From: Anaerolineales bacterium
GTDB lineage: Bacteria; Chloroflexota; Anaerolineae; Anaerolineales; Villigracilaceae
Assembly (NCBI GenBank): GCA_014860745.1
Contig: JACZJC010000078.1
Span: 62,001-126,000, forward strand
Reading direction: 5' to 3'
DNA: 64,000 nucleotides
The stretch's first letter is position 1; each line of letters begins with the position of its first letter. The notes beneath the pieces were generated by a model. The model was not told the DNA's origin. It did no database searches and worked only from the letters and a program-made list of their open reading frames with translations. Shown here one piece after another: positions 1 to 64,000 of this stretch. The translations under genes were made by a program, and so were the position numbers.

Positions 1-883
1 TCAATAGGCCTTTTGCTTCCACTTTGAGCGCCACAAGATAGGGCGGCCTGGACTTTCCCATGGCCCACCACATCAACTTCCCAAGCGGACGAAGACCGCG
101 CTTTGGCGCAAGTTTGATACCGACGAAAACCAGCGGGGTGACGATGAGGTCTGCCAGCCAGTTTGAGCCTGAAATATAAAAGCCAGTTTCTTTGAGGGAG
201 GGATACATGGTTGGCAGATTTCGCAGCTCCTCAAAGAACATGGAATAACAGGTGCGTTTGCCGAGGTCTTTTCCAAAATTGAAAGAGCGCATTTCCCAGG
301 AGGTGGGTTTCGTCCACACACCGTTTTTGTAGACCTGTGCTTGATAATCGAGAAAGGCTTCCATGAGTTCGTCGACGGCTTCGGTGTAGGGAATGTTATT
401 CATGTTGAGGTAGCCAGCCGTGACGGCAGATTCAAGGATATCCATTTTTGTGGCTGCGTACCGAATCAGCGCGGCGGGCAGACCGGGGTGATAGCCCGCT
501 TCGGTAACGAAGCACAGCCCGGCTTGTTTGATTTCATTTTCGCGGGCATACAATGCATTTAGTTTTTTTGACGAGAATTGCACATCCAAATAATCAACTC
601 TCGCGTCGATACAGGCGCGGACAACTGTTTCAGCGTGGTGAGTGGTTGGGGCGGCAACCAGGCATAAGTTTACATTTTGAAGCGCTTGTGCGAGGCTGTC
701 CGAGTCTGAAGCGTCCACTCGTCTCACCGTCACTCGCGGGCTGTTTAATTCATCTGCAAATGATTTTGCCTTTTCCAGGCTGCGACCGGAAATGATGATG
801 TTTGCATCGGTTTGGGCAAGCAGGTGTTTGGCAAGAAATTTGCCCGTATAGCCGTAGCCGCCAAGAATGAGCAGGGTTTTCAT
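1..883 (-). CDS. Saccharopine dehydrogenase-like NAD(P)-binding protein (3' end outside window)
   Basis: The reading frame starts at an ATG at 883 and stays open to the window edge, giving about 294 residues without a stop. The N-terminus carries a Rossmann glycine motif, GGYGYTG at residues 8-14, followed by the pattern of the saccharopine dehydrogenase NADP-binding domain (a GRS at the second strand, then VDASDSDSL). Members act as NAD(P)-dependent reductases on varied substrates, including lipid-linked ones, so true lysine-pathway activity is not implied. It starts 11 bases after the stop of the upstream ICMT-like gene, so the two are probably cotranscribed. Family assignment is fairly sure; the substrate is unknown. 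Confidence 0.75.
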   Translation of the reverse strand, partial: MKTLLILGGYGYTGKFLAKHLLAQTDANIIISGRSLEKAKSFADELNSPRVTVRRVDASDSDSLAQALQNVNLCLVAAPTTHHAETVVRACIDARVDYLDVQFSSKKLNALYARENEIKQAGLCFVTEAGYHPGLPAALIRYAATKMDILESAVTAGYLNMNNIPYTEAVDELMEAFLDYQAQVYKNGVWTKPTSWEMRSFNFGKDLGKRTCYSMFFEELRNLPTMYPSLKETGFYISGSNWLADLIVTPLVFVGIKLAPKRGLRPLGKLMWWAMGKSRPPYLVALKVEAKGLL

Positions 884-893
884 TTTGTATCCC

Positions 894-1664
894 TTATTTG
901 CCAATGAAGATGAACTTCCAGAACAGCCCAATGTTGCGCGGGCTTACCCAAAAGGCGGGAGTGCGTTTGCGATATTCAGAATAAGTTGGGATGCGTTCGA
1001 GCAATTCCTTTTCTTCCACAAGCCGAATCCAGCCAAAAAATCCAAGCGGCATAAGAAATGAAAAGGTGATCGGGTAAATGCCCAGATTGAGAAATGCCAG
1101 CCCAAATCCCACACGGAGTATGCCCGCGTAAACGGGGTGCCGAAGAGCCTGGTATATGCCTGACTTGATGAGTTGTCCATTTTGGGGATGGTACACATAC
1201 AACATCGAAAGATTGTCGAAACCAAAAGTCAGGATGGAGCGGATCCAGAGTGAAATGCCGACGATTAAGTTATACCAGCCCAGAATGAAAAGGATGGTTG
1301 TGATGGTTGGTTGTGTGAATGTGAACTTGGGTCCGTTCATGTAACCAATGTGCGCAACCGCAGCAAGCAGCATGGCAAGCCCGGGGAGGGCGTATTTCCA
1401 AACGGCTTGGTTATAGGCTTGTTCCCCGTATTTTTCGAGAAGTCTATTTTTCTGGGTGAAAACGCGGCTGACAGATAGAAAACCGATTGCAACGATCACG
1501 ATCTGGCTGTCGAGGGTCCAGGTGGGGATCTGGTCGGTAAGAACGAAGTAAATGGTAACGAGAGAAAAAATAAACAAAAAACGGAATGCAAACTTTAGTT
1601 TTCCACCTGTTGAATTCAACTCAGGGACATACTTATTAAGTTCGTCCAAGCCTTTGAGCTGCAT
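894..1664 (-). CDS. ICMT/PEMT-family membrane methyltransferase
   Basis: A 256-residue integral membrane protein with about five to six hydrophobic segments. The C-terminal third has the signature of isoprenylcysteine/phospholipid methyltransferases: GIYQALRHPVYAG near residues 168-180, then EEKELLERIPTYSEYRKRTPAF near the C-terminus, which form the SAM-binding RHPxY and EExxL...Y..Y elements. Bacterial members methylate lipids or small molecules at the membrane; the substrate cannot be read from sequence. A good promoter lies just upstream and an AAGAGG ribosome binding site precedes the ATG. The gene is followed closely by the saccharopine-dehydrogenase-like gene. Confidence 0.8.
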   Translation of the reverse strand: MQLKGLDELNKYVPELNSTGGKLKFAFRFLFIFSLVTIYFVLTDQIPTWTLDSQIVIVAIGFLSVSRVFTQKNRLLEKYGEQAYNQAVWKYALPGLAMLLAAVAHIGYMNGPKFTFTQPTITTILFILGWYNLIVGISLWIRSILTFGFDNLSMLYVYHPQNGQLIKSGIYQALRHPVYAGILRVGFGLAFLNLGIYPITFSFLMPLGFFGWIRLVEEKELLERIPTYSEYRKRTPAFWVSPRNIGLFWKFIFIGK

Positions 1665-1679
1665 ATTGCCTCTTGCTTT

Positions 1680-1707
1680 AGTATAGTACTTCGTTGTGCA
1701 AAGTCAA
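1680..1707 (-). promoter_or_regulatory. Sigma70-like promoter for the ICMT-like gene
   Basis: On the minus strand TTGACT (1702-1707) and TATACT (1680-1685) are separated by 16 bases. The predicted start lies about 10 bases upstream of the ATG at 1664, leaving room only for the AAGAGG ribosome binding site. The rest of the 145-base gap holds no gene and only a weak 6-bp hairpin near 1760. Confidence 0.6.
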
Positions 1708-1809
1708 GCTGGAGAAATTCTTGTTCTTGAGGTGTGAATCAACACAATATACTGATTGGCGTAATCAGCTTTTTAGCGCCCCAAATTTTATCCAAGCTCA
1801 TAAGTTAGC

Positions 1810-2421
1810 TTATTGATCGGCTGGATTTATCTTCAGGTCGTCGGCCGAAACGTGGATGGACCCCAGTGCTTTGAAACTCAAATTCCCCGCTTCGAGATTG
1901 TATTTATTATTAATTCTTTCGAACAGGGCATGATAGCCAGCCTTGACCATTTCTTTCCAATCCAGCCCGAGGAGGGCGGCGATCTGCTGGATAGCCCGGG
2001 TGTCCTCCCCTTCGATTTCCACAAATTCACCATAGGGCAGCTCGTCGAGCATGATGTGGACATCGCCCATTTCAAAGGTCGTACGGAATTTTTCGTAGAA
2101 AACGATCGGTTTGAAACCCAACTCTTCCAAAAATTGTCTGGCGCTTTCGAAATCCCCAACCACGAATTCGATCTCCCTGCGGGTGAGCACGCCGTCTTCC
2201 GTCACCTCGCTGGGGCCTTTGTATGTGAAACGCGCTTCTGTATCCTTCCGCAGGCGCAAAACCCTGCTTTTATTCCTCAACTCGTTATGCGGAGTATCAT
2301 AGCGGAAATTGATCTCATGCACCCGCGGTTGAATCAAATGCGCATTCAATTCAAGAAGGCGCAACTCGATTTTTTTCAGGTTACGCACGAAGAACTTGGC
2401 TTCGGTCTCCTGCCCGTTCAT
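1810..2421 (-). CDS. CYTH domain protein (class IV adenylate cyclase / thiamine-triphosphatase superfamily)
   Basis: A 203-residue protein. The N-terminal ETEAK (residues 5-9) is the ExExK motif that coordinates metal and triphosphate in the CYTH fold. Further barrel strands follow: LRLRKD with the basic residues, a TYKGP strand, RREIEF, and MLDELPYGEFVEIEG with the acidic residues of the distal strands. CYTH enzymes hydrolyse or cyclise triphosphorylated substrates such as ATP, thiamine triphosphate or tripolyphosphate in the cytoplasm; which one applies here is not visible. It begins 4 bases after the biotin carrier gene stop, so it is the last gene of the carboxylase transcript. Confidence 0.85.
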   Translation of the reverse strand: MNGQETEAKFFVRNLKKIELRLLELNAHLIQPRVHEINFRYDTPHNELRNKSRVLRLRKDTEARFTYKGPSEVTEDGVLTRREIEFVVGDFESARQFLEELGFKPIVFYEKFRTTFEMGDVHIMLDELPYGEFVEIEGEDTRAIQQIAALLGLDWKEMVKAGYHALFERINNKYNLEAGNLSFKALGSIHVSADDLKINPADQ

Positions 2422-2425
2422 GGGA

Positions 2426-2923
2426 TCAATGCAGGCTCAACAAGGCCTGTTTTTGCTCCACGCTTTCGCCGGCCTTCACACGGATTCTCCCCATCATCCC
2501 GTCTCGCGGGGCTTTGAGTTCGTTCTGCATCTTCATCGATTCGAGGATCAGCAGAACCTGGCCCTTTTTAACGGGCTGGCCTTCCTCGACAAGCAAGCTC
2601 ACGACAAGCCCGGGCATGGGCGCCTTAAGGTGGAATTCGCCTCCCTCAGCCACCCCTCCGCCCGCTGCTGCCCTCAAGCGCTTCTCTCTTTCGTCCTCCA
2701 CCTTTACCTGGAACTGCCGTCCGCGTAAGAGCACCTCCCAATCTTCCTCCCCTTGATAGACAAAGGACTCGTACGATTTCCCATCGAAGATAAGCGAATA
2801 GACCGGCTGTCCGCTGACCGATTCGAAATCCACTGCAACCAGCCGGTCACCGACGCGGATGTGCCGATCATCCACCACTTCAATCTCGAATTCTTTCCCG
2901 TCAATCGTTGTCACATATTTCAT
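2426..2923 (-). CDS. Biotin carboxyl carrier subunit of acyl-CoA carboxylase
   Basis: A 165-residue protein with a C-terminal biotinyl/lipoyl domain of about 75 residues. The biotin attachment motif is ESMKMQ, with the acceptor lysine at about residue 131; Ser replaces the usual Ala before MKM, as in many propionyl- or pyruvate-type carriers. The N-terminal half resembles the segment linking carboxylase and carrier in fused alpha subunits. A GAGG ribosome binding site precedes the ATG. It lies directly downstream of accC and upstream of the CYTH gene. It carries carboxybiotin between the biotin carboxylase and carboxyltransferase encoded beside it. Confidence 0.92.
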   Translation of the reverse strand: MKYVTTIDGKEFEIEVVDDRHIRVGDRLVAVDFESVSGQPVYSLIFDGKSYESFVYQGEEDWEVLLRGRQFQVKVEDEREKRLRAAAGGGVAEGGEFHLKAPMPGLVVSLLVEEGQPVKKGQVLLILESMKMQNELKAPRDGMMGRIRVKAGESVEQKQALLSLH

Positions 2924-2968
2924 GGTTAAACCTCAATTCAAATTCGCCGATCGTAAAAAGTAAATTTT

Positions 2969-4477
2969 CTACCGATGCATTCGTTCCCAACGACCGACCC
3001 ATTTCCAATTGCTCGTGTCGCGCTCATTGCGGCGGACGATTTGAGCCGAGCGCTCGGTCTGTTTGTGGGCGACCAGTGTGGCAAGGATGGCGGCGATCTC
3101 GGCATTTGAATTCTTAATTTCGGTGGAGCCGTCCATTGAGAAGCGCTCTTCCACAAAGCGAGTATCAAACTGACCACCCATGAAGCGGTGCGAATCCATC
3201 AAGGTCTGATGGAAGGGGATATTTGTCCGCACGCCGACGATGCGATATTCCTCCAGTGCGCGGCGCATCCGCAGGATGGCCTGGGCGCGGGTCTCGCCCC
3301 AGACGATCAACTTGGCGATCATCGGGTCGTAATATGGCGTGATCTCGAAACCTGGGTACACGCCTGTATCCACGCGAACGCCGGGCCCTGTGGGAAGGAT
3401 GCTATGCGTGATGCGCCCGGTCGACGGCATAAATCCATTGAATGGGTCTTCGGCATTCACACGGCACTCGATGGCATGCCCCTTGAAATGAATCTGCTCC
3501 TGTGTGTAGCTCAGTTGCCGGCCCCGTGCGATGCGGATCTGTTCGGCGACGATATCCACGCCGGTTACCATCTCTGTGATGGGGTGTTCCACCTGCAGGC
3601 GGGTGTTCATTTCGAGGAAATAAAAATTGCGGTCTTTGTCCACCAAAAATTCGATCGTGCCCGCATTGACGTAATCCACTGCCTGCGCGGATTTCACTGC
3701 CACGCTTCCCATTTTTTCGCGCAATTCATCGTCGAGGAATGGCGAAGGCGCCTCCTCCAATAATTTTTGATGACGGCGCTGGATGGAGCACTCACGCTCG
3801 CCAAGGTGAATCACATTGCCCTGCGAATCTGCCATGATCTGAAATTCGATATGGCGCGCGCCTTCGACCAGTTTTTCCAAATAGACATTCCCATCACCGA
3901 ACGAGGATTCCGCCTCGCGTCTCGCGGACTGAAGCAGGGTCGGCATTTCCTCCAGGCTTTTTACCTCCCTCATGCCTTTTCCGCCGCCGCCCGCAGTGGC
4001 CTTGATCAGCAAAGGAAATCCGATGCTTGGAGCGATGTTCAACAGATCATCATCCGTCATGTTGCCAACAGCCTCTGTGCCCGGCACCACGGGAACATTT
4101 GCCTTGATGACGGTTGCGCGCGCCTTGCCTTTATCGCCCATTGCTGCAATGGAGGAAGGTTTTGGACCGATAAAGGTAATGCCAAGGTCTGCGCATTTCG
4201 CCGCGAAATCTTCACGCTCAGCTAAAAAGCCATAGCCGGGGTGGATCGCATTTGCACCAGATTTTTTGGCAATATCCAAAATCTTATCCGCCCGCAAATA
4301 GGATTCACGCGAAGGCGCAGGGCCGAGCAGATACGCCTCATCGGCATAACGGACATGCAGGGCGTTTCGGTCGGCTTCGGAGAAAACAGCGACGGTTTCA
4401 AGGCCCAGTTCACGGCAGGCGCGGATGATACGGACGGCGATCTCGCCGCGATTTGCAATTAAGACTTTATTGAACAT
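2969..4477 (-). CDS. accC: Biotin carboxylase subunit of acyl-CoA carboxylase
   Basis: A 502-residue ATP-grasp enzyme that carboxylates biotin with bicarbonate and ATP. Visible landmarks are the N-terminal KVLIANRGEIAVRI, HPGYGFLAE near residue 80, the glycine-rich ATP loop GGGGKGMR near 165, CSIQRRHQKLLEEAPSP near 230, and EMNTRLQVEHPITEMVTGVD near 290. The C-terminal extension of about 50 residues after the carboxylase core resembles that of propionyl-type alpha subunits without the fused carrier. GAGG precedes the ATG. It is separated from pccB upstream by a palindromic repeat and followed by the carrier gene. Confidence 0.95.
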   Translation of the reverse strand: MFNKVLIANRGEIAVRIIRACRELGLETVAVFSEADRNALHVRYADEAYLLGPAPSRESYLRADKILDIAKKSGANAIHPGYGFLAEREDFAAKCADLGITFIGPKPSSIAAMGDKGKARATVIKANVPVVPGTEAVGNMTDDDLLNIAPSIGFPLLIKATAGGGGKGMREVKSLEEMPTLLQSARREAESSFGDGNVYLEKLVEGARHIEFQIMADSQGNVIHLGERECSIQRRHQKLLEEAPSPFLDDELREKMGSVAVKSAQAVDYVNAGTIEFLVDKDRNFYFLEMNTRLQVEHPITEMVTGVDIVAEQIRIARGRQLSYTQEQIHFKGHAIECRVNAEDPFNGFMPSTGRITHSILPTGPGVRVDTGVYPGFEITPYYDPMIAKLIVWGETRAQAILRMRRALEEYRIVGVRTNIPFHQTLMDSHRFMGGQFDTRFVEERFSMDGSTEIKNSNAEIAAILATLVAHKQTERSAQIVRRNERDTSNWKWVGRWERMHR

Positions 4478-4490
4478 AACACCTCTCAGA

Positions 4491-4574
4491 TGTCATTGCG
4501 AAGGGAATTTCCCGAAGCAGTTCTCTCGTTATTGGGAGATTGCTTAAGCGAAAGAACGCCGCCTCGCAATGACA
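4491..4574. repeat. Nested palindromic (REP-like) element between pccB and accC
   Basis: The outer arms are TGTCATTGCGAAG (4491-4503) and its near-perfect complement CCTCGCAATGACA (4562-4574). An inner imperfect pair, GAAGCAG..TCTC and GAGATTGCTT, sits between them, so the whole segment can fold as a nested stem. Arms of the type GTCATTGCGAGG with an inner GAAGCAATCTC are familiar from dispersed palindromic elements of environmental bacteria. Its position inside the carboxylase operon suggests it could affect read-through or mRNA stability. Confidence 0.7.
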
Positions 4575-4576
4575 TG

Positions 4577-6124
4577 CTATAACGGAATGTTCCCGTGTTT
4601 CTTGGCAGGATTGCCATCGCGCTTGTTGCTCAACATCTCCAACGCATTGATCAAACGCGGACGGGTTTCCTTGGGCTCGATCACATCGTCAATGTAGCCG
4701 CGGGAAGCCGCCACATAGGGGTTTGCAAATTTTTCCTTATACTCCGCCACCAGCTCCGCCTTTTTCTTGGCCGGGTCTTTTGCTGCTTCGAGTTCTTTGC
4801 GGAAAATGATATTCACCGCGCCGTCCGGTCCCATCACTGCGATCTCGGCTGTCGGCCACGCCAGATTCACGTCACCTCGGATATGCTTGGACGACATGAC
4901 GCAATATGCCCCGCCATAAGCCTTGCGGGTAATGACGGTTAGTTTCGGCACAGTCGCTTCACAGTAGGCATACAGCAATTTCGCACCGGAACGGATGATG
5001 CCGTGGTGTTCCTGAATTGTGCCCGGCAGGAAGCCCGGCACATCTTCAAAGGTGATGATCGGGAAATTGAAGGAATCGCAGAAGCGCACGAACCGTGCGG
5101 CTTTTTCACTTGCGTCGATATCCAGCACCCCCGCCAAAACAGCGGGTTGATTCGCGACAATACCGACCGAATGCCCGCCGAGCCGTGCAAATCCAACTAC
5201 AACATTCTGCGCATAATTTTCGTGGATCTCGAAAAACTGGCCGTTATCCACGATCATGCCGATGACTTCCTTGATATCGTACGGTTTGTTGGGGTCGTCG
5301 GGAATGATGCCATTCAAGCCCTCTTCCATGCGCAGCGGGTCGTCCCCCGGCACGAAGGGCGCATCTTCCATGTTATTCTGCGGCATGTAACTCAATAATT
5401 TGCGGATGAGATACAACGTATCCGCTTCACTGTCGGCGGCAACGTGGCAGACGCCAGATTTTTCGGAATGCACACCTGCACCGCCCAGTTCCTCCTGGGT
5501 CACTTCTTCATGAGTGACGGTCTTGACAACGTCCGGCCCGGTGACGAACATATAGGAAGTGTTGCGGGTCATAAAAATAAAATCCGTCAGGGCGGGGGAG
5601 TAGACCGCGCCGCCAGCGCAGGGTCCCATGATCGCGGAAATTTGCGGAATGACTCCGGAAGCCATCGTGTTGCGCAGGAAGATATCCGCGTAACCCGCAA
5701 GCGATACCACGCCTTCCTGAATTCGCGCGCCGCCGGAATCGTTCAAACCAATAATTGGCGCGCCGTTTTTCATCGCCATATCCATTACTTTGCAGATTTT
5801 CTCCGCATGAACCTCGCCCAGACTTCCGCCGAACACGGTGAAATCCTGTGAAAATACATATACAAGCCGGCCTTCCACAGTGCCCCAGCCAGTTACCACC
5901 GAGTCGCTCATGAATTTCTGTTCATCGAGACCGAAATCATGGGTGCGGTGTACCACAAACGGGTCCACTTCGCGGAAAGAGCCTTTATCCAACAAAAGGT
6001 CGAGCCGTTCCCGGGCGGTCAGGCGTCCTTTTTTGTGCTGCGCTTCGATGCGCGCCTGTCCACCGCCAAGGCGCGATTGCGCTTTTTGGTCATTCAATTT
6101 CTGGATTTTCGATAATTCGCTCAT
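4577..6124 (-). CDS. pccB: Acyl-CoA (propionyl/methylmalonyl-type) carboxylase carboxyltransferase subunit
   Basis: A 515-residue carboxyltransferase of the crotonase fold, full length for PccB/MmdA. The N-terminal half has [43 protein letters not shown] and the strongly PccB-like [18 protein letters not shown]. The C-terminal half has [17 protein letters not shown] and [15 protein letters not shown]. It transfers CO2 from carboxybiotin to an acyl-CoA, most likely propionyl-CoA. No methylmalonyl-CoA mutase or epimerase gene is in the window, so the substrate is by homology. Its first 35 bases overlap the end of the preceding membrane protein gene. The carrier and carboxylase subunits follow on the same strand. 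Confidence 0.92.
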
Positions 6125-6503
6125 AGGCCTCTCTCAAAAGTGATTTGTTGGCAAAATAAATGAGGATCAGGTATCCCAGATTCACTATAACAGCAAACAT
6201 TGTATTTGGTCGCGGGTTTTGGAAAAAGAACCGCTCGCTCCAATACCAGACCGTATAACCTGCTCCCGTTACAAGCAGCATTTTCCCAGCCCATGATTTT
6301 TTCTGCCAAATGCCCCAATACAGGACGCACCCAAGGATCACCCATACCCCGCCAATTCCTGCACTGATATTCGGCGCCAGCCGGGCGGAGAATTCCTTCA
6401 ACACATTGCTCCATGCAAGGGAGGTCCACAGACGGAGGAGGTTCCAGGTTATGGTGATTAACACCGCCCAGAGTGTCAGGGTTACAGAGAAAGGTCTTTT
6501 CAT
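6090..6503 (-). CDS. Small four-TM membrane protein, unknown function
   Basis: A protein of 137 residues starting at MKRPFS; longer in-frame starts exist but would run into the upstream lipoprotein gene. It has about four hydrophobic segments with Trp-rich stretches ([28 protein letters not shown]) and ends in a charged tail. I recognise no family with confidence. It begins 2 bases after the lipoprotein stop and overlaps the start of pccB by 35 bases, so it is translationally linked to both. Overlap with pccB is unusual but the frame is clean. Confidence 0.6.
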
Positions 6504-6505
6504 AG

Positions 6506-7204
6506 TTAGGGCGTGGGTGTGACGATACCCGGGTGCCTGAAAATCCGCGGCTCCACCCAAACAGCGTAATCTCCGGCCGGGTCTCCATTGTCGCGCACGA
6601 TCAAGGTAAGCCGCACCGTTTGGTTTGCTATCAAGTCGAGCGGAAAATTAACCAAGTGCGGGAGTTCCGCATAGTTATACGGCCAGGCGGGGAATGGATC
6701 GAAAAATTTCCCGCTTTCGTCATAATAACCCAGCGAGAAGGTGACATCGCATTGTGCTTCGGGCATGCAATACAGTTGGGTGCGGAAAAAATCTCCGAAC
6801 TCTATCTTTCGGGCGGGAAAGGCTCCAAAAATACCCAGGAACCTTCCGTCCTGCGATGGGACAGCCAGGATGGCGTCAGCATGATACGGCAGGCTTAATT
6901 CGGTTTGAGTCAGTAAACCGACAAATCCCGATTCAAGTTGGCCCCTCACTCCGGGGCAGGGAAGCTCCTGCCCGTTATTTGTCCATTTGGCTTTGCATGC
7001 ATCGGGTGTGAAATAATAGACAGTATTCGCATCATCGTCGAGCGGGGAGACGGCGAACGTGGCTGTTGGCGTAGGTGGCGTCGGCGTGGGGGAGGCTTGG
7101 GAAGTGGAAGCAGGCAAAGGGTCCGCGGGTTGAGGCGCTGCCGGTGCGGATGCGCATGCTGACAGCAGGGCTAATGTCAATGCGATGGCCAGGGTATTTT
7201 TCAA
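6506..7204 (-). CDS. Predicted secreted lipoprotein, unknown function
   Basis: A 232-residue protein with a lipoprotein signal peptide: MKNT, a hydrophobic stretch, then the lipobox LLSAC with the acceptor Cys at residue 17. A low-complexity Pro/Thr/Ala/Ser linker of about 30 residues follows, typical of surface lipoproteins of this lineage. The folded part contains four further cysteines (DACKAKW, LPCPG, LYCMPEAQC) that could form two disulfides. No enzymatic motif is visible. It lies between a GT-C membrane protein and a small membrane protein in a tight minus-strand run. Confidence 0.75.
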   Translation of the reverse strand: MKNTLAIALTLALLSACASAPAAPQPADPLPASTSQASPTPTPPTPTATFAVSPLDDDANTVYYFTPDACKAKWTNNGQELPCPGVRGQLESGFVGLLTQTELSLPYHADAILAVPSQDGRFLGIFGAFPARKIEFGDFFRTQLYCMPEAQCDVTFSLGYYDESGKFFDPFPAWPYNYAELPHLVNFPLDLIANQTVRLTLIVRDNGDPAGDYAVWVEPRIFRHPGIVTPTP

Positions 7205-7213
7205 ATCATCCTC

Positions 7214-9283
7214 TTAATATTTTGGTTCTTCCAGCAAATAGAATAAACCCTTGCCGCCGTAGCTGCTGTAACGTTCGAGGAAGGGTGCGAATTGACCGAA
7301 GTAAGGCGGGAGAGCGAGGAGCCGCGGATTGGCAAAGACAAGAGTCATGCCGCGATCCCGCAAGAATGCGGATGCTTCTCCGTTTTGCAGGGCATGAAAA
7401 TAATCGTTGCTGTTGATCAAGCCGTCCATGTTTATAATGGTGCGGTCGCGGATGAAATATCCTACATTGCCGCCGCCTGTCATACCGATGATGCTGCCGG
7501 GAGGTGTATTCGCTTCGAGATATCGGACAACGTCCATGTATGGACGGTCGGGGTCGAAGTAATTATGCCGCATGGATGTCACTGCGAAGTCAGTCAGGTT
7601 GTAGGCGAAGATTGTGAAGATGCCAATCGCGATAGTCTGCAGGGCGAGGCGGGCAAATTTTATACGAAGCAAAGGCCGCAGGAGCAGGTCGAGGAAGTAG
7701 CTGCCTAAAAGGGTGACGAGAATCATCTGGCTGACCCAATACCATTCCTTGACTCCACCATACGAAGTGGCCGAATAAGACAGGAGATGAATCCCGCTGG
7801 CGGCAAAGATAGGGATGAAAGTCAGCTTCGAGCTTATATGCACTGCGCGATGTTTGTTTGCGAAGAAAAGCGCCAGCCCCGCGATGCATAGAATTGCCAT
7901 GGCAATGTAATACCGCCCGTCTTCCATCTCGACGCTGGGAAAGACTCCGCGAAGTAAATTGCCGAGCCAAAGTACGATATCGGTGCCGGGGTCCCAGGGA
8001 TTGAATGCGTCTTTGCTAATTCCAAAGAAGGCATACCAATTTGAGGCGGGACGCTCGTAGACGGTGCTCGGCATGCTTCCCCACCAGCGTTTGATCTGCC
8101 CGCTTACCGGGCTGGATGTGCCAAACATGATTTTGTTCAAGAGCATGTAAAAAGCCAGGAATCCACCCAACACCCCGTAATAGGTTAATCCTTCGTTGAA
8201 CCATGTTTTCCAATTCCCTTTCAATTCGGCCACCGGCGAATCCGTTTTGACGGATATTGAACGGCTCAACGCGAAAGCGGCGAGTCGAATCATGGAAAGC
8301 AGGAACAGGCTCAACCCCCAATCCAGAAGAAAGGCGGTACGCGGGAAGTTTTTCGCCACGCCGATCTGGGTGAGAATTAAATACAGAGCTGTCGTGATGA
8401 TCGTGCCGGTTGTGAGCGCGAAGAAGGTTTGACGGAGAACTTTCCATATGGAACTTGCGCGCGGGTTTAGATACGCACCAAAAAAATATAAGGCTAGGAT
8501 TTTTACTCCGAAGGCAAGCACGGTTGCTTCGATTGCGGACGTGGCGTAGATGGTGTTGTACGAATCGATTCCAGTCCGGTAGGCTACCGAACTGACCATC
8601 GAAATGAAAATAGCAAGCATATCCAGGGGGAGCAGGCTGCGAATGACCCTGCCGCGAAAAACCACCCAAATCCCAACGATGAAGGCAAGGAAGACCAGGT
8701 CGAGCCGGCTGAACATGACAATGGATGCGGCTAGGGCGATCTCCACAATCTGGCGGGTAGTGACCGGTTTTGTGCGCCATTCCATTTCGAAGATGGACAG
8801 CTTGTAGATCAAATAAACGATGGCCAGAGCGGCCACGGGGCCTTCCAGTCCGTTTTCGTAAACAACAGCATGGATATAAAAATGGAAAGACCAGAATGAA
8901 GCAGCTACGATGGCAACCGCCTGCGAAAGATGAGTTTTCACCAACCGGTAGATGATCACAGCTGTGGCAGCCTGCATAACTGCCGCAACCATTAACAGCA
9001 CCCGCAGCGGCAGGATCAGGTCGAAACGGGCGAGCGCAAAAATGGGAATGCAGATGAGCATCCAAAGCGGGTGATAACCATTGGTCGGGTTGATCCCATC
9101 GAAGGTGCTTCCATACCCTTCGGTGATATTTTGGGCCACCTTGAAATAATAATAAGCATCGTCGCGCTTGAACCAGACATTCGGGAAATTGTACGCGTCC
9201 GCAAGCGCGGCGTATAAATGGATACTTAGGATGACGGTGACGAGGGTAACTTCAAATAATGAGAATCGTTTCAGAAATTTCAT
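7214..9283 (-). CDS. GT-C type membrane glycosyltransferase-like protein
   Basis: A 689-residue polytopic protein with roughly eleven to thirteen hydrophobic segments. The first periplasmic loop carries FKRDDAYYYFKVAQNI followed by GINPTNGYHPLWM; an acidic pair in this loop is the usual catalytic position of GT-C enzymes using polyprenyl-phosphate sugars. The last 110 residues are an extracytoplasmic domain (YMDVVRYLEANTPPGSIIG, DRTIINMDGLINSNDYF). The likely role is transfer of sugars to surface glycans or lipids; substrate unknown. An ADH gene precedes it 41 bases upstream. Confidence 0.75.
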   Translation of the reverse strand: MKFLKRFSLFEVTLVTVILSIHLYAALADAYNFPNVWFKRDDAYYYFKVAQNITEGYGSTFDGINPTNGYHPLWMLICIPIFALARFDLILPLRVLLMVAAVMQAATAVIIYRLVKTHLSQAVAIVAASFWSFHFYIHAVVYENGLEGPVAALAIVYLIYKLSIFEMEWRTKPVTTRQIVEIALAASIVMFSRLDLVFLAFIVGIWVVFRGRVIRSLLPLDMLAIFISMVSSVAYRTGIDSYNTIYATSAIEATVLAFGVKILALYFFGAYLNPRASSIWKVLRQTFFALTTGTIITTALYLILTQIGVAKNFPRTAFLLDWGLSLFLLSMIRLAAFALSRSISVKTDSPVAELKGNWKTWFNEGLTYYGVLGGFLAFYMLLNKIMFGTSSPVSGQIKRWWGSMPSTVYERPASNWYAFFGISKDAFNPWDPGTDIVLWLGNLLRGVFPSVEMEDGRYYIAMAILCIAGLALFFANKHRAVHISSKLTFIPIFAASGIHLLSYSATSYGGVKEWYWVSQMILVTLLGSYFLDLLLRPLLRIKFARLALQTIAIGIFTIFAYNLTDFAVTSMRHNYFDPDRPYMDVVRYLEANTPPGSIIGMTGGGNVGYFIRDRTIINMDGLINSNDYFHALQNGEASAFLRDRGMTLVFANPRLLALPPYFGQFAPFLERYSSYGGKGLFYLLEEPKY

Positions 9284-9324
9284 TTTGTTTGCATCGGCCT
9301 TTAAGAATGCCGATTATACATGTC

Positions 9325-10356
9325 CTATGGAATATCGAGCGTGATCTTGCCGAAATTTTCACCCCGCCACAATCGTTCCTGAGCGGCGGCGGCATCCTTC
9401 AAAGGGAAAGTCGTATCGAGAACGGGCTTGAGTTTACCAGCAACCACCAAATCCATCACTTCGCTGAAATCCGCCAGTGTGCTCATGGTGGAGCCGATGA
9501 TCGAAAGATGTTTTGCAAAAATAAATCGGTTGTCGATCTCAAAGCGCGGCGCAGCGCTGTTGCCAACGGTAAGCAGCCGTCCGCCTTTGCGAAGCGCGCG
9601 CAGACTCAACGGAAAGGTCGTGCCCACATTGTCAACGATCACATCCACGCCGCGTTTTTCGGTTGCAAGAAAAATCGCCCTCGACCAATCCTCCTCCTTC
9701 GAGCGGTCGATTAAAATGTCCGCGCCGAGCAGTTCAGCCTTTTTCAATTTTTCCGAGTTCGATCCCACGACAACGACTCGCGCGCCAAGATATTTTGCGA
9801 CTTGCACGCTCGCCGAATTCACGCCTCCACCCGCACCGACAATTGCCACCGTTTCCCCTGCTTTTACTCCCCCGCGCTTGACCATCGAATGCCATGCAGT
9901 CTGATATACCAATGCCGCTGCAGCCGACGAATGAAAATCAAAACCATCGGGCAGTTTGTAAAGCTGCCGCTTGGGTAGACAAATGAATTCAGCGTAAGTT
10001 CCACGGACCGTTTCACCGAGCAGGTGCCATTCTCGGCACATATTATCCTGTTCATTAAGACAGAATTCACATTGGCCGCATCCAAGGTTGGCATTGATGG
10101 CAACCCTGTCCCCGATCTTGAAACCGGTAACATCATTCCCAAGCGCGGCGATTTCTCCCGCTCCGTCCGCGCCATTGATGTGGGGGAGTTCAAGTTTTAA
10201 GCCCGGCCAGCCGTTCCTTACCATCACATCCATGCGGTTGAGCGCCGCAGCCCGCAGGCGGATTAAAACTTCACCCGCTTTGGGTTCAGGCGTCGGGAAT
10301 TCCGTATATTCCAAGACTTCGGGTCCGCCATGCTGGCGAAAAAGGACTGTTTTCAT
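9325..10356 (-). CDS. Zinc-containing alcohol dehydrogenase / quinone oxidoreductase family protein
   Basis: A 343-residue medium-chain dehydrogenase/reductase. The structural zinc cysteines are present in GCGQCEFCLNEQDNMC (near residues 95-110). The Rossmann fold shows VAIVGAGGGVNSASVQVAKYLGA near residue 165. The usual catalytic-zinc residues look lost: LNRMD stands where the catalytic Cys would be, and NGADGAGE replaces the GHE motif, so the protein probably works as an NADPH:quinone-type reductase. It lies between two membrane glycosyltransferase genes, with a 3-base gap to the upstream one. Confidence 0.85.
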   Translation of the reverse strand: MKTVLFRQHGGPEVLEYTEFPTPEPKAGEVLIRLRAAALNRMDVMVRNGWPGLKLELPHINGADGAGEIAALGNDVTGFKIGDRVAINANLGCGQCEFCLNEQDNMCREWHLLGETVRGTYAEFICLPKRQLYKLPDGFDFHSSAAAALVYQTAWHSMVKRGGVKAGETVAIVGAGGGVNSASVQVAKYLGARVVVVGSNSEKLKKAELLGADILIDRSKEEDWSRAIFLATEKRGVDVIVDNVGTTFPLSLRALRKGGRLLTVGNSAAPRFEIDNRFIFAKHLSIIGSTMSTLADFSEVMDLVVAGKLKPVLDTTFPLKDAAAAQERLWRGENFGKITLDIP

Positions 10357-10359
10357 TGT

Positions 10360-12315
10360 TTAAGCGCCTGCTTCATATTCATAAAACCAGTACATGGTTT
10401 CACCATCCACGCCCTTTTTCTCATGAAGCTTTCCGCCGGGGTAGGCATCTTGAACGGCTTGCAGATCGGTTGTGTTGCTTGGGTGGAAAATAAATATCAA
10501 GTGGTCAGACATGGGGATCGGGTTTTCCGGAGAGCCCCAGGGCTGCAAAACATCGATGCCTTCCACCTGCGGGGCAAGGTAGGAGATGCTGGGAATGGAA
10601 TAATATCCCATGATCGGGTTGCTCATGAAAAAGACCTGTGTGCCCTTGGGTTTGTCTTGAAGTTCATTGGCGATTTCCTGCGCGGTGACCCCTTCATTGC
10701 GGTTGAATTCAACGACGGTATGAGGCGTGTATTTATTGAAATAAAAATTCAGGTCATCCACCGCCAGCAGAACAGTAATTCCTACCAGCGCCACGGTAAT
10801 CCACTTGGCGGGTTTTTGCCACAGCCGTTCGATCAAGTTGCCGGTCTCGCCCAGTCCATGAGCCAGGATCAAAATGCAGAGCGGAGCGGCGGCTACATAT
10901 CGCTGCGCCGCGGGCGTGGATTCGCTCAACCCGCCAAGGAGAATGTAGATCACCAGCCAGAGGAGCAGAAAGATGGATCTACTTTCTTTTGGTTTTGAAA
11001 TAATATAGACCAGCCCTAGAATAAACACACCGGCATACAAAGGCCGCAGGAAGGGAACTTCCGGACGATACCAATGCTGGAGGGGAATAAATGTAAACGC
11101 CTGAACTCCCAACACCATTTGTTTCATCAAAATTCGCCAGGCGGGCTGGTTGGTGATCTGGATTTCATTCTCCAGCCATGAGCCAAGGATGCTTACCCGC
11201 TCAAGCGGGGCAAAATATTGCTCCGGATAACGGAAGTAATACCAGGCAAGGGGTAGCACAACGACTGCGGTTATCCATGCCATTAATCCAAGATTGGCAA
11301 AGGAGCGTTTCAATTTCGTGAAATTGAATAAGCCGCTGATGAAGATCCCCCCAAAGACGAGCGCCAGCAATACGCGGCTGCTCGGGTAAAAATATTGTGA
11401 CAATCCCATTCCCAGCCCGGATAAAATGTAGGCTGTGCGGTTCTCTTTCTCCCATGCATACCAGGCTGTCCCAATCGTGGTGGCAAAGAAAAGGCCGTCC
11501 CAGATATTATTCAATCCGATTCGGCTGAAATGAATATGGAAGTGAAAGCCGGTTAATGCAAGTGCGGCGATCAAGCCGGTGCGCTTGTCGAACATCGTCC
11601 GCCCGGAAAGGTAAATGGCGCCAATGGTCAATGCACCGGCGATGGCGGATGGAATGCGAAGTGCGGCGGTTGTGTTGCCGAGTAGGGAAATGGAGGCGGC
11701 GGGGATTAGAAAATACAATCCCGGGAATGCGTACCAGCCCACAGAAAATATGTTATTCGCTTTTCCCTCCATAAAATTGATACCATAAATTCCTGCAGAC
11801 GCTTCATCCCCATTCAGGATAATCGGGATGCTGTTGGTAGCCAGGGCACGCAACGGAAACGCAAGCAAAGCCAGCCCGAGGGCAAATGCAAAGGTTTTCC
11901 ATTTTGAACGCAGGTCAAGGTCGTTGGTTTTCCAACACCCCGCCACGCATGCGCCAATCCCAATCAGCCAGGCTGCCCATGCCGCGAACGGGCTGACCAT
12001 TTTATCTGTATCACCGGATGCAAAATGTGCCAGGGTCGAGAAAAGGATCGAAACGAGAATTGCCGCGACCTGCCAGTTTTCAACGTTCAGCCGTAGACTA
12101 AGTTTGGTGAAGATACGTTCCAGCTTTGTGCTGAAGGCTTCGTTTCTCGAAGTCAGCACACCCAGAAAATAAATGAACAATCCGCAAAACATTAAGATCA
12201 CCGGTGCCCTGCGCTCGCCGAGGGGAAGCGCCACCTGGGTAATCTGGCTTAAGAATGCCAATAATCCCCCGCCGGCCAGCAGACTAGTTGCGAGATTACG
12301 TTGCGCTGATGACAT
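10360..12315 (-). CDS. ArnT/PMT-like (GT-C) membrane glycosyltransferase
   Basis: About 651 residues from the ATG with an AAGGA ribosome binding site 8 bases upstream; a GTG at 12336 and an ATG at 12324 are alternative starts. The protein has some twelve hydrophobic segments. The first large loop carries ILNGDEASAGIYGINFMEG, the Asp-Glu motif of dolichyl/undecaprenyl-phosphate sugar transferases (PMT/ArnT type), followed by RIPSAIAGALTIGAIYLSGR and FHFHIHFSRIGLNN, both typical of that family. The soluble tail is about 100 residues. It overlaps the end of the upstream YfhO-like gene, so the two are translationally coupled. Confidence 0.8.
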   Translation of the reverse strand: MSSAQRNLATSLLAGGGLLAFLSQITQVALPLGERRAPVILMFCGLFIYFLGVLTSRNEAFSTKLERIFTKLSLRLNVENWQVAAILVSILFSTLAHFASGDTDKMVSPFAAWAAWLIGIGACVAGCWKTNDLDLRSKWKTFAFALGLALLAFPLRALATNSIPIILNGDEASAGIYGINFMEGKANNIFSVGWYAFPGLYFLIPAASISLLGNTTAALRIPSAIAGALTIGAIYLSGRTMFDKRTGLIAALALTGFHFHIHFSRIGLNNIWDGLFFATTIGTAWYAWEKENRTAYILSGLGMGLSQYFYPSSRVLLALVFGGIFISGLFNFTKLKRSFANLGLMAWITAVVVLPLAWYYFRYPEQYFAPLERVSILGSWLENEIQITNQPAWRILMKQMVLGVQAFTFIPLQHWYRPEVPFLRPLYAGVFILGLVYIISKPKESRSIFLLLWLVIYILLGGLSESTPAAQRYVAAAPLCILILAHGLGETGNLIERLWQKPAKWITVALVGITVLLAVDDLNFYFNKYTPHTVVEFNRNEGVTAQEIANELQDKPKGTQVFFMSNPIMGYYSIPSISYLAPQVEGIDVLQPWGSPENPIPMSDHLIFIFHPSNTTDLQAVQDAYPGGKLHEKKGVDGETMYWFYEYEAGA

Positions 12316-14434
12316 TTCTCTCATCCTTGATTTCACTATTAATTGGTTTCACAATGATATTCGCCTCATGGTTTTGGAAATCGCCTCTTTTTTCCGAAGA
12401 CAGCCAAAGCCAAACGGTGATGAAGACTCCAATTGTAAACAATAACAAGCCCAGCGGTACGTCCCAGGGCAGGTAGCGGAAGGTGAAAATGTGCTTCCCG
12501 GCGGGTGCGGATACCTGCAACCTGTCACCATCGATAAGCTCGGTTTCTTTCCCATCGATCCATGCCTGCCAGCCGCTCCACATGTTCTCTTGAACGGTTA
12601 ATATTCCAGCTTTGTCTCCATTACAAGCAACTTGAATGAATCCACCGGAGCCTGATGCTTTGCAGGCCGATTTTTCGTTCCCATCCTCGATGAAGGCATA
12701 GGAATTTTCCGGTTGGAATTTAATTTCGATTTTAGCCGCATCTTCGATGAGTTTTGATTCAGCGTTGATGGGAATCCTTCGTTCAGCTGCCATGCGCGGG
12801 GGTGGCGGGATGCGGTTTTTCCAATCCCAGGTGAGAATGCCCGGAGATAATTTCATACCCATGGCAATTGCGGTCTCGATATAAACATGTTCACCAAAGG
12901 GAGGGTTGACCCATTGCAGGTCTGCGGTTTTCAATTCCTCGAGTGTGATAAAGAGATCGTCACGCAGATAGGTAACACCCGTCCAGTAATTTGAAAATAC
13001 AAGGCAGGTTTGCAGGCTGTAAATGAGCGGAATTACGATGAGCCATTTAACGGGTGTTTCCCATTTTGAAAAACGCCGGGCGAATGAGCTGAGCCAGTTG
13101 AGGGAGAGTAATTTTTCAAGGCCGAATGCCGACACTCCCAGGATAAGCGGAATTGCCAGCCCGGCAATTTGTGGGGGATGCCTTACCCCGGCCAGTACGG
13201 GGAAAATGCCGGCTAATAATTTCAATAGGATGGCGCTTGCAATAAGGAATTCCACAACAATGGCAGTGAGCATAAACCAAATCAATTTTTTGTCGGCAGT
13301 GTCAATATGGTGAAGGGCATAAATAAATAACAGTACCGGCACCCAGCCGATATAAAGAGTGTAAAGATAAGGGTATGGGAACTTCGACATCACTTCGGAG
13401 AAAAAATAGGAAGGTTCGTCAATCACGAGATTGAGAATCAAATACGAGATCGGCTGGGCGGAGGTGAATGCAGAGTCCTGCCATTTGGATAGGTTCGGGC
13501 TGAAGTGTAGAAATGGAATGAGGAAAGGCGCCGCCAAAAGAAAGGCGATCAGCGCGGCAAGGATGTAATTTGACCAGGTTGTTTTTACGTTTTCTTTTCC
13601 CCGGTAAAAAAAGAGAAATACAGGCAAAATTCCGATCAATCCCACCTGAATGTATCCCTGCCCGGAAACGATGGCCGAGGCTGTCATCACCCCAAGCAGA
13701 AGCGCATTCCTGCGGGTATTTTTCTTTGCCAGACGAATCAAAGCCGCAAGCGCCAGGCTGGCGGCCGCGGTGGAAAGTACAACCCCATACACGCCCAGAT
13801 CCATGCGGCCGGCGAGATGACCTCCCGCAATGGCAATGCCCGCGCTCCACATCCGTGGAAGCCAGCTTAGGTTCAATTCACGAGCGATCCACCATTGCGC
13901 CACACCCGCCAGCCAAAATGAAATGACCAGCGTAATTTTTACGCCGTTGATTACTCCGAAGGCAAGCGTTGTGAGAATAACCACGGGGTGAAGCATGCTC
14001 CCCTGAATATCTGCAAAGGCGGGGTAGCCGCCGCGCTGGAATCCGTTCCACATGGCGCACCAGCCGCAGTTTAAGATTTGGGTCCACATATGGTTGGCGG
14101 CAATGGATGAGCCCAGTTCACGTCCCATGGGAATTTTGCGCGGATCCATGTCCAGGTATTCCCACCCAACATAGATCGCCCAAAGGGCAAGCGCGGTTAA
14201 TTCGAGCCAGGGGAGCAGGTTGAAATTTTTCAGGAACCGTGCAATACGGGAATGGTTCCAGGATCGAATGGGTTCATCCAGGAATACTTGTTTGAAGAGC
14301 TTGGCCCTGCCCGCTTTTGTATTTTTTTGTTCTTCAAGTTTTTTTCTGTAGAACGCCCAGCGCGAAACGAGGATGTAATCCAAAAAAATTGCAAACAGCA
14401 ACAGGACAAGCAGGTAGGCGATTGGCTGGTTCAT
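12296..14434 (-). CDS. YfhO-family membrane protein
   Basis: A 712-residue polytopic protein. It has an N-terminal anchor, a loop with LGSSIAANHMWTQ and GGYPAFADIQGSMLHPV, about ten further membrane segments, a periplasmic domain of about 170 residues, and a final anchor. Before that anchor lies the YfhO hallmark: ENMWSGWQAWIDGKETEL, then GKHIFTFRYLPWDVPLG. YfhO proteins are GT-C-like and contribute to glycosylation of lipoteichoic acids or other surface polymers in Gram-positive bacteria. It shares overlapping ends with the ArnT-like gene downstream. Confidence 0.8.
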   Translation of the reverse strand: MNQPIAYLLVLLLFAIFLDYILVSRWAFYRKKLEEQKNTKAGRAKLFKQVFLDEPIRSWNHSRIARFLKNFNLLPWLELTALALWAIYVGWEYLDMDPRKIPMGRELGSSIAANHMWTQILNCGWCAMWNGFQRGGYPAFADIQGSMLHPVVILTTLAFGVINGVKITLVISFWLAGVAQWWIARELNLSWLPRMWSAGIAIAGGHLAGRMDLGVYGVVLSTAAASLALAALIRLAKKNTRRNALLLGVMTASAIVSGQGYIQVGLIGILPVFLFFYRGKENVKTTWSNYILAALIAFLLAAPFLIPFLHFSPNLSKWQDSAFTSAQPISYLILNLVIDEPSYFFSEVMSKFPYPYLYTLYIGWVPVLLFIYALHHIDTADKKLIWFMLTAIVVEFLIASAILLKLLAGIFPVLAGVRHPPQIAGLAIPLILGVSAFGLEKLLSLNWLSSFARRFSKWETPVKWLIVIPLIYSLQTCLVFSNYWTGVTYLRDDLFITLEELKTADLQWVNPPFGEHVYIETAIAMGMKLSPGILTWDWKNRIPPPPRMAAERRIPINAESKLIEDAAKIEIKFQPENSYAFIEDGNEKSACKASGSGGFIQVACNGDKAGILTVQENMWSGWQAWIDGKETELIDGDRLQVSAPAGKHIFTFRYLPWDVPLGLLLFTIGVFITVWLWLSSEKRGDFQNHEANIIVKPINSEIKDERNVISAT

Positions 14435-14465
14435 TCAAGGGATTTCCTTGCAATGGGAACCATTT

Positions 14466-15635
14466 TTATTTAATGCCCAGTTCGCTTCTCGATATCACCA
14501 GTCTTTGGATCTCGCTTGTACCTTCGTAAATCTCCGTAATCTTTGCATCGCGGAAATAACGCTCGAGGGGTAGCTCTCTACTGTAGCCCATGCCGCCGTG
14601 GATCTGTACTGCATGATGGGTAACGAACATGGCAGTTTCGGATGCGAATAATTTCGCCATGGATGCCTCCAGCGAGTAGCGGCCGTTGGTGGCCTTCGCT
14701 TTTTCTTTTGAAATTGCGGCGTTGTAAACCAATAAGCGCGATGCTTCGATGCGGGTCTTCATGTCAGCGATTTTGAATCCGGTCCCCTGGAAAGCACCGA
14801 TCGGCTGGCCGAACGCCTCACGCTGACCTGCGTACTGTCTCGCGGCTTCGTAGGCAGCTTCCGCAATCCCAAGCGCTTGTGTCCCAATCCCAATGCGTCC
14901 TGCATCCAGAACGGTCATGGCGATCTTGAAACCTTCGCCTTCCTCGCCGAGTCTGTTTTCAGCGGGGATACGGCAATCTTCAAAGATCAACTCGGAGGTG
15001 GCAGAAGCGCGGATGCCCAGCTTCGGTTCCTTCTTTCCGCGCACGAGGCCGGGGGTATTGCCTTCCACTAAAAATGCGGAAACACCCTTTTGTTTTTTAT
15101 CGGGATCGGTCATGAAGAAGACGACGAAATAATCAGCCACCGGTCCGCTGGTGACCCATGATTTGCGTCCGTTCAGGACGTATGTATCGCCGTCGCAGAT
15201 GGCGCGGCTTTTCATCGTGCCGGCGTCCGATCCGCTTTGAGGCTCGGTAAGCGAATAGGCTCCAATGGCTTTGCCGGAAGCTATGGGCATGATGAATTTT
15301 TTCTTTTGTTCTTCGGTGCCGAATTTGAGAATGCCGTGGCAATACAACGAATTGTTGACAGACATGATGACGCCATGCGAGGCGTCCACCTTGCAGATCT
15401 CTTCAAGCGCCAGGACGTAGGCAAGGGCATCCATGCCTGCACCGCCGTATTGCTCGGGAACTTCGATGCCCATGAAGCCCATTTCGCCCATTTTCTTGAC
15501 CGTGGCATGCGGGAATTCGCCGCTTTCGTCGAATTCTGCTGCAACGGGGGCGATCTCTTTTTGTGCAAAATCACGCGCCGCATCGCGGAGCATTTTATGT
15601 TCTTCACTGAGCGGGTAAATGGGAAGGTCTGCCAT
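14466..15635 (-). CDS. Acyl-CoA dehydrogenase
   Basis: A 389-residue FAD enzyme, full length for the short-chain/butyryl-CoA dehydrogenase type. Landmarks: PEQYGGAGMDALAYVLALEE near residue 60, ITPQSG-like LTEPQSGSDAG near 130, YVLNGRKSWVTSG, and the C-terminal QIHGGMGYSRELPLERYFRDAKITEIYEG region with the probable catalytic Glu in the EGTSE segment. It oxidises acyl-CoA to enoyl-CoA and passes electrons to ETF. GGAGA precedes the ATG. It stands alone, divergent from the polyamine transporter, and is paralogous to the gene at 24529-25680. Confidence 0.93.
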   Translation of the reverse strand: MADLPIYPLSEEHKMLRDAARDFAQKEIAPVAAEFDESGEFPHATVKKMGEMGFMGIEVPEQYGGAGMDALAYVLALEEICKVDASHGVIMSVNNSLYCHGILKFGTEEQKKKFIMPIASGKAIGAYSLTEPQSGSDAGTMKSRAICDGDTYVLNGRKSWVTSGPVADYFVVFFMTDPDKKQKGVSAFLVEGNTPGLVRGKKEPKLGIRASATSELIFEDCRIPAENRLGEEGEGFKIAMTVLDAGRIGIGTQALGIAEAAYEAARQYAGQREAFGQPIGAFQGTGFKIADMKTRIEASRLLVYNAAISKEKAKATNGRYSLEASMAKLFASETAMFVTHHAVQIHGGMGYSRELPLERYFRDAKITEIYEGTSEIQRLVISRSELGIK

Positions 15636-15950
15636 GGGTCAATCTCCGGGTTGATTTTCTAGGGATTATACCGCCATGCACATGGCCGGTTTATTTCCCA
15701 GCGTGGGGAATGCATGCGCGAGCCGGCAGGCCCGGACGCAGACCGAGGCGCGTGTCCTATTCGGCAATCGGGAATTGACTTTCATTCTTAATTTCCCATA
15801 TAATTTGTGCAAACACCGGCAAGCGTCGTATCTTTGGGTTGGCAGCGGTGTAATTATGTGTACATGAGAGGAGGTGGCCCGGGCTGATTGTATTATCGCT
15901 CGTTCGTTCAACCGAGGTTTTTCCAATTTAGAGAAAAAGGAGAGAGAGTG
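15636..15950 (+). promoter_or_regulatory. Intergenic region with the promoter and long leader of the polyamine ABC operon
   Basis: The 315-base gap between the divergent acyl-CoA dehydrogenase and binding protein genes holds a promoter at 15775-15804 (TTGACT, 18-base spacer, TATAAT). About 140 bases of leader follow. The leader has a 6-bp hairpin (ACACCG at 15813 with CGGTGT at 15846) and a consensus GAGGAGGTGG at 15868 that lies 13 bases upstream of an in-frame TTG at 15888. The favoured start is the ATG at 15951 behind AAGGAGAGAGAG, because only it gives a proper lipoprotein signal peptide. Confidence 0.65.
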
Positions 15951-17186
15951 ATGAAAAAGTACGCTTTTAATTTAATAGCGTTGTTTGTTTTGGGGAGCCT
16001 TGTGCTTTCAGCCTGCGGAGGCGCAGCCCCCGCAACGGAAGCTCCATCTGGTGCAACGGAAGTTTCATCCAGCGCCACGGAAGCGCCTGCGGCTGCCACC
16101 GAAGCGCCTTCGATGGAATTGGAAGGTGCGCTTTCGATTGTTGCCTGGGCTGGTTATATCGAGCGCGGTGAAACCGACCCCGCCTATGACTGGGTGACAA
16201 GTTTCGAGGCTGAGACCGGTTGTATTGTTTCAGTGAAGACCGCCGCCACATCCGATGAAATGGTAGCTTTGATGAACGAAGGCGGTTTCGACCTCGTGAC
16301 CGCTTCCGGCGACGCCTCCAACCGCCTGATCTCCGGCGGGCGTGTTCAGCCGATCGACATTTCCCGCGTCCCCAGCTATGACAAAATCGATTCGCGCTTG
16401 CAAAACGCTCCCTGGCATACTGTGGACGATGTCCATTACGGCGTGCCGTATTCTTCCGGTGAAAATATCTTAATGTACAACACCGAAGTGTTTGGCGATC
16501 AGCCTCCCACAAGCTGGAATGTAGTCTTCGAAGAAATGACCCTTCCGGATGGCGAATCCAACAAGGGACGCATTCAGGCCTACGATGGTCCAATCTATGT
16601 GGCGGATGCTGCCCTCTACTTAAAGAGCAAGAATCCTGAACTCGGTATTACGGATCCCTATGCCCTGAACCGCGATCAATTCAATGCGGCGATTGAGTTG
16701 CTCCGCCAGCAGCGCACATTGATCAACCGCTATTGGCATGATGCCTTTGTTCAGATGGACGACTTCACCAATGAAGGTGTTGCCGCTTCCGGTTCCTGGC
16801 CTTTCCAGGCGAACCTGCTGAAGTTTGGCGGCGCTCCGATTGAAAAGGTTGTTCCTGTGGAAGGCGCAACCGGTTGGGCGGATACCACCATGCTGCATGT
16901 GGACTCTGAACATGTCAACTGCGCCTACGCGTGGATGGAACACTCTCTCGACCCGAAGGTGCAGGGCGACCTGGCCGCCTGGTTCCAGAATGTTCCGGTC
17001 CGCCTGGATGCCTGCGATGGCAACGAATTATTGGGTGCGGATGGCTGTGTGAACAACGGCTTGAACGACTTCGACAAGATTCAATGGTGGCGCACTCCCA
17101 CCACCGACTGTGGTGATGGCCGTATGGAATGTGTGCCCTATCATGAATGGGTCACGAACTACGTAGCCGTCATCGGCGGTCGTTAA
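15951..17186 (+). CDS. Polyamine-type ABC transporter substrate-binding lipoprotein
   Basis: A protein of 411 residues with a lipoprotein signal peptide (lipobox VLSAC, Cys at residue 22) and a linker of repeated ATEAP units. The mature domain begins GALSIVAWAGYIERG and continues SFEAETGCIVSVK, the fold seen in PotD/YdcS binding proteins. Its ATPase partner is notably YdcT-like, so a YdcSTUV-type putrescine/spermidine importer is plausible. Late cysteines (LDACDG, GADGC, TTDCGDGRMEC) suggest disulfides. It is tethered outside the membrane and delivers substrate to the two permeases encoded downstream. A strong hairpin separates it from the ATPase gene. Confidence 0.88.
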   Translation: MKKYAFNLIALFVLGSLVLSACGGAAPATEAPSGATEVSSSATEAPAAATEAPSMELEGALSIVAWAGYIERGETDPAYDWVTSFEAETGCIVSVKTAATSDEMVALMNEGGFDLVTASGDASNRLISGGRVQPIDISRVPSYDKIDSRLQNAPWHTVDDVHYGVPYSSGENILMYNTEVFGDQPPTSWNVVFEEMTLPDGESNKGRIQAYDGPIYVADAALYLKSKNPELGITDPYALNRDQFNAAIELLRQQRTLINRYWHDAFVQMDDFTNEGVAASGSWPFQANLLKFGGAPIEKVVPVEGATGWADTTMLHVDSEHVNCAYAWMEHSLDPKVQGDLAAWFQNVPVRLDACDGNELLGADGCVNNGLNDFDKIQWWRTPTTDCGDGRMECVPYHEWVTNYVAVIGGR

Positions 17187-17201
17187 TTTTAATTTGTGCT
17201 T

Positions 17202-17235
17202 GAGTATCAGGCGGGGGAGTCCCCGCCTGATACTC
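17202..17235 (+). terminator. Strong 15-bp hairpin between binding protein and ATPase genes
   Basis: A perfect 15-bp stem (17202-17216 with 17221-17235) closes a GAGT loop and is followed by only a short TTTC. It can act as a partial terminator or 3' stabiliser, leaving more binding-protein mRNA than transporter mRNA. Such an arrangement is common after ABC binding-protein genes. Confidence 0.65.
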
Positions 17236-17260
17236 TTTCAATCGGTGAAGAGCAGTCAAT

Positions 17261-18301
17261 ATGATGAACAATCCCTCCGCGCCAGCCATTCAGTTCGATC
17301 AAGTGAGCCGCCATTTTGGAGAAGTTAAAGCTGTTGACCAGGTTGACCTGGAGATCATGGATGGGGAATTCTTTTCCATGCTGGGGCCTTCCGGTTCCGG
17401 GAAAACCACCTGCCTGCGGATGATCGCCGGGTTCGACAGACCCACCTCCGGGAAAATCCGATTATACGGACAGGATGTCTCCAACCTGCCGCCCTACGAT
17501 CGGGACGTTAACACGGTCTTTCAGGATTATGCATTATTTCCACATATGAATGTGGGGGATAATATCGCCTATGGCTTGATGGTGAAGAAGGTCGCCAAAG
17601 AGGAGCGGGTAAGACGCGTGGATGAAATTCTCGAACTCGTCCAACTTACGGGTTTTGCAGGGCGAAAGCCATCGCAGCTCTCCGGCGGACAAAGACAACG
17701 CGTCGCCCTCGCCCGTGCCCTGATCAACCACCCGAAGGTTTTGCTTCTCGATGAACCGCTCGGCGCCCTGGACTTGAAACTGCGCCAGCAAATGCAGGTC
17801 GAGTTGAAAGCGATTCAAAAGCGGGTCGGCATCACCTTTATTTTTGTCACACACGACCAGGAAGAAGCGATCACAATGAGTGACCGCATTGCTGTTTTTA
17901 ATCAGGGAAAGATCGAGCAGATTGGTTCGCCATCGGATGTTTACGAAAGACCATCTTCGGCATTTGTGGCGGGGTTTGTGGGGACGTCGAACCTCGTCAA
18001 GGGAGAGGTTGCCAAACGCATCACCGGCTCCGAACAGACCTTCTCGATCCGCCCGGAGAAGATTCATCTTGGCTCGGTCAGGGACAAATCCGCCGAAGAC
18101 ATGGTTTCCATCGATGGTGTCGTTCGTGATGTGATTTATCTTGGCCTTTACACCCGCTACCTGGTGGAGATCGAGGGCGGAGGTGATCTGGTTGTGATCG
18201 AGCAAAATCTGAAGACCACATCCATGGAAGTTCTCTCTGCAAAGGGACAAAAAGTAAAACTCTCCTGGCAGAAAGACCATATCAGCCGCGTGGGAGGTTA
18301 A
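17261..18301 (+). CDS. potA: Polyamine-type ABC transporter ATP-binding protein
   Basis: A 346-residue ATPase of the PotA/YdcT type. Walker A is GPSGSGKTT near residue 45; the Q-loop is in VFQDYALFPHM; the signature is LSGGQRQRVALARAL; Walker B is VLLLDEPLGALD; the H-loop is FVTHDQEEA. The C-terminal 110 residues form the TOBE regulatory domain (SIRPEKIHLG). Two ATG codons in tandem are possible starts. It energises the permeases encoded immediately downstream; the PotB gene starts one base after its stop. Confidence 0.92.
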   Translation: MMNNPSAPAIQFDQVSRHFGEVKAVDQVDLEIMDGEFFSMLGPSGSGKTTCLRMIAGFDRPTSGKIRLYGQDVSNLPPYDRDVNTVFQDYALFPHMNVGDNIAYGLMVKKVAKEERVRRVDEILELVQLTGFAGRKPSQLSGGQRQRVALARALINHPKVLLLDEPLGALDLKLRQQMQVELKAIQKRVGITFIFVTHDQEEAITMSDRIAVFNQGKIEQIGSPSDVYERPSSAFVAGFVGTSNLVKGEVAKRITGSEQTFSIRPEKIHLGSVRDKSAEDMVSIDGVVRDVIYLGLYTRYLVEIEGGGDLVVIEQNLKTTSMEVLSAKGQKVKLSWQKDHISRVGG

Positions 18302-18302
18302 T

Positions 18303-19208
18303 GTGTTAAACCGCATCTCCACGTTTTTTTACCGGAGGCCCGGCCTGGTTTTGGCTCTTTTCCTTACGCCGCCGTTGTTGTACATGGTGGTGGTTTATCT
18401 TGGTTCCTTGTTCTCGCTATTAATTAATAGTTTTTTCTCGATCGACGATTTCACAGGCATGGTCATCCGTGAGTTCACGCTGAAGACCTATGCCCAGATC
18501 TTCAACCCGGCCAATCGCGAAATCTTTATGCGGACCGGATCCATGGCTTTTTTTGTAACTGTCGTGGATGCGCTGATCGCATTCCCCCTGGCTTATTACA
18601 TTGCAAAATTTTCCTCGCGAAGATTAAAGACCTGGCTGCTCATTGCGGTGACAATTCCGCTCTGGTCGAGTTATCTCGTGCGTGTGTATGCCTGGAAGTT
18701 GATCCTCGCTAAGGAGGGAATCCTCTCCTGGTTTATCAACCTCCTTCACCTGAACGGTCCGCTGGATTGGCTGCTCAGTTTGCCGGGCATTGGCGGGTCG
18801 TCCCTTTCCCTTTCACCGATTGGGATGTTTATCGTCTTCGTCTATATCTGGCTTCCTTACATGATCATTCCCATCCAAACTGCATTGGAGCGGGTCCCCG
18901 GCTCGCTGCTTGAAGCCTCCAGCGATCTGGGTGCAAAACCCTACCAAACCTTCCGCACCGTTATATTGCCGCTGGCTTTTCCCGGTGTTGTGGCGGGCTC
19001 TATTTTTACTTTCTCATTGACGCTGGGAGATTTCATCGTCCCGCTCACGCTCGGAAATTCCAAATTCTTTATCGGACAGGCGGTTTATTCCTATCAAGGC
19101 ACAGGTGGTAATATCCCGCTCGCCGCCGCGATGACCATGGGACCAGTTGTAATTATGGTGGTGTACCTTTTGATCGCCCGCAAACTCGGAGCCTTCGATG
19201 CCCTCTAA
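18303..19208 (+). CDS. potB: Polyamine-type ABC transporter permease (PotB-like)
   Basis: A 301-residue inner membrane permease starting at GTG behind GGAGG, which lies in the end of the ATPase gene. There are six hydrophobic segments. The EAA loop that contacts the ATPase reads [29 protein letters not shown] near residue 200. It forms the channel heterodimer with the next gene product. The stop overlaps the start of the next permease by 11 bases, so the two are translationally coupled. Confidence 0.92.
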
Positions 19209-20022
19209 ATCATCCGATAACCTCCCAAAAGCACCGTTGGGTTTAACCCTCGCCGCCCTCGGCACCCTGCTTTTCCTCCACGTCCCCATGTGGATCATCT
19301 TTCTCTACACATTGACGCCCGATGAAACCACCTATACCTTCCCTTTGCCGGGTTTCACCACAAAATGGTTCGGCGTGGCTTTGCAGCGGGCGGACCTCTG
19401 GCGCTCTCTCACCCTGTCCATGCAGGTCGCCGCGATTGCAACCCTTGCCGCGTTGATTCTCGGAACGCTTGCCGCCGCAGCCGTCTATCGTAGTAATTTC
19501 TTTGGCCGCGAATCCATCTCTTTTCTTCTGGTGTTGCCGATTGCCTTGCCTGGTATCGTTACCGGCATCGCCTTGCGCACTGCCATCGGCGGTTTGGACA
19601 TCCCCTTCTCGTTTTGGACGATCGTCATCGGCCACGCAACATTTTGCGTCGTTGTAGTTTATAACAACGTGCTCGCGCGTTTCCGCCGCACCAGCGGAAC
19701 GATGATCGAAGCATCGATGGACCTGGGCGCGAATTCTTTTCAAACTTTCCGTTATGTTGTCCTGCCCAATATCGCAACTGCTCTGCTTGCAGGCGGCATG
19801 CTGGCCTTCGCGCTTTCCTTCGATGAAGTCATCGTCACCACATTTACTGCCGGCCAGCAGACCACGCTCCCCATTTGGATCTTCGGCCAGCTTTCCCGTC
19901 CGCGTGACCGCCCGGTGACGAACGTAGTCGCCACCATTGTCATCCTCATCACCTTCCTGCCGATTTTTTTCGCGCAGAAGATTTCCGCGGAGGCATCGGA
20001 TACAGAAGGCGAGACGAAGTAA
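19198..20022 (+). CDS. potC: Polyamine-type ABC transporter permease (PotC-like)
   Basis: A 274-residue permease with six membrane segments. Its EAA loop reads [31 protein letters not shown] near residue 165, and [16 protein letters not shown] follows as in PotC/YdcV. It begins inside the end of the preceding permease gene. A hairpin terminator follows 36 bases after the stop, closing the four-gene operon. Confidence 0.92.
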
Positions 20023-20057
20023 GATTCTCTTCCCGCCCTTAAATTAGACTCAAAATA

Positions 20058-20095
20058 GAAGGTGACGGTCGTTTTTTAAAATGACCGTCACCTTC
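20058..20095 (+). terminator. Terminator of the polyamine transporter operon
   Basis: GAAGGTGACGGTC (20058-20070) pairs perfectly with GACCGTCACCTTC (20083-20095) around an A/T-only loop; TTGT follows. A TATAAT hexamer directly after it (20099-20104) may be the -10 box for the SET-domain gene, but no convincing -35 box is seen. The remaining 170 bases to 20276 show no gene. Confidence 0.7.
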
Positions 20096-20276
20096 TTGTA
20101 TAATAGCTCTTCGTGCTACATCCTTTCGCCTCCTTTCGGACCTCGGGATTGATTCAACTCGAAAGACCTGCGTCCCGGCTTTGGAATTATCAGCCAGTAA
20201 ATAATCGTTCGAAGCAAATCCCAGCCAGCCCGAAGGGAGAGGCGTTATCCTTTTTCCAATACATCGAGGAATCTTC

Positions 20277-20771
20277 ATGTTTTCCTATCTCAATCCGAAA
20301 TGCGAAGCGCGCGATCATCCCGGGGGCGGATGCGGCGTTTTCGCCCTTGAAAAAATTATAAAAAATGAGCTTGTATCAATGTGGGGCGGAAAGATCGTTC
20401 AAAAAGAAAAGCTGGACGCGGCCATGCCGCGTTTCACCCAGCGCGTTTTGCAAGTGGACGAGGATCTTTTTTTGGTCACCGCGGAGGAGAAGGAACCGAA
20501 CGATTGTTTCAATCATTCCTGCGAACCAAATTTGGGTTTCTTTGGGCAGATTGGCCTGGCCGCCATGCGGGATGTGGAGGCTGGCGAGGAGTTGACCTTC
20601 GATTATGCAATGTCAGACGGTGAGCCCTACGATGAATTTGAATGTGCTTGCGGCTCGAGGAATTGCCGCGGTAAAGTGACTGGCAGGGATTGGCAGCTGC
20701 CCGAGTTGTGGAAAAAATATGAGGGTTATTTTTCGCCATATCTGGCAAGAAGGATTAAAACCCTTCGATGA
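20277..20771 (+). CDS. SET domain protein (putative protein lysine methyltransferase)
   Basis: A 164-residue protein that is almost entirely a SET domain with a post-SET zinc motif. It shows GCGVFALEKIIKNELV near residue 18, the SAM/catalytic NHSCEPN near residue 85, GEELTFDYAMSD near 108, and CACGSRNC near 128, whose cysteines would bind zinc with the Cys of NHSC. These enzymes transfer methyl groups from SAM to lysine side chains. The target in this bacterium is unknown. GAGGA precedes the ATG. The stop overlaps the start of the GT-C gene downstream (ATGA), which implies coupling. Confidence 0.88.
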   Translation: MFSYLNPKCEARDHPGGGCGVFALEKIIKNELVSMWGGKIVQKEKLDAAMPRFTQRVLQVDEDLFLVTAEEKEPNDCFNHSCEPNLGFFGQIGLAAMRDVEAGEELTFDYAMSDGEPYDEFECACGSRNCRGKVTGRDWQLPELWKKYEGYFSPYLARRIKTLR

Positions 20772-22204
20772 AAAATTCATTTCCTCTGCGCATTTACCTG
20801 GTCGCGCTGGTCCTGCGGGTGATTCCCATCCTGCTTACCCGCGGACTCGGCATCGGCCTCGACGATATGTTCCAATATGACATGCTTGCCCGCAGCCTGG
20901 CCTCGGGAAATGGCTTTCGCTGGTACGCGCAGATGGATTTGAAATTACTCGAACCCTATGTAGACTTTGACCTCTCCACCGCCACCGGCTACGATCCAAA
21001 GTATGGCGTTTATACTTCTTTCCGCGCGCCGCTTTACCCGGCATTTTTAGCCGTCATCTACTTTTTCAGCGGGCTTGATTTTTCACGTTTCTTCGCCGTG
21101 AGGCTCGTGCAGGCGATACTATTGGGTGCGCCGCTTGCGCCGCTGACCTATCTCGTTTCCCGCCACTTAATTCCTGCCTCTGAAAAAACCGCTAAAATTT
21201 CTGCCTGGCTCGTAGCCGCATATCCCATGCTTTTGGTTTATCCGCTCGGGCTGGGCACGGAAAATCCCTTTTTCGTTTTACTTCTTTCCTCTTTCCTCTT
21301 TCTTCTCAAATCTATTGAACGCCCCGCGAATATCAATTTTCTCCTTTCTGGCTGCTTGCTTGGTCTTACTGCCCTCACACGCTCCGTGATTCTTCCCTTT
21401 GCGGGGCTGGCTATTTTGTACCTCTTTTATTCGCATCGTAAAAAAGCATTGCTCACTTTGCTTTCCTTTGTGTTGGTCGTCGCTCCGTGGGTGATTCGCA
21501 ATTCGCTTTTGCACCATAAACTCACGGGCATCGAAACCTCGATGGGATATAACCTATACCTCGGTTACCATCCGCAGGGGACGGGGACGTTTCTCTTCGG
21601 CCCTTCGCTGGATTTGCTAACCATCATGGACGATGCTGAACGAGATAAGACCGGCGCGCAGCAGGCATTCGCGTTCATCAAGGCTCAGCCCGAACGATTT
21701 ATTCCGCTGGTGGTGAATCGACTTGGCTATTTCTTTGGGCTGGAGAAGCGTGTGCTGATGTATTTTTATTCCAATAATATTTTCGGTTTTATTCCCAAAC
21801 CAGTCTTGTTGACCGTGGCCGCAATTCTGCTGTTGCCGTTTATCTTCGTATCCACCTCTGCTGTATTTGGACTCTCTCTCTTGGAGCGGGGGCAATCTAC
21901 GTTCCTCGTTATCTTATTGCTCGTTGCATACCTTCTGCCCCATGTTTTCATCCTTTCCGAGGATCGATTCCACCTTGCATTGATCCCATATTTTGCCATC
22001 CTTGCCGCGAAATTCTGGGCGGCCGGTTTCCAGGGTCTATCCGCCCGTTGGCATGGATCTGGGTTCGGAAAGTTGGCGGTGACTTTTGCGATTCTTGGCT
22101 GTTTCCTGCTTCTCGCCAACTGGGGCTTTGAACTCACGCGCGATGCGGATAAAATCGTCCTATTGCTTGGGCCGGATGGTAATGAAGCTCATTTCCCATA
22201 TTAA
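20768..22204 (+). CDS. GT-C type membrane glycosyltransferase-like protein
   Basis: A 478-residue polytopic protein with around ten hydrophobic segments and a short cytoplasmic tail. The first loop contains GIGLDDMFQYDMLARSLASG, where the Asp pair occupies the GT-C catalytic position, and YTSFRAPLYPAFLAVIY follows as in PMT-2/ArnT-like proteins. LTRSVILPF and HHKLTGIETSMGYNLYLGYHP continue the family pattern. It is coupled by an ATGA overlap to the SET-domain gene. Substrate unknown. Confidence 0.75.
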   Translation: MKNSFPLRIYLVALVLRVIPILLTRGLGIGLDDMFQYDMLARSLASGNGFRWYAQMDLKLLEPYVDFDLSTATGYDPKYGVYTSFRAPLYPAFLAVIYFFSGLDFSRFFAVRLVQAILLGAPLAPLTYLVSRHLIPASEKTAKISAWLVAAYPMLLVYPLGLGTENPFFVLLLSSFLFLLKSIERPANINFLLSGCLLGLTALTRSVILPFAGLAILYLFYSHRKKALLTLLSFVLVVAPWVIRNSLLHHKLTGIETSMGYNLYLGYHPQGTGTFLFGPSLDLLTIMDDAERDKTGAQQAFAFIKAQPERFIPLVVNRLGYFFGLEKRVLMYFYSNNIFGFIPKPVLLTVAAILLLPFIFVSTSAVFGLSLLERGQSTFLVILLLVAYLLPHVFILSEDRFHLALIPYFAILAAKFWAAGFQGLSARWHGSGFGKLAVTFAILGCFLLLANWGFELTRDADKIVLLLGPDGNEAHFPY

Positions 22205-22266
22205 TCTTGTGCAGTCCTGCGGGTATGTTGAACCAAAAAACCATAAATTGAGTTATCGAGAGAATT

Positions 22267-22881
22267 ATGAAATATTTACTCGGCGAAAAAATTAAGTTTG
22301 ACTGGAAGGTCGTGACGGTCACCATCGTCAGCACATTGTTGTTGATGGTGGATCATTATCATAAACTCACTGGGTTTAAATATTGGGACCGCGTGATTCT
22401 GTACCTGCTTATTCCACTCGCGGTCATCCTGGTTTTCTTTCGGGAGAATCCGCGCGAATATGGGTTTACCTTCGGCGATTGGAAGCTGGGCCTGACCTAC
22501 ACCGCGCTTGGGATTTTATTCATGGCGCCGGTCATCTATTTTCTTGGGAGCGGCAACCCGTCCATGAAGGCCTATTACGAGCGATTTTTGCCCGGCCTGC
22601 CCTGGACAACCTTCCTCGATTTGATCGGCTGGGAATTCATTTTTCGCGGCTGGATATTATTTGCCTATGTGCGTAAATTTGGGCCTGAGGCTCTCTGGCT
22701 GCAAGCCGTCCCCTTTGCGGTCGCGCATATTTCCAAGCCCGAGATCGAAACCCTGTCCACCATTTTTGGCGGGTTTGCCTTCGGCTGGGTGGCGTATCGA
22801 ACAAAATCATTTCTCTGGCCGTTTTTGATTCATTGGTTCATTGCCACGTTCATCATCCTTGTGGCGGCGGGAGCGGTGTAA
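22267..22881 (+). CDS. CPBP-family intramembrane protease-like protein
   Basis: A 204-residue membrane protein with about six hydrophobic segments. It carries the three CPBP/Abi motifs in order: WEFIFRG (the ExxxR box, with Trp in place of the first of the usual two Glu), FAVAH, and HWFIA near the C-terminus. Family members are Rce1-related intramembrane metalloproteases; the altered first motif leaves activity open. It starts 62 bases after the GT-C gene and 3 bases before the acetyltransferase gene. Confidence 0.75.
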   Translation: MKYLLGEKIKFDWKVVTVTIVSTLLLMVDHYHKLTGFKYWDRVILYLLIPLAVILVFFRENPREYGFTFGDWKLGLTYTALGILFMAPVIYFLGSGNPSMKAYYERFLPGLPWTTFLDLIGWEFIFRGWILFAYVRKFGPEALWLQAVPFAVAHISKPEIETLSTIFGGFAFGWVAYRTKSFLWPFLIHWFIATFIILVAAGAV

Positions 22882-22884
22882 GCC

Positions 22885-23328
22885 ATGTTGAAGTATACGA
22901 TTCGCCCGGCGTTGGAATCAGAATCCGCTCAAATTAAAGAATTGATCAATTTAGCCGGGATCAACCCCACAGGTCTGGATTGGAGGCGTTTTGTCGTCGC
23001 GCTGGATGACGAGGCGCGGGTCATCGGCTGCGGACAGTTGAAGCCTCACGGGAAGGATATCCTCGAACTCGCATCGATAGCGACCCGGCCTGAATTTCAA
23101 AAGCAGGGGATTGCAAGCGCGATCATCGAGGAATTACTGCGCGGAAGCCCGCGGCCTTTATACTTGATGTGTATTTCCCACAACGGACCCCTCTATGAAA
23201 AATTTGGTTTCCGCCCCGTCGATTCACCGCAAATGCCGCGTTATTTCCAACGCATGAAAAAACTTTTTGATATGGCCGATGTGTTCCGCCGGACGGGCGA
23301 GGAATTGCTCGTGATGAAGTTGGAGTAG
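22885..23328 (+). CDS. GNAT family N-acetyltransferase
   Basis: A 147-residue acetyltransferase. The acetyl-CoA loop is seen in ELASIATRPEFQKQGIASAIIEELL, with QKQGIA as the Q/RxxGxG/A motif, followed by NGPLYEKFGFRPV, the usual fourth motif. Substrate is unknown. It lies between the CPBP protein and the ComEA-like gene with short gaps (3 and 10 bases), so it is part of the same plus-strand run. Confidence 0.88.
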   Translation: MLKYTIRPALESESAQIKELINLAGINPTGLDWRRFVVALDDEARVIGCGQLKPHGKDILELASIATRPEFQKQGIASAIIEELLRGSPRPLYLMCISHNGPLYEKFGFRPVDSPQMPRYFQRMKKLFDMADVFRRTGEELLVMKLE

Positions 23329-23338
23329 AATTGCACCA

Positions 23339-23923
23339 ATGAAAAATGCTTTGTATGTTCTGCTGGGCGTAATGGCGGGTTTTGTGCTGGCGGGTGTGCT
23401 ACTATTTGTTTCGCGCGCACCGGCGGGGAATCCGATCGTGCTGCAGCCCGCGCCGACCAAAGTCCCCGTGGCTGTGCATGTGATCGGCGCAGTGCCGCGC
23501 CCGGGCTTATATGAATTCGCGCAAGGCGCGCGCGTGCAGGATGCCATCGATGCGGCGGGCGGGTTGCTTGCCTCCGCGAATGTGGATGCGATCAACCTTG
23601 CGGCATTGCTGACCGACGGCGGCCAATTGGTGATTCCGTACAAGGATGGGGAAGCGCCGCTTGAATCGGCGGCGCAGCCCGAACTGCCGAGTTCAACCAC
23701 CCCGGAGGATACTTCCCCCAATGAGAACCAGGACTTGATCAACATCAATACAGCCGCGCTCGAAGAACTGGATTCTCTGCCGGGCGTTGGGCCGACCATT
23801 GCCCAGCGCATTATCGATTACCGCGACGAAAACGGGCCGTTCACAACCATCGATGAAATTTTGAATGTCCCCGGCATCGGGCCTTCCACGTTCGATGAAA
23901 TAAAAGACTTGATTACAGTTTAA
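23339..23923 (+). CDS. ComEA-like helix-hairpin-helix DNA-binding protein
   Basis: A 194-residue protein with an N-terminal membrane anchor (about residues 5-27), a Pro-rich spacer, a SLBB domain (VAVHVIGAVPRPGLYEF near residues 45-60, ending in LVIPYK), an acidic linker, and a C-terminal double helix-hairpin-helix domain (LININTAALEELDSLPGVG and LNVPGIGPSTFDEIKDL). This order matches ComEA, the membrane DNA receptor of natural transformation. No comEC gene is present in the window, so a competence role is by homology only. Confidence 0.85.
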   Translation: MKNALYVLLGVMAGFVLAGVLLFVSRAPAGNPIVLQPAPTKVPVAVHVIGAVPRPGLYEFAQGARVQDAIDAAGGLLASANVDAINLAALLTDGGQLVIPYKDGEAPLESAAQPELPSSTTPEDTSPNENQDLININTAALEELDSLPGVGPTIAQRIIDYRDENGPFTTIDEILNVPGIGPSTFDEIKDLITV

Positions 23924-23928
23924 CGGCC

Positions 23929-24480
23929 ATGCCTGTCTTCGACCACTTTGCCCTGATCGCCCCGATCTATGCCCGCGTTGCCTATTCCAAAACCGATGTG
24001 ATGCGCGAAGCTGCCTCCCTGCCTGTGCGCGGAAGATTGCTGGATGCGGGCGGCGGCACGGGCCGCGTTGCCTCCGCGATTCGCGGCCTGGTGGACGAAG
24101 TCATCGTCGCCGATGTCTCTTTTGGCATGTTGAAGGAAGCGCCTCTTTCCGCGCTCAAACCTGTGTGCGGCGGTTCTGAATCATTGCCCTTCGCGGACGG
24201 TTCCTTCGAGCGCGTCATCATGGTGGATGCGCTTCATCACGTCATTAACCATGCAGACACCGCCCGCGAAATGTTCCGCGTGCTCAAGCCCGGCGGCGTG
24301 CTCGTCATCGAGGAACCAGACATCCGCACCTTTGGCGTGAAGTTGATCGCCCTCGCCGAAAAACTCCTGCTGATGCGAAGTCACTTCCTCGCGCCGGATG
24401 AAATCGTAAAGTTGTTTATTAGTGGGGAGAAGAATATCAAAACGGAAGATGGAACTGCCTGGGTGATCGTGCGAAAATAA
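23929..24480 (+). CDS. Class I SAM-dependent methyltransferase
   Basis: A 183-residue methyltransferase of the methyltransferase type 11 group. Motif I is LLDAGGGTGRVASAI near residue 37, followed by an acidic second strand (VIVADVSFGML), ESLPFADGSFERVIMVDALHHV and REMFRVLKPGGVLVIEEPD. The acceptor, possibly a quinone or small metabolite, cannot be read from sequence. It starts 5 bases after comEA and is the last plus-strand gene before a terminator. Confidence 0.88.
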   Translation: MPVFDHFALIAPIYARVAYSKTDVMREAASLPVRGRLLDAGGGTGRVASAIRGLVDEVIVADVSFGMLKEAPLSALKPVCGGSESLPFADGSFERVIMVDALHHVINHADTAREMFRVLKPGGVLVIEEPDIRTFGVKLIALAEKLLLMRSHFLAPDEIVKLFISGEKNIKTEDGTAWVIVRK

Positions 24481-24484
24481 ACTG

Positions 24485-24520
24485 AAACTTCGGAGGTCTT
24501 GGAGACCTCCGAAGTTTTTT
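24485..24520. terminator. Bidirectional terminator between convergent genes
   Basis: AAACTTCGGAGGTC (24485-24498) pairs with GACCTCCGAAGTTT (24504-24517) around a 5-base loop, with T-run on the right and an A-rich left flank. It lies between the convergent methyltransferase and acyl-CoA dehydrogenase genes and can serve both. Confidence 0.85.
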
Positions 24521-24528
24521 AAGTTGGC

Positions 24529-25680
24529 TCACTCGCTTGCCAGCACATGCCTGGCGATCACCAATCGTTGAATTTCGCTCGTCCCTTCGCCGATGGTCAT
24601 CAAACGCGCATCGCGGTACATCCGTTCCACGTGGTACTCGCGGCTGTAGCCATACCCGCCGTGGATCTGAATGGCCTCGTAGCAAACCCGTTCCGCCATT
24701 TCGGTGGCGAACAGTTTTGCAATCGCCGCTTCCTTGTTGTACGGGCGTCCCTGGTCTTTGAGCCAGGCTGATTTGTAGATCATCGTCCGTGCCAGTTCGA
24801 TTTCCATTGCCATGTTGGATAATTTGAATTGGATCGCCTGGAACTCCGAAATCGCCTGCCCGAACGCCTTGCGTTCCCGTGCATAATTGACTGCCGCTTC
24901 CAATGCAGCTTGTGCCAGCCCAACGGAGATCGCACCGATGCTGATGCGTCCCGCATCCAGCGTTGAGAGGGTCTGCTGTAAGCCGCGTCCTTCCCCACCG
25001 ACCAAATTCCCCAGCGGCACGCGGACGTTGTCATAGGTGACTCCGTGAGCTGGTGAGCCGCGTAATCCCATCTTCTTTTCAGCAGGACCGATCGTCAGTC
25101 CCTTTGAATCTGTCGGTACAAGGATCATGCTCAGAGACTTCGAGCCGCCCCTTGGGTCGGTGCGGACGAGGGTGATGATGTACTCGGCAATCCCGGCATT
25201 CGTGCACCACATCTTCGAGCCATTGATCACCCATTCATCGCCCTGTTTTTCGGCTTTGGTGAGTACGCCGCCTTGAATGTCCGAGCCCGCGCCGGGTTCC
25301 GTCAATGCGAGCGCGCCGAGTTTATTTTTGCCCCTCGCCACAAGCGGAAGCCACTTTTGTTTCAGCTCTTCGCTTCCGTAAAGCGCAATCGGGGCTGTGC
25401 CAAGTCCATTGTGCGCGGTGAAGGCCAGCGCGGTGGAACCGCAGCCCCAGCCCAGTTCCTCCATCGCGATTGCATTCGAGATCGAGTCCACATTGGAACC
25501 GCCATACGCTTCGGGGATGCTCATGCCGAGCAGGCCGATGGGTCCGCCTTTACGGACTGAATCCCAATTAAACTCCTCCTTTTCGTCCACCTCGCGGGCT
25601 TTTGGTCTTAATTCCTTTATCACAAAATCGTGCACGATCTTCTTCCATGTTTTTTGTTCATCGTTCAGATCGAAGTCCAT
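24529..25680 (-). CDS. Acyl-CoA dehydrogenase
   Basis: A 383-residue acyl-CoA dehydrogenase. Key stretches are PEAYGGSNVDSISNAIAMEE near residue 60, ALTEPGAGSDIQG near 125, WVINGSKMWCTNAG near 150, and the C-terminal YEAIQIHGGYGYSREYHVERMYRDARLMTIGEG region with the catalytic-type EGTSEIQR. It oxidises acyl-CoA esters using FAD. AGGAG lies 6 bases before the ATG. It is a diverged paralogue of the dehydrogenase at 14466-15635, so the two probably prefer different acyl chains. Confidence 0.93.
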   Translation of the reverse strand: MDFDLNDEQKTWKKIVHDFVIKELRPKAREVDEKEEFNWDSVRKGGPIGLLGMSIPEAYGGSNVDSISNAIAMEELGWGCGSTALAFTAHNGLGTAPIALYGSEELKQKWLPLVARGKNKLGALALTEPGAGSDIQGGVLTKAEKQGDEWVINGSKMWCTNAGIAEYIITLVRTDPRGGSKSLSMILVPTDSKGLTIGPAEKKMGLRGSPAHGVTYDNVRVPLGNLVGGEGRGLQQTLSTLDAGRISIGAISVGLAQAALEAAVNYARERKAFGQAISEFQAIQFKLSNMAMEIELARTMIYKSAWLKDQGRPYNKEAAIAKLFATEMAERVCYEAIQIHGGYGYSREYHVERMYRDARLMTIGEGTSEIQRLVIARHVLASE

Positions 25681-25799
25681 TTTTAGCTCCTGCTGTGGAT
25701 TAAATTGTGATTACTTTGGCGGCTTTCATTTGCGCTTCCATGATATCGGGCATTCCACCGAAAATGTCCGCCTTTGCCTTTTCCAAAAACCTTTTATCA

Positions 25800-26033
25800 T
25801 TATTTCCCCGCCTTGAATTCTTCGAGCATCTTTTTTGCCTTTTTGATTTTTTCCTTTGGCACAAAAACCTGCACCCGGCCAAGGCCGTCCAATGTGACAG
25901 GGTAGACGTTGTGCCCCACCGCTTCTTGAAACAGTTCCACGTCGATGCCGTTGGCTTCAAGATAACTTTCGAGAAGATCGGCTTCCATTCTACTGTGTAA
26001 CTCGGTCAACAGTTCGTACTTCATATCGTTCAT
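25800..26033 (-). CDS. DUF2007-like small protein
   Basis: A 77-residue cytoplasmic protein starting MNDMKYELL. It has the DUF2007 (putative signal transducing protein) pattern: an N-terminal strand, a helix SRMEADLLESYLEANGIDVELF, and a strand RVQVFVPKEKIKKAKKMLEEF. The start is chosen because ATGA overlaps the stop of the YwiC-like gene; an ATG three codons later is possible. Function is unknown. The 120 bases after it, before the dehydrogenase, contain a possible tiny frame discussed in the findings. Confidence 0.75.
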   Translation of the reverse strand: MNDMKYELLTELHSRMEADLLESYLEANGIDVELFQEAVGHNVYPVTLDGLGRVQVFVPKEKIKKAKKMLEEFKAGK

Positions 26034-26872
26034 GGGGTTCTCCAAAAGATGATGAACAAAATGGTCCATAAGGTGCTCACGATCAACTGGCGGATGCCAA
26101 TTCGAGTGGGCTTCCAACCAACCGCAGGCCGGTTGATCCCCCAGATCGTTTCCAGCCATTGCAAGAGAAATGGGATGAATGTAAATTGCGGAACCAGATT
26201 GGACAGCCCCAACCCGATGGACAAGACCAAATTAAAAGTGGTGTACGCGAAGGCGCGGAATCCCATCCGCCGCCAACCGCCTCGACTCAAAGCCGATGCT
26301 TGATCCTGTTCCAATTCGCGTTGACCCAGCCTGAGATAGGCATACACAATGCTTGCCGCAGATTGCAGCCAGGTAAATACCCACAACCACCAGCCAAAGG
26401 CATCATACCCGCGGATTCCGATCCAATACGCGGCTGGCGCTGTCAGCGAAAGTACACCCGTGGCGATCACTTCCACGCCGGCCTGGCGTCTCTCCGCCCG
26501 GCGGCTGACCAGCCACAAATGCCATACAAATACGGGTATGCCGGGCACGGCCAGGAATAAAATATAACCAAAACCTTCGAGGATCAGTCCGAGCAAGGCC
26601 AGGGCTGCGATACTGCCGTAGACCAGCACCCAGAACCGGGCGGCGCCCAGATCCGTTTTTGGGCGTCTGCCGGAGTAAGCTTTGACGGCAATGGTCATCG
26701 GTTGCCGAATCATGAATGCCGACATCGCTGCAATGAAAAGATTGAAGGTTGCGTAGGTGAAATCTCCCCCCGCGAAGATGCCGACGAGCAACGGACTGAG
26801 GATGAATACCCAGGAACCATGATCCTGCGGGAGGGCAACCTGTTTTTTGAAATATTGTTTCATTGGGTGCAA
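26030..26872 (-). CDS. YwiC-like membrane protein
   Basis: A 280-residue membrane protein with about seven to eight hydrophobic segments. The N-terminal LPQDHGSWVFILSPLLVGI matches the YwiC-like PxxHGxW signature, and MIRQPMTIAVKAY and the Arg-rich loop SRRAERRQ fit the family. Function of YwiC-like proteins is not established; they resemble prenyltransferase-like membrane folds. It is divergently oriented from the cyclophilin gene, and its stop overlaps the DUF2007-like start by ATGA. Confidence 0.8.
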   Translation of the reverse strand: MHPMKQYFKKQVALPQDHGSWVFILSPLLVGIFAGGDFTYATFNLFIAAMSAFMIRQPMTIAVKAYSGRRPKTDLGAARFWVLVYGSIAALALLGLILEGFGYILFLAVPGIPVFVWHLWLVSRRAERRQAGVEVIATGVLSLTAPAAYWIGIRGYDAFGWWLWVFTWLQSAASIVYAYLRLGQRELEQDQASALSRGGWRRMGFRAFAYTTFNLVLSIGLGLSNLVPQFTFIPFLLQWLETIWGINRPAVGWKPTRIGIRQLIVSTLWTILFIIFWRTP

Positions 26873-26903
26873 GCATACAAGAAAAACATTGCACGCGCAA
26901 GGT

Positions 26904-26912
26904 TGATATAAT
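26904..26912 (+). promoter_or_regulatory. Extended -10 promoter of the membrane-anchored cyclophilin gene
   Basis: TGATATAAT forms a TGnTATAAT extended -10 element about 31 bases upstream of the ATG; an AAGGAGAGA ribosome binding site follows. No clear -35 box, as usual with extended -10 promoters. Confidence 0.5.
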
Positions 26913-26942
26913 CAGTAAACTAATTTCAAGGAGAGATTTTGT

Positions 26943-27617
26943 ATGTCAGCCAGAAAAAAAGCAAAGAAAGCTCAAGCCAGGCAACCCGACAGGACGGTCC
27001 AATATATCGGGATGGCAATTGTGGTCCTCGTGGCCGCGTTTTTCCTTTGGCAGTATGTGCCCTGGGAATCGTTGGGTGCCAGTGATCAGGCGGCTTCGTC
27101 CAACGGACCCAAACAATACGATTCTGCTCCGCCGATGACCATCGACACAAGCAGGAAATATTTCGCAGCAGTTGAAATGGAAAAGGGCGGTGAATTTGTG
27201 ATCGAGCTGTATCCTGATAAAGCGCCAATCACGGTGAACAGTTTTGTCTTTCTCGCCCGCGAAGGATATTTCAACGGCGTTACCTTCCACCGTGTGTTGG
27301 AGGGTTTCATGGCGCAGGGTGGTGACCCGACGGGTACAGGCGGAGGCGGCCCCGGTTACCAATTTGTAAATGAGGACAGCGACCTTACCTTTGATAAACC
27401 CGGTGTGGTGGCCATGGCAAATGCGGGGCGTGACACGAACGGCAGCCAGTTCTTCATCACATTTGGCCCCGCGCCGGAATTGAATGGCGGCTATACCATC
27501 TTTGGGCAGGTAATCGAAGGTATGGACGTGGTCAATGGCATTACCCGCCGCGACCCCAACACAAACCCCGCTTTCATGGGGGATGTCATCAAGGCGATTA
27601 CCATTTCAGAAGAATAG
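26943..27617 (+). CDS. Membrane-anchored cyclophilin-type peptidyl-prolyl isomerase
   Basis: A 224-residue protein: a Lys-rich N-terminus (SARKKAKKAQARQ), one membrane anchor at about residues 20-38, a short linker, and a cyclophilin domain. The domain contains [27 protein letters not shown], with the catalytic Arg in FHRV, and [25 protein letters not shown]. The basic N-terminus suggests the domain faces outside, where it would assist folding of exported proteins. A cytoplasmic paralogue is encoded at 44895-45404. Confidence 0.92.
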   Translation: MSARKKAKKAQARQPDRTVQYIGMAIVVLVAAFFLWQYVPWESLGASDQAASSNGPKQYDSAPPMTIDTSRKYFAAVEMEKGGEFVIELYPDKAPITVNSFVFLAREGYFNGVTFHRVLEGFMAQGGDPTGTGGGGPGYQFVNEDSDLTFDKPGVVAMANAGRDTNGSQFFITFGPAPELNGGYTIFGQVIEGMDVVNGITRRDPNTNPAFMGDVIKAITISEE

Positions 27618-27627
27618 GATATGAATA

Positions 27628-27678
27628 AGACCCTAAAGGATTTCCCTCTTCGAGGACTTCGTGGAACCTTTAGGGTCT
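27628..27678. terminator. Long-loop hairpin between cyclophilin and small protein genes
   Basis: AGACCCTAAAGG (27628-27639) pairs with CCTTTAGGGTCT (27667-27678), a perfect 12-bp stem; the 27-base loop contains an inner short complement (CTTCGAGG / CTTCGTGG style). No T-run follows directly. It lies 11 bases after the cyclophilin stop, so it may terminate or protect that mRNA; it also resembles a dispersed palindromic element. Confidence 0.5.
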
Positions 27679-27720
27679 ATCGTTTGAATTTATTGTTTAC
27701 CCACCACTGGAGGCAGAATC

Positions 27721-27957
27721 ATGGACGAGAAGCATACCAAAGGTGAAATGCACGGATGCATTGTCTGCGGAACGTTGTACCATTTATATGTCGTCAGCGA
27801 TGCGCACGGAAAATTCATCGGCTGTAAGGTGATGACAGCCGGCGGGAGGCATGTGCCAAACCCGCATCGACCGCTCGTGGCTTGCGAAAAGCACACGGAT
27901 GCAGAAGTGGAAGCTGCAGTGGTCCGCGCCTATGGCCCGCAGGATGACGACGATTAA
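27721..27957 (+). CDS. Small Cys/His-rich protein, unknown function
   Basis: A 78-residue protein with no family I recognise. It contains HGCIVCG near residue 11, a lone Cys in FIGCKV, and RPLVACEKH near residue 50, so two Cys pairs plus histidines could bind a metal ion; the C-terminus is acidic (GPQDDDD). GGAGG lies 8 bases before the ATG, which supports real translation. It follows the cyclophilin gene beyond a hairpin and converges on the small membrane protein gene. Confidence 0.6.
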   Translation: MDEKHTKGEMHGCIVCGTLYHLYVVSDAHGKFIGCKVMTAGGRHVPNPHRPLVACEKHTDAEVEAAVVRAYGPQDDDD

Positions 27958-27961
27958 TTGG

Positions 27962-28306
27962 TCATAACACCAGTATCAGCCCGAACACGATTTCAAAAGC
28001 TACACTGTACCAGTTGGATGAACTGCTCGATTTATCCAGAAAAATGGAAATGATTCGAGCGATGCCAACGAAGAAATAGGCATAGCCGAGCATTTGAAAT
28101 GCGGCGGAATTCTGAACGAGGAGGGGGAATAGACCCAGCACAATGAAGAACACCCCGAAAATAACTCGGATCTCTGTGATACCGCGTCCGCCTTGCGGGG
28201 CAAGGCCGGTAAAACCGACAATCTTTGCGGGCGCGAAAAGGGCGTATGCGCCCACCAGGGCGGTAAGAATACACCCAAGATATTGCAGGATGAGCAGGAT
28301 ATTCAT
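27962..28306 (-). CDS. DUF4345-like small membrane protein
   Basis: A 114-residue protein with four hydrophobic segments. The pattern of an N-terminal helix, GLAPQGGRGITEIRVIFGVFFIVLG and FFVGIARIISIFLD resembles DUF4345-type small membrane proteins. Function unknown. It lies directly after rsmD on the same strand (12-base gap) with AAGGAG before its ATG. Confidence 0.6.
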   Translation of the reverse strand: MNILLILQYLGCILTALVGAYALFAPAKIVGFTGLAPQGGRGITEIRVIFGVFFIVLGLFPLLVQNSAAFQMLGYAYFFVGIARIISIFLDKSSSSSNWYSVAFEIVFGLILVL

Positions 28307-28318
28307 GATTTCTCCTTT

Positions 28319-28873
28319 TTATTTCAAGTCGTAAAAAACAAGCAAAGTACTGCCGTATTTCCTCTGTTCCCCTTCGATCAGGTTTTTCAATTCGATTTCC
28401 ATATATTCCGCCGGGTCGATTTGCACGATCACCATTCCATCTTCGGTCAGCCATTCCAAGTTATCGTCCACAAGTCTCAAAGCGTTCAACCACATCTCTT
28501 TGTATTGCGGAGGGGCAATATAGATATACTCAAATTGTTTATCGGCTTTGGAAGCCAGCATGCTAAACGCATCACCTCGCCGGATTTCGGTTTGCTTTGT
28601 AAAGCCGCAATGTTCCACGTTTTCTTTTATAGTTTCAATAGGCGCGCGGTTCAAATCTGTAAACCGCACGAAGGCTGCACCGCGGCTGATGGCTTCGATA
28701 CCAATGGCGCCCGTGCCGCCGAAAAGGTCCCACCAATTCGAATCGACCACATCATCCGCGAGGATATTGAACAGCGCCTCTTTTACCCGGTCCATCACAG
28801 GACGGGTTGTATCGCCCGGCACCGATTTTAGCTTTCTCCCTTTTGCTTTTCCTGAAATCACCCGCAATGTCAT
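28319..28873 (-). CDS. rsmD: 16S rRNA (guanine(966)-N(2))-methyltransferase RsmD
   Basis: A 184-residue RsmD. It opens MTLRVISGKAKGRKLKSVPG, then TRPVMDRVKEALFNIL, and the SAM motif WWDLFGGTGAIGIEAISRGA near residue 47. The catalytic NPPY/DPPY position reads IAPPQY near residue 118, a variant in which the first acidic or Asn residue is replaced, so the exact active-site geometry is worth checking. It methylates G966 of 16S rRNA (E. coli numbering). Its ATG overlaps the stop of the UroD-like gene by ATGA. Confidence 0.88.
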   Translation of the reverse strand: MTLRVISGKAKGRKLKSVPGDTTRPVMDRVKEALFNILADDVVDSNWWDLFGGTGAIGIEAISRGAAFVRFTDLNRAPIETIKENVEHCGFTKQTEIRRGDAFSMLASKADKQFEYIYIAPPQYKEMWLNALRLVDDNLEWLTEDGMVIVQIDPAEYMEIELKNLIEGEQRKYGSTLLVFYDLK

Positions 28874-29844
28874 TCGACGCTCTTTCTTGCCGCCAGATAA
28901 TTTTCATGCGAGGCGGTGATGGGGACAACGCATCCCGTGCCGAGGATGAAGCGTTTGCCGTTCACCTGCTTAATGCCATCTTGCGCCTCCTTCGTGACCA
29001 GGGCTGGATTCTCCGACGTGAGAGAATCCTGTCTCAATCCTCCGCAAACCACACCCTTGAATAGATTTTGCGCTTCGGAAAGCGAGGGATAGGTCTCGCG
29101 GTCATGCCAGTTGACGATTTGAAAGTTGAGCAGGCGCAGCAGTGAAAAATAAACATCCTGCCCGTGCAGATGAAGCATGTTACACCATAGATTGCCGGCG
29201 GGTGCCAGCGTTTCCTGGTCGAACGGCAGGGCGAAGGCCTTGTACTCATCGAGTTCGAGCATGCTTCCTTGGGCATGTTGAATCGCGTAGAAGATTCCAT
29301 CCACGCCCATCTCGCTTACGGCTTCCACAAATTTGACAGTCGTCCTGGTGATCGTTTCCAGTCCCTTCTTTACGGCGTTTGGATATTTTCGGATATGTTC
29401 AAGTAACAGGTCATTGCCTGCCAAATTCTTAGCTTGTGAAAGCGGATTGAATATGGTTTGGATGACTGGGGTCTCCGGGCCAAGACGCTGCTTGATCGAA
29501 CGGAGACAGTCCAACTGTCCCGAAAGAAACGGGGAGGTTGGATCCAATTCAGGCAGGTTCTCCCAATCTTCGGGTTTGTGGATGACCCGTTTGGTATAGC
29601 GGCGCGATCCTTCGGAGTCGCCCATCCATTCATCCTCTGCGCCCCAACCCCTGACGGAGAAGGATGACGAAGGCGTGACTTTGACGATGTCAAAGTCGTA
29701 GGTTTCTTGAAATTTCAAGGTGGCGGCGGCGAGGTCTTCAGGGGTTTGATCGTCAACGGGGAAATGGCGCCAGAGGGCGATGGGCGTACGATCGGTGGGT
29801 TCGCCTTCGATGCAGGCTTGAATACGCTCGCGGTGTGTGGTCAT
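28870..29844 (-). CDS. Uroporphyrinogen decarboxylase-family protein (not classical HemE)
   Basis: A 324-residue TIM-barrel protein starting MTTHRERIQACIEG; the longer in-frame extension reads through the upstream gene and was rejected. The UroD family pattern is seen in DRTPIALWRHFPVDDQ, DFDIVKVTPSSSFSVRGWG, IFYAIQHAQGSMLELDEYKAFALPFDQ, HLHGQDVYFSLL and FILGTGCVVP. The HemE-specific MRQAGR motif is replaced by WRHFPV, so haem synthesis is unlikely; corrinoid methyltransferase-like or unknown decarboxylase activity is more likely. Coupled to rsmD by a 4-base overlap. Confidence 0.8.
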   Translation of the reverse strand: MTTHRERIQACIEGEPTDRTPIALWRHFPVDDQTPEDLAAATLKFQETYDFDIVKVTPSSSFSVRGWGAEDEWMGDSEGSRRYTKRVIHKPEDWENLPELDPTSPFLSGQLDCLRSIKQRLGPETPVIQTIFNPLSQAKNLAGNDLLLEHIRKYPNAVKKGLETITRTTVKFVEAVSEMGVDGIFYAIQHAQGSMLELDEYKAFALPFDQETLAPAGNLWCNMLHLHGQDVYFSLLRLLNFQIVNWHDRETYPSLSEAQNLFKGVVCGGLRQDSLTSENPALVTKEAQDGIKQVNGKRFILGTGCVVPITASHENYLAARKSVE

Positions 29845-29845
29845 C

Positions 29846-30442
29846 TCATAATTTACTTTCCAGGCGGTGTCTACGGTACACCCCTTCGCGGAAGGATTTG
29901 ATGATTGTAAATCCATTTGCCTGGGTTGCGGCAAGGCTGGCTGTGTTCCAGGTTTCGATGCTGGCGAATATTTTTTTGTAACCCCGCTTTCGGCCTTCAT
30001 CCATCAGGGCTGTTTGCAGGGTGCGCCCAAGTTGCTGGCCGCGGAATTTCGGGTCAACGGTGAAATAGATGCATTCTATCGCTTCATTTTCCATTTGCCC
30101 CTGTATGGTGATACTGGAGATGACCATTTGTAAAAAAACGAGCGGACGGGTGAATAGTACTTTGAGAATATTTGTGAGAAACCATTTTTTGTTGTCTGTC
30201 AGTTTGGTGGTGAGCGCGGACGGCTCAGGTGAGGCAAGGCTGAACCCCATGATCTCGTTTGTCTCTTTTTCCTGAGCGTAAAAGCCGAAGGCTCGTTCGT
30301 CTTTAATGGCAATTTCAAAATACCGCAGCACGAAGGGATAGCCAAGTTTGGAGAGTAGCCCGGCATCCCCCATCTGGATTTCTGCGAGGCGCGGGAGCAG
30401 GGCGGGATCGAGGTCTTTTAGCGGGTTAAGGGTGTAATTCAT
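29846..30442 (-). CDS. GNAT family N-acetyltransferase
   Basis: A 198-residue acetyltransferase. The central YFTVDPKFRGQQLGRTLQTALMDEGRK region carries the acetyl-CoA loop (RGQQLG), followed by ASIETWNTASLAATQANGF, the usual fourth motif. The N-terminal half (ALLPRLAEIQMGDAGLLSKLG) has the shape of enzymes acting on small molecules or surface sugars. It sits between the FemAB-like gene (12-base gap) and the UroD-like gene (1-base gap). Confidence 0.85.
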   Translation of the reverse strand: MNYTLNPLKDLDPALLPRLAEIQMGDAGLLSKLGYPFVLRYFEIAIKDERAFGFYAQEKETNEIMGFSLASPEPSALTTKLTDNKKWFLTNILKVLFTRPLVFLQMVISSITIQGQMENEAIECIYFTVDPKFRGQQLGRTLQTALMDEGRKRGYKKIFASIETWNTASLAATQANGFTIIKSFREGVYRRHRLESKL

Positions 30443-30454
30443 GGGTGTGCTTTA

Positions 30455-31477
30455 TTACGCCAACCCCCGGATCAGAAAGGGACCCAATGGACGGACAACA
30501 AATGCAGGCAGTCGCTTCCATGCGGCGATGGCGAACTGGAATTTCGGATTCTTTTGATTAAGCGAGGGAAGTTGATGCCCGGGCGCGAGCCAATACCAAT
30601 AGGCAAGCAATTGCCTGCGCGGCGACCATTTCATTTTGAACACTTCATTGCCCGAGCCGACGAGGCTGCGTCCGAGGTCGAATGTCTTCAATCCCTTTTG
30701 AATGGCGCGTTCGATGACAGCCCAATATAAAAATTCGCCTGCGTATGTGGAGCGCGCATGGTGCAGAATATTGGCATGCAGATTGTAAATCGTATCGCCC
30801 TGCTGGATAAAAACACCGCCGCCGGATATTTTTCCCTGCGCGTTGTACAGCACTGCAAATTCAAGCGTGCCGCCTAATAGCTCTGCCATTTTGTGAAGAT
30901 ATGCTTTTGAATGATACGGTGAACCAAGTTCGTGCATGCTTTTTGCCAGAGCTTCATAAATATCGTCCAGAAGCTCGAGGTGCCCAAAGCGGATTTGGAA
31001 TCCCTTTTTGAGGGATTTCCGAATGTGGTTGCGGTGATCGGATGAAAATTTTTTCAGCAGGTCATTCGGGTCTGCGGGCAGGTCGATCAGGTAGGTGAAG
31101 TAAGAGGGACTTTGCTGCCAGGCATCGGGTGGGGTGGAGGCGCCTTCGTCAAAGCGGATGGAAATATATTTGGCATTGATATCCTCAGCGAGGCGGCGGG
31201 CTTCACTTAGCAACAAGTCACGCGCCGCGATGGTTTCATAGGCAAGGCCGCCATAACTACCGAAGGGCGCAGTGGCAAGGTAATGTCCGAAGATCGGATG
31301 GTTGATTTCAGCCAACCCAAGCGCGGCAAGCGGATGGGATTCTTCGAATGCCGCGTAGCGGTGAATTTTATATCCATACATTTTGTGGACGAGGTTCAAC
31401 CAGCTGTCCAGCCCCGCAAAACTCAATCTTTTTTCGAGCGATGGAAAATACAAAGAGTCAACAAGCTGTGCTTTCAT
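30455..31477 (-). CDS. FemAB-like acyltransferase (GNAT fold)
   Basis: A 340-residue protein of the FemAB/XrtA-associated group. A tandem GNAT-fold arrangement is suggested by an N-terminal half with ISIRFDEGASTPPDAW and PSYFTYLIDLPADPNDLLKKFSSDHRNHIRK, and a C-terminal half with GKISGGGVFIQQGDTIYNLHA, EFLYWAVIERAIQKGLKTFDLGRS and NEVFKMKWSP. Relatives attach amino acids or acyl groups to peptidoglycan or glycans. It is coupled by ATGA overlap to the polysaccharide deacetylase gene, which supports a surface polymer role. Confidence 0.82.
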   Translation of the reverse strand: MKAQLVDSLYFPSLEKRLSFAGLDSWLNLVHKMYGYKIHRYAAFEESHPLAALGLAEINHPIFGHYLATAPFGSYGGLAYETIAARDLLLSEARRLAEDINAKYISIRFDEGASTPPDAWQQSPSYFTYLIDLPADPNDLLKKFSSDHRNHIRKSLKKGFQIRFGHLELLDDIYEALAKSMHELGSPYHSKAYLHKMAELLGGTLEFAVLYNAQGKISGGGVFIQQGDTIYNLHANILHHARSTYAGEFLYWAVIERAIQKGLKTFDLGRSLVGSGNEVFKMKWSPRRQLLAYWYWLAPGHQLPSLNQKNPKFQFAIAAWKRLPAFVVRPLGPFLIRGLA

Positions 31478-32310
31478 TGGGCAGCCTCGCGAACGAAGGC
31501 TTCGACGGTGGAAATTGGGAAGCTGCGAAGCAGATCATTCAAGAAAGACGATTTATTAAGAGTGAATGGATAAAGGATGGGGTTGGATTGCAGGTCTTGC
31601 GAGAAACGGGCGGGCCAATTCGAGGGGGAAACGATTTCGTAAGGATGCAAAAAGATCACGGGGCTCAGGCCTTTTTTGAATTCTTTTTCTATGAGCTTGA
31701 AAACGATTTTTGGGAGGAGGCCGCTCATTAAACTGGACCCGTATGGAAATTCCCCGCCAATTATGAGCGGCAGATCCATGCGGCGCGGCGCCCGAAAAGT
31801 AACTGGTTTCCCGAACAGCGGATACGTGCTGACCGGCAATTCCCAAATATTACCTTTTCGCAATATGGTTCCAGTCGGTGCATAAAGCGATGAACTGTAC
31901 GTGAACCCGTTTTGTTCAAGCAGCGGGTAAACGCCTTCGACAGTGTTGATCATCGGCGCGCGGAATCCACGCACGTTAAATTTCTTCCGCCAGGCCGTGG
32001 AGGCCTTCAAGTCCTTCTCGATCTCGCCCACGCTGTTCAATGGGCGGTGCACCTGGCAATGAAATCCGACTTCGTGTCCTGCGTCGAATATTTTTTGCGG
32101 CAGGTCGGGATACCATTCCACCAATTCACCGACCAGATAAAAACTCGTTTTTGCATCCTTCAACCGGTCCAGGATCGGGTCAATGGCATTCCATGCATAG
32201 CTTTCATCCAATGCAAAACGTTTTTCAGTCGGCAGGGAATCGAATCGGCGGGAGATGGCAAACCAGGATTCGTAATCAATGGTGAGTAACAATCGGGGAG
32301 ACGGAGTCAT
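31474..32310 (-). CDS. Polysaccharide deacetylase (NodB-like)
   Basis: A 278-residue enzyme starting MTPSPRLLLTIDYESWF; upstream in-frame codons lack a ribosome binding site. The first NodB motif reads TIDYESWF, as in the XrtA/PEP-CTERM-type deacetylases (TxDxExWF). The zinc-binding HxxxH is in GHEVGFHCQVHRPL near residue 80; the RxP motif is RGFRAPM near residue 115; and the fifth motif is HPYEI near residue 240. It removes acetyl groups from surface glycans. No signal peptide is seen, as usual for this subgroup. Coupled to the FemAB-like gene. Confidence 0.85.
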   Translation of the reverse strand: MTPSPRLLLTIDYESWFAISRRFDSLPTEKRFALDESYAWNAIDPILDRLKDAKTSFYLVGELVEWYPDLPQKIFDAGHEVGFHCQVHRPLNSVGEIEKDLKASTAWRKKFNVRGFRAPMINTVEGVYPLLEQNGFTYSSSLYAPTGTILRKGNIWELPVSTYPLFGKPVTFRAPRRMDLPLIIGGEFPYGSSLMSGLLPKIVFKLIEKEFKKGLSPVIFLHPYEIVSPSNWPARFSQDLQSNPILYPFTLNKSSFLNDLLRSFPISTVEAFVREAAQ

Positions 32311-32336
32311 TGCGGTGGGATTATAGCATGGCGTTT

Positions 32337-34289
32337 TTAGGGGCTGCACCCCAGCGCGTCTTGAATTTCCTGCGCTGCGAATTGCCTCCACACGACGCAA
32401 ACGCCTCGTTTCATACGGGAATCCTGATTCAGTAATTCGAACGATTTTTCCTGGGCTGATTCAAGTCGGCCCGTCCGTGCAAGCGCATCGATGTAGAGCA
32501 GCCACTCGTTCAAATCTTCGGGCTGATGGCCGAGAGCAATTGCCTCCTCCAAAAGATTCACTGTTTTATCGTAATCGCCAAGCTGGCTGGCCAGCTCCGC
32601 TTTTGTAAAAAAGGAGCACCAATTGATCGGGGCTTTTTCTCGCAAAAAAGTAGGTGAGGCGGGTGTTTTTGAGTCGGTGATGATCAAAGAGGGGTTCGAT
32701 AAAAGGATGGCCTGTTTTAGCTCGTCAGGCTCCCGGTCGTAGATTTCCACATCGCCGCGGGCCGCGTCGAGGACTCGCAGGCAGCCATTGACAGGCATGT
32801 AAATGACAACAACCTGTGAAGTGGAACCATTGAATCTTGTAGTTCGGTAGTTGAATTGAATTGGGGAATCTGGGGCAAGCGAAGGCAGGGTGGAGCCGCC
32901 AATCCGTTTTTCGGTGTAGATCAGGGCATAGGGCAAATCAGGAGGTTGAAAATCGGCAGCATACATCCAGTTGATGGGGGCTGTATAGGAGAGGTCGGGT
33001 TCATATTCGGTGGGCAGCTGATAGGTCAGCAGGGTGGTGTTCGGCTGCAGGGCTGGGATACGGGAAGTCAATTGCCAGTAAAACTCTTTTTGCTTTTCCC
33101 AGTCTCTGCGGAAGATGTTGCCAGTGAAGAACTGCTGACCGATTCCAAGCGCAACGAGCAGGATGAAAAAATTTTCCCTGACTTTCGTGCTCCGAATCAG
33201 TAACTCAGCCGCGCCAATGAGGAAGAATATGCTCCCTATCATCATCGAGACCATGAAGCGGTCATTGCTTGTTTGCAATTTTAAAGGCAGTCCCGCGGCG
33301 AGGGATGGCAGCCGCCCCAGCAGAATGCTGATGAAGCCTGCAAGGATGAGAAAAATGGAAAAGATTTTATCTTCCTTTTCTCTTTGGAAGAGGTGGCGAA
33401 ATCGAGTCAGCGCAATGAGAGAAAGGGTGATCAATCCAATGGTCAGCAGGGAGGTTGGCGCTGTGATCGTTTTGAGCACGAGCGTAATAATTTGCGCCCA
33501 GATGTAAAAGCACGCCTTCCAGATTGTGTCCAACACTTCCAGAAATACACCTGTTGCAGACTTGACGACACTGACTTCGTAGGAGTTATAGGGGCCGAAT
33601 CTGTAGTAGTAAACCAGCCACAAAGCGTTTAAGACCCACACTAGCAGATACGGCCACCAAACTTTCATGGCGGCAACGAATCGATTTAATAATTTGCCGT
33701 CAAAAAAGAAAAAGAACAAAAGCAGGAAGCGCAGGCTTTCCAACGGAAACATATATTCGGTGGGAAAAATAGCGCAGATTTGAAGCAGGATGGCAATGAT
33801 TATGTATGGAAACGGTTTTTCTGCGCGAAGGCCTTTGAATGTAAATCCTATGGAAAGGATGTAAAAGACAAAAGGGATCAATTCCTGGTTAATGTGAGTC
33901 AATGCCACCCAATGTTGACTGTACCCCGGGAAAATGATGACGAGGAGTGCGGCGAGGAAATTCAGGCGGGACTTATCTGGCCATACCTTGCCCAGACTCC
34001 ACCAAAGGGATAACCCCATGCTGAAGCGGATGATAAGCGCGAAGATTTGCCAGTAGATTGGGTAAGGCGGAATCAGACTCGTGGTGGCATAAAAGATCGG
34101 TCCCAGAAACGGTCGAAATGGTTCAAATGCGGGTACGAATTCGGCCGGGCCGAGGAATTTTGTGATCCAGGCAAAAGGCCAGTCGTCCCAGTAAAAGCCT
34201 GTAAACGGGACGAACAATCCGTAGGCTGCAACCGTCAGCAGGGCGAAGATGGTGATGGAGGTCTTTGATGTTTGGTGAGGAGTTTTCAT
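32337..34289 (-). CDS. Large polytopic membrane protein with C-terminal repeat domain (GT-C-like)
   Basis: A 650-residue protein. The N-terminal two thirds have about ten hydrophobic segments, with GFYWDDWPFAWITKFLG in the first loop, where the Asp pair matches the catalytic position of GT-C sugar transferases. A soluble region of about 230 residues follows. Its last 100 residues (ELASQLGDYDKTVNLLEEAIALGHQPEDLNEWL and ALARTGRLESAQEKSFELL) look like two TPR-type helical repeats. Function is not assigned; a role in surface glycan assembly is inferred from neighbours. Confidence 0.7.
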   Translation of the reverse strand: MKTPHQTSKTSITIFALLTVAAYGLFVPFTGFYWDDWPFAWITKFLGPAEFVPAFEPFRPFLGPIFYATTSLIPPYPIYWQIFALIIRFSMGLSLWWSLGKVWPDKSRLNFLAALLVIIFPGYSQHWVALTHINQELIPFVFYILSIGFTFKGLRAEKPFPYIIIAILLQICAIFPTEYMFPLESLRFLLLFFFFFDGKLLNRFVAAMKVWWPYLLVWVLNALWLVYYYRFGPYNSYEVSVVKSATGVFLEVLDTIWKACFYIWAQIITLVLKTITAPTSLLTIGLITLSLIALTRFRHLFQREKEDKIFSIFLILAGFISILLGRLPSLAAGLPLKLQTSNDRFMVSMMIGSIFFLIGAAELLIRSTKVRENFFILLVALGIGQQFFTGNIFRRDWEKQKEFYWQLTSRIPALQPNTTLLTYQLPTEYEPDLSYTAPINWMYAADFQPPDLPYALIYTEKRIGGSTLPSLAPDSPIQFNYRTTRFNGSTSQVVVIYMPVNGCLRVLDAARGDVEIYDREPDELKQAILLSNPSLIITDSKTPASPTFLREKAPINWCSFFTKAELASQLGDYDKTVNLLEEAIALGHQPEDLNEWLLYIDALARTGRLESAQEKSFELLNQDSRMKRGVCVVWRQFAAQEIQDALGCSP

Positions 34290-34383
34290 TATTTCGTATC
34301 AACCGCAAACACGGATGAAAAGGATTTTTGGAGTCGGACAGCTTGTTATTCGCTAACTCGTCGGTGCATTGCTGCTGCAAAAG

Positions 34384-35916
34384 TTATGGGATTTGTTTGA
34401 CGACGCAAAAGTCCGCGCCGGCGCGGCCAACCCTCAGAAAAATGGGGGCCTCTTTGAGTGTTTTGATGTCGTCGTTGGTACGGGAGTTGATGAGGACATA
34501 ATCGCCTGGTTGGGCGTTATTCAAGTCTGTGCGGTAATCGTACACAATGATATCAGGCCGGGCATAATAGGCGGCAATATAGGGTTCGCGTTTGATGAAG
34601 ATAACTGTATTTTGCGGTGCTACATCGTTGAAAGCTTCCATGGCTTCTTTGTAACAGGTGAGCCAATACTCGGTCTCGTATTCACGGAACGCGGATCTTG
34701 TTCCACCGTAGAAAGTGTTAAAGTACGCATACTGATAAGGATGCAAAGCGATGTTGTTATACATGGCTGGCATGAGGATTAAGAGCGCCACGATATATTT
34801 AATCCATTGAGAATTAATCCGTTTGATGATTTCGTGGATGCCAAGCCCCGCAAAGATGAATACAGGTGGGAGCATAAACAAATAATGGCGATACGCATCC
34901 GAGTTGGGCGGATTTAAACCGATGAGCAGGGTGATGAAGATTCCAAACCAAAGGAATATGGCAGCCAGCTTCGCTCGATCTACTTTATGCTTGATACGGT
35001 TGTAAAAAGATGTCGCCACGCCGATGAAAAATAGAAACCAGGTGGGTTCGGTCAATGTGGCGGCCAACAGGGCGGGGTAGTATCTGCGGGGGAGTTCGTA
35101 GGCGCGATATTCATTTCCCATGAAGAGGATCTTCAAATTGGCTGGTATATCGGCCATGGCCTGCAGAACGGAGATGAATCTTTCGACTGGGTTGGGCCAG
35201 AGGTAGGGCCAAAGTGCGACCATTGTTAGTATGGAGATTAGGCCGTAGGGAACGAACATCCAAAGGGACTTCCAGTTTCTTTTTGTTAGAAAGTAAAGGA
35301 AGAGGAGGATGACAGCGTACGGACCAATGAATCGGATCGAGGCGGTGATGCCGAGGAAAATACCCGGCAGGATGGTTTGCCGAATTTTTGGGCCGTCTTC
35401 CCATTGGTCGATCATGCGAAAGCCAAGGACCATGCTGATAAGGAAGAAAACCGTGAAAGGAATATCCTTTGGGTTGATGAAGGCATGATTCCAGAAAATG
35501 GGCTGGGTGGCGAAAAATGCTGTTGAAAGAGCAGCAGGCCACGGGTCCAGCCAGATGCGAGTGAGGATGTAGAAAAAAGTCAGGCCGACCAGGTAGGTCA
35601 GGAAGTTCGTCAAATGCCAGGCGGACGCCATATCCAGACCGAATTTTTCAAGAAGGCCTTCGAGCAGTCCGCCGATGAGGAGATATGCCGGACCGCGAGT
35701 GACATGATCGCTGGCAGATTTTCCGTAGGATTTTTCGAGTTCGAAGGTGCCATCGAGATGGGCGGGAATGGAATAAGCGTATTGCGAGGCTTTGCCGTAA
35801 TCGTAATAAAGCGGCTCGTCCCATGAAAGGCCGTAATCTTTGAATGTGAAAAGGCCAATGAGAAGGAATATGATTAAAAGGAAATAGAGGGGAAGCTCGC
35901 GGAACTTGTTCGGCAT
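34384..35916 (-). CDS. GT-C type membrane glycosyltransferase-like protein
   Basis: A 510-residue polytopic protein with about ten to eleven membrane segments. The first loop has KDYGLSWDEPLYYDYGKASQYA, an Asp-Glu motif as in GT39/PMT-like enzymes, followed by HVTRGPAYLLIGGLLEG and FFATQPIFWNHAFINPKDIPFTVFFLISM, typical of this family. The C-terminal soluble part is about 100 residues. It is preceded by a 94-base gap from the neighbouring membrane protein gene and lies 6 bases after the thioesterase gene. Confidence 0.78.
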   Translation of the reverse strand: MPNKFRELPLYFLLIIFLLIGLFTFKDYGLSWDEPLYYDYGKASQYAYSIPAHLDGTFELEKSYGKSASDHVTRGPAYLLIGGLLEGLLEKFGLDMASAWHLTNFLTYLVGLTFFYILTRIWLDPWPAALSTAFFATQPIFWNHAFINPKDIPFTVFFLISMVLGFRMIDQWEDGPKIRQTILPGIFLGITASIRFIGPYAVILLFLYFLTKRNWKSLWMFVPYGLISILTMVALWPYLWPNPVERFISVLQAMADIPANLKILFMGNEYRAYELPRRYYPALLAATLTEPTWFLFFIGVATSFYNRIKHKVDRAKLAAIFLWFGIFITLLIGLNPPNSDAYRHYLFMLPPVFIFAGLGIHEIIKRINSQWIKYIVALLILMPAMYNNIALHPYQYAYFNTFYGGTRSAFREYETEYWLTCYKEAMEAFNDVAPQNTVIFIKREPYIAAYYARPDIIVYDYRTDLNNAQPGDYVLINSRTNDDIKTLKEAPIFLRVGRAGADFCVVKQIP

Positions 35917-35922
35917 GAATGA

Positions 35923-36396
35923 TTATTTCTGCGCGAGGCGGTATTTCTGGCGGGCCATGGCCTGTTCGATGCGCTCTTTTTGTTCTTCCGTTTCCGGGAT
36001 CAATCGCGGGACGGCCTGCGGTTTGCCGTGATCGTCGAGCGCGACGTAAACAAGATAAGCTGTGTTGGTGGTGGTGCGTTCGCCGGTGATGGGGTTTTCC
36101 GCGATGACCTGCACTTCGGTTTCCATCGATGTGCGGCCTGTAAAGGAGACTTCCGCATTCAGGGTAACGAGGTCACCGATGCGGATGGGGTTGCGAAAGG
36201 TCATCGAGTCGATTGCGACGGTGACGACCTTGCATTGTGCGTGGCGCATGCAGGCGAGGGCGCCGGCTTCGTCCACCAGTTTCATGATCCAGCCGCCGTG
36301 TACATTGCCGAGGTTGTTGGCGTGTTCGGGCTGCATTAATTGTGCAAGGCTGATGCGCGAGGCGCGTGGTGTTTTTTGCTTGATTTCGTTTGCCAT
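35923..36396 (-). CDS. Acyl-CoA thioesterase (hotdog fold)
   Basis: A 157-residue hotdog thioesterase of the YciA/BFIT/ACOT7 group. NNLGNVHGGWIMKLVDEAGALACMRHA near residue 26 holds the family HGG segment and the catalytic acidic residue; SMTFRNPIRIGDLVTLNAEVSFTGRTSMETEV and AYLVYVALDDHGKPQAVPRLI complete the fold. It hydrolyses acyl-CoA thioesters in the cytoplasm. It sits between a hypothetical gene and a GT-C gene and shows no functional link with them. Confidence 0.9.
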   Translation of the reverse strand: MANEIKQKTPRASRISLAQLMQPEHANNLGNVHGGWIMKLVDEAGALACMRHAQCKVVTVAIDSMTFRNPIRIGDLVTLNAEVSFTGRTSMETEVQVIAENPITGERTTTNTAYLVYVALDDHGKPQAVPRLIPETEEQKERIEQAMARQKYRLAQK

Positions 36397-36405
36397 GGGG
36401 TAATT

Positions 36406-36780
36406 TTAATCCAGGTCCTGTCTTTGCTCTCCTGTGTCGAGAGTGTGGAGCCGTTCCGGGTCATCCAATAAAACATCGATGACGGAGTGGCTCAACTCGG
36501 CCATCATGCGGGCAAGGGGAATGGTTGCGGGCGGGTACACTTTTTTGGGTTCAGGAGGCGGCTCGAGGCGGGGTATGAGCGTGGATGTGGCCCGCTTGCG
36601 GACAATGCGCGGGTCGTTGGTTAAAGTCCCCACAAAATCTCCCAGCACGGAATACACTTCACGTTTTGGGGTGACGAATCCGATCCAATCCCCGTTGCGG
36701 TTGAATAAATATGGGTATTGCAGGAATGCCTCCGCGTCACCTTTGGTTGTGTAAATCGGGATTAATGCGGGTTGTGCCAT
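36406..36780 (-). CDS. Conserved-looking hypothetical protein, beta-rich
   Basis: A 124-residue protein with no family I can name safely. The first half is beta-rich with repeated aromatic/Gly positions (IPIYTTKGDAEAFLQYPYLFNRNGDWIGF, REVYSVLGDFVGTLTNDPRI); a basic RKRATSTLIP segment, a Pro-rich PRLEPPPEPKKVYPP linker and a short helix follow. The pattern of Gly-Asp turns suggests a small barrel. It lies between GtrA and the thioesterase gene, gaps of about 10 bases each. Confidence 0.6.
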   Translation of the reverse strand: MAQPALIPIYTTKGDAEAFLQYPYLFNRNGDWIGFVTPKREVYSVLGDFVGTLTNDPRIVRKRATSTLIPRLEPPPEPKKVYPPATIPLARMMAELSHSVIDVLLDDPERLHTLDTGEQRQDLD

Positions 36781-36789
36781 TGACGCACC

Positions 36790-37251
36790 TCACAATTCAT
36801 TGTCAATGTCATTATACGTCCAATACCTGTTGACAAAGAAATTCCAGAGCATAACGATACCCACTGCCGCCGCGAGGGTGAGGTTTTTTGCGTAAAATTC
36901 CGCGCTGGCATAGGAGGAGTGAAATGAGCTTTCGAAGAATCGCAGCAAGGGCGGCTCGAGATAGTGCAGGGTGGGGATGCGGATGGCCACGCCTGCGAGG
37001 TTGACAAGGAAAAACATGCCAAGCTGACCCAATAAGGGGCGTGAACGCGATTCCGGGTAGGTCCATAACCGGTTCCAGGTGAAGTTGTTGACCACGGCGC
37101 AGGTAAACGAAATTGTGCCTGCCATAACGAGGGATGTATCCATATTGTGAGAGAGCAGGTTCATGACCCCAAAATCGATCACTGCGCCGAGCGCGCCGAC
37201 TGTGGCGAATTTTATGAATCGGCTGCGTTCTTTACGGTCTGTAAGGATCAT
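36790..37251 (-). CDS. GtrA family membrane protein
   Basis: A 153-residue protein with four membrane segments. It shows [23 protein letters not shown] near residue 12, [21 protein letters not shown] near residue 48, and [11 protein letters not shown] at the end, all hallmarks of GtrA. These proteins take part in translocating polyprenyl-linked sugars for surface polysaccharides. It overlaps the UXS-like gene by 4 bases, which ties sugar nucleotide supply to export of lipid-linked sugars. Confidence 0.9.
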
Positions 37252-38207
37252 TCAAGACCCAGCTTTTGTTTAAAGAATGGGATGGTGCGGCGGATTCCCT
37301 CCTCCAAATCCACATTTGGAGACCAATTCAAAATTTCGCGGGCGCGAGTAATATCGGGCTGACGCCGCTGCGGGTCGCGCGCACTTCTGGAATTTTCTTC
37401 GAAAACAATGCCTGCCTTGTTGCCGGTAATTTTGTTGATGACCTCTGCAAATTGCAGGATGGACATTTCGATGGGGTTGCCAATATTAACGGGGAGGTGC
37501 TCGTCCGAATAAAGCAGTTTGACTATGCCGTCTACAAGATCGTCCACAAAGCAGAAGGAGCGGGTCTGGCCTCCGTCACCATAGACGGTAAGGGGTTGTC
37601 CCAATAAAGCCTGCTTGAGCAGGTTCGGCAGGGCGCGGCCATCTTCGAGATCCATGCGCGGTCCGTAGGTGTTGAAAATGCGCACAATGCTGGTGTTCAC
37701 ATTGTGGAAGCGGTGATATGCCATGGTCAAAGATTCGGCAAAGCGTTTGGCTTCATCGTACACAGCGCGCGTGCCAACCGGGTCCACATTGCCTGCGTAG
37801 GATTCGGTCTGCGGATGCACTTCAGGGTCGCCGTAAATTTCGCTGGTGGAGGCAAGCAGGAAGCGTGCATTTTGAACGCGGGCAATGCCGAGACAGTTAT
37901 GTGTGCCGAGCGCCCCGGCTTTCATGGTTTGAATGGGCAAATTGAAATAGCCTGATTTCGATTGCGGGTTAGGGCTGGCGGGGGAGGCGAAATGCAGGAT
38001 CGCATCCACCTTGCCGGGCACAAAAATATAATTGGAAACGTCGCGCTTGTAAAATTCAAAATGCTCGTTGCTGGCAAGATGTGCGATATTGTCCGGGCTC
38101 CCTGTGATGAAGTTATCGATGCCGATGACGTGATGTCCATCGGCTAGTAAGTGGTCACAAAGATGAGAACCAAGAAACCCTGCCGCCCCAGTGATTAAAA
38201 TTCGCAT
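37248..38207 (-). CDS. NAD-dependent epimerase/dehydratase, UDP-glucuronate decarboxylase-like
   Basis: A 319-residue extended SDR starting MRILITG behind AGAGG. The NAD-binding GAAGFLGSH lies at residues 7-15; [21 protein letters not shown] near residue 122 and YDEAKRFAE (catalytic YxxxK) near residue 148 match UDP-xylose synthase. [18 protein letters not shown] and [11 protein letters not shown] follow. The likely reaction is oxidative decarboxylation of UDP-glucuronate to UDP-xylose in the cytoplasm; a related sugar epimerase is possible. Linked to GtrA by a 4-base overlap. Confidence 0.85.
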
Positions 38208-38226
38208 TACATTTTCCTCTTTCATT

Positions 38227-39813
38227 TTATTTCCAGTCGATTTTACTTAATAGCCCATCGCCAGTAACCTGGTAGGCTTCGCTGCTGCCGCTGTCGATCA
38301 ACCAAAGATTGCCCTGGTAGATGACGGCAATAAAATCTTTCTCCTGACCGTCGATCTTTCCGGGCGCCCAAACGGGAGTTTGAGGTTCGATGCCGTTCAA
38401 ATCACTGGGAGGGAAGAGTATTTTTTTGTTCGACCCATCGCGGTCCATCACCAGCAGCCGGTATCGGCTTGTGTCACTTTGCTCGATAAAAATGGACTGC
38501 AAATAGGCTACCTGATAATTCTTTTCGCTTCCATTTGCATCGATGGGTGAGACGGACGGATAGGCGAACATACCTGTCGATCGGATCAGTGTTACCGTCG
38601 CTTCATTGCTGAACGAGGCGGCGGAGAGGTCGAAATAGGGTGACTCCTCGCTTGAAATGGGCGGCTGGGCTGGCGCGTGGCTTACAAAATATAAACTGCC
38701 GCCATCCGCACCCCATGCAAGAGGGGGAATCCACGCCCAATCACTGTGGGTGTTCAGAGGCGTGATTTCAAGCAATGGCTTCAAGTAACCGCCATCCTGG
38801 TCAACAAGACCGATGCCATCGGGACGGGAATAAGCCAGCACGCCGCTCGGCGAATACGCAAAGGACATTCCCCACCACCCATACACGCCGCCGGAGTTTG
38901 CGCTCAACAACCTGCGCGGGCTGCCACCAGTGATACTGACGCGGTATAAGTCGTTATTCGCCTGCCAGCCCGGGGCAGCGTTGCGAGGCTCTACTGTCGA
39001 ATAGGCTACAGAGTTTGTTCCGGGAATCCACGAAGCGAAGTGCACAACATTGGAGGCCTGTAATGAGATCAATTTCGGGTCGAGGTTTTTGGTGCGAACT
39101 GCCCAGAGGGTATTGATTTCCTCATCGGCAGTTTTTTTTGATTTTCGGGTGAAAACCAGATATTCACCGTTGGGCGAAAGGGTGAATATGCGCCCGTCCA
39201 AATCGCCGGTACTGACAATGACGCGGCGATTCGCAGTGGAACCTTCCATGATCCAGGCATTGCCGCCTGCGAGATAGGCAATCGTGCCAGGGATGTTGAA
39301 GGGAGTAAAGGAAGATTGCGCGCCGACCATGACGATCTCAGGCAGCGCCTCTTTGATCACTAGTGTCTTTACCTCCGATTTACTGATTTCCACTTTGTCT
39401 TCGAGGATTCTGCGGTAGGTGACTTCTTCCAATCCGTTGACGCCTGCCTGTACAAGCCTTGTTTCGCCTTCAGTAAGAGTTTCATTGCGGATGATCTGTC
39501 TTTCAAATGGAACGACAATCTCCTCGGTTTCAAAGACTTCCTCTACGCGGGTCAGGGTGACAATATCGCCTGCGCTAAGGATCGTATAGTAGGGTGGTTC
39601 GCTGCGGTCCATGCTGCCGGGTAAGATGCCTGCGATTTGGAGGGCTTGTGTAACGGTGCTGCCCGCCGATATGCTGATATCGCGGGTTGTGCCGTCAGCG
39701 TTGATGGTGATAACGATTTCTTCACCGATCTGCGGGGACCGGCAGGCAGCGATCAGCGTGGCAAATGATAGCAGCACGAAGAGCAGGCGCGGGCGGAGTC
39801 CGAGGCGGGGCAT
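38227..39813 (-). CDS. Lipoprotein with ubiquitin-like DUF348, G5 domain and beta-propeller
   Basis: A 528-residue protein with a lipoprotein signal (lipobox LIAAC, Cys near residue 24). Residues 33-65 ([29 protein letters not shown]) look like the DUF348 beta-grasp module of YabE/Rpf-type proteins. Residues about 92-170 form a G5 domain ([46 protein letters not shown]). The remaining 350 residues repeat strands typical of TolB/WD40-like propellers ([42 protein letters not shown]). It is probably a cell-surface protein that binds wall glycans. Confidence 0.8.
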
Positions 39814-39832
39814 GTCGGGTATAATCCAGCCG

Positions 39833-40399
39833 CTATTTGATTCGTCCTATCAACGTCATGATCCCGTCTGCAATGGTGATCGATTCAATCCGGAAACCAA
39901 CGGCCACTGGGCCGAGCGTTCCTGTGAAGGCTTCGGCGATGATGGCGTTCATAGCGGTGTTGATACCTTGCGGGGCGGGCAGTGGGCCGAAATCTGCCGA
40001 GACGATCTCGATCTTCGGCTGGCCTGTCACTTCATCAATGCCCACGTTCATGGTGATCAGGATATTGGCGTTGAACATGCCGCGTGTGACCTTCCCGTAC
40101 ATTTGCATTTGACCGTTGCGAAGCAGCACCTGCGGCTCGGCGAAGGGCGGGTTGGTTTGTGATTGCAATTTCTCGGTCATGTAGGAAGTAAGCTGGCTTT
40201 CGGTGATCTGAAATGTGACGATGCCGGTTTCTGCGCCGGCGAGGAAAGCCTGTTCGATTTGCGTCCGCATGTTTTGTACTTCATTGGGTGAGTATGGGAT
40301 GCTCTCTATGGGATAATCCGGCCCCCCGACAAAAATGGAACAGGCCAGCGATGCGAACGCCAATGAAATGAAGAATAGATTAAGCTTTGATGGTTTCAT
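39833..40399 (-). CDS. Predicted lipoprotein, unknown function
   Basis: About 188 residues from MKPSKLN, with a lipoprotein signal ending FASLAC. An ATG two codons upstream is an alternative start. The mature part has a helix (NEVQNMRTQIEQAFLAG) and then alternating strands, including GIVTFQITESQLTSYM and VLLRNGQMQMYGKVTRG, that suggest a lipid-binding-like beta sheet. No named family is recognised. It is divergent from scpB and 19 bases upstream of the G5/propeller lipoprotein gene, so the two lipoproteins likely form one transcript. Confidence 0.7.
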   Translation of the reverse strand: MKPSKLNLFFISLAFASLACSIFVGGPDYPIESIPYSPNEVQNMRTQIEQAFLAGAETGIVTFQITESQLTSYMTEKLQSQTNPPFAEPQVLLRNGQMQMYGKVTRGMFNANILITMNVGIDEVTGQPKIEIVSADFGPLPAPQGINTAMNAIIAEAFTGTLGPVAVGFRIESITIADGIMTLIGRIK

Positions 40400-40450
40400 G
40401 ATCATATCTTTTGGTTTGTAATTAAATTTTTTGAGCGGAGTAATTATAGC

Positions 40451-41020
40451 ATGAGCGACTCTCAATCCACCTCCAGTGCCGAATTCAGCCTCGCGGCAAA
40501 ATTAGAGGCAATCTTGTTCGTTTCTGCCGAACCGGTTGCCGTGGTGCAGCTTGCCACTACATTGGATGTGACTCCGTCGGTGATAGAGCGCGGACTAAAA
40601 GAACTGGACGATTCACTTCTAACTCGCGGCCTGCGCCTGCAACGAAATGCCGGGCGTGTGCAACTGACGACAGCCCCGGAACTCGCCGCGCTGGTAGAGC
40701 ATTTTCTCGGTCTCGAAGCGGTCACCCATCTGAGCCGCGCCGCGCTGGAAACCCTGGCGATCATTGCTTATCAGCAGCCTGTCACCCGTCCGCAAGTGGA
40801 TTCGATCCGTGGGGTGAACAGCGACGCAATGATGAAAAGTCTGCTGGGAAAAGGCCTCATTCAGGAAGCAGGCCGCACCGATGGCCCGGGCCGTCCGATT
40901 TTGTACTCTACCACGGCGGAATTCTTGCAGCATTTCGGTTTAAGCTCAATTATCGAGTTGCCGCCGCTCGCCGTTCCAATGGATGGGGATGCCGAGCCTG
41001 CAGAATTGTTGAAAGGGTAG
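40451..41020 (+). CDS. scpB: Segregation and condensation protein B
   Basis: A 189-residue ScpB with two winged-helix domains: EAILFVSAEPVAVVQLATTLDVTP at the N-terminus, then LRLQRNAGRVQLTTAPELAALVEHFLG, and LSRAALETLAIIAYQQPVTRPQVDSIRGVN, the family signature. ScpB joins ScpA and SMC in the condensin complex that organises the chromosome. scpA, usually just upstream, is not found in this window. GGAG precedes the ATG at 10 bases. Its stop is 8 bases from the rluB start. Confidence 0.93.
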   Translation: MSDSQSTSSAEFSLAAKLEAILFVSAEPVAVVQLATTLDVTPSVIERGLKELDDSLLTRGLRLQRNAGRVQLTTAPELAALVEHFLGLEAVTHLSRAALETLAIIAYQQPVTRPQVDSIRGVNSDAMMKSLLGKGLIQEAGRTDGPGRPILYSTTAEFLQHFGLSSIIELPPLAVPMDGDAEPAELLKG

Positions 41021-41028
41021 TGAATTTT

Positions 41029-41901
41029 ATGCAGGAAAGATTGCAAAAATTACTCGCCCAGGCCGGGTACGGTTCCCGCCGCGCCTGTGAAGTGTTCATC
41101 ATCGAAGGGCGCGTCCGCGTCAATGGCAAGGTGGCAGAACTTGGACAGAAGGCTGACCTTTCCATTGATAAAGTCACCATCGATGGAAAAGCCCTGCCCA
41201 GGGCGGAGTCTTTAACTTATATTGCACTGTATAAACCACGCAACGTGCTTTCCGCTGTCGAAGGTCCGGATGACCGCCAAACTGTGCGGGATTTGATACC
41301 GGTGGAAGGTCATCTTTACCCGGTAGGCCGCCTGGATTTTGACTCCGAAGGCCTGATCCTGATGACCAACGACGGCGAGTTGACCAATAAATTGACCCAT
41401 CCGCGCTATGGGCATGAGAAAGAATATCGCGTGCTGGTGGCGCGCCGTCCCGACGAAAAACAGTTGGATGCCTGGCGCCGGGGAATCATTCTGGAGGATG
41501 GAGACAAAACCCAGCCTGCGGAAGTAAATTTCCTTTCTTCATCCGGCAAAGGTGCGTGGATTCGCGTTGTTATGGGCGAAGGAAAAAAACGCCAGATCCG
41601 TGAAGTGGGGAGACTGCTGGGTTTACCGGTGGTGAAGATCATCCGCCTGCGGATTGGCACGTTGAAATTAGGCAGCCTTAAACCCCGCCAATGGCGGTAT
41701 CTCACTGAAGATGAAATTTCTGAATTGAAGGGGGAGTCGGTTCCCAAGCTCAGTGATAGGAATCGAGGCAAACGGCCGGGGTTGAAAGGTGACGTTAATC
41801 GTCAGACTGAACAAAAAACGCGCCGAATGAAACCTGAGTTCAAAGGCGGGCGGGATAATCGATCTGATCGAAAAACAGGAAAGAAAAGAAATACAAGGTG
41901 A
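41029..41901 (+). CDS. rluB: 23S rRNA pseudouridine synthase (RluB/RsuA family)
   Basis: About 290 residues from MQERLQKLLAQAG; a GTG at 41020 overlapping the scpB stop is an alternative. An S4 RNA-binding domain (GYGSRRACEVFIIEGRVRVNG) precedes the synthase domain, with the catalytic Asp in VGRLDFDSEGLILMTNDGEL near residue 105 and RQIREVGRLLGLPVVKI near residue 195. A basic, Arg/Lys-rich tail of about 50 residues (NRGKRPGLKGD, KTGKKRN) is an extension that may bind RNA. Pairing with scpB is a common bacterial gene order. Confidence 0.9.
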   Translation: MQERLQKLLAQAGYGSRRACEVFIIEGRVRVNGKVAELGQKADLSIDKVTIDGKALPRAESLTYIALYKPRNVLSAVEGPDDRQTVRDLIPVEGHLYPVGRLDFDSEGLILMTNDGELTNKLTHPRYGHEKEYRVLVARRPDEKQLDAWRRGIILEDGDKTQPAEVNFLSSSGKGAWIRVVMGEGKKRQIREVGRLLGLPVVKIIRLRIGTLKLGSLKPRQWRYLTEDEISELKGESVPKLSDRNRGKRPGLKGDVNRQTEQKTRRMKPEFKGGRDNRSDRKTGKKRNTR

Positions 41902-41941
41902 AAGATAAAACCGCTGCCTCTTGGCAGCGGTTTTATCTTTT
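41901..41941. terminator. Bidirectional intrinsic terminator
   Basis: GATAAAACCGCTGCC (41904-41918) pairs perfectly with its complement (41923-41937) around TCTT, with T-runs on both strands. It closes the scpB-rluB transcript and, on the other strand, the CBS-ACT gene. Confidence 0.92.
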
Positions 41942-41950
41942 GGCTATCAA

Positions 41951-42592
41951 TCAGCTTTGCCGAATATCCCAAAACTTATTCACAATTTTATCAAGCGATT
42001 TCTTCACATTCTCTTTCGTGATTCCGGTCACTTTGAAGGTAAGCACACTGGCACTGGGGTCGTCGCCGGAGAATATTCCAAGCGCAATGAAGTTTCCGCC
42101 CGCATCGGCGATGGCTTTGCTGACCTTGGCAAGCAGGCCGGGCTTGTTGTCGATCACAGCAGTGACGCGCAAAGCTTTTGTACGGGCGCCCATCAGCTCG
42201 AGTAGGATTTTGAACAGGTCAGTTTCTGTGATGATGCCGACGACTTTGCCGTTGCGCAGGACAGGCACGCCGCCAATCTTGAGGTCCGCCATGATACGGG
42301 CGGCTTCCTCGATGGGCGTGTTCACATCAATGGTCTTTACCTTCTTGCTCATCACTTGTTTTACGGTCACTTTGCTGATGAGATAATTCATCTCCCACAC
42401 GCTTAAGCTGGTGACGGTGGAGGGGGATGCATTCAGCAGGTCGTTTTCGGATACGATACCGACTAACTTTCCGTCTTTGATGACGGGCGCGCGGCGGATA
42501 TGTTCCTTCTTGAACATTGCCAACGCGTCATGAATCGAAGTTTCAGGCGAAAGGGTAATAACTGGGTGGGACATTCTATCACCGACAAACAT
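41951..42592 (-). CDS. CBS domain pair with ACT domain protein
   Basis: A 213-residue protein. Two CBS motifs occupy about residues 1-125 (VGDRMSHPVITLSPETSIHDALAMF, HIRRAPVIKDGKLVGIVSENDLL; VKQVMSKKVKTIDVNTPIEEAARIM, KIGGVPVLRNGKVVGIITETDLF). The C-terminus (LRVTAVIDNKPGLLAKVSKAIADAGGNFIALG) is an ACT domain. Such proteins sense adenine nucleotides and amino acids; the AcuB-like architecture suggests a regulatory role, but no target is visible nearby. GGAGG precedes the ATG. Confidence 0.88.
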   Translation of the reverse strand: MFVGDRMSHPVITLSPETSIHDALAMFKKEHIRRAPVIKDGKLVGIVSENDLLNASPSTVTSLSVWEMNYLISKVTVKQVMSKKVKTIDVNTPIEEAARIMADLKIGGVPVLRNGKVVGIITETDLFKILLELMGARTKALRVTAVIDNKPGLLAKVSKAIADAGGNFIALGIFSGDDPSASVLTFKVTGITKENVKKSLDKIVNKFWDIRQS

Positions 42593-42846
42593 TTTGCCTC
42601 CAAATATGTTGAAAAATCATTTCGTGAAATTTGTTACAAACTTATTATAAACAGAACTTGAGAAATAGATGTCACTAATTCGGAGTGAAAAAGGTCACTT
42701 TATAGCGAATATGTCATTGCAAAGGCTGCGGCCGATCAGCCGCGTACTTGCTTATTGCTGAGTCTCAAGACTCGGCTCGCAAATATTACCTGGTATTGTG
42801 GAGGCAACTTTGCCGAAACTTCGTCACTTTGCAGCGACCTGAACAG
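42593..42846 (-). promoter_or_regulatory. Intergenic region upstream of the CBS-ACT gene
   Basis: A minus-strand TATAAT (42644-42649) lies 52 bases upstream of the CBS-ACT start, followed by a TTTGTTACAAA inverted repeat (42630-42640). A -35 box is not clear. The right part holds small hairpins (CTGCGGC/GCCGCG near 42730; GAGTCT/AGACTC near 42761) and TGTCATTGCAAAGG at 42712-42725, which matches 13 of 14 bases of the left arm of the repeat at 4491. No gene is seen. Confidence 0.45.
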
Positions 42847-44205
42847 TCACTTGGAAAACTCTTTCATTACCCGCACCATATGTTTGGCATGCTGCACATA
42901 CAGGTCAATGCGGATGTTTTCGTTGGGGGCGTGGGCTTTTGTATCAGGGTAGCCGAGACCCATCGTCACAACGGGCAGGCCCAGGTCATGCACGAACGGG
43001 TAGCTGGGTCCCGAACCACCGATCATCGGCACGATCTCCATCTTCGCATCGTAAATTTCCTCTGCCGTGTCCACCACAATTTTTACAAAGGGGTCATCTG
43101 GGTTTGTGCGCGCGGCTGGCTCGCCACCAAGGAAATCGATCTTCACATCGCTAAACCCTTCTGCATCGAGATGTGCGCGAAGTTTTTTCAAGATGTCTTC
43201 AGGTTTTTGATTTGGCACAAGCCGGAAATCCACTTTGGCAGATGCAAACGCCGGCTGCACGGTCTTCGAGCCGGGTCCTTGATAACCACTGGTAAGTCCG
43301 CAGATGGTGCAGGTGGGTACGAAGACTTCTTCCATCTTCAGATCGGTGCCGCCCGTGAGACCTTTGATGAATCCCTTTGCGCCGTAACGGGTCTTGTATT
43401 CATCGGCAACATCGGGAAGCGCATCCATTAATTCCCGGTCCCTTGCGGATGGAGGAACAACATCGTCATAAAAGCCGGGGATGCGAATCCGCTCATCGAC
43501 TCCTTTCAAGCTGGCCAGTGCCCAAGTGAGTCTCCACGCTGCGTTGGGCAGGATGCTGCCACCCAATCCCGAATGGACGTCTGTTTCAAGCGATGTAACC
43601 GACAGCTCGACATAACAAATGCCGCGCAGGCCGAGGTACTGCATGGGCTTGTCACGATGGTCCACGCCGCCGAATTCCCAAATGCAGGCATCTGCTTTCA
43701 ACAGTGCGAGGTTTTCCTTGATGAAACCGTGCAAGTGGACGCTGGAAGTTTCCTCCTCGCCCTCGACGATGAATTTGATGTTGCATGGCAGGTCGCCTTC
43801 ATTTTTGAGTATTGCGTCAATGGCATGCAAACGGGAGGTGAGGTGACTCTTGTCGTCGCTTACGCCGCGCCCGTACATCTTTCCATTTCGGATTTGCGGT
43901 TCGAAGGGCGGGCTTTCCCATAATTCCAGGGGTTCGGGCGGCTGCACATCGTAATGGTTATAGATGAGCAGGGTTTTGTCGCTTTTGCCTTTACGTTCAC
44001 CAAATACAACCGGTGCTCCATCCGTCGCCATGACTTGGGCTTTGAAACCGCGCCTCTCGAGCATTTCCTTTACGATCGCGGCGCATTCCTTCAAACCCAA
44101 ATTTTGCGCGCTGATGCTTGGCTGGGAGACATACCGCTTGAGTTCCTCGAGACTTTTATCGAGGTTTTTGTCGATATAGGAATCCAGTTTGTCGTAGTTG
44201 CTCAT
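42847..44205 (-). CDS. M20 family metallopeptidase (dipeptidase)
   Basis: A 452-residue M20/ArgE/DapE enzyme. The metal ligands are visible in LLIYNHYDVQPPEP (His-x-Asp) near residue 80, YGRGVSDDKSHL near residue 113, and FIVEGEEETSS (Glu-Glu catalytic pair) near residue 148; a dimerisation domain follows (LETDVHSGLGGSILPNAAWRL). GGSGPSYPFVHDLGLPVV and GLGYPDTKAHAPNE near the C-terminus give the remaining ligand. It hydrolyses dipeptides or related amides in the cytoplasm. AGGAG precedes the ATG. Confidence 0.9.
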   Translation of the reverse strand: MSNYDKLDSYIDKNLDKSLEELKRYVSQPSISAQNLGLKECAAIVKEMLERRGFKAQVMATDGAPVVFGERKGKSDKTLLIYNHYDVQPPEPLELWESPPFEPQIRNGKMYGRGVSDDKSHLTSRLHAIDAILKNEGDLPCNIKFIVEGEEETSSVHLHGFIKENLALLKADACIWEFGGVDHRDKPMQYLGLRGICYVELSVTSLETDVHSGLGGSILPNAAWRLTWALASLKGVDERIRIPGFYDDVVPPSARDRELMDALPDVADEYKTRYGAKGFIKGLTGGTDLKMEEVFVPTCTICGLTSGYQGPGSKTVQPAFASAKVDFRLVPNQKPEDILKKLRAHLDAEGFSDVKIDFLGGEPAARTNPDDPFVKIVVDTAEEIYDAKMEIVPMIGGSGPSYPFVHDLGLPVVTMGLGYPDTKAHAPNENIRIDLYVQHAKHMVRVMKEFSK

Positions 44206-44221
44206 TCTTTCTCCTTTTTGA

Positions 44222-44917
44222 TTATTTATAGAAACCAGCGATCCAGTCTATCGAATATGCGCCAGCAAAGGCGAACAATGCCATTTTGATGATCTGCCCG
44301 ACCCAGCAAAAAAGCAGGAATCGCCAAAGTTTCATCTTCGCCATGCCCGCCGCCACCCCTGCAATATCGAAAAACGGGTTTGGAATGGCGGATAACACCA
44401 AAATAGCCCAGCCTCCGTATTTTTCGATCCACGGGTGGATTTTGTTATAGATATCCGTCCGCTCTACAACCGCCTGCCCACTGAAGCCTGCCAGATAACC
44501 CGAAAGTTCGCCGATGGCACCGCCTGTCCCTGCCGCAAACGCGACTCCAAGTGGGTTGAAGATACTTCCCATCGCAAAAACGACTGCCACGCCCGGAGCA
44601 GGCAAAAAGACAGTAGCGTTGGCCATCAGGGCAATGAGGAAAATACCGGGATATCCATAGGCGGCAAAATCTTCCACACGGTCACGTATGCTATAGATGT
44701 AAACCGTGATGCCGATCACAGCGGCAATCGCCAACAGACGAAGGAAATTTGTGGTTATATGGCTGGCAGGTTTTTGGGGTTGAAGGTTTCTGGAAGATAA
44801 AGTTACAGGTTCTTTTTTTGTCGCTTGATTCCTGACTTTTCTTTCTTTGGGCTTTATACCTTTGGGCTTTTTAACCTTTGAACCTGCCAGCCCCTTAACT
44901 TTCTTCGATGGTGACAC
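44222..44917 (-). CDS. VTT (SNARE-associated/DedA-like) membrane protein
   Basis: The frame from GTG gives 231 residues. The first 55 residues are basic and low in complexity ([15 protein letters not shown]) and derive from an AAGCCCAAAG-type repeat, so the true start may lie further in, near residue 60 (a TTG in LRLLAIAAV). The core is a VTT domain: [48 protein letters not shown], and [30 protein letters not shown] proteins act in lipid scrambling or transport. It overlaps the end of the cyclophilin gene by 23 bases. Confidence 0.75.
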
Positions 44918-45404
44918 GGATAATCTTCACTGCCGGGGCATTGACGTTGCCCGGGTCGCGTTCGGGAATGGACATTAATACATCCTCGCCTTCCACAACC
45001 TGACCAAAGACACTGTGCTTGCCATTTAGATGAGGGGTGGGTCCGTGCGTGATGAAGAACTGCGAGCCGTTCGTGCCCGCTCCTGCATTTGCCATCGAAA
45101 GGATTCCCCGTTTGTCATGTTTCAAGCTGGGGTGGAATTCATCCTGGAATTTATAACCGGGTCCACCGCGGCCGGTGCCGGTCGGATCGCCGCCCTGCAC
45201 CATGAAATTTCCGATCACGCGGTGGAAGATGACGCCATCGTAAAACCCCTCGCGCGCAAGGAACACAAAACTATTCACCGTGACCGGGGTCTTGTCCGCG
45301 AACAGCTCAATGACCATCGTGCCGTTGTCGGTTTCCATGTGTGCTTTGTAAAGTTTCTTCGGGTCGATCTGCATTGCGGGTGGGGTGCTCCATTGTTTCG
45401 TCAT
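44895..45404 (-). CDS. Cytoplasmic cyclophilin-type peptidyl-prolyl isomerase
   Basis: A 169-residue single-domain cyclophilin starting MTKQWSTPP behind AAGGAGAGAG; a longer frame would overlap udk. It contains [27 protein letters not shown] with catalytic Arg in FHRV, and [25 protein letters not shown]. It speeds cis-trans isomerisation of X-Pro bonds. Unlike its membrane-anchored paralogue at 26943 it has no hydrophobic anchor. It follows udk with a 10-base gap. Confidence 0.92.
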
Positions 45405-45414
45405 TACTCTCTCC

Positions 45415-46038
45415 TTATTTAAGTAGGGTTTCAATTCTTGCTACAACCATATCCAAGGCGGCAATGTTATGCCCGCCTTCCGGGATGATCACATCTGCAT
45501 AGCGCTTGGAAGGTTCCACAAATTCCAGGTGCATGGGTCGTACGGTGGTCAGGTATTGTTTGATGACCGACTCGGTGGTGCGTCCCCGGTCGGTGATGTC
45601 GCGGTGCAAACGGCGGATGAATCGAACATCCGCATCTGCGTCGACATAGATTTTTACATCAAATAATTTTCGTAGTTCAGGTTCCACAAAAATCAACACC
45701 CCTTCAACGATGATTACCCCGCGCGGCGCCACGGCGAAGGTTTGCCCGGTGCGGCTGTCAGCCGAGAAATCGTAGATCGGGACTTCAACAGGCTGAAGGT
45801 TACGTAATGATTCGATGTGTTTAATCAGCAATTCCGTATCCAGTGAGTTCGGGTGGTCAAAGTTGACATCCCGACGCAGAATGGGCGGCAAGCCTTTCAG
45901 ATCCTTATAGTAGGAATCGTGTTGGAGATATGCAATCCGGTCGGGACCAACGCGATTAAGAATCTCCTGCGCGACAGTTGTTTTTCCAGATCCCGACCCG
46001 CCCGCGATGCCAATGACTAAAGGAAAGGACTGACTCAT
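45415..46038 (-). CDS. udk: Uridine kinase
   Basis: A 207-residue P-loop kinase, full length for Udk. Walker A is [17 protein letters not shown] near residue 10; [11 protein letters not shown] near 37 and [12 protein letters not shown] near 58 are the nucleoside-binding stretches; [17 protein letters not shown] near 140 is the lid. It phosphorylates uridine and cytidine with ATP or GTP for pyrimidine salvage. A terminator separates it from the thioredoxin gene upstream. Confidence 0.93.
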
Positions 46039-46061
46039 GTTTGAGATTATAGCCGATGAAA

Positions 46062-46094
46062 GAAAAAACGGCTCCGGGTGACCTGGAGCCGTTT
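46062..46094 (-). terminator. Terminator of the thioredoxin-DUF2892 gene
   Basis: On the minus strand AAACGGCTCC (46094-46085) pairs with GGAGCCGTTT (46075-46066), followed by a T-run ending near 46062. It separates the thioredoxin gene from udk. Confidence 0.85.
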
Positions 46095-46109
46095 GCCCGC
46101 GAAGGATAT

Positions 46110-46610
46110 TTAACTTCGCCTGAACATTCCACTAACCGCATTCCAAATTGGACAACGGTCGTACATCCCCAGGAATGCGAGTATGGCGCCGATGCCCACC
46201 ACGAGCCAGTTGCTTGTGGAAATCCCGACCATGACGAAGGCAGCCCCCGCACCCAACCGCAGCATTCGGTCGAATGGTGTGAGCGATACTTTTACTTCCC
46301 GGTCATTTGCCAGCGCCTCGAACAGCGAGCGGTATCCCACTTCGTTTTGTGCGCCTGTTATTCGCCCAACTTCTTTTCCGTTTCGAAGCGTAACAACGGT
46401 TGGAATTCCGAAAACCCGAAATTGCTCGAGAATCTCACGCGAATTATCCGCATTGACTGGTAAAAAAATAATCTTGTCGTTGTATTCTCTTGCAAGTTTA
46501 TCTAGTATTGGTTTCGCCCTCATGCAAGGGACACACCAGGATGCCCAAAAATCAACGATGACCGGTTTGTCCGATTCCGATATTTTTTGTTGGAATTCTG
46601 ATCTATTCAT
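46110..46610 (-). CDS. Thioredoxin fused to a DUF2892 membrane domain
   Basis: A 166-residue fusion. Residues 1-105 form a thioredoxin domain with the redox motif WASWCVPCM (Val replaces the usual Gly of WCGPC) and the cis-Pro in GIPTVVT. Residues about 110-166 form two hydrophobic segments and end in the YDRCPIWNAVSG motif of DUF2892/YgaP-like tails. The fusion would hold a thioredoxin at the cytoplasmic membrane face. The separate DUF2892 gene just upstream suggests the two work together. Confidence 0.88.
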   Translation of the reverse strand: MNRSEFQQKISESDKPVIVDFWASWCVPCMRAKPILDKLAREYNDKIIFLPVNADNSREILEQFRVFGIPTVVTLRNGKEVGRITGAQNEVGYRSLFEALANDREVKVSLTPFDRMLRLGAGAAFVMVGISTSNWLVVGIGAILAFLGMYDRCPIWNAVSGMFRRS

Positions 46611-46622
46611 GGGTTATGAAGG

Positions 46623-46648
46623 GGAGCGGATGGAAGCCCATCCGCTCC
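46623..46648. other. 11-bp hairpin between the two DUF2892-domain genes
   Basis: GGAGCGGATGG (46623-46633) pairs perfectly with CCATCCGCTCC (46638-46648). The T-run is on the plus-strand side, where no gene needs it, so on the minus strand it is a hairpin without T-run between the DUF2892 gene and the fusion gene. Confidence 0.6.
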
Positions 46649-46658
46649 TTTTTCTTTG

Positions 46659-46859
46659 TTATTTTTTATATGTGCTGAATTTGAAAGGCGCGTACAAGGG
46701 ACAGAACGCGACCAAAGCGGTGAGAAGGAAAATTGCGCCAAGCACAACCAGCACAATGCCTAGCGTTCCAGTGACGATACCGCCAAAATAAAGATAGGCG
46801 AACAAGGCTGCCAGAATCACACGGACAATTCGGTCAACATCAGACATATTGCGTTTCAT
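46659..46859 (-). CDS. DUF2892 (YgaP-like) small membrane protein
   Basis: A 66-residue protein with two hydrophobic helices. It begins MKRNMSDVDRIVRVILA and has FCPLYAPFKFSTYKK at the end, the DUF2892 pattern with its conserved Cys-Pro. AAGGAG lies 9 bases before the ATG. It has a long upstream region with palindromes that suggest specific regulation, and precedes the thioredoxin fusion, which carries the same domain. Confidence 0.85.
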   Translation of the reverse strand: MKRNMSDVDRIVRVILAALFAYLYFGGIVTGTLGIVLVVLGAIFLLTALVAFCPLYAPFKFSTYKK

Positions 46860-46923
46860 TGGATATTTCTCCTTGAAAAAAAAATGGATGATTTGCTTAC
46901 ATACACTTGGATAACGTGTGTGA

Positions 46924-46987
46924 GTAATATATTACACAATGAAAATAAAATATGACAAATGTCATAAGATAAGGTTTCATTTGTCAC
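46924..46987 (-). promoter_or_regulatory. Palindromic operator-like cluster upstream of the DUF2892 gene
   Basis: Three elements lie 65-130 bases upstream of the start: the perfect palindrome GTAATATATTAC (46924-46935), the perfect palindrome ATGACAAATGTCAT (46952-46965), and a half-site CATTTGTCAC (46978-46987). The ATGACA-TGTCAT form resembles operators of NarL/LuxR-type response regulators such as DesR; the regulator is not in the window. Binding is inferred. Confidence 0.5.
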
Positions 46988-46992
46988 ACGTA

Positions 46993-47024
46993 AGAAAACG
47001 CCCCTCATCATATTGAAGGGCGTT
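46993..47024 (-). terminator. Terminator of the DegV gene
   Basis: On the minus strand AACGCCC pairs with GGGCGTT, with inner TCA/TGA pairs, followed by TTTTCTT. It lies 26 bases downstream of the degV stop. Confidence 0.8.
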
Positions 47025-47049
47025 AAAAAAATTCATGAAGCCAGGATTA

Positions 47050-47904
47050 TCACTCCTCAAACATGTACGCCAAACCCACGGTACCCGGTCCGGCGTGAGT
47101 ACCAACCACCGGACTTACTTCTGTAAATACAGCTTCCACTGCTGAGAGTTCTGCGGATGCTCGATCCAGCAATTTTTTCGCATCGTCGGCTGCATTTGCA
47201 TGCAAGGTTGCAATACGAATATTCGACTTTCCTTTCACCTGCTCCGACACCAGCTCAAGGATTCGGTCATGCGCCTTGCTCTTTGTGCGGATACGATCCA
47301 CTCCTTCCACTTTTCCGTCCTTCAGTGCGAGGATCGGTTTAAGGTTTAATGCCGAGCCGATAAACCGTTGTGCTCCGCCGATCCGCCCGCCGCGGTGCAG
47401 GAACTCGAGCGTGTCTACAGCAAAAAAGACACCCGTTCGTTTATGCGCGTTTTCAGCCAGCGAAACACAAGCCGCCAGGCTTGCCCCTGACTCTCTTGCA
47501 CGGGCTGCGGCAAGTACCTGAAATCCCAAGGCCATCGCTGTCGACTGGCTATCGACGAGGGTTACCCTCCCGCCGGCGGTCTCCATCATTTCCTTCGCCT
47601 GAATTGCAGATTGCAGGGTGCCGGAAAGTTTCGACGATATGAAAATCCCCAATACATCCAGGTTCTGATCGACCAGTTCCTGAAAAGCAGATTGCATGGT
47701 TGCAGGTGATACTTGTGAGGTGGATGGCATGGTCTTGGCGGTCTTCAACCGATTGTAAAATTCAACTGGTTGAATATCCACTCCGTCACGAAATGTTTCG
47801 TTATCCCAGATTAAAACCTGGGGAGTGACTGTGATGTTATGCTTTTCAAGAATTTCCGCTGGAATATAGGCCGTGCTATCTGTAACGATTGCGAATTTTG
47901 ACAT
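47050..47904 (-). CDS. DegV family fatty acid-binding protein
   Basis: A 284-residue DegV protein starting MSKFAIVTDSTAYIP behind GGAGGAAG; longer in-frame starts lack a binding site. The conserved blocks are IVTDSTAYIPAEIL, TSQVSPATMQSAF, IFISSKLSGTLQSA, VTLVDSQSTAMALGFQV and SPVVGTHAGPGTVGLAYM. DegV/FakB proteins hold a fatty acid for phosphorylation by FakA and feed exogenous fatty acids into phospholipids; no fakA is in the window. It is divergent from mreB. Confidence 0.9.
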   Translation of the reverse strand: MSKFAIVTDSTAYIPAEILEKHNITVTPQVLIWDNETFRDGVDIQPVEFYNRLKTAKTMPSTSQVSPATMQSAFQELVDQNLDVLGIFISSKLSGTLQSAIQAKEMMETAGGRVTLVDSQSTAMALGFQVLAAARARESGASLAACVSLAENAHKRTGVFFAVDTLEFLHRGGRIGGAQRFIGSALNLKPILALKDGKVEGVDRIRTKSKAHDRILELVSEQVKGKSNIRIATLHANAADDAKKLLDRASAELSAVEAVFTEVSPVVGTHAGPGTVGLAYMFEE

Positions 47905-47973
47905 AGCTTCCTCCAATGATTTGAATGATATTCCGCCCATTTTACCCCCCTTCGAAAGTCCCAGGCTGGGAAA

Positions 47974-48000
47974 TTTACATTTTTATGCTCATGGTATAAT
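47974..48000 (+). promoter_or_regulatory. Promoter of the mre-min cluster
   Basis: TTTACA (47974) and TATAAT (47995-48000) with a TGG just before the hexamer make an extended -10 promoter; the spacer is 15 bases. The leader to mreB is about 160 bases and has no clear regulatory fold. A 16-codon frame at 48070 has only a weak binding site. Confidence 0.6.
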
Positions 48001-48166
48001 AAAAAAAGTTTGGAGTTCAATAATTTTTATCCACGGATCCACGCAAAACCCGCATGCCGGATTGAAAAAATGCCCAGGCGGTTGTACCTCAAAAAACTAG
48101 TACTCGAAACCCGATCATAAAAGCTTGAAATTGAAGCTGTATGAAAACCCTACGTAGGAGCCAATT

Positions 48167-49237
48167 TTGGCCTTCAACCCTATTAACTGGCTTCTAGGCC
48201 TTTTTTCTCTCGACATTGCCATTGACCTTGGCACAGCGAACACCCTGGTTCATGTTCGTAATAAAGGCATCGTCATTAATGAACCTTCCTGGGTTACGGT
48301 CGATAAAAAACTGCGGCAGCCATTGGCAATCGGCCTCGAAGCCAAGGAAATGGTCGGGCGCACTCCGGGCAATGTGGTCGTGGTGCGTCCCATCCGCGAT
48401 GGAGTCATTGCGGAATTCGATGTCACCCAGATCATGCTCGAATACTTTATCGGCAAAGTCCACGAGCAAAGCATCGTGCCTTTACCTCGTCCGCGTGTCA
48501 TAATTGGCCTTCCCACCGGTGTAACGGAAGTTGAAAAACGCGCAGTATATGATGCTGTCATGGCGTCCGGTGCACGTCAGGCTATGTTGATCGAGGAACC
48601 GATCGCGGCCGCGCTGGGGGCTGGTCTGCCGATTGGGGAGATTCGCGGCTCGATGGTGGTCGACATTGGCGGCGGCACCACCGAGGTGGCAGTCATGTCC
48701 ATGAGCGGTGTGGTGGCTTCCCGCTCTTTACGCGTGGCCGGCGATGAAATGGACCAGGACATTGTTCAATACCTTCGCAATAAATATAATATGTTGATCG
48801 GCGAAGGCATTGCCGAACAGATCAAATGGCAGATCGGGTCCGCGTATCCCTTACAGCCTGAAAAAACGATGGAAGTCCGCGGCCGAAACCTTGTCACCGG
48901 TTTGCCGGAAACCATAGAAGTTTCGTCGGTTGAAATCCGCGAAGCCCTCTCTGGTTCCGTACAAGTCATCATAGATACCGTACGCGATGCGCTGGATGAA
49001 ATCCCCCCTGAAATTGTCTCCGATTTGATGGATATTGGTATTTGTCTTGCGGGTGGTGGAGCGCTTCTGCAAGGGCTGGCGGAACGGTTGACCGATGAAT
49101 TAAAACTGCGTGTCTGGGTTGCAGAAGACCCACTGACTTGTGTGGCGCGAGGCGCGGCAATGATCTTCGAGGACCTTGATACTCTTGGACGTTACCTGGT
49201 TGGTTTGGAACGCGGTAGTACGCGCCATGTTGGGTAG
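48167..49237 (+). CDS. mreB: Rod shape-determining protein MreB
   Basis: A 356-residue actin homologue starting at TTG behind TAGGAG. The phosphate 1 loop is LDIAIDLGTANTLVHVRNKGIV; phosphate 2 is SMVVDIGGGTTEVAVMSM; the adenosine motif is ICLAGGGALLQGLAERL. MreB forms membrane-bound filaments that guide lateral wall synthesis by RodA/PBP2. It leads a plus-strand run with mreC, mreD, mrdA, minCDE and rodA. The N-terminal NWLLGLFSL is a probable amphipathic membrane anchor. Confidence 0.96.
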   Translation: MAFNPINWLLGLFSLDIAIDLGTANTLVHVRNKGIVINEPSWVTVDKKLRQPLAIGLEAKEMVGRTPGNVVVVRPIRDGVIAEFDVTQIMLEYFIGKVHEQSIVPLPRPRVIIGLPTGVTEVEKRAVYDAVMASGARQAMLIEEPIAAALGAGLPIGEIRGSMVVDIGGGTTEVAVMSMSGVVASRSLRVAGDEMDQDIVQYLRNKYNMLIGEGIAEQIKWQIGSAYPLQPEKTMEVRGRNLVTGLPETIEVSSVEIREALSGSVQVIIDTVRDALDEIPPEIVSDLMDIGICLAGGGALLQGLAERLTDELKLRVWVAEDPLTCVARGAAMIFEDLDTLGRYLVGLERGSTRHVG

Positions 49238-49276
49238 AAGGAAAAGCGAAGGCCTCATCGGCCGGGGCTTGCTAAA

Positions 49277-50113
49277 ATGAACTCCCGTTCTTTACAAACG
49301 ACAATCATTTTTCTGGTGGTGGGGGGGATTCTTGCCTTGTCGCTGGGCGGCTTTTTTGGTTCCGCTTCGCGGCAATTTAACTCTGTCCTAATCGACATTC
49401 AAACCTGGTTTTCCTCCCGCTTTACCGGCCTGCAGGATTTTATTACCGCGCCCCGCGATATCGTTTCCCTGCGTAACCGTAATGCCGAATTGGAAACGCA
49501 GGTTTCACAGCTGCAGGCTCAGGTGATCGAACTTCAGCAACGGGTAAACGAGACCGAGATCCTGGCTGCCTTGGTAGATTTCTCGCGCTCGAACCCGGAG
49601 AGTACATATAAGGCCGCAGCTGTTATCGGCCGTGATCCAAGCCCATTCCTGCATTACATCATCATCAATCGTGGCTCGAATGATGATATTCGCCGAGGTA
49701 TGCCCGTAGTGACAAACCAAGGCCTGGTTGGCCGCGTGGATGCGGTCATCGCGGATGCGGCCCGCGTGCAATTGATAACGGACCCGGCATCATCTGTAAA
49801 TGTCTATTTGCAAAACGCGGAAACAAGCGCCGTAGCCTTCGGTTCCGTCACCGGAGATATTTCTCTCGATATGATCTCGCAAAATTCAACCGTTGAGTCG
49901 GGCGATCTTATCCTGACCTCCGGTCTGGGCGGCGGCTATCCGTCGGATCTGATCATTGGTCAGGTCGTTACGATTCGCAGCCTGGAATTTGAGTTGTTCC
50001 AACAGGCCACAGTCCAGCCTGCTGTGGATTTTACCCGCCTCGAGATCGTGCTCGTAATTACCAACTTCCGCCCGGTGGATATCACCCCCCTCGAGCCATT
50101 GCCATCCCCATAG
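49277..50113 (+). CDS. mreC: Rod shape-determining protein MreC
   Basis: A 278-residue MreC: an N-terminal anchor (about residues 9-28), a coiled-coil (SLRNRNAELETQVSQLQAQVIELQQRV near residue 57), and a beta domain with AAVIGRDPSPFLHYIIINRGSNDDIRRGMPVV and GLGGGYPSDLIIGQV. It links the MreB filament side to PBP2 and activates it. It sits 39 bases after mreB. Confidence 0.95.
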   Translation: MNSRSLQTTIIFLVVGGILALSLGGFFGSASRQFNSVLIDIQTWFSSRFTGLQDFITAPRDIVSLRNRNAELETQVSQLQAQVIELQQRVNETEILAALVDFSRSNPESTYKAAAVIGRDPSPFLHYIIINRGSNDDIRRGMPVVTNQGLVGRVDAVIADAARVQLITDPASSVNVYLQNAETSAVAFGSVTGDISLDMISQNSTVESGDLILTSGLGGGYPSDLIIGQVVTIRSLEFELFQQATVQPAVDFTRLEIVLVITNFRPVDITPLEPLPSP

Positions 50114-50123
50114 TTTTATCAAC

Positions 50124-50624
50124 ATGCGAAATTTGATTGCATATCCTTTGCTTGGCCTGGCCGTCATCTTCCAGTCTGCCATTATCAGCCAGGTAAAATT
50201 AATATCCGGTTATGCCGACCTGCCGCTAATGATCCTGGCGGTATGGGCGCTGCAGGATCGCGTCAAATCAGCTTGGCATTGGGCGGCGGTGACGTGTGTG
50301 ATGGTTGGTTTTGTTTCCAGCATGCCATGGCCGGTTGTGGCGGCGGGGTACCTCGGTGTGGTTTATTTTGCGCAGATTTTACAGCGGCGTGTATGGCAGG
50401 CTCCTTTGCTAGCTGTGTTTAGTGTTATATTTCTGGGAACGTTGTTCATCCATTTGTTGTCGTTTGCCGTGTTGCGTGTTTCGGGCACACCCTTTGCATT
50501 TGACGATGTGATCGGATTGATAACATTGCCAAGTTTGCTGCTAAACATGTTGTTCTCGATCCCCATCTATGCACTTGTGCGGGATCTGGCGCGTTGGGTG
50601 TATCCGTTCGAGGAGTATGAATGA
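50124..50624 (+). CDS. mreD: Rod shape-determining protein MreD
   Basis: A 166-residue protein with about five hydrophobic segments (AYPLLGLAVIFQSAIISQV, LMILAVWALQ). Position between mreC and mrdA and length are decisive, as MreD sequences vary greatly. Its stop overlaps the mrdA start by ATGA. It is a membrane part of the elongasome. Confidence 0.88.
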   Translation: MRNLIAYPLLGLAVIFQSAIISQVKLISGYADLPLMILAVWALQDRVKSAWHWAAVTCVMVGFVSSMPWPVVAAGYLGVVYFAQILQRRVWQAPLLAVFSVIFLGTLFIHLLSFAVLRVSGTPFAFDDVIGLITLPSLLLNMLFSIPIYALVRDLARWVYPFEEYE

Positions 50625-52819
50625 GTTCCGGTTCTGCATCAAGCCACGTTCGATTCGAAACGTGGCGGCTTTCAGTGATTTACATGGTTGTATTCCTGGC
50701 CCTGGGTGGTCTTCTTTTCAGGCTTGTAAATTTGCAGGTGTTCGAAGGCTCCAACTGGTCGCTGCAAGCGGTCGATAACTTCACCTACGAGGTCAGCGTA
50801 CCGGCCCCGCGTGGCATCATTTACGACCGTAATGGCTACATTCTTGCGCGCAACCTGGCTTCGTATAATATTGTCATCACCCCGGCAGAATTACCTGCGG
50901 ATGATTCAGATATTCAACGTGTTTATCGCGAGCTTTCAGTGTTGATCGATGCTCCCGTGGGCGGGCCGGTGACGGACGAGTCTTTGGAAGAAGCGAAGTT
51001 ATTCGCCGCATGTGTGCCGGGACCTGGCATTGCTCAAATGGTGGCATTGCAGGATACACTCGCCCCTTTCAGCCCTGTCAAAGTGAAATGCAATGTATCT
51101 GAGGAAATTGCCCGGATCGTGGAAGAAAAATCGGTGGACTGGCCCGGCGTGGAGGTCGAGGTTGAGCCGATCCGCGATTATCCGACAGGCTCATTGACCG
51201 CTCATCTGATCGGCTTCCTCGGCCCTATCCCCGCATTGTTTGAAGACGAATACCGCGCCCAGGGATTTATCCCCAACCGCGACAAGATCGGTTATGCGGG
51301 TGTGGAAGATTCCCTTCAGGATATTTTGGCCGGGCGGAATGGTTTGCGCGTGGTGCAGGTGGATGTGGCCGGGCAGGAGATTCGTAATCTGGAACCTCCC
51401 ATTCAGGCGGTTCCGGGTCATAACGTTTACCTGACCATTGATACCCGATTACAAGCCGCCGCTGAGGCGACTCTTCTGGAAGAGATTCGGTTTTGGAATA
51501 CCTATTTCAACCGCGTCCGAATTTCAAGCGGGGTGATCATTGCCATGAATCCGAAAACAGGCGAGATCCTTGCAATGACTTCCTATCCAAGTTACGAAAA
51601 TAACCGTTTCACTCGGATTATTCCTTCTTATTATTACGAACAGTTGAGTCAGGATCCGCGAAAACCATTGTTGAATAATGCGATTTCAGCTGAATACCCG
51701 CCAGGCTCGGTTTTTAAGTTATCAACCGCAACGGGAGCCATCAACGAAGGTGTGGTTGACCTGGATGACATTATCCAGGCGCCGGGGCAGCTGCTGCTGT
51801 GTGAACGATTCAACCCCAATGATATTTGTACCGAAAATAATACCCGTCCTTTCGTGGACCATATTTTTGAACAACGTCCGGAGGGCTTCGGAGCTGTGAC
51901 ATTCCTGCAGTGCATTGCGTTTTCGAGCAATGTGTGTTTTTACAAGCTCGGCGGCGGCTACGAGGATGAGATTAATCCCGGGCTGGGCGTTGAGCGCCTT
52001 AAACAATATGCTCGCGCGCTTGGATACGACGAGACGACAGGCATCGAGTTAAAGGGCGAACAGGACGGCCTGATACCGGACCCGCAGTGGAAGCGTATCA
52101 ACACGGGCGAAAACTGGTCTACGGGAGATACTTATATCGCCAGCGTGGGACAGGGATATGTGCTTACCACCCCTCTTCAGGTGTTGATGTCTGGCGCTGT
52201 CATTGCGAATAGCGGCAAAATGATGCAGCCTACAATCGTCCGTGAGGTAACAGACGGTGATGGCAATGTCGTGCCGATATGGTTCAACCCCAATGACTTC
52301 ACCGTCACTGAATTTGAAACGGAAGGCAGCTATCAAATCTCGCCATTTACTCCAAATCTGCGCTGGGATGTGACGGTCGACCCGCTGATTCAGGCTTACT
52401 CGTGTGATGAGATTTATTGCAGCCTCGATGAGGAGAATTTAAAAATCATCCGGCCGGAGTCTATTCAGGCAGTCCGCGAAGGAACCCGCCTGGCAGTGAC
52501 CGCCGCGCTGTTCGGTACGCTGAATGACCTTTTCGGTGATTATCCAATCGCAGTGGCCGGCAAGACGGGAACAGCGGAATATTGTGATGATGTCGCCCGG
52601 GCTGCCGACCGTTGTGCCTTTGGCGCGTGGCCCACACATTCGTGGACGCTTGCGTATGCTCCCTATGACGACCCTGAGATCATAGTACTTGCATTTGCCT
52701 ACAATGGCGGCGAAGGAGCAAGCGTGGCCGGCCCAATGGTGGAGCGCGTTATCCGGTCTTATTTTGAGATCAAAGCCATTGATATTGCAGCGCAGGGTGA
52801 AGCTCCCGCGGCTCCGTAG
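50621..52819 (+). CDS. mrdA: Penicillin-binding protein 2 (peptidoglycan transpeptidase)
   Basis: A 732-residue class B PBP. It has an N-terminal anchor (about residues 17-38), a pedestal domain (PAPRGIIYDRNGYILARN), and a transpeptidase domain with SxxK in PPGSVFKLSTATGA near residue 365, SxN in FSSNVCFYKLGGG near residue 437, and KTG in AVAGKTGTAEYC near residue 645. It makes the crosslinks of lateral wall peptidoglycan with RodA. Several cysteines lie near the active-site region (CERFNPNDIC, LQCIAFSSNVC, SCDEIYC), so structural disulfides outside the membrane are possible. Confidence 0.94.
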   Translation: MSSGSASSHVRFETWRLSVIYMVVFLALGGLLFRLVNLQVFEGSNWSLQAVDNFTYEVSVPAPRGIIYDRNGYILARNLASYNIVITPAELPADDSDIQRVYRELSVLIDAPVGGPVTDESLEEAKLFAACVPGPGIAQMVALQDTLAPFSPVKVKCNVSEEIARIVEEKSVDWPGVEVEVEPIRDYPTGSLTAHLIGFLGPIPALFEDEYRAQGFIPNRDKIGYAGVEDSLQDILAGRNGLRVVQVDVAGQEIRNLEPPIQAVPGHNVYLTIDTRLQAAAEATLLEEIRFWNTYFNRVRISSGVIIAMNPKTGEILAMTSYPSYENNRFTRIIPSYYYEQLSQDPRKPLLNNAISAEYPPGSVFKLSTATGAINEGVVDLDDIIQAPGQLLLCERFNPNDICTENNTRPFVDHIFEQRPEGFGAVTFLQCIAFSSNVCFYKLGGGYEDEINPGLGVERLKQYARALGYDETTGIELKGEQDGLIPDPQWKRINTGENWSTGDTYIASVGQGYVLTTPLQVLMSGAVIANSGKMMQPTIVREVTDGDGNVVPIWFNPNDFTVTEFETEGSYQISPFTPNLRWDVTVDPLIQAYSCDEIYCSLDEENLKIIRPESIQAVREGTRLAVTAALFGTLNDLFGDYPIAVAGKTGTAEYCDDVARAADRCAFGAWPTHSWTLAYAPYDDPEIIVLAFAYNGGEGASVAGPMVERVIRSYFEIKAIDIAAQGEAPAAP

Positions 52820-52847
52820 TTGAAGCATTTTCATCAGGTATAATTCC

Positions 52848-53555
52848 ATGGAATTAGTATTGGTGAACGATTTCATGGAACCAACAACATCTCTCGTCCA
52901 AATCAAGGGAATACGCGACGGTCTCCTTGCGACATTCTCGGATGCGCCCTGGGAGGACCAGCGTGCCGCCTTGTTGACGCAGATCGATGAACGACCGTCT
53001 TTTTTCCAGGGTGCGCGTCTGGCCATGGATGTTGGCCCGCAAATTCTAAAAGTGAACGACCTGGTGGATTTACGAGACCACCTTTCGGAACGGAACGTGG
53101 TTTTGTGGGCGGTCGTCAGCGAATCCCCGACAACTGAGCAGACATCGCAATTGCTCGGCCTGGCCACGCGAATTTCAAAACCGAGGCCGGAAGAACAGAG
53201 ACAAATCGCTGATACAATCACGGATGACACCGCGCTCTTCATCAATAAAACCGTCCGCTCAGGGACGCGCATAGAATTTCCCGGGCATATTGTGATTGTC
53301 GGCGACGTCAATCCGGGCGCGGAAATCGTTGCCGAAGGCAACGTCATCGTTTGGGGACGGGTGCGCGGTATGATCCATGCCGGCGCAAAAGGCGACCGCT
53401 CAGCTTTTATCTGCGCGCTCGACCTTTCGGCAAACCAGCTGCGAATCGCGGATGAAGTTTCCGCTTCACTCAAACCGCAAAAGGAACCGCAGCCCGAGAT
53501 CGCCAGTATTAATAGTGAAGGACATTTGCAAGCCGAACTCTGGCAAACCGGCTAA
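52848..53555 (+). CDS. minC: Septum site-determining protein MinC
   Basis: A 235-residue MinC. The N-terminal domain (LVQIKGIRDGLLATFSDAPWEDQRAAL, FFQGARLAMDVGPQIL) contacts FtsZ; the C-terminal beta-helix (VRSGTRIEFPGHIVIVGDVNPGAEIVAEGNVIVWGRVRGMIHAGAKGD) dimerises and binds MinD. The first ATG follows AGGTATAATTCC; an ATG nine codons later (MEPTTSL) behind GGTGA is an equally possible start. With MinD it blocks FtsZ ring formation away from midcell. Confidence 0.93.
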   Translation: MELVLVNDFMEPTTSLVQIKGIRDGLLATFSDAPWEDQRAALLTQIDERPSFFQGARLAMDVGPQILKVNDLVDLRDHLSERNVVLWAVVSESPTTEQTSQLLGLATRISKPRPEEQRQIADTITDDTALFINKTVRSGTRIEFPGHIVIVGDVNPGAEIVAEGNVIVWGRVRGMIHAGAKGDRSAFICALDLSANQLRIADEVSASLKPQKEPQPEIASINSEGHLQAELWQTG

Positions 53556-53575
53556 CTCATCGATTAGGAATAAAT

Positions 53576-54373
53576 ATGGCAGCTCAAGTAATAACAATAA
53601 CATCTGGAAAAGGCGGAGTAGGGAAGACTACCGCTGTTGCAAATCTTGCCAATGCCCTTGCCATGGACGGGAAAAAGGTTGTCTGCATCGATGGGGATAT
53701 CGGCCTTCGTAACCTGGATGTTGTCATGGGTCTCGAAAATCGCATCGTATACGACATCGTGGATGTGATTGAAGGTCGTTGTAAATTAAAGCAGGCGATG
53801 ATCCGCGACAAACACTATCCGGATATGTACCTGATTCCAGCCGCGCAGACACGCGACAAAAATGCGGTTTCACCATCGGATATGGTCCGCATCTGCAACG
53901 ACCTGAGAGCTGATTCTGAGTTCGTCCTCATCGACTCACCCGCCGGCATCGAACGCGGTTTCCGAAATGCTATCGCGGCGGCAGACCGCGTCCTCGTAGT
54001 GACCAACCCCGAGGTCAGCGCGGTGCGCGATGCGGACAGAGTGGTGGGAATCCTGGAGGCCGAAGAGAAAGGGACACCGCACCTGATCATTAATCGGTTG
54101 AATTCAGCATTGGTCAAAAACAACGACATGCTTTCTGCCGAGGATGTGTTGGATTTATTGGGAATTCAGTTGATCGGTATTGTTCCAGAAGATGAGACTG
54201 TCATCATAGGCTCCAATCGCGGCGCTCCTGTTGTCACCGATAACAAAAGCCGCGCAGGGATGGCTTTTCGAAATATCGCCAAACGCCTGCAGGGTATCGA
54301 TGTGCCTTTTATGGATCTCGATCACCAGAGTGGATTGTGGGGCGCCATCCAGCGGTTGGCGGGGAGGAAGTGA
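53576..54373 (+). CDS. minD: Septum site-determining protein MinD
   Basis: A 265-residue ParA/MinD ATPase. The deviant Walker A SGKGGVGKTTAVANL lies near residue 10, switch I and II in DGDIGLRNLDVVMGLENR and VLIDSPAGIERGF. The C-terminal GLWGAIQRLAGRK is the amphipathic membrane-targeting helix that lets ATP-bound MinD sit on the membrane. It recruits MinC and is stimulated by MinE, encoded on both sides. It starts 20 bases after minC. Confidence 0.96.
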   Translation: MAAQVITITSGKGGVGKTTAVANLANALAMDGKKVVCIDGDIGLRNLDVVMGLENRIVYDIVDVIEGRCKLKQAMIRDKHYPDMYLIPAAQTRDKNAVSPSDMVRICNDLRADSEFVLIDSPAGIERGFRNAIAAADRVLVVTNPEVSAVRDADRVVGILEAEEKGTPHLIINRLNSALVKNNDMLSAEDVLDLLGIQLIGIVPEDETVIIGSNRGAPVVTDNKSRAGMAFRNIAKRLQGIDVPFMDLDHQSGLWGAIQRLAGRK

Positions 54374-54374
54374 A

Positions 54375-54626
54375 ATGAACTTCTTCACACGAAAAAAGAG
54401 CGCCGTTAGCGCCAAGGAACGTTTACAGCTTGTGCTTGTGCATGACCGCACCGACCTGACTCCCGCCCAGTTGGAATCCTTGAAGGATGACCTGCTAAAA
54501 GCCATCTCGAATTATATCGATATAGACCCCGATGCCGTTCAGATCGGGTTGGAACGCGACGGGCGCTCCCAGCGGCTTGTCGCGGATATCCCCCTGCGGA
54601 ACGTGGCGCGCCACCGCACAGGTTGA
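54375..54626 (+). CDS. minE: Cell division topological specificity factor MinE
   Basis: An 83-residue MinE. MNFFTRKKSAVSAKERL is the N-terminal membrane-binding and MinD-contact segment; RLQLVLVHDRTDLTPAQLESLKDDLL is the MinD-interacting strand/helix; the remainder is the dimerising topological domain. It starts one base after the minD stop with the ribosome binding site inside minD (GAGGAAG). It triggers MinD ATP hydrolysis to set up oscillation or a gradient. Confidence 0.94.
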   Translation: MNFFTRKKSAVSAKERLQLVLVHDRTDLTPAQLESLKDDLLKAISNYIDIDPDAVQIGLERDGRSQRLVADIPLRNVARHRTG

Positions 54627-54646
54627 TCTTTTTTATAACCCTGGAG

Positions 54647-54692
54647 ACACGGATCGGCCTGAGCAAATCAAGGGTTTCATCCGTGTTTTTTT
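54647..54692 (+). terminator. Hairpin with T-run between minE and rodA
   Basis: ACACGGAT (54647-54654) pairs with ATCCGTGT (54679-54686) and TTTTTT follows, right up to the rodA ATG. It may attenuate transcription into rodA. The right arm belongs to a short sequence (TTTCATCCGTGTTT) also present, inverted, at 34307-34320. Confidence 0.55.
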
Positions 54693-54695
54693 ATT

Positions 54696-55823
54696 ATGAC
54701 TCGTGGACTTTCCTGGCGAAATTTTGACTTCATTTTATTAGGCGCAATTGTGCTGGCCTCGTCGTTTGGCACGGTGATGATCCGTTCCGCGGTGGCTGGC
54801 AATGAGGTGTTGCTGCCCCTTATTCTGCGCCAGGTATATTTTGCCCTCCTCGGCGTTTTGCTTATTTTTCTGGTAAGCTCTGTAGATTATCATTACTGGC
54901 TGGCATTATATCGACCGATCCTTTTCATTATTGTAGCATTCCTGATTACACTGACCGGGTTCGGCCAGACAGCCTTCGGCGCACAGCGCTGGTTTCAGGT
55001 GGGTGTGCTATTTCTTCAGCCCACGGAATTCGCCAAGATCATTGCCATCATCATCCTTGCCCGTTATTTTGAGTCTACCCAGCTCCAACCGCGCGACCTG
55101 CGCTGGGTGATGGGGGCGGTTCTTTGGTCACTTCCCATCATCGGTTTGATTCTGCTGCAACCCAACCTCAGCAATGTTATGGTCTTGAGCGTTATCCTTG
55201 CTGTCATGCTTTGGATTGCGGGCATTCAAGTGAAACATGTGGGCATCGCCCTCGTTGCCGGTGTCACCGCGATGATCGTCTTGATCATCTTTTCTGTGCT
55301 GGGAATTCGGATACCGGGGATCCAACCCTACCAGCAGGAACGGATTGTCAACTTTGTAGTGCCTGACCCCAATGACACCTATGGCAATCGCTACAATGTA
55401 CAGCAGGCGCTGATCGCTGTCGGTTCGGGAGGTGTATTTGGGCAGGGATACGGTCACGGGTCCCAAACCCAGCTGCGCTTCCTGAAAGTCCGCCACACGG
55501 ATTTTATTTTTGCGGCGAGTTCCGAAGAATTTGGCATGGTAGGCGGTGTCTTGATCATCCTTACGCTCGGAGTAATCATCTGGCGCTGTATTCGTGCCGG
55601 CCAGAAAGCCCGCGATGTCTCCGGCTCGATGATCGCCTTTGGGATGGCCACCCTGATATTCTTTCAGGCATCCGTAAACATCGGCATGAATTTGAACGTT
55701 CTTCCCGTTTCCGGTTTGCCGCTCCCGTTTATAAGTTATGGCGGCAGCGGACTTACTGCGCTCATGCTCGGCATTGGGCTGGTTGAATCTGTCGTCATGC
55801 GCCACAAGCAAATGGAATTTTAA
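54696..55823 (+). CDS. rodA: Rod shape-determining protein RodA (SEDS glycosyltransferase)
   Basis: A 375-residue SEDS protein with about ten membrane segments. RSAVAGNEVLL, GAQRWFQVGVLFLQPTEFAKIIAIIILARYF near residue 88 and GSGGVFGQGYGHGSQTQLRFLKVRHTDFIFAASSEEFGMVGG near residue 240 are family blocks, and LPVSGLPLPFISYGGSGL closes. RodA polymerises lipid II with PBP2. The ATG is preceded by a T-tract and not by a visible ribosome binding site, an oddity in this cluster. Confidence 0.95.
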   Translation: MTRGLSWRNFDFILLGAIVLASSFGTVMIRSAVAGNEVLLPLILRQVYFALLGVLLIFLVSSVDYHYWLALYRPILFIIVAFLITLTGFGQTAFGAQRWFQVGVLFLQPTEFAKIIAIIILARYFESTQLQPRDLRWVMGAVLWSLPIIGLILLQPNLSNVMVLSVILAVMLWIAGIQVKHVGIALVAGVTAMIVLIIFSVLGIRIPGIQPYQQERIVNFVVPDPNDTYGNRYNVQQALIAVGSGGVFGQGYGHGSQTQLRFLKVRHTDFIFAASSEEFGMVGGVLIILTLGVIIWRCIRAGQKARDVSGSMIAFGMATLIFFQASVNIGMNLNVLPVSGLPLPFISYGGSGLTALMLGIGLVESVVMRHKQMEF

Positions 55824-55866
55824 TTAAGCAGGGTCGCCCTTGCAATAAAGAATCGGAGTCGTCATC

Positions 55867-57348
55867 TTGTCCATCAAACCTGCCCGAACTCGGATTGCCC
55901 CTTCACCCACAGGGCACATGCACCTCGGCACAGCGCGAACTGCGTTGTACGACTATCTTCTCGCAAAAAAAACAGGCGGGCAGTTCATTTTGCGCATCGA
56001 AGATACAGACATCAAGCGCACCGTACCCGGTGCTGAACAGGAAATTATGGACGGTTTGCGCTGGCTTGGGCTTGAATATGATGAAGGCCCAGACGTTGGC
56101 GGAGCGTATGGTCCCTACCGCCAGACGGAGCGCAGGGAAATTTACCAGCATCACGCAAAAATATTAATCGATAATAAATCTGCTTATCCCTGCTTCTGCA
56201 CGCCGGATAAATTGGAGAAAACCAGGCAGGAACAAATGAAACGCAAGGAGAATCCGCATTACGATGGCGCCTGTCGTGTGCTGACTCCTGAGGATGCCGC
56301 AAAACGAATCGCAAATGGCGAAACCTACACCGTTCGGTTCAAAACACCAAAGGAAGGCGTTACCATCGCGCACGATCATTTACGCGGAGATATCGCCACT
56401 GAAAATAACCAACTTAACGATTATGTCCTATTGAAATCGGACGGCCTGCCAACCTATCATCTTGCCGCGATTGTGGATGATCACGAAATGCAGATCACTC
56501 ACGTTTTACGCGGTTCTGAGTGGCTGGGCACCTTCCCGCTGCATGTCAATATCGTCCGTGCCTTTGGCTGGGAGGAACCCATCTGGATTCATCTTTCGGT
56601 TTTTCTCAAACCAAGCGGCAAGGGCAAAATGAGCAAACGAGAAACTGCCCAGGCCATGAAGGATGGTTATTCCATTTTTATCAAGGATATGCAGGAGCTT
56701 GGCTTCACTCCCGAGGGCGTTATGAATTGGAGCGCGTTGATGGGATGGGGCGTCGCTGAGGACGATGTGATGACGATTGACCAGATGGTTGAAAGATTCT
56801 CCATTGATGGTTTGACTCCCTCTCCCGCAGCGATCAACTTTCAAAAATTGGATCACTTCAACGCGACTCACATCCGCCTCTTTACGACCGAAGACCTGGC
56901 AGCCCGCCTCAAGCCTTACTTTACCTGTGAGGGACTCAATGTCAACGATAATGTACTGCTAAAGATTGTCCCATTATTGCGCGAACGACTGGTAACGCTT
57001 GATGATTGCCTTGCGTTTGGAAGTTTCTTCTTCAGGGAAGATGTAACCCCCAACCCCGAAGACTTGGTCGCGAAAGGATTGGACGCCGCGCAATCCGCAG
57101 AAATCGCTCGAAGGGCGTACCAGATTCTCGCAGCGCAACCAGATATCAGTCACGAACGATGCGAGCCGCCGTTGCGGGCCTATGTCGAAGAAAGCGGTTT
57201 GAATGTCAACCAAGTTTTTGGAATCCTCCGCGCAGCAATTACAGGACAAAAAGTCAGCCCGCCGCTTTTCGAGTCGATGGAGATCATCGGGCGCGAAAAA
57301 TGTTTACAAAGGCTCGAGAGCGCAATAAGAATTTTGGAAAAGATTTAA
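55867..57348 (+). CDS. gltX: Glutamate--tRNA ligase
   Basis: A 493-residue class I synthetase starting at TTG (MSIKPARTRIAPSPTG). The HIGH motif lies in APSPTGHMHLGTARTALYDYL and the KMSKR motif in GKGKMSKRETAQAM near residue 255. RIEDTDIKRTVPGAEQEIMDGLRWLGL near residue 43 follows standard GluRS. It charges tRNA-Glu (and possibly tRNA-Gln, if the organism uses amidotransferase). It converges with the cyclase-like gene; the stops are only 4 bases apart with no terminator visible. Confidence 0.96.
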   Translation: MSIKPARTRIAPSPTGHMHLGTARTALYDYLLAKKTGGQFILRIEDTDIKRTVPGAEQEIMDGLRWLGLEYDEGPDVGGAYGPYRQTERREIYQHHAKILIDNKSAYPCFCTPDKLEKTRQEQMKRKENPHYDGACRVLTPEDAAKRIANGETYTVRFKTPKEGVTIAHDHLRGDIATENNQLNDYVLLKSDGLPTYHLAAIVDDHEMQITHVLRGSEWLGTFPLHVNIVRAFGWEEPIWIHLSVFLKPSGKGKMSKRETAQAMKDGYSIFIKDMQELGFTPEGVMNWSALMGWGVAEDDVMTIDQMVERFSIDGLTPSPAAINFQKLDHFNATHIRLFTTEDLAARLKPYFTCEGLNVNDNVLLKIVPLLRERLVTLDDCLAFGSFFFREDVTPNPEDLVAKGLDAAQSAEIARRAYQILAAQPDISHERCEPPLRAYVEESGLNVNQVFGILRAAITGQKVSPPLFESMEIIGREKCLQRLESAIRILEKI

Positions 57349-57352
57349 TAAA

Positions 57353-57988
57353 TTATTGCGCTTCCTCATCGACGTTCGTCCGGTATAAGATTAAAAACGC
57401 AGGTGAAGTAACGCCGCCAACGCTTACTTCAATGGCCTTTCCCTGAATTTCAGCCTCCTTGGGGATGAGCAGCATGGCTTCCTTTGAAATCAGAATTTCA
57501 TCCGCATTGCCGATATCTTCCCCCATTTTACAAGCGCGGTTGACGGCGTCGCCGAAAATATCCACGCCGTCCACAAAGAGGATGTTTCCATAATCGATGC
57601 CGATCGAAACGTGGATATCCAGTTCGTCTGCGGTAAGCAAGTTTGACGCCTTAAGCGCATGCTGAATTGAAATCGCCGCGCGAACCGCTCCCAGGGGATT
57701 GGGCATGGTGGCAAAACAGTTGTCTGCCTGAAATTTAATCACGCTCCCGCCGTGACTGGTTACGATCGGCTCCACGGTCAACTGCATGCGCCGGATCATC
57801 GAAAGATAGTGAACGATCCCGTATTTTCGGGTTAGCAATGAGAATCCAGACATGTCCAAGGCAAGCACTGTGTCTTTCCTGCCATATTCCCGCCAGATCG
57901 AATCTTCCAGTTTTTTGCGTTCCTGTTCGTTTGTTTCCTGTGAGTATCCCATCAACATTTCTTGAAAGTGCAGGTTTTTCGGCAGCAT
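57353..57988 (-). CDS. Class III adenylate/guanylate cyclase-like protein
   Basis: A 211-residue protein starting MLPKNLHFQ behind AAGAGGT. After a 40-residue N-terminal helix region comes a cyclase catalytic domain: TVLALDMSGFSLLTRKYGI (first metal Asp in LDMSGFS), GGSVIKFQADNCFATMPN (second metal Asp in KFQAD), and HVSIGIDYGNILFVDGVDIFGDAVNRACKMGE. Metal ligands seem kept; the substrate-specifying residues cannot be judged here. A promoter -10 (TATAAT at 58016-58021 on this strand) lies 27 bases upstream. Confidence 0.82.
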   Translation of the reverse strand: MLPKNLHFQEMLMGYSQETNEQERKKLEDSIWREYGRKDTVLALDMSGFSLLTRKYGIVHYLSMIRRMQLTVEPIVTSHGGSVIKFQADNCFATMPNPLGAVRAAISIQHALKASNLLTADELDIHVSIGIDYGNILFVDGVDIFGDAVNRACKMGEDIGNADEILISKEAMLLIPKEAEIQGKAIEVSVGGVTSPAFLILYRTNVDEEAQ

Positions 57989-58015
57989 GGTTACCTCTTG
58001 AAATCGGATAATGCT

Positions 58016-58057
58016 ATTATATCGAATAGGCTCCAAAGGTTTTAACCCTTGGAGCCT
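58016..58057 (-). promoter_or_regulatory. Promoter and hairpin between rtcB and the cyclase-like gene
   Basis: TATAAT on the minus strand (58016-58021) is a good -10 box for the cyclase-like gene. Just upstream, AGGCTCCAAAGG (58028-58039) pairs with CCTTGGAGCCT (58047-58057) with one bulged base; it follows the rtcB stop by 6 bases and could end that transcript, though no T-run follows on this strand. Confidence 0.5.
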
Positions 58058-58063
58058 TTATTA

Positions 58064-59485
58064 TTAACTATCCCCGGGTTCGTCTGCCATGCGGACGATG
58101 CGCGGTGTGAATTTTCCCAGCACATCCACAAGGTCATGCTGTGCGGCGATAACCTCTTCGATGGGCTTGTAAGCTTGCGGCGATTCATCGATGCCGCCGC
58201 CCAGCAGGGTAACTCCGCGTTCTTTGAGATATTCGTCCCGCGCAGATCTGCTGATGGAATTGATCGCAGCCCTGCGGCTCATCAATCGACCCGCGCCATG
58301 CGAGGCGGATGAAAGAGAATTTTCCACGCCTCTGCCGCGGACAAGATAGCCGGCATCTCCCATTGAGCCTGGGATGATGCCAAACACGCCCTTGCCTGCG
58401 GGAGTAGCTCCCTTGCGGTGCACAACCACAATGCGCCCATCGGGAAGTGTTTCATGCCATGCAAAGTTGTGATGGTTTTCGACCACAGCGGCTTCTTTTA
58501 AGCCCACTGCTGCGGCCACCCGTTTGTGGATGATGTAATGATTTGCAGAAGCAAACCGTCCGGCCAATTCCATGGAGAGCCAGTATTCCTGTCCGTCTTC
58601 TGAATCGAGCGAAAGCCAGGCGAGATGCTTCACGCTGGGGTCGAGATCGGGATGCTTTTCCCTCGCGATTTTGCTGAATCGGTCGGCGACTTTGGCACCG
58701 ACTCCGCGGGAGCCGCTATGCGAAAGCAAAGCCAGGTGTTCACCGGGCTGCAGGCCAAAAAGGGGTTCATGAAGTGTGAAGGAACCCCACTCGACAAAGT
58801 GATTGCCGGTGCCGCTTGTGCCAAGTTGATTCATGGCGGTGTCCTTTAATGTCTTGAGCTGGCGCGTGGCATACCAGGCGTCGTCGTCCAATACTTTGTG
58901 TTGGGCTTTCTTGCTGCCCGTCCATTTTGCACCCATTCCAAAGGCTGTTTCTTCCCAGAGGGCATTTTCGAACATGCCTTTCTTTTGCCCGAGCAAATGC
59001 GGCGAGACTTCGTAGATCGAAAGCCGCATTCGGCAGGCTATATCCACACCGACAGCGTAGGGAATGACAACATTTTCCGTCGCGAGTACGCCGCCGATGG
59101 GGAGTCCATAACCGACGTGGGCATCGGGCATCAAAGCTCCAGTGACGGTGACGGGCAGGCGCATGGCATTTTCCATTTGGCGGATGGCTTCGGGGTCGAT
59201 CTGGTCCATGCCCCAGATAGGGAAGGGCAACGGCGACTCACGCAGTTCGTCCACGGTTGGCCTTTCGGGCTGAGCGATGCGAATACATTCGCGGGCGAGG
59301 TCTGCCAGCGAATTGTCGGCAAGGAAACTCCCGGGGTTTTGCCGCACAGCTTCCAGCCTGGCAAGAACCGTATCCCGGTCCATGCCTTGACTCATGAGTT
59401 TTTCAGCAGCATCCTTCGCGAGGCCGATGATCCTTCCATCAGGCCAGTTATTTAATTTCAGGATCTTTCCTGTAATGATGTCCAT
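58064..59485 (-). CDS. rtcB: RtcB family RNA-splicing ligase-like protein
   Basis: A 473-residue protein starting MDIITGKIL behind AAGGAAA. RtcB landmarks: VVIPYAVGVDIACRMRLSIYE near residue 125 (metal-binding Cys), LALLSHSGSRGVGAKVADRF near residue 255, HHNFAWHETLPDGRIVVVHRKGATPA near residue 340, and SLSSASHGAGRLMSRRAAI near residue 395 with the guanylylated His. RtcB joins 3'-phosphate or cyclic phosphate RNA to 5'-OH RNA using GTP and Mn2+ in RNA repair. No rtcA or archease gene is nearby. It follows the SnoaL-like gene by 34 bases. Confidence 0.9.
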   Translation of the reverse strand: MDIITGKILKLNNWPDGRIIGLAKDAAEKLMSQGMDRDTVLARLEAVRQNPGSFLADNSLADLARECIRIAQPERPTVDELRESPLPFPIWGMDQIDPEAIRQMENAMRLPVTVTGALMPDAHVGYGLPIGGVLATENVVIPYAVGVDIACRMRLSIYEVSPHLLGQKKGMFENALWEETAFGMGAKWTGSKKAQHKVLDDDAWYATRQLKTLKDTAMNQLGTSGTGNHFVEWGSFTLHEPLFGLQPGEHLALLSHSGSRGVGAKVADRFSKIAREKHPDLDPSVKHLAWLSLDSEDGQEYWLSMELAGRFASANHYIIHKRVAAAVGLKEAAVVENHHNFAWHETLPDGRIVVVHRKGATPAGKGVFGIIPGSMGDAGYLVRGRGVENSLSSASHGAGRLMSRRAAINSISRSARDEYLKERGVTLLGGGIDESPQAYKPIEEVIAAQHDLVDVLGKFTPRIVRMADEPGDS

Positions 59486-59519
59486 TCTTTTTCCTTGTGG
59501 CATACGATCGCGTAATTTT

Positions 59520-59948
59520 CTATATCGGGTCAGGTGGGCTGCAGGGACCTTCGTAGGTTAGGGTGGTGAAGACTTCTGCCTGCAAGACCCATTCGCCGTT
59601 TCGGGTGCGCTGCCATTTCGCGGCGTAGACTCCCAATGCGTTGATCGGAGTTCCATTCACAGTATACATGCCCTGCCAGTTGCCGAGTTCTTCGGCGATG
59701 CCCCATGTTTCGTTGGTGGTGATCTCGCGCGGAGTTCGACGATAAACTGCGGTCGGGTCGCTTTGGAAAAGTTCAGCCCAACGGTTTTCTTCTTCTTTCG
59801 CTCCATGGAACTGATCGCTGCGTCCGGTTATGAGGTGATAGGTGGACGCGAGCAAAAGGCGGATGCGTTTGGAATCTTTTTCCGCGATGGCGAGATTGAA
59901 GCGTTCGCGCGCAGAGCGGATCAAGTCGGAGGAGGTGGGTTGGTTCAT
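59520..59948 (-). CDS. SnoaL-like (NTF2-fold, DUF4440) protein
   Basis: A 142-residue protein. An N-terminal helix (SDLIRSARERFNLAIAEKDSKRIRLLLASTYHLITG) and strands with YRRTPREITTNETWGIAEELGNWQG and ALGVYAAKWQRTRNGEWVLQAEVFTTL give the NTF2/SnoaL pattern. These small domains bind or transform small molecules; no activity is clear here. The gap to the ABC gene upstream is 9 bases, so it is probably part of the transporter transcript. Confidence 0.75.
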   Translation of the reverse strand: MNQPTSSDLIRSARERFNLAIAEKDSKRIRLLLASTYHLITGRSDQFHGAKEEENRWAELFQSDPTAVYRRTPREITTNETWGIAEELGNWQGMYTVNGTPINALGVYAAKWQRTRNGEWVLQAEVFTTLTYEGPCSPPDPI

Positions 59949-59957
59949 GATGTTTGT

Positions 59958-61754
59958 TTATCCGGTTTCTTCCTGTTTCCACAACTCGCGCATTTCGGCG
60001 CTGGTGGTGAGCAGTTCATCGAGCGTGCCTTCCGATTCCACTTTACCATCTTTCAGCAGGATGATGTGATCGGCTCGCCGGAGAAGCGGGCGGCGATGGG
60101 AGACAACAAGACAGGTCATGTTTTGGTTCTCGAAGATTCGATCCCAAAGCTGCTGCTCGGTTTCGACATCCAGCGCGCTGGAGAGGTCGTCGAAAACGAC
60201 CAGGTCCGTTTCCCGCACAAACATGCGCGCGGCGGCGGACCGCTGGACTTGCCCGCCCGAGAGTTTGACTCCTCTCGCGCCAACCATGGTTTCGAGGTTG
60301 TCTTCCAGTTGTTCCAGGTCACTGTCCATAACGGCCAATTTGGTGGCACGGTAGATTTCTTCGTCGCTGCGGTTCATCCCAAGCAGGAGGTTGTTCCGCA
60401 AAGTGTTGCTGAACAGGCGCGGGACTTGTGCGGTGTAGGCACAGCGCGGCGGGATGAGAAAGTCGCCGGGCGATTTTAGGATCTCTCCATTCCAGAAAAT
60501 CTCGCCGGAATCCGGGGTGAGCAACCCGAGAAGGACTCGCAGGAGGGTGGTCTTACCGGACCCAATTCTGCCGGTGATCACGGTCAGCGTGCCCCTCTCG
60601 ATATTCAGGTTGATGTCTGTGATGCCGTTCGTGGACCCGGGGAAGTGATATGTCAGATGGTCGGCGGACAGGCTGCGGAGTGAGTCTGAGGCGCGCTTTG
60701 CGGGGTAGGTCACTTCGGGAAGCGGACCTTCCAGATCCACAGGGCTTTTTTCAACAAGGGCATTTATTGGCGCGTTTTCCATCAGGTGATACATACGCTG
60801 GACGGACACATTAAGCTGTTTGTAGCGTGCCCACAACATGCCTCCAAAGGTAGTGAGATCGCCCATGCTTTGAAGTAAATAAACGAAGAGTGAAAAATCA
60901 CCAAGGGTGAAGTTTCCTGTGCGCATGGACTGGCCGACAAGCACAAGGATGACACCGGTGCCAAGCGTGGATGTGTTGCGGTAGATCGAGCCCAGCACTT
61001 CGTCGAAAAGTTTTTCGCGAATGGTTAAGATTCGGCGCTCGTCATTGAGTTTATGGAAATGCCTGATGACATTTTTTTCGGCTGTGGCAACTTTGACAGC
61101 CTGCACTGCGCCGAAGAATTCGCCGATAAACCCGGTCACTTTACCGCCAGCCTGGCGGGATGCGCGGCGATAATGTTCGATGCGCCCGGTTGCGATATTG
61201 GCAATAATGCCGACGATCACCAACGGGATCAGCGCCATGATTGTCACCGATGGGCTAATGCTAGTCATTAATACAATTGCCACGGCAATGATGATCAAAC
61301 CGACCATGACGTCGTTGATCAAAATGACAAAGAGCGGAATTTCATTCACGTCCGTTTTGAAACGGCTGACCGCTTCGCCTGCCGAATCCGGAAGCTGGGA
61401 TGCGCCTGGGCGGCGCAGGATATATTTCAAAAGATTCTTGCGCAGCAAGGTGGACATGTCCGCGAAGATGGGTACATCGGCGTAATAGAATCCGTAGCTG
61501 GCCAGGACGCGTCCGATCCAGGTGGCGGCTAAAAATGCAACGATGGACCAGACGCCAAAAGTCAGCTGCGCTTCGCCGGTGACCATGTCGAAGAAGGCTT
61601 TGATGATGAGTGCGGGCGCGACCTGCCAGCAAAAGCGAATGAGCGCCACACTGATCAGATCCACGAACCAAAGCCATGGACGAAAGGTGAGCATCTCCCA
61701 GATAACCTTCCATGCGGGCAGGGCGGGAATTTTTTGTGTGAAGGTTGTTTCCAT
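59958..61754 (-). CDS. ABC exporter half-transporter with degenerate ATP site (second subunit)
   Basis: A 598-residue type IV ABC exporter starting METTFTQK. Six membrane helices in about residues 20-310 are followed by an NBD with Walker A GRIGSGKTTLLRV near residue 403, signature KLSGGQVQRSAAARM (intact), Walker B LVVFDDLSSALD, and H-loop VVSHRR. The catalytic Glu after Walker B is Asp (DD), so this Walker A/B site is the degenerate one of a heterodimer. The partner is the next gene upstream. A cluster of GGACGATGG repeats lies between the two. Confidence 0.9.
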   Translation of the reverse strand: METTFTQKIPALPAWKVIWEMLTFRPWLWFVDLISVALIRFCWQVAPALIIKAFFDMVTGEAQLTFGVWSIVAFLAATWIGRVLASYGFYYADVPIFADMSTLLRKNLLKYILRRPGASQLPDSAGEAVSRFKTDVNEIPLFVILINDVMVGLIIIAVAIVLMTSISPSVTIMALIPLVIVGIIANIATGRIEHYRRASRQAGGKVTGFIGEFFGAVQAVKVATAEKNVIRHFHKLNDERRILTIREKLFDEVLGSIYRNTSTLGTGVILVLVGQSMRTGNFTLGDFSLFVYLLQSMGDLTTFGGMLWARYKQLNVSVQRMYHLMENAPINALVEKSPVDLEGPLPEVTYPAKRASDSLRSLSADHLTYHFPGSTNGITDINLNIERGTLTVITGRIGSGKTTLLRVLLGLLTPDSGEIFWNGEILKSPGDFLIPPRCAYTAQVPRLFSNTLRNNLLLGMNRSDEEIYRATKLAVMDSDLEQLEDNLETMVGARGVKLSGGQVQRSAAARMFVRETDLVVFDDLSSALDVETEQQLWDRIFENQNMTCLVVSHRRPLLRRADHIILLKDGKVESEGTLDELLTTSAEMRELWKQEETG

Positions 61755-61764
61755 GTTAGTTCCT

Positions 61765-61830
61765 TGACGATGGACGATGGACGGCGGACGATGGGTTGTC
61801 CGTGGTCTATCGTCCACGGTCTATGGTCTG
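61765..61830. repeat. Direct and inverted GGACGATGG-type repeats between the two ABC genes
   Basis: Four degenerate direct units (GACGATGG, ACGATGG, ACGGCGG, ACGATGG) occupy 61765-61794. They are followed by partly inverted GTCCGTGGTC, TATCGTCCACGG and TCTATGGTC segments, so the region can fold. It lies in the 80-base space between the two transporter genes. Confidence 0.7.
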
Positions 61831-61834
61831 CTGG

Positions 61835-63592
61835 CTACGCCAGTACTTCTTCCATGCCGGTTTGCAGCAGTTGGTAAAAACGCGAGTTCGGGTCAGCAGC
61901 TAATTGTTTGCGGTTACCATATTCGCTCAAATTGCCCTTTTCTAAAATCATGATCTCGTCGGCGCGGTGGATCGTATCGAGCCGGTGTGCGATGATGATG
62001 GCCGTGCGGTTTTTCAGCAACTTATCTATCGCGCGTTCGAGTCTCTGCTCGGTGGCGGGATCAAGACGGGATGAAGCCTCGTCCAGGATCACGAGACCCG
62101 GATTCCGCAGGAAGACTCTTGTAAAAGCGAGCAATTGCGCCTCACCCGCGGACAATGATCTTGATCCTGTGTCGAGTTCAGTGTCCAAGCCTTTGGGTTG
62201 ACTCTGCAACCAGTCGCTGAGTTCAAGTTCTTCGAGGGTGGCGATGATCATTTCATCGGGTATGGAACGGTCGAAGAAGGTCAGGTTGTCACGGATGCTG
62301 GCGCGGAATAATTGCACATCCTGCGTGACAATGGCGATGTTCTTCCGCAAAGATTGAAGATGCGCATTCTGCAAATCTGAGTGGTTGATTTTTATGCTTC
62401 CAGAATTAACATCGTACAATCGGAAAATCAACCGCCCAAGGGTGGTTTTTCCGCTGCCGGTGCGGCCGAGCAGCCCAAGAACGGAACCAGCTTTCAGGTC
62501 AAAGGAGAGGCGGGTAAGGACTGAGTCATTTCCGTTGTACGAGAAGGTCACGTCATCAAAGGTCAATGCGAGCGGGCGTGACTCGATTTCCAAGCCAGCG
62601 TCATTGACCATTTCCACTTTGAAGTTGCGGAATTCTGTCAGGCGTTCGACACATGCGCCGATGGTTTGAAAACTTTCGATCTCGTGTGTCATAGCCCAGA
62701 ACGGCTCTTCCAACAAGCTGATGTAATGCACAAAAAGGTAGACCGTGCCGATAGTGACGAGACCGGCAGAGAAAAGCCAGTATCCGCTGGTGATGGCAAG
62801 CAGGGTGCCTGTCGTGAGGGCGAAGCCCATGGCGTTTTCGATGATCCAGCGTTTGAAATGCGCCTTGCGGTTGTGCCCGAGGATGATGCTTTGGTGGCGG
62901 AACAATTCGCGGATGGAAAAGTCCACCGCGCCGCTGGAGCGGATGTCTTCGGTACCGGAGAGTTGTTCTTCCACAAAGCCGTATAGATTCGCCTCCGCCT
63001 CGCGCCGCGCTTTTTGGTGGGGGACAGCGATATCCTTAAGCCGGCCAAGAATCCCGATGGTGAGAACCGAGTAGGCCGTGAATGCCAGACCGGCGCGCCA
63101 GTCTTCGATGAAGAGGGCGATAAGAATTCCGACGAGCAACAATCCATTTGCGATAAGGTTTAGTGCAAATTGGGAAAAGAATGTTGCAAGTTCGGTTACG
63201 TCGCCGTCGATGCGCTCGATCAATTCGCCCGGGGTGTGGTCGTTATGGAATTTCATGTCGAGATGAAGGGCATGTTCTGCCAGCTCTGCGCGCAGATCGT
63301 TGGTTGCGGTCCAGGCTACGTTTTCGCCGAGATAGGTCACACTGACTGCAACCGCCTGCTGAATCAATGCAATGCTGATAAATGCAATCGCTGTCCAGGT
63401 GAGGGTTTGAAGCGCTTCTCCAGCCAGCGCAGAATCGATGAACTTGCGCATGATCTGCGGAGCGAAAATCCGCAAGCCGATACTGCCGAAGAGGAGAGTG
63501 GCAAGCAGAACAAAACGTCCCTTTTGCGGACGGATATGGTCGGAAAGCAGGTCCCAGTAGGATTTGAATGAGAGGTTCATGGTTGTATCCAT
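61835..63592 (-). CDS. ABC exporter half-transporter with consensus ATP site (first subunit)
   Basis: A 585-residue ABC exporter. Six membrane helices lie within residues 25-310. The NBD has Walker A GLLGRTGSGKTTLGRL near residue 378, Walker B LVILDEASSRLD with the catalytic Glu, and H-loop IIAHRLDT. The signature is SLSAGEAQ, an altered LSGGQ. This combination (catalytic Glu here, degenerate Walker B and intact signature in the partner) is the pattern of heterodimeric multidrug exporters such as BmrCD or TM287/288. ATG codons at 63592 and 63580 both lack a strong ribosome binding site. An attenuator-like leader precedes it. Confidence 0.92.
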   Translation of the reverse strand: MDTTMNLSFKSYWDLLSDHIRPQKGRFVLLATLLFGSIGLRIFAPQIMRKFIDSALAGEALQTLTWTAIAFISIALIQQAVAVSVTYLGENVAWTATNDLRAELAEHALHLDMKFHNDHTPGELIERIDGDVTELATFFSQFALNLIANGLLLVGILIALFIEDWRAGLAFTAYSVLTIGILGRLKDIAVPHQKARREAEANLYGFVEEQLSGTEDIRSSGAVDFSIRELFRHQSIILGHNRKAHFKRWIIENAMGFALTTGTLLAITSGYWLFSAGLVTIGTVYLFVHYISLLEEPFWAMTHEIESFQTIGACVERLTEFRNFKVEMVNDAGLEIESRPLALTFDDVTFSYNGNDSVLTRLSFDLKAGSVLGLLGRTGSGKTTLGRLIFRLYDVNSGSIKINHSDLQNAHLQSLRKNIAIVTQDVQLFRASIRDNLTFFDRSIPDEMIIATLEELELSDWLQSQPKGLDTELDTGSRSLSAGEAQLLAFTRVFLRNPGLVILDEASSRLDPATEQRLERAIDKLLKNRTAIIIAHRLDTIHRADEIMILEKGNLSEYGNRKQLAADPNSRFYQLLQTGMEEVLA

Positions 63593-63620
63593 TATTTGCA
63601 GGGTCGCGATTACATTAATA

Positions 63621-63653
63621 AATAAAAAAACACGGCGCAGGCGCGCCGTGTTT
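63621..63653 (-). terminator. Attenuator terminator before the ABC transporter genes
   Basis: On the minus strand AAACACGGCGC (63653-63643) pairs perfectly with GCGCCGTGTTT (63638-63628), loop GCCT, followed by a T-run. It ends 28 bases before the first ABC start, so transcripts from the upstream promoter would stop unless it is overridden. Confidence 0.9.
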
Positions 63654-63675
63654 GCATAGACACAGAATTGGACCG

Positions 63676-63747
63676 TTAACGGTCAACAGGCGCGCTTCGA
63701 GAAGGGATGAATTTTTTGCAGGCTGTTGCAATACGAGTCAAGTTCAT
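63676..63747 (-). CDS. 23-codon leader peptide of the ABC transporter operon
   Basis: ATG at 63747 lies 10 bases after AAAGGAG (63764-63758). The frame begins MNLTRIATACKK and ends SAPVDR at a TAA. It is too short and too placed within the attenuator to be an ordinary protein. The terminal codons encode the segment (GAAGCGCGCC) that can pair either with the ribosome binding site region or with the terminator arm, so translation would control folding. The stop lies within the perfect palindrome GACCGTTAACGGTC. No enrichment in one amino acid is seen, so a drug or ribosome-state sensor is more likely than amino acid control. Confidence 0.65.
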   Translation of the reverse strand: MNLTRIATACKKFIPSRSAPVDR

Positions 63748-63788
63748 TTGAAGCGCGCTCCTTTCTTTTGGAATTTAATTACCGTTGC

Positions 63789-63818
63789 AGTTTACAACAA
63801 AAGCGCGCGGCTTGTCAA
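63789..63818 (-). promoter_or_regulatory. Promoter of the attenuator leader and ABC genes
   Basis: On the minus strand TTGACA (63818-63813) and TAAACT (63794-63789) are 18 bases apart. The start is expected near 63782, giving a leader of about 160 bases to the terminator. Confidence 0.7.
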
Positions 63819-63917
63819 GAGAATCGATGTCACGTGATTCGAGTCATCGGATTTCGTTGATGTTTGTCCTCCCGTGCAAAATATTATTCGGACTACAATA
63901 GAAGTATCGGAGGCTGC

Positions 63918-64000
63918 ATGCGAACCATACTTTTACGCGCGCGTTATTGGCGGATCGTTCTATTTTTTTTCCGTGTTGTTTTGAATGTCGTTTTTTGGGA
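63918..64000 (+). CDS. AarF/UbiB-type ABC1 kinase-like protein (5' part only)
   Basis: Only 27 codons lie in the window, starting at ATG behind GGAGGC. The N-terminus MRTILLRARYWRIV followed by a hydrophobic FFF..VVLNVVFW segment matches the beginning of UbiB/AarF-family kinases common in Chloroflexota. Identification rests on this short start only. Confidence 0.5.
   Translation, partial: MRTILLRARYWRIVLFFFRVVLNVVFW

Follow-up and report, generated by a model that had tools for sequence, protein, structure and literature searches.

Ribosome-sensing attenuators in the literature searched are mostly one-off leaders of single genes from Bacillota and Escherichia coli, and several share features with the locus described here. 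In the bmrB-bmrCD system of Bacillus subtilis, a heterodimeric ABC multidrug exporter lies behind a translated small frame, and readthrough has been proposed to follow drug-induced ribosome stalling (PMC4191407). The vmlR leader of Bacillus subtilis contains a short uORF in an anti-antiterminator stem, a terminator and an alternative antiterminator, together with a stem that hides the Shine-Dalgarno sequence of the main gene and NusG-dependent pausing (PMC9226507). The toiL uORF of E. coli answers several classes of ribosome inhibitors by stalling at different codons, and works via translation and Rho-dependent termination (PMC12121999). The trp and his attenuators follow a three-segment logic in which the position of the ribosome chooses terminator or antiterminator, and the whiB7 regulon of Actinobacteria is a uORF-controlled response to translation stress that reaches several resistance-type genes (cited in PMC12121999). 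WhiB7 is one central regulator. No attenuator of this kind from Chloroflexi or Anaerolineae was found in the open-access literature searched, subscription papers and preprints being outside the search.

The leader studied here precedes an ABC exporter pair in a stretch of 64,000 nucleotides (the window) from an Anaerolineales bacterium, and a ribosome-mediated transcription attenuator is likely to be its best explanation, in the absence of expression data. The closest mechanistic match is vmlR; membership in the vmlR/bmrB kind rests on anatomy, and both the drug response and its dependence on translation are inferred. Unlike bmrB, whose structures lie inside its coding frame, the present leader has its terminator outside the frame and a segment 1 that overlaps the leader's own ribosome-binding site, and bmrB is not described as one of a homologous leader family in the relevant sections of PMC4191407. 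The present scaffold is, in contrast to that of vmlR, reused before many gene families; it has an intrinsic terminator, which is not what toiL acts on; it has no run of one amino acid such as trp and his leaders have; and, whereas whiB7 acts centrally, each of the present operons carries its own cis copy of the sensor.

The original prediction, made from the sequence alone, had placed a promoter, three pairing segments, a 23-codon frame and a terminator on the minus strand, and all of them are present (Table 1). It had also stated that segment 2 can pair with segment 1 over 9 bp or with segment 3 over 7 bp, which held on direct reading, and that the genome probably belongs to Chloroflexota, which held as well, the relatives of the exporter being Chloroflexi/Anaerolineales MAGs, one of them a Candidatus Villigracilaceae. 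The source genome amounts to 4.32 Mb in 82 contigs. Missing from the original prediction were the hairpin around the stop codon and the membership of the leader in a large family. The exporter gene probably starts at the ATG at 63580, relatives opening with MNLSF, MNLSL or MNLPL, and not at 63592, where the ORF as listed has its ATG. An intrinsic terminator lies between the leader and the exporter gene, and the fold of the leader is better than that of shuffled versions (z -2.94; as good in 1 of 200). Scans of the region by themselves were at chance level for both promoters (5 found against 5.3 expected) and terminators (10 against 9.8), so the single-sequence evidence is weak and comparative evidence has to decide. 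No Rfam 15 covariance model reached its gathering score in the window.

Table 1. Positions of the leader elements and downstream genes in the window, and of the matches to model R1 in the same genome.
Feature	Position	Strand	Remarks
Promoter TTGACA-N18-TAAACT	63789..63818	(-)	Promoter scan; similar matches before leaders of relatives
Shine-Dalgarno AAAGGAG of leader frame	63758..63764	(-)	Direct reading
Segment 1, GGAGCGCGCTTC	63750..63761	(-)	Partner of segment 2; overlaps AAAGGAG; reading and covariation
Leader frame, 23 codons, ATG start, peptide MNLTRIATACKKFIPSRSAPVDR	63676..63747	(-)	Stop TAA 63678-63676
Segment 2, GAAGCGCGCC	63689..63698	(-)	Within leader frame; partner of segment 1 or 3
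Hairpin GACCGTTAACGGTC	63671..63684	(-)	Loop region holds leader stop codon; folding and type A comparison
Possible helper hairpin CTGTGT / ACACGG	63646..63665	(-)	Would hold foot of terminator 5' arm; weak
Segment 3, GGCGCGC	63641..63647	(-)	Belongs to terminator 5' arm
Intrinsic terminator stem-loop	63628..63653	(-)	T-rich tail on 3' side; terminator scan and covariation
ABC exporter subunit 1	61835..63580	(-)	Walker B ILDE, signature LSAGE; nearest bacterial heterodimer PDB chains BmrD/YheH, TM_0288
ABC exporter subunit 2, BmrC/YheI-like	59958..61817	(-)	Walker B VFDD, signature LSGGQ; true start perhaps ATG 61754
DUF4440 protein	59520..59948	(-)	Same operon
RtcB-family RNA ligase	58064..59503	(-)	Same operon
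Adenylate/guanylate cyclase-domain protein	57353..58036	(-)	Probably same operon
R1 locus 1, the window leader			Before exporter pair
R1 locus 2	C4:6338-6491		Before second exporter pair
R1 locus 3	C29:47072-47226		Before GNAT genes

The exporter has the pattern of one degenerate ATP site, in which VFDD of subunit 2, without the catalytic glutamate, goes with the degenerate LSAGE of subunit 1 and ILDE of subunit 1 goes with LSGGQ of subunit 2. Among the 25 best NCBIfam models, none had its cut-off reached by the subunits, and the top PDB matches were eukaryotic ABCB transporters, followed at lower scores by BmrD/TM288 and BmrC. A same-strand RtcB gene lies downstream of subunit 1 in 30 of the 36 relatives in which 4 kb or more could be read. 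In two further genomes (G001 and G013), the leader stands directly before RtcB or DUF4440-RtcB, and no close subunit 1 orthologue was found in either genome. The rtcAB genes of E. coli are activated by impaired translation and aid survival of ribosome-targeting antibiotics (PMC5175333).

A subunit 1 query gave some match in all 61 genomes searched, and the leader was present in all 24 same-genus genomes with a near-full-length orthologue, the window included; identity of subunit 1 was 81-91% in the other 23. With named loci added to these genomes, 45 distinct leaders before the same exporter pair (type A) were obtained. They share the layout of segment 1 over the ribosome-binding site, a frame of 16-32 codons with segment 2 inside it, and a terminator containing segment 3. 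The pattern used to gather them included AAAGGA, whose presence in all 45 is therefore by construction. A promoter of the form TTGAC...TA(A/C)ACT with similar spacing precedes 43 of the 45, missing L016 and L059, and the first-ATG rule found the frame in every one. Counted from the start of segment 2, the stop codon comes at 20-24 nt in 43 leaders and at 47 nt in L054 and L078, where a terminating ribosome would be too far away to cover segment 2. The stop codon also lies in a hairpin loop in 43/45, against 0.48 with shuffled flanks. In the distant homologues L026 (70% identity), L028, L029, L030 and L072 (≤70% identity), the leader was not found in the 330-420 nt read, and seven loci cut at a contig edge (L027, L031, L063, L069, L073, L076 and L077) were left out.

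The helices were compared both within type A and in a wider set, A3, of 100 leaders chosen for variety from 169 leader hits, many of the 100 having served to build model R2. The 69 hits outside A3 are near-duplicates plus weak or odd ones, including L054, L078, L163, L232-L234, L241-L243, L246, L250 and L251, and all counts of frame, covariation, duplex energy, peptide and masked folding from the wider set are valid for A3 only. Within type A, helix 1:2 was paired in 95.3% of cells and had 8 both-side cells (changed in both partners) where shuffles gave 1.2, and further pair types were not raised (341/500 shuffles reach the count); the terminator covaried strongly (56 cells against 21.3). Helix 2:3 was paired in 98.7%, and its covariation within the 45 was not above shuffles (75/500 reach the observed value). 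In the 100 leaders, helix 1:2 and the terminator together had 208 both-side cells against 39.4, and on none of five measures did a single one of 500 shuffles do as well; the alignment was made with R2 and is hence fitted to that structure. Helix 2:3 had been left out of the covariance model, and here it exceeded shuffles in both-side cells (15 against 5.8; 0/500), paired cells (91.7% against 90.3; 0/500), score (0.212 against 0.176; 0/500) and further pair types (3/500), but not in the number of pairs with a both-side change (2 against 1.5; 224/500). Duplexes were stronger within loci than between them, at -13.5 kcal/mol for own segments against -12.2 for segments permuted between loci in 2:3, and -15.6 against -13.5 kcal/mol in 1:2. 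Kinship among the sequences can inflate covariation and permutation tests alike. The helper hairpin was paired in 87% of cells without covariation above shuffles, and is no more than a possibility. The comparison of pairings shows that the antiterminator 2:3 and the terminator, having segment 3 in common, are mutually exclusive, and the covariation shows that the anti-antiterminator 1:2 overlaps both the antiterminator and the frame, as a leader of the bmrB/vmlR kind should.

When the first ATG of each match was taken with no further condition, all 100 leaders had a frame whose stop fell 12-35 nt past the beginning of segment 2, against 10 and 26 for the two other offsets from that start, and shuffled linkers stayed open in 45%. 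A short frame is accordingly common to the whole set; that it is translated is inferred from the conservation of frame, start and stop. The reading frame across segment 2 is frame 1 for 83 leaders, 0 for 10 and 2 for 7, giving peptide endings such as ..RSAPVDR, ..EVRLLTV or ..SECAC, and it follows that the position of the stop is held and the peptide is not. The linker is variable without a conserved core (mean column identity of A1, 55%). These data bear on the possibility that the leader is a metabolite riboswitch or is bound by a protein, the short frame being incidental. The strongly conserved layout of stem and terminator would be in keeping with it; however, the frame open in every leader, the stop position fixed despite three reading frames, the linker without a core, and the absence of Rfam matches, even with E values as high as 1 allowed, from six loci (L081, L082, L083, L124, L131 and L185) make it most improbable. 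Comparison shows, for the attenuator reading, the conserved parts, the covarying helices, the frame and the stop position, and leaves the kinetic switch, the ribosome as sensor and the drug signal as inferences.

Type A peptides differ by 99 synonymous and 237 other changes, a synonymous fraction of 0.29 against 0.24 expected (overlapping pairs), and show hardly any purifying selection. In 98 non-redundant leaders, no amino acid dominates at any of codons 2-14, the commonest being Ile at codon 5 and Leu at codon 6 with 18/98 each. This speaks against an amino-acid attenuator of the trp/his kind, in which the ribosome would stall at codons for a scarce amino acid. Such leaders do exist in this bacterial order, as two weak model hits, L242 and L250, which are equal to the present leader in geometry. 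L242 lies before his genes and encodes MNSRYALKHHHHHIHPPHGREVYVRVPVNG; its five His codons are consecutive, and its segment 1 is just 5' of them. However, the present leaders lack a run of control codons, and the genes behind them are exporters, acetyltransferases and ribosome factors rather than one biosynthetic pathway, which leaves this explanation with very little probability. By analogy with the geometry of L242, the control codons of the present leader might be the first few, or a queued ribosome might sit on the start codon.

Nine motif patterns were tried on the 98 peptides. Arg/Lys-X-Arg/Lys, which is a drug-dependent arrest motif (PMC8298421), was weakly enriched (21 against 15.3, P 0.04). 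IAVV/IFVI, IF[IVT] and IFx(x)P are names of other macrolide arrest motifs, and among the 98 peptides IAVV/IFVI was found once (P 0.17), IF[IVT] was not enriched (6 against 5.1), and IFx(x)P occurred 5 times against 1.1 (P 0.0045). A sensor peptide of the Arg/Lys-X-Arg/Lys type is possible, a lead rather than a result in view of the weak enrichment and common ancestry. The leaders that carry the sensor-peptide signal are chiefly the long ones before DrrA/MFS genes, together with some of type A. Another candidate was an RSAP arrest motif, suggested by the ..PSRSAPVDR reading of segment 2 in most leaders, which recalls RAGP/RAPP arrest peptides. It is unproven and disfavoured by the occurrence of all three reading frames; the proline codon before RSAP is CCT in 52/54, which suggests a constraint on nucleotides rather than on the peptide, and RSAP does not occur in the main text of PMC12992588.

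The switch was modelled by masked folding, in which the RNA was taken as before the 3' arm of the terminator exists and the ribosome footprint was blocked. In the window leader, 1:2 prevailed when no ribosome was present (0.92), and 2:3 took its place when the P site was at any of codons 1-5 (0.81-1.00). Helix 1:2 returned for codons 6-10 and 2:3 for codons 11-13 (0.64-0.99); once the P site had reached codon 14, neither formed. When the limits were changed slightly in a second script, the values for this leader were 0.39 at codon 5 and 0.20 at codon 11, so both edges depend on the assumed footprint. Among the 100 leaders, a ribosome with its P site at the start codon brought 2:3 above 0.5 in 89, and one at the last sense codon did so in 1. 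With no ribosome present, 2:3 was already ahead in 30 and 1:2 in just 63, and the whole rule (off without a ribosome, on at the start, off at the end) was met in 59. In the full-length window RNA at equilibrium, the terminator had a probability of 0.99-1.00 at every ribosome position, and readthrough must therefore be kinetic, arising during transcription as in other attenuators.

In the mechanism that we propose, helix 1:2 would form when no ribosome starts, hiding the ribosome-binding site and leaving segment 3 free for the terminator (off). During normal translation, the ribosome at the stop codon would lie on segment 2, and segment 3 would again be free for the terminator (off). A ribosome held at the start or first codons would cover segment 1 and leave segment 2 bare, which would pair with segment 3 before the 3' arm of the terminator is made and allow readthrough into the exporter-RtcB operon (on). 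The leader would then fire on impaired elongation, as ribosome-targeting inhibitors would cause. The original prediction had held that stalling on the first codons frees segment 2 for segment 3 and that 2:3 disrupts the terminator; the former is supported by the masked folding of the window leader, kinetically only, and as to the latter, segment 3 is indeed common to both structures, with disruption again kinetic only. It had likened this to bmrB-bmrCD, which is supported in terms of anatomy with the drug response inferred, and to erm-type leaders, which holds as logic only, because classical erm leaders control translation and not termination. It had named competing-structure folding as a check, and the folding gave the proposed switch before the 3' arm of the terminator exists. 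Absence of the leader frame or the alternative pairings from related genomes would, it said, have refuted it; the frame is present throughout both sets, and the pairings are present, 1:2 covarying, and 2:3 covarying in the 100 leaders though not within the 45. Overall, its observation is confirmed and its interpretation supported, and a drug as the cause of early stalling, as opposed to other causes, is unproven.

A variant of this mechanism is that a drug-dependent motif of the Arg/Lys-X-Arg/Lys or IF type arrests the ribosome close to codons 10-11 and the next one, queued on the start codon, covers segment 1. With the start codon and codon 11 both occupied, 2:3 won in 84/100, which favors the arrest-peptide view. 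However, a ribosome with its P site at codon 11 alone gave 2:3 in 32/100, the motif enrichment is weak, concerns one of nine patterns and comes from leaders of shared ancestry, and the type A peptides evolve almost freely. This variant cannot be given more weight than that of a possibility.

The leader is one of a large and undescribed family for which Rfam gave no match. In the genome that holds the window, three places matched model R1 with E values under 1e-8 (Table 1); the model also matched 138 of 152 genomes of the taxonomic family at E up to 0.05 and 206 of 400 genomes of the order, family included, at E up to 0.01. Model R2 matched 39 of 400 genomes of the phylum with ≥80% completeness at E up to 0.001, of which 24 belong to the family, 10 to the rest of the order, 2 to the rest of the class and 3 lie outside the class. 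One of these three outside matches is a doubtful partial one. Behind the outside loci L232 and L233 is an exporter that shares 47-48% identity with subunit 1. Some model hits are false or doubtful: L118/L251 lie at the end of a gene that by appearance resembles a ribosomal protein gene; L243 is weak and lies before an ABC-F-like gene; L234 is partial; L163 covers the 3' half only; and L242/L250 are his leaders.

The first gene was tallied behind 124 inspected hits, a set leaning to strong ones. It encoded an ABC exporter of the second class in 54 cases and of the first class in 7 (L124 repeats L067), a GNAT in 20, a DrrA-like ABC protein in 13, RsgA in 7, an MFS protein in 6, ABC-F in 3 (L243 with a poor leader), a RIO kinase in 3 and one family without assignment in 3; his genes followed in 2, a restriction gene in 1, and 5 had none assigned. 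Curated cut-offs were passed by the ribosomal-protection ABC-F behind L245 and RsgA behind L239, and Pfam cut-offs by representatives for GNAT, MFS_1, RIO1 and RNHCP. The DrrA-like protein stayed below the DrrA cut-off (251 against 312), and the MFS representatives stayed below every NCBIfam cut-off among those shown. Genes behind family members act on translation stress, which we count in favor of the attenuator reading. A rival reading is that the sensor answers general translation status (initiation rate, (p)ppGpp, cold or ribosome assembly faults) rather than antibiotics. The RsgA, RIO kinase and RtcB genes and the weak purifying selection on the type A peptide support such a role. However, most first genes of the inspected set encode exporters, MFS pumps, GNATs or ABC-F, which are functions typical of resistance though with substrates that are not known, and we lean slightly against it.

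A homologous family found by one covariance model would map what an uncultured phylum treats as translation stress, and the leader alone would name candidate genes for resistance and ribosome repair. Changing peptides on a constant RNA scaffold would amount to a natural experiment that matches nascent chains to the ribosomes they stall, and the placement before RsgA, RIO kinase and RtcB suggests a link of translation arrest to ribosome assembly or RNA repair. A bolder reading, which as one joint claim seems to us as apt to fail as to hold, is that Anaerolineales have a dispersed translation-stress regulon without a central regulator, in which one homologous attenuator scaffold was copied before at least eight gene families, with a sensor peptide, lying between the start codon and segment 2, that was free to change and to be adapted to each gene. 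In one group the adaptation would be to Arg/Lys-X-Arg/Lys arrest at codon 10-11, and the ribosome queued behind would then sit exactly on the start codon. The eight families meant here are the two exporter classes, DrrA-like ABC, MFS, GNATs, ribosome-protection ABC-F, RsgA and RIO kinase, to which RtcB is joined by its operon.

In the relatives, a gene for an RtcB-family ligase lies downstream on the same strand in 30 of 36 cases; in the window itself the ligase gene, together with that of a cyclase-domain protein, is located 3' of the exporter pair. RtcB, or DUF4440 followed by RtcB, was also found directly behind a type A leader, without an intervening exporter, at L105 and L112 (in genomes G001 and G013, respectively), an arrangement that might reflect the loss of the exporter genes.

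The bases immediately 5' of segment 2, CCTTCTCG, are conserved at the nucleotide level in the window and its relatives, and the proline codon of this region is CCT in 52/54. These bases lie outside both helices, and their conservation might possibly represent a pause signal.

Coordinates of the features discussed
Feature	Sequence	Position	Strand
RtcB-family ligase and cyclase-domain protein	window	57353-59503	minus
CCTTCTCG	window	63707-63699	minus
Histidine-operon attenuator	L242	2953-3042	minus
Leader of ABC-F gene	L185	1501-1651	

Leaders of the family also precede genes of other kinds. RsgA-type GTPase genes are placed behind them at L239, L241, L247, L252, L257, L265, and L268, and at L247 the gene is followed by one encoding an RNHCP-domain protein. 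In the leader of the ABC-F gene at L185, segment 1, as read by eye, lies upstream of the ribosome-binding site without overlapping it. Two classical histidine-operon attenuators from the same order, L242, whose leader encodes five consecutive His codons, and L250, have the segment layout of the family leaders.

Several type B operons (L119, L133, L135, L138, L144, L152, and L174) contain between both exporter genes a small gene of about 120-136 amino acids, which belongs to one sequence cluster and whose product may be similar to the four-helix-bundle S23 proteins.
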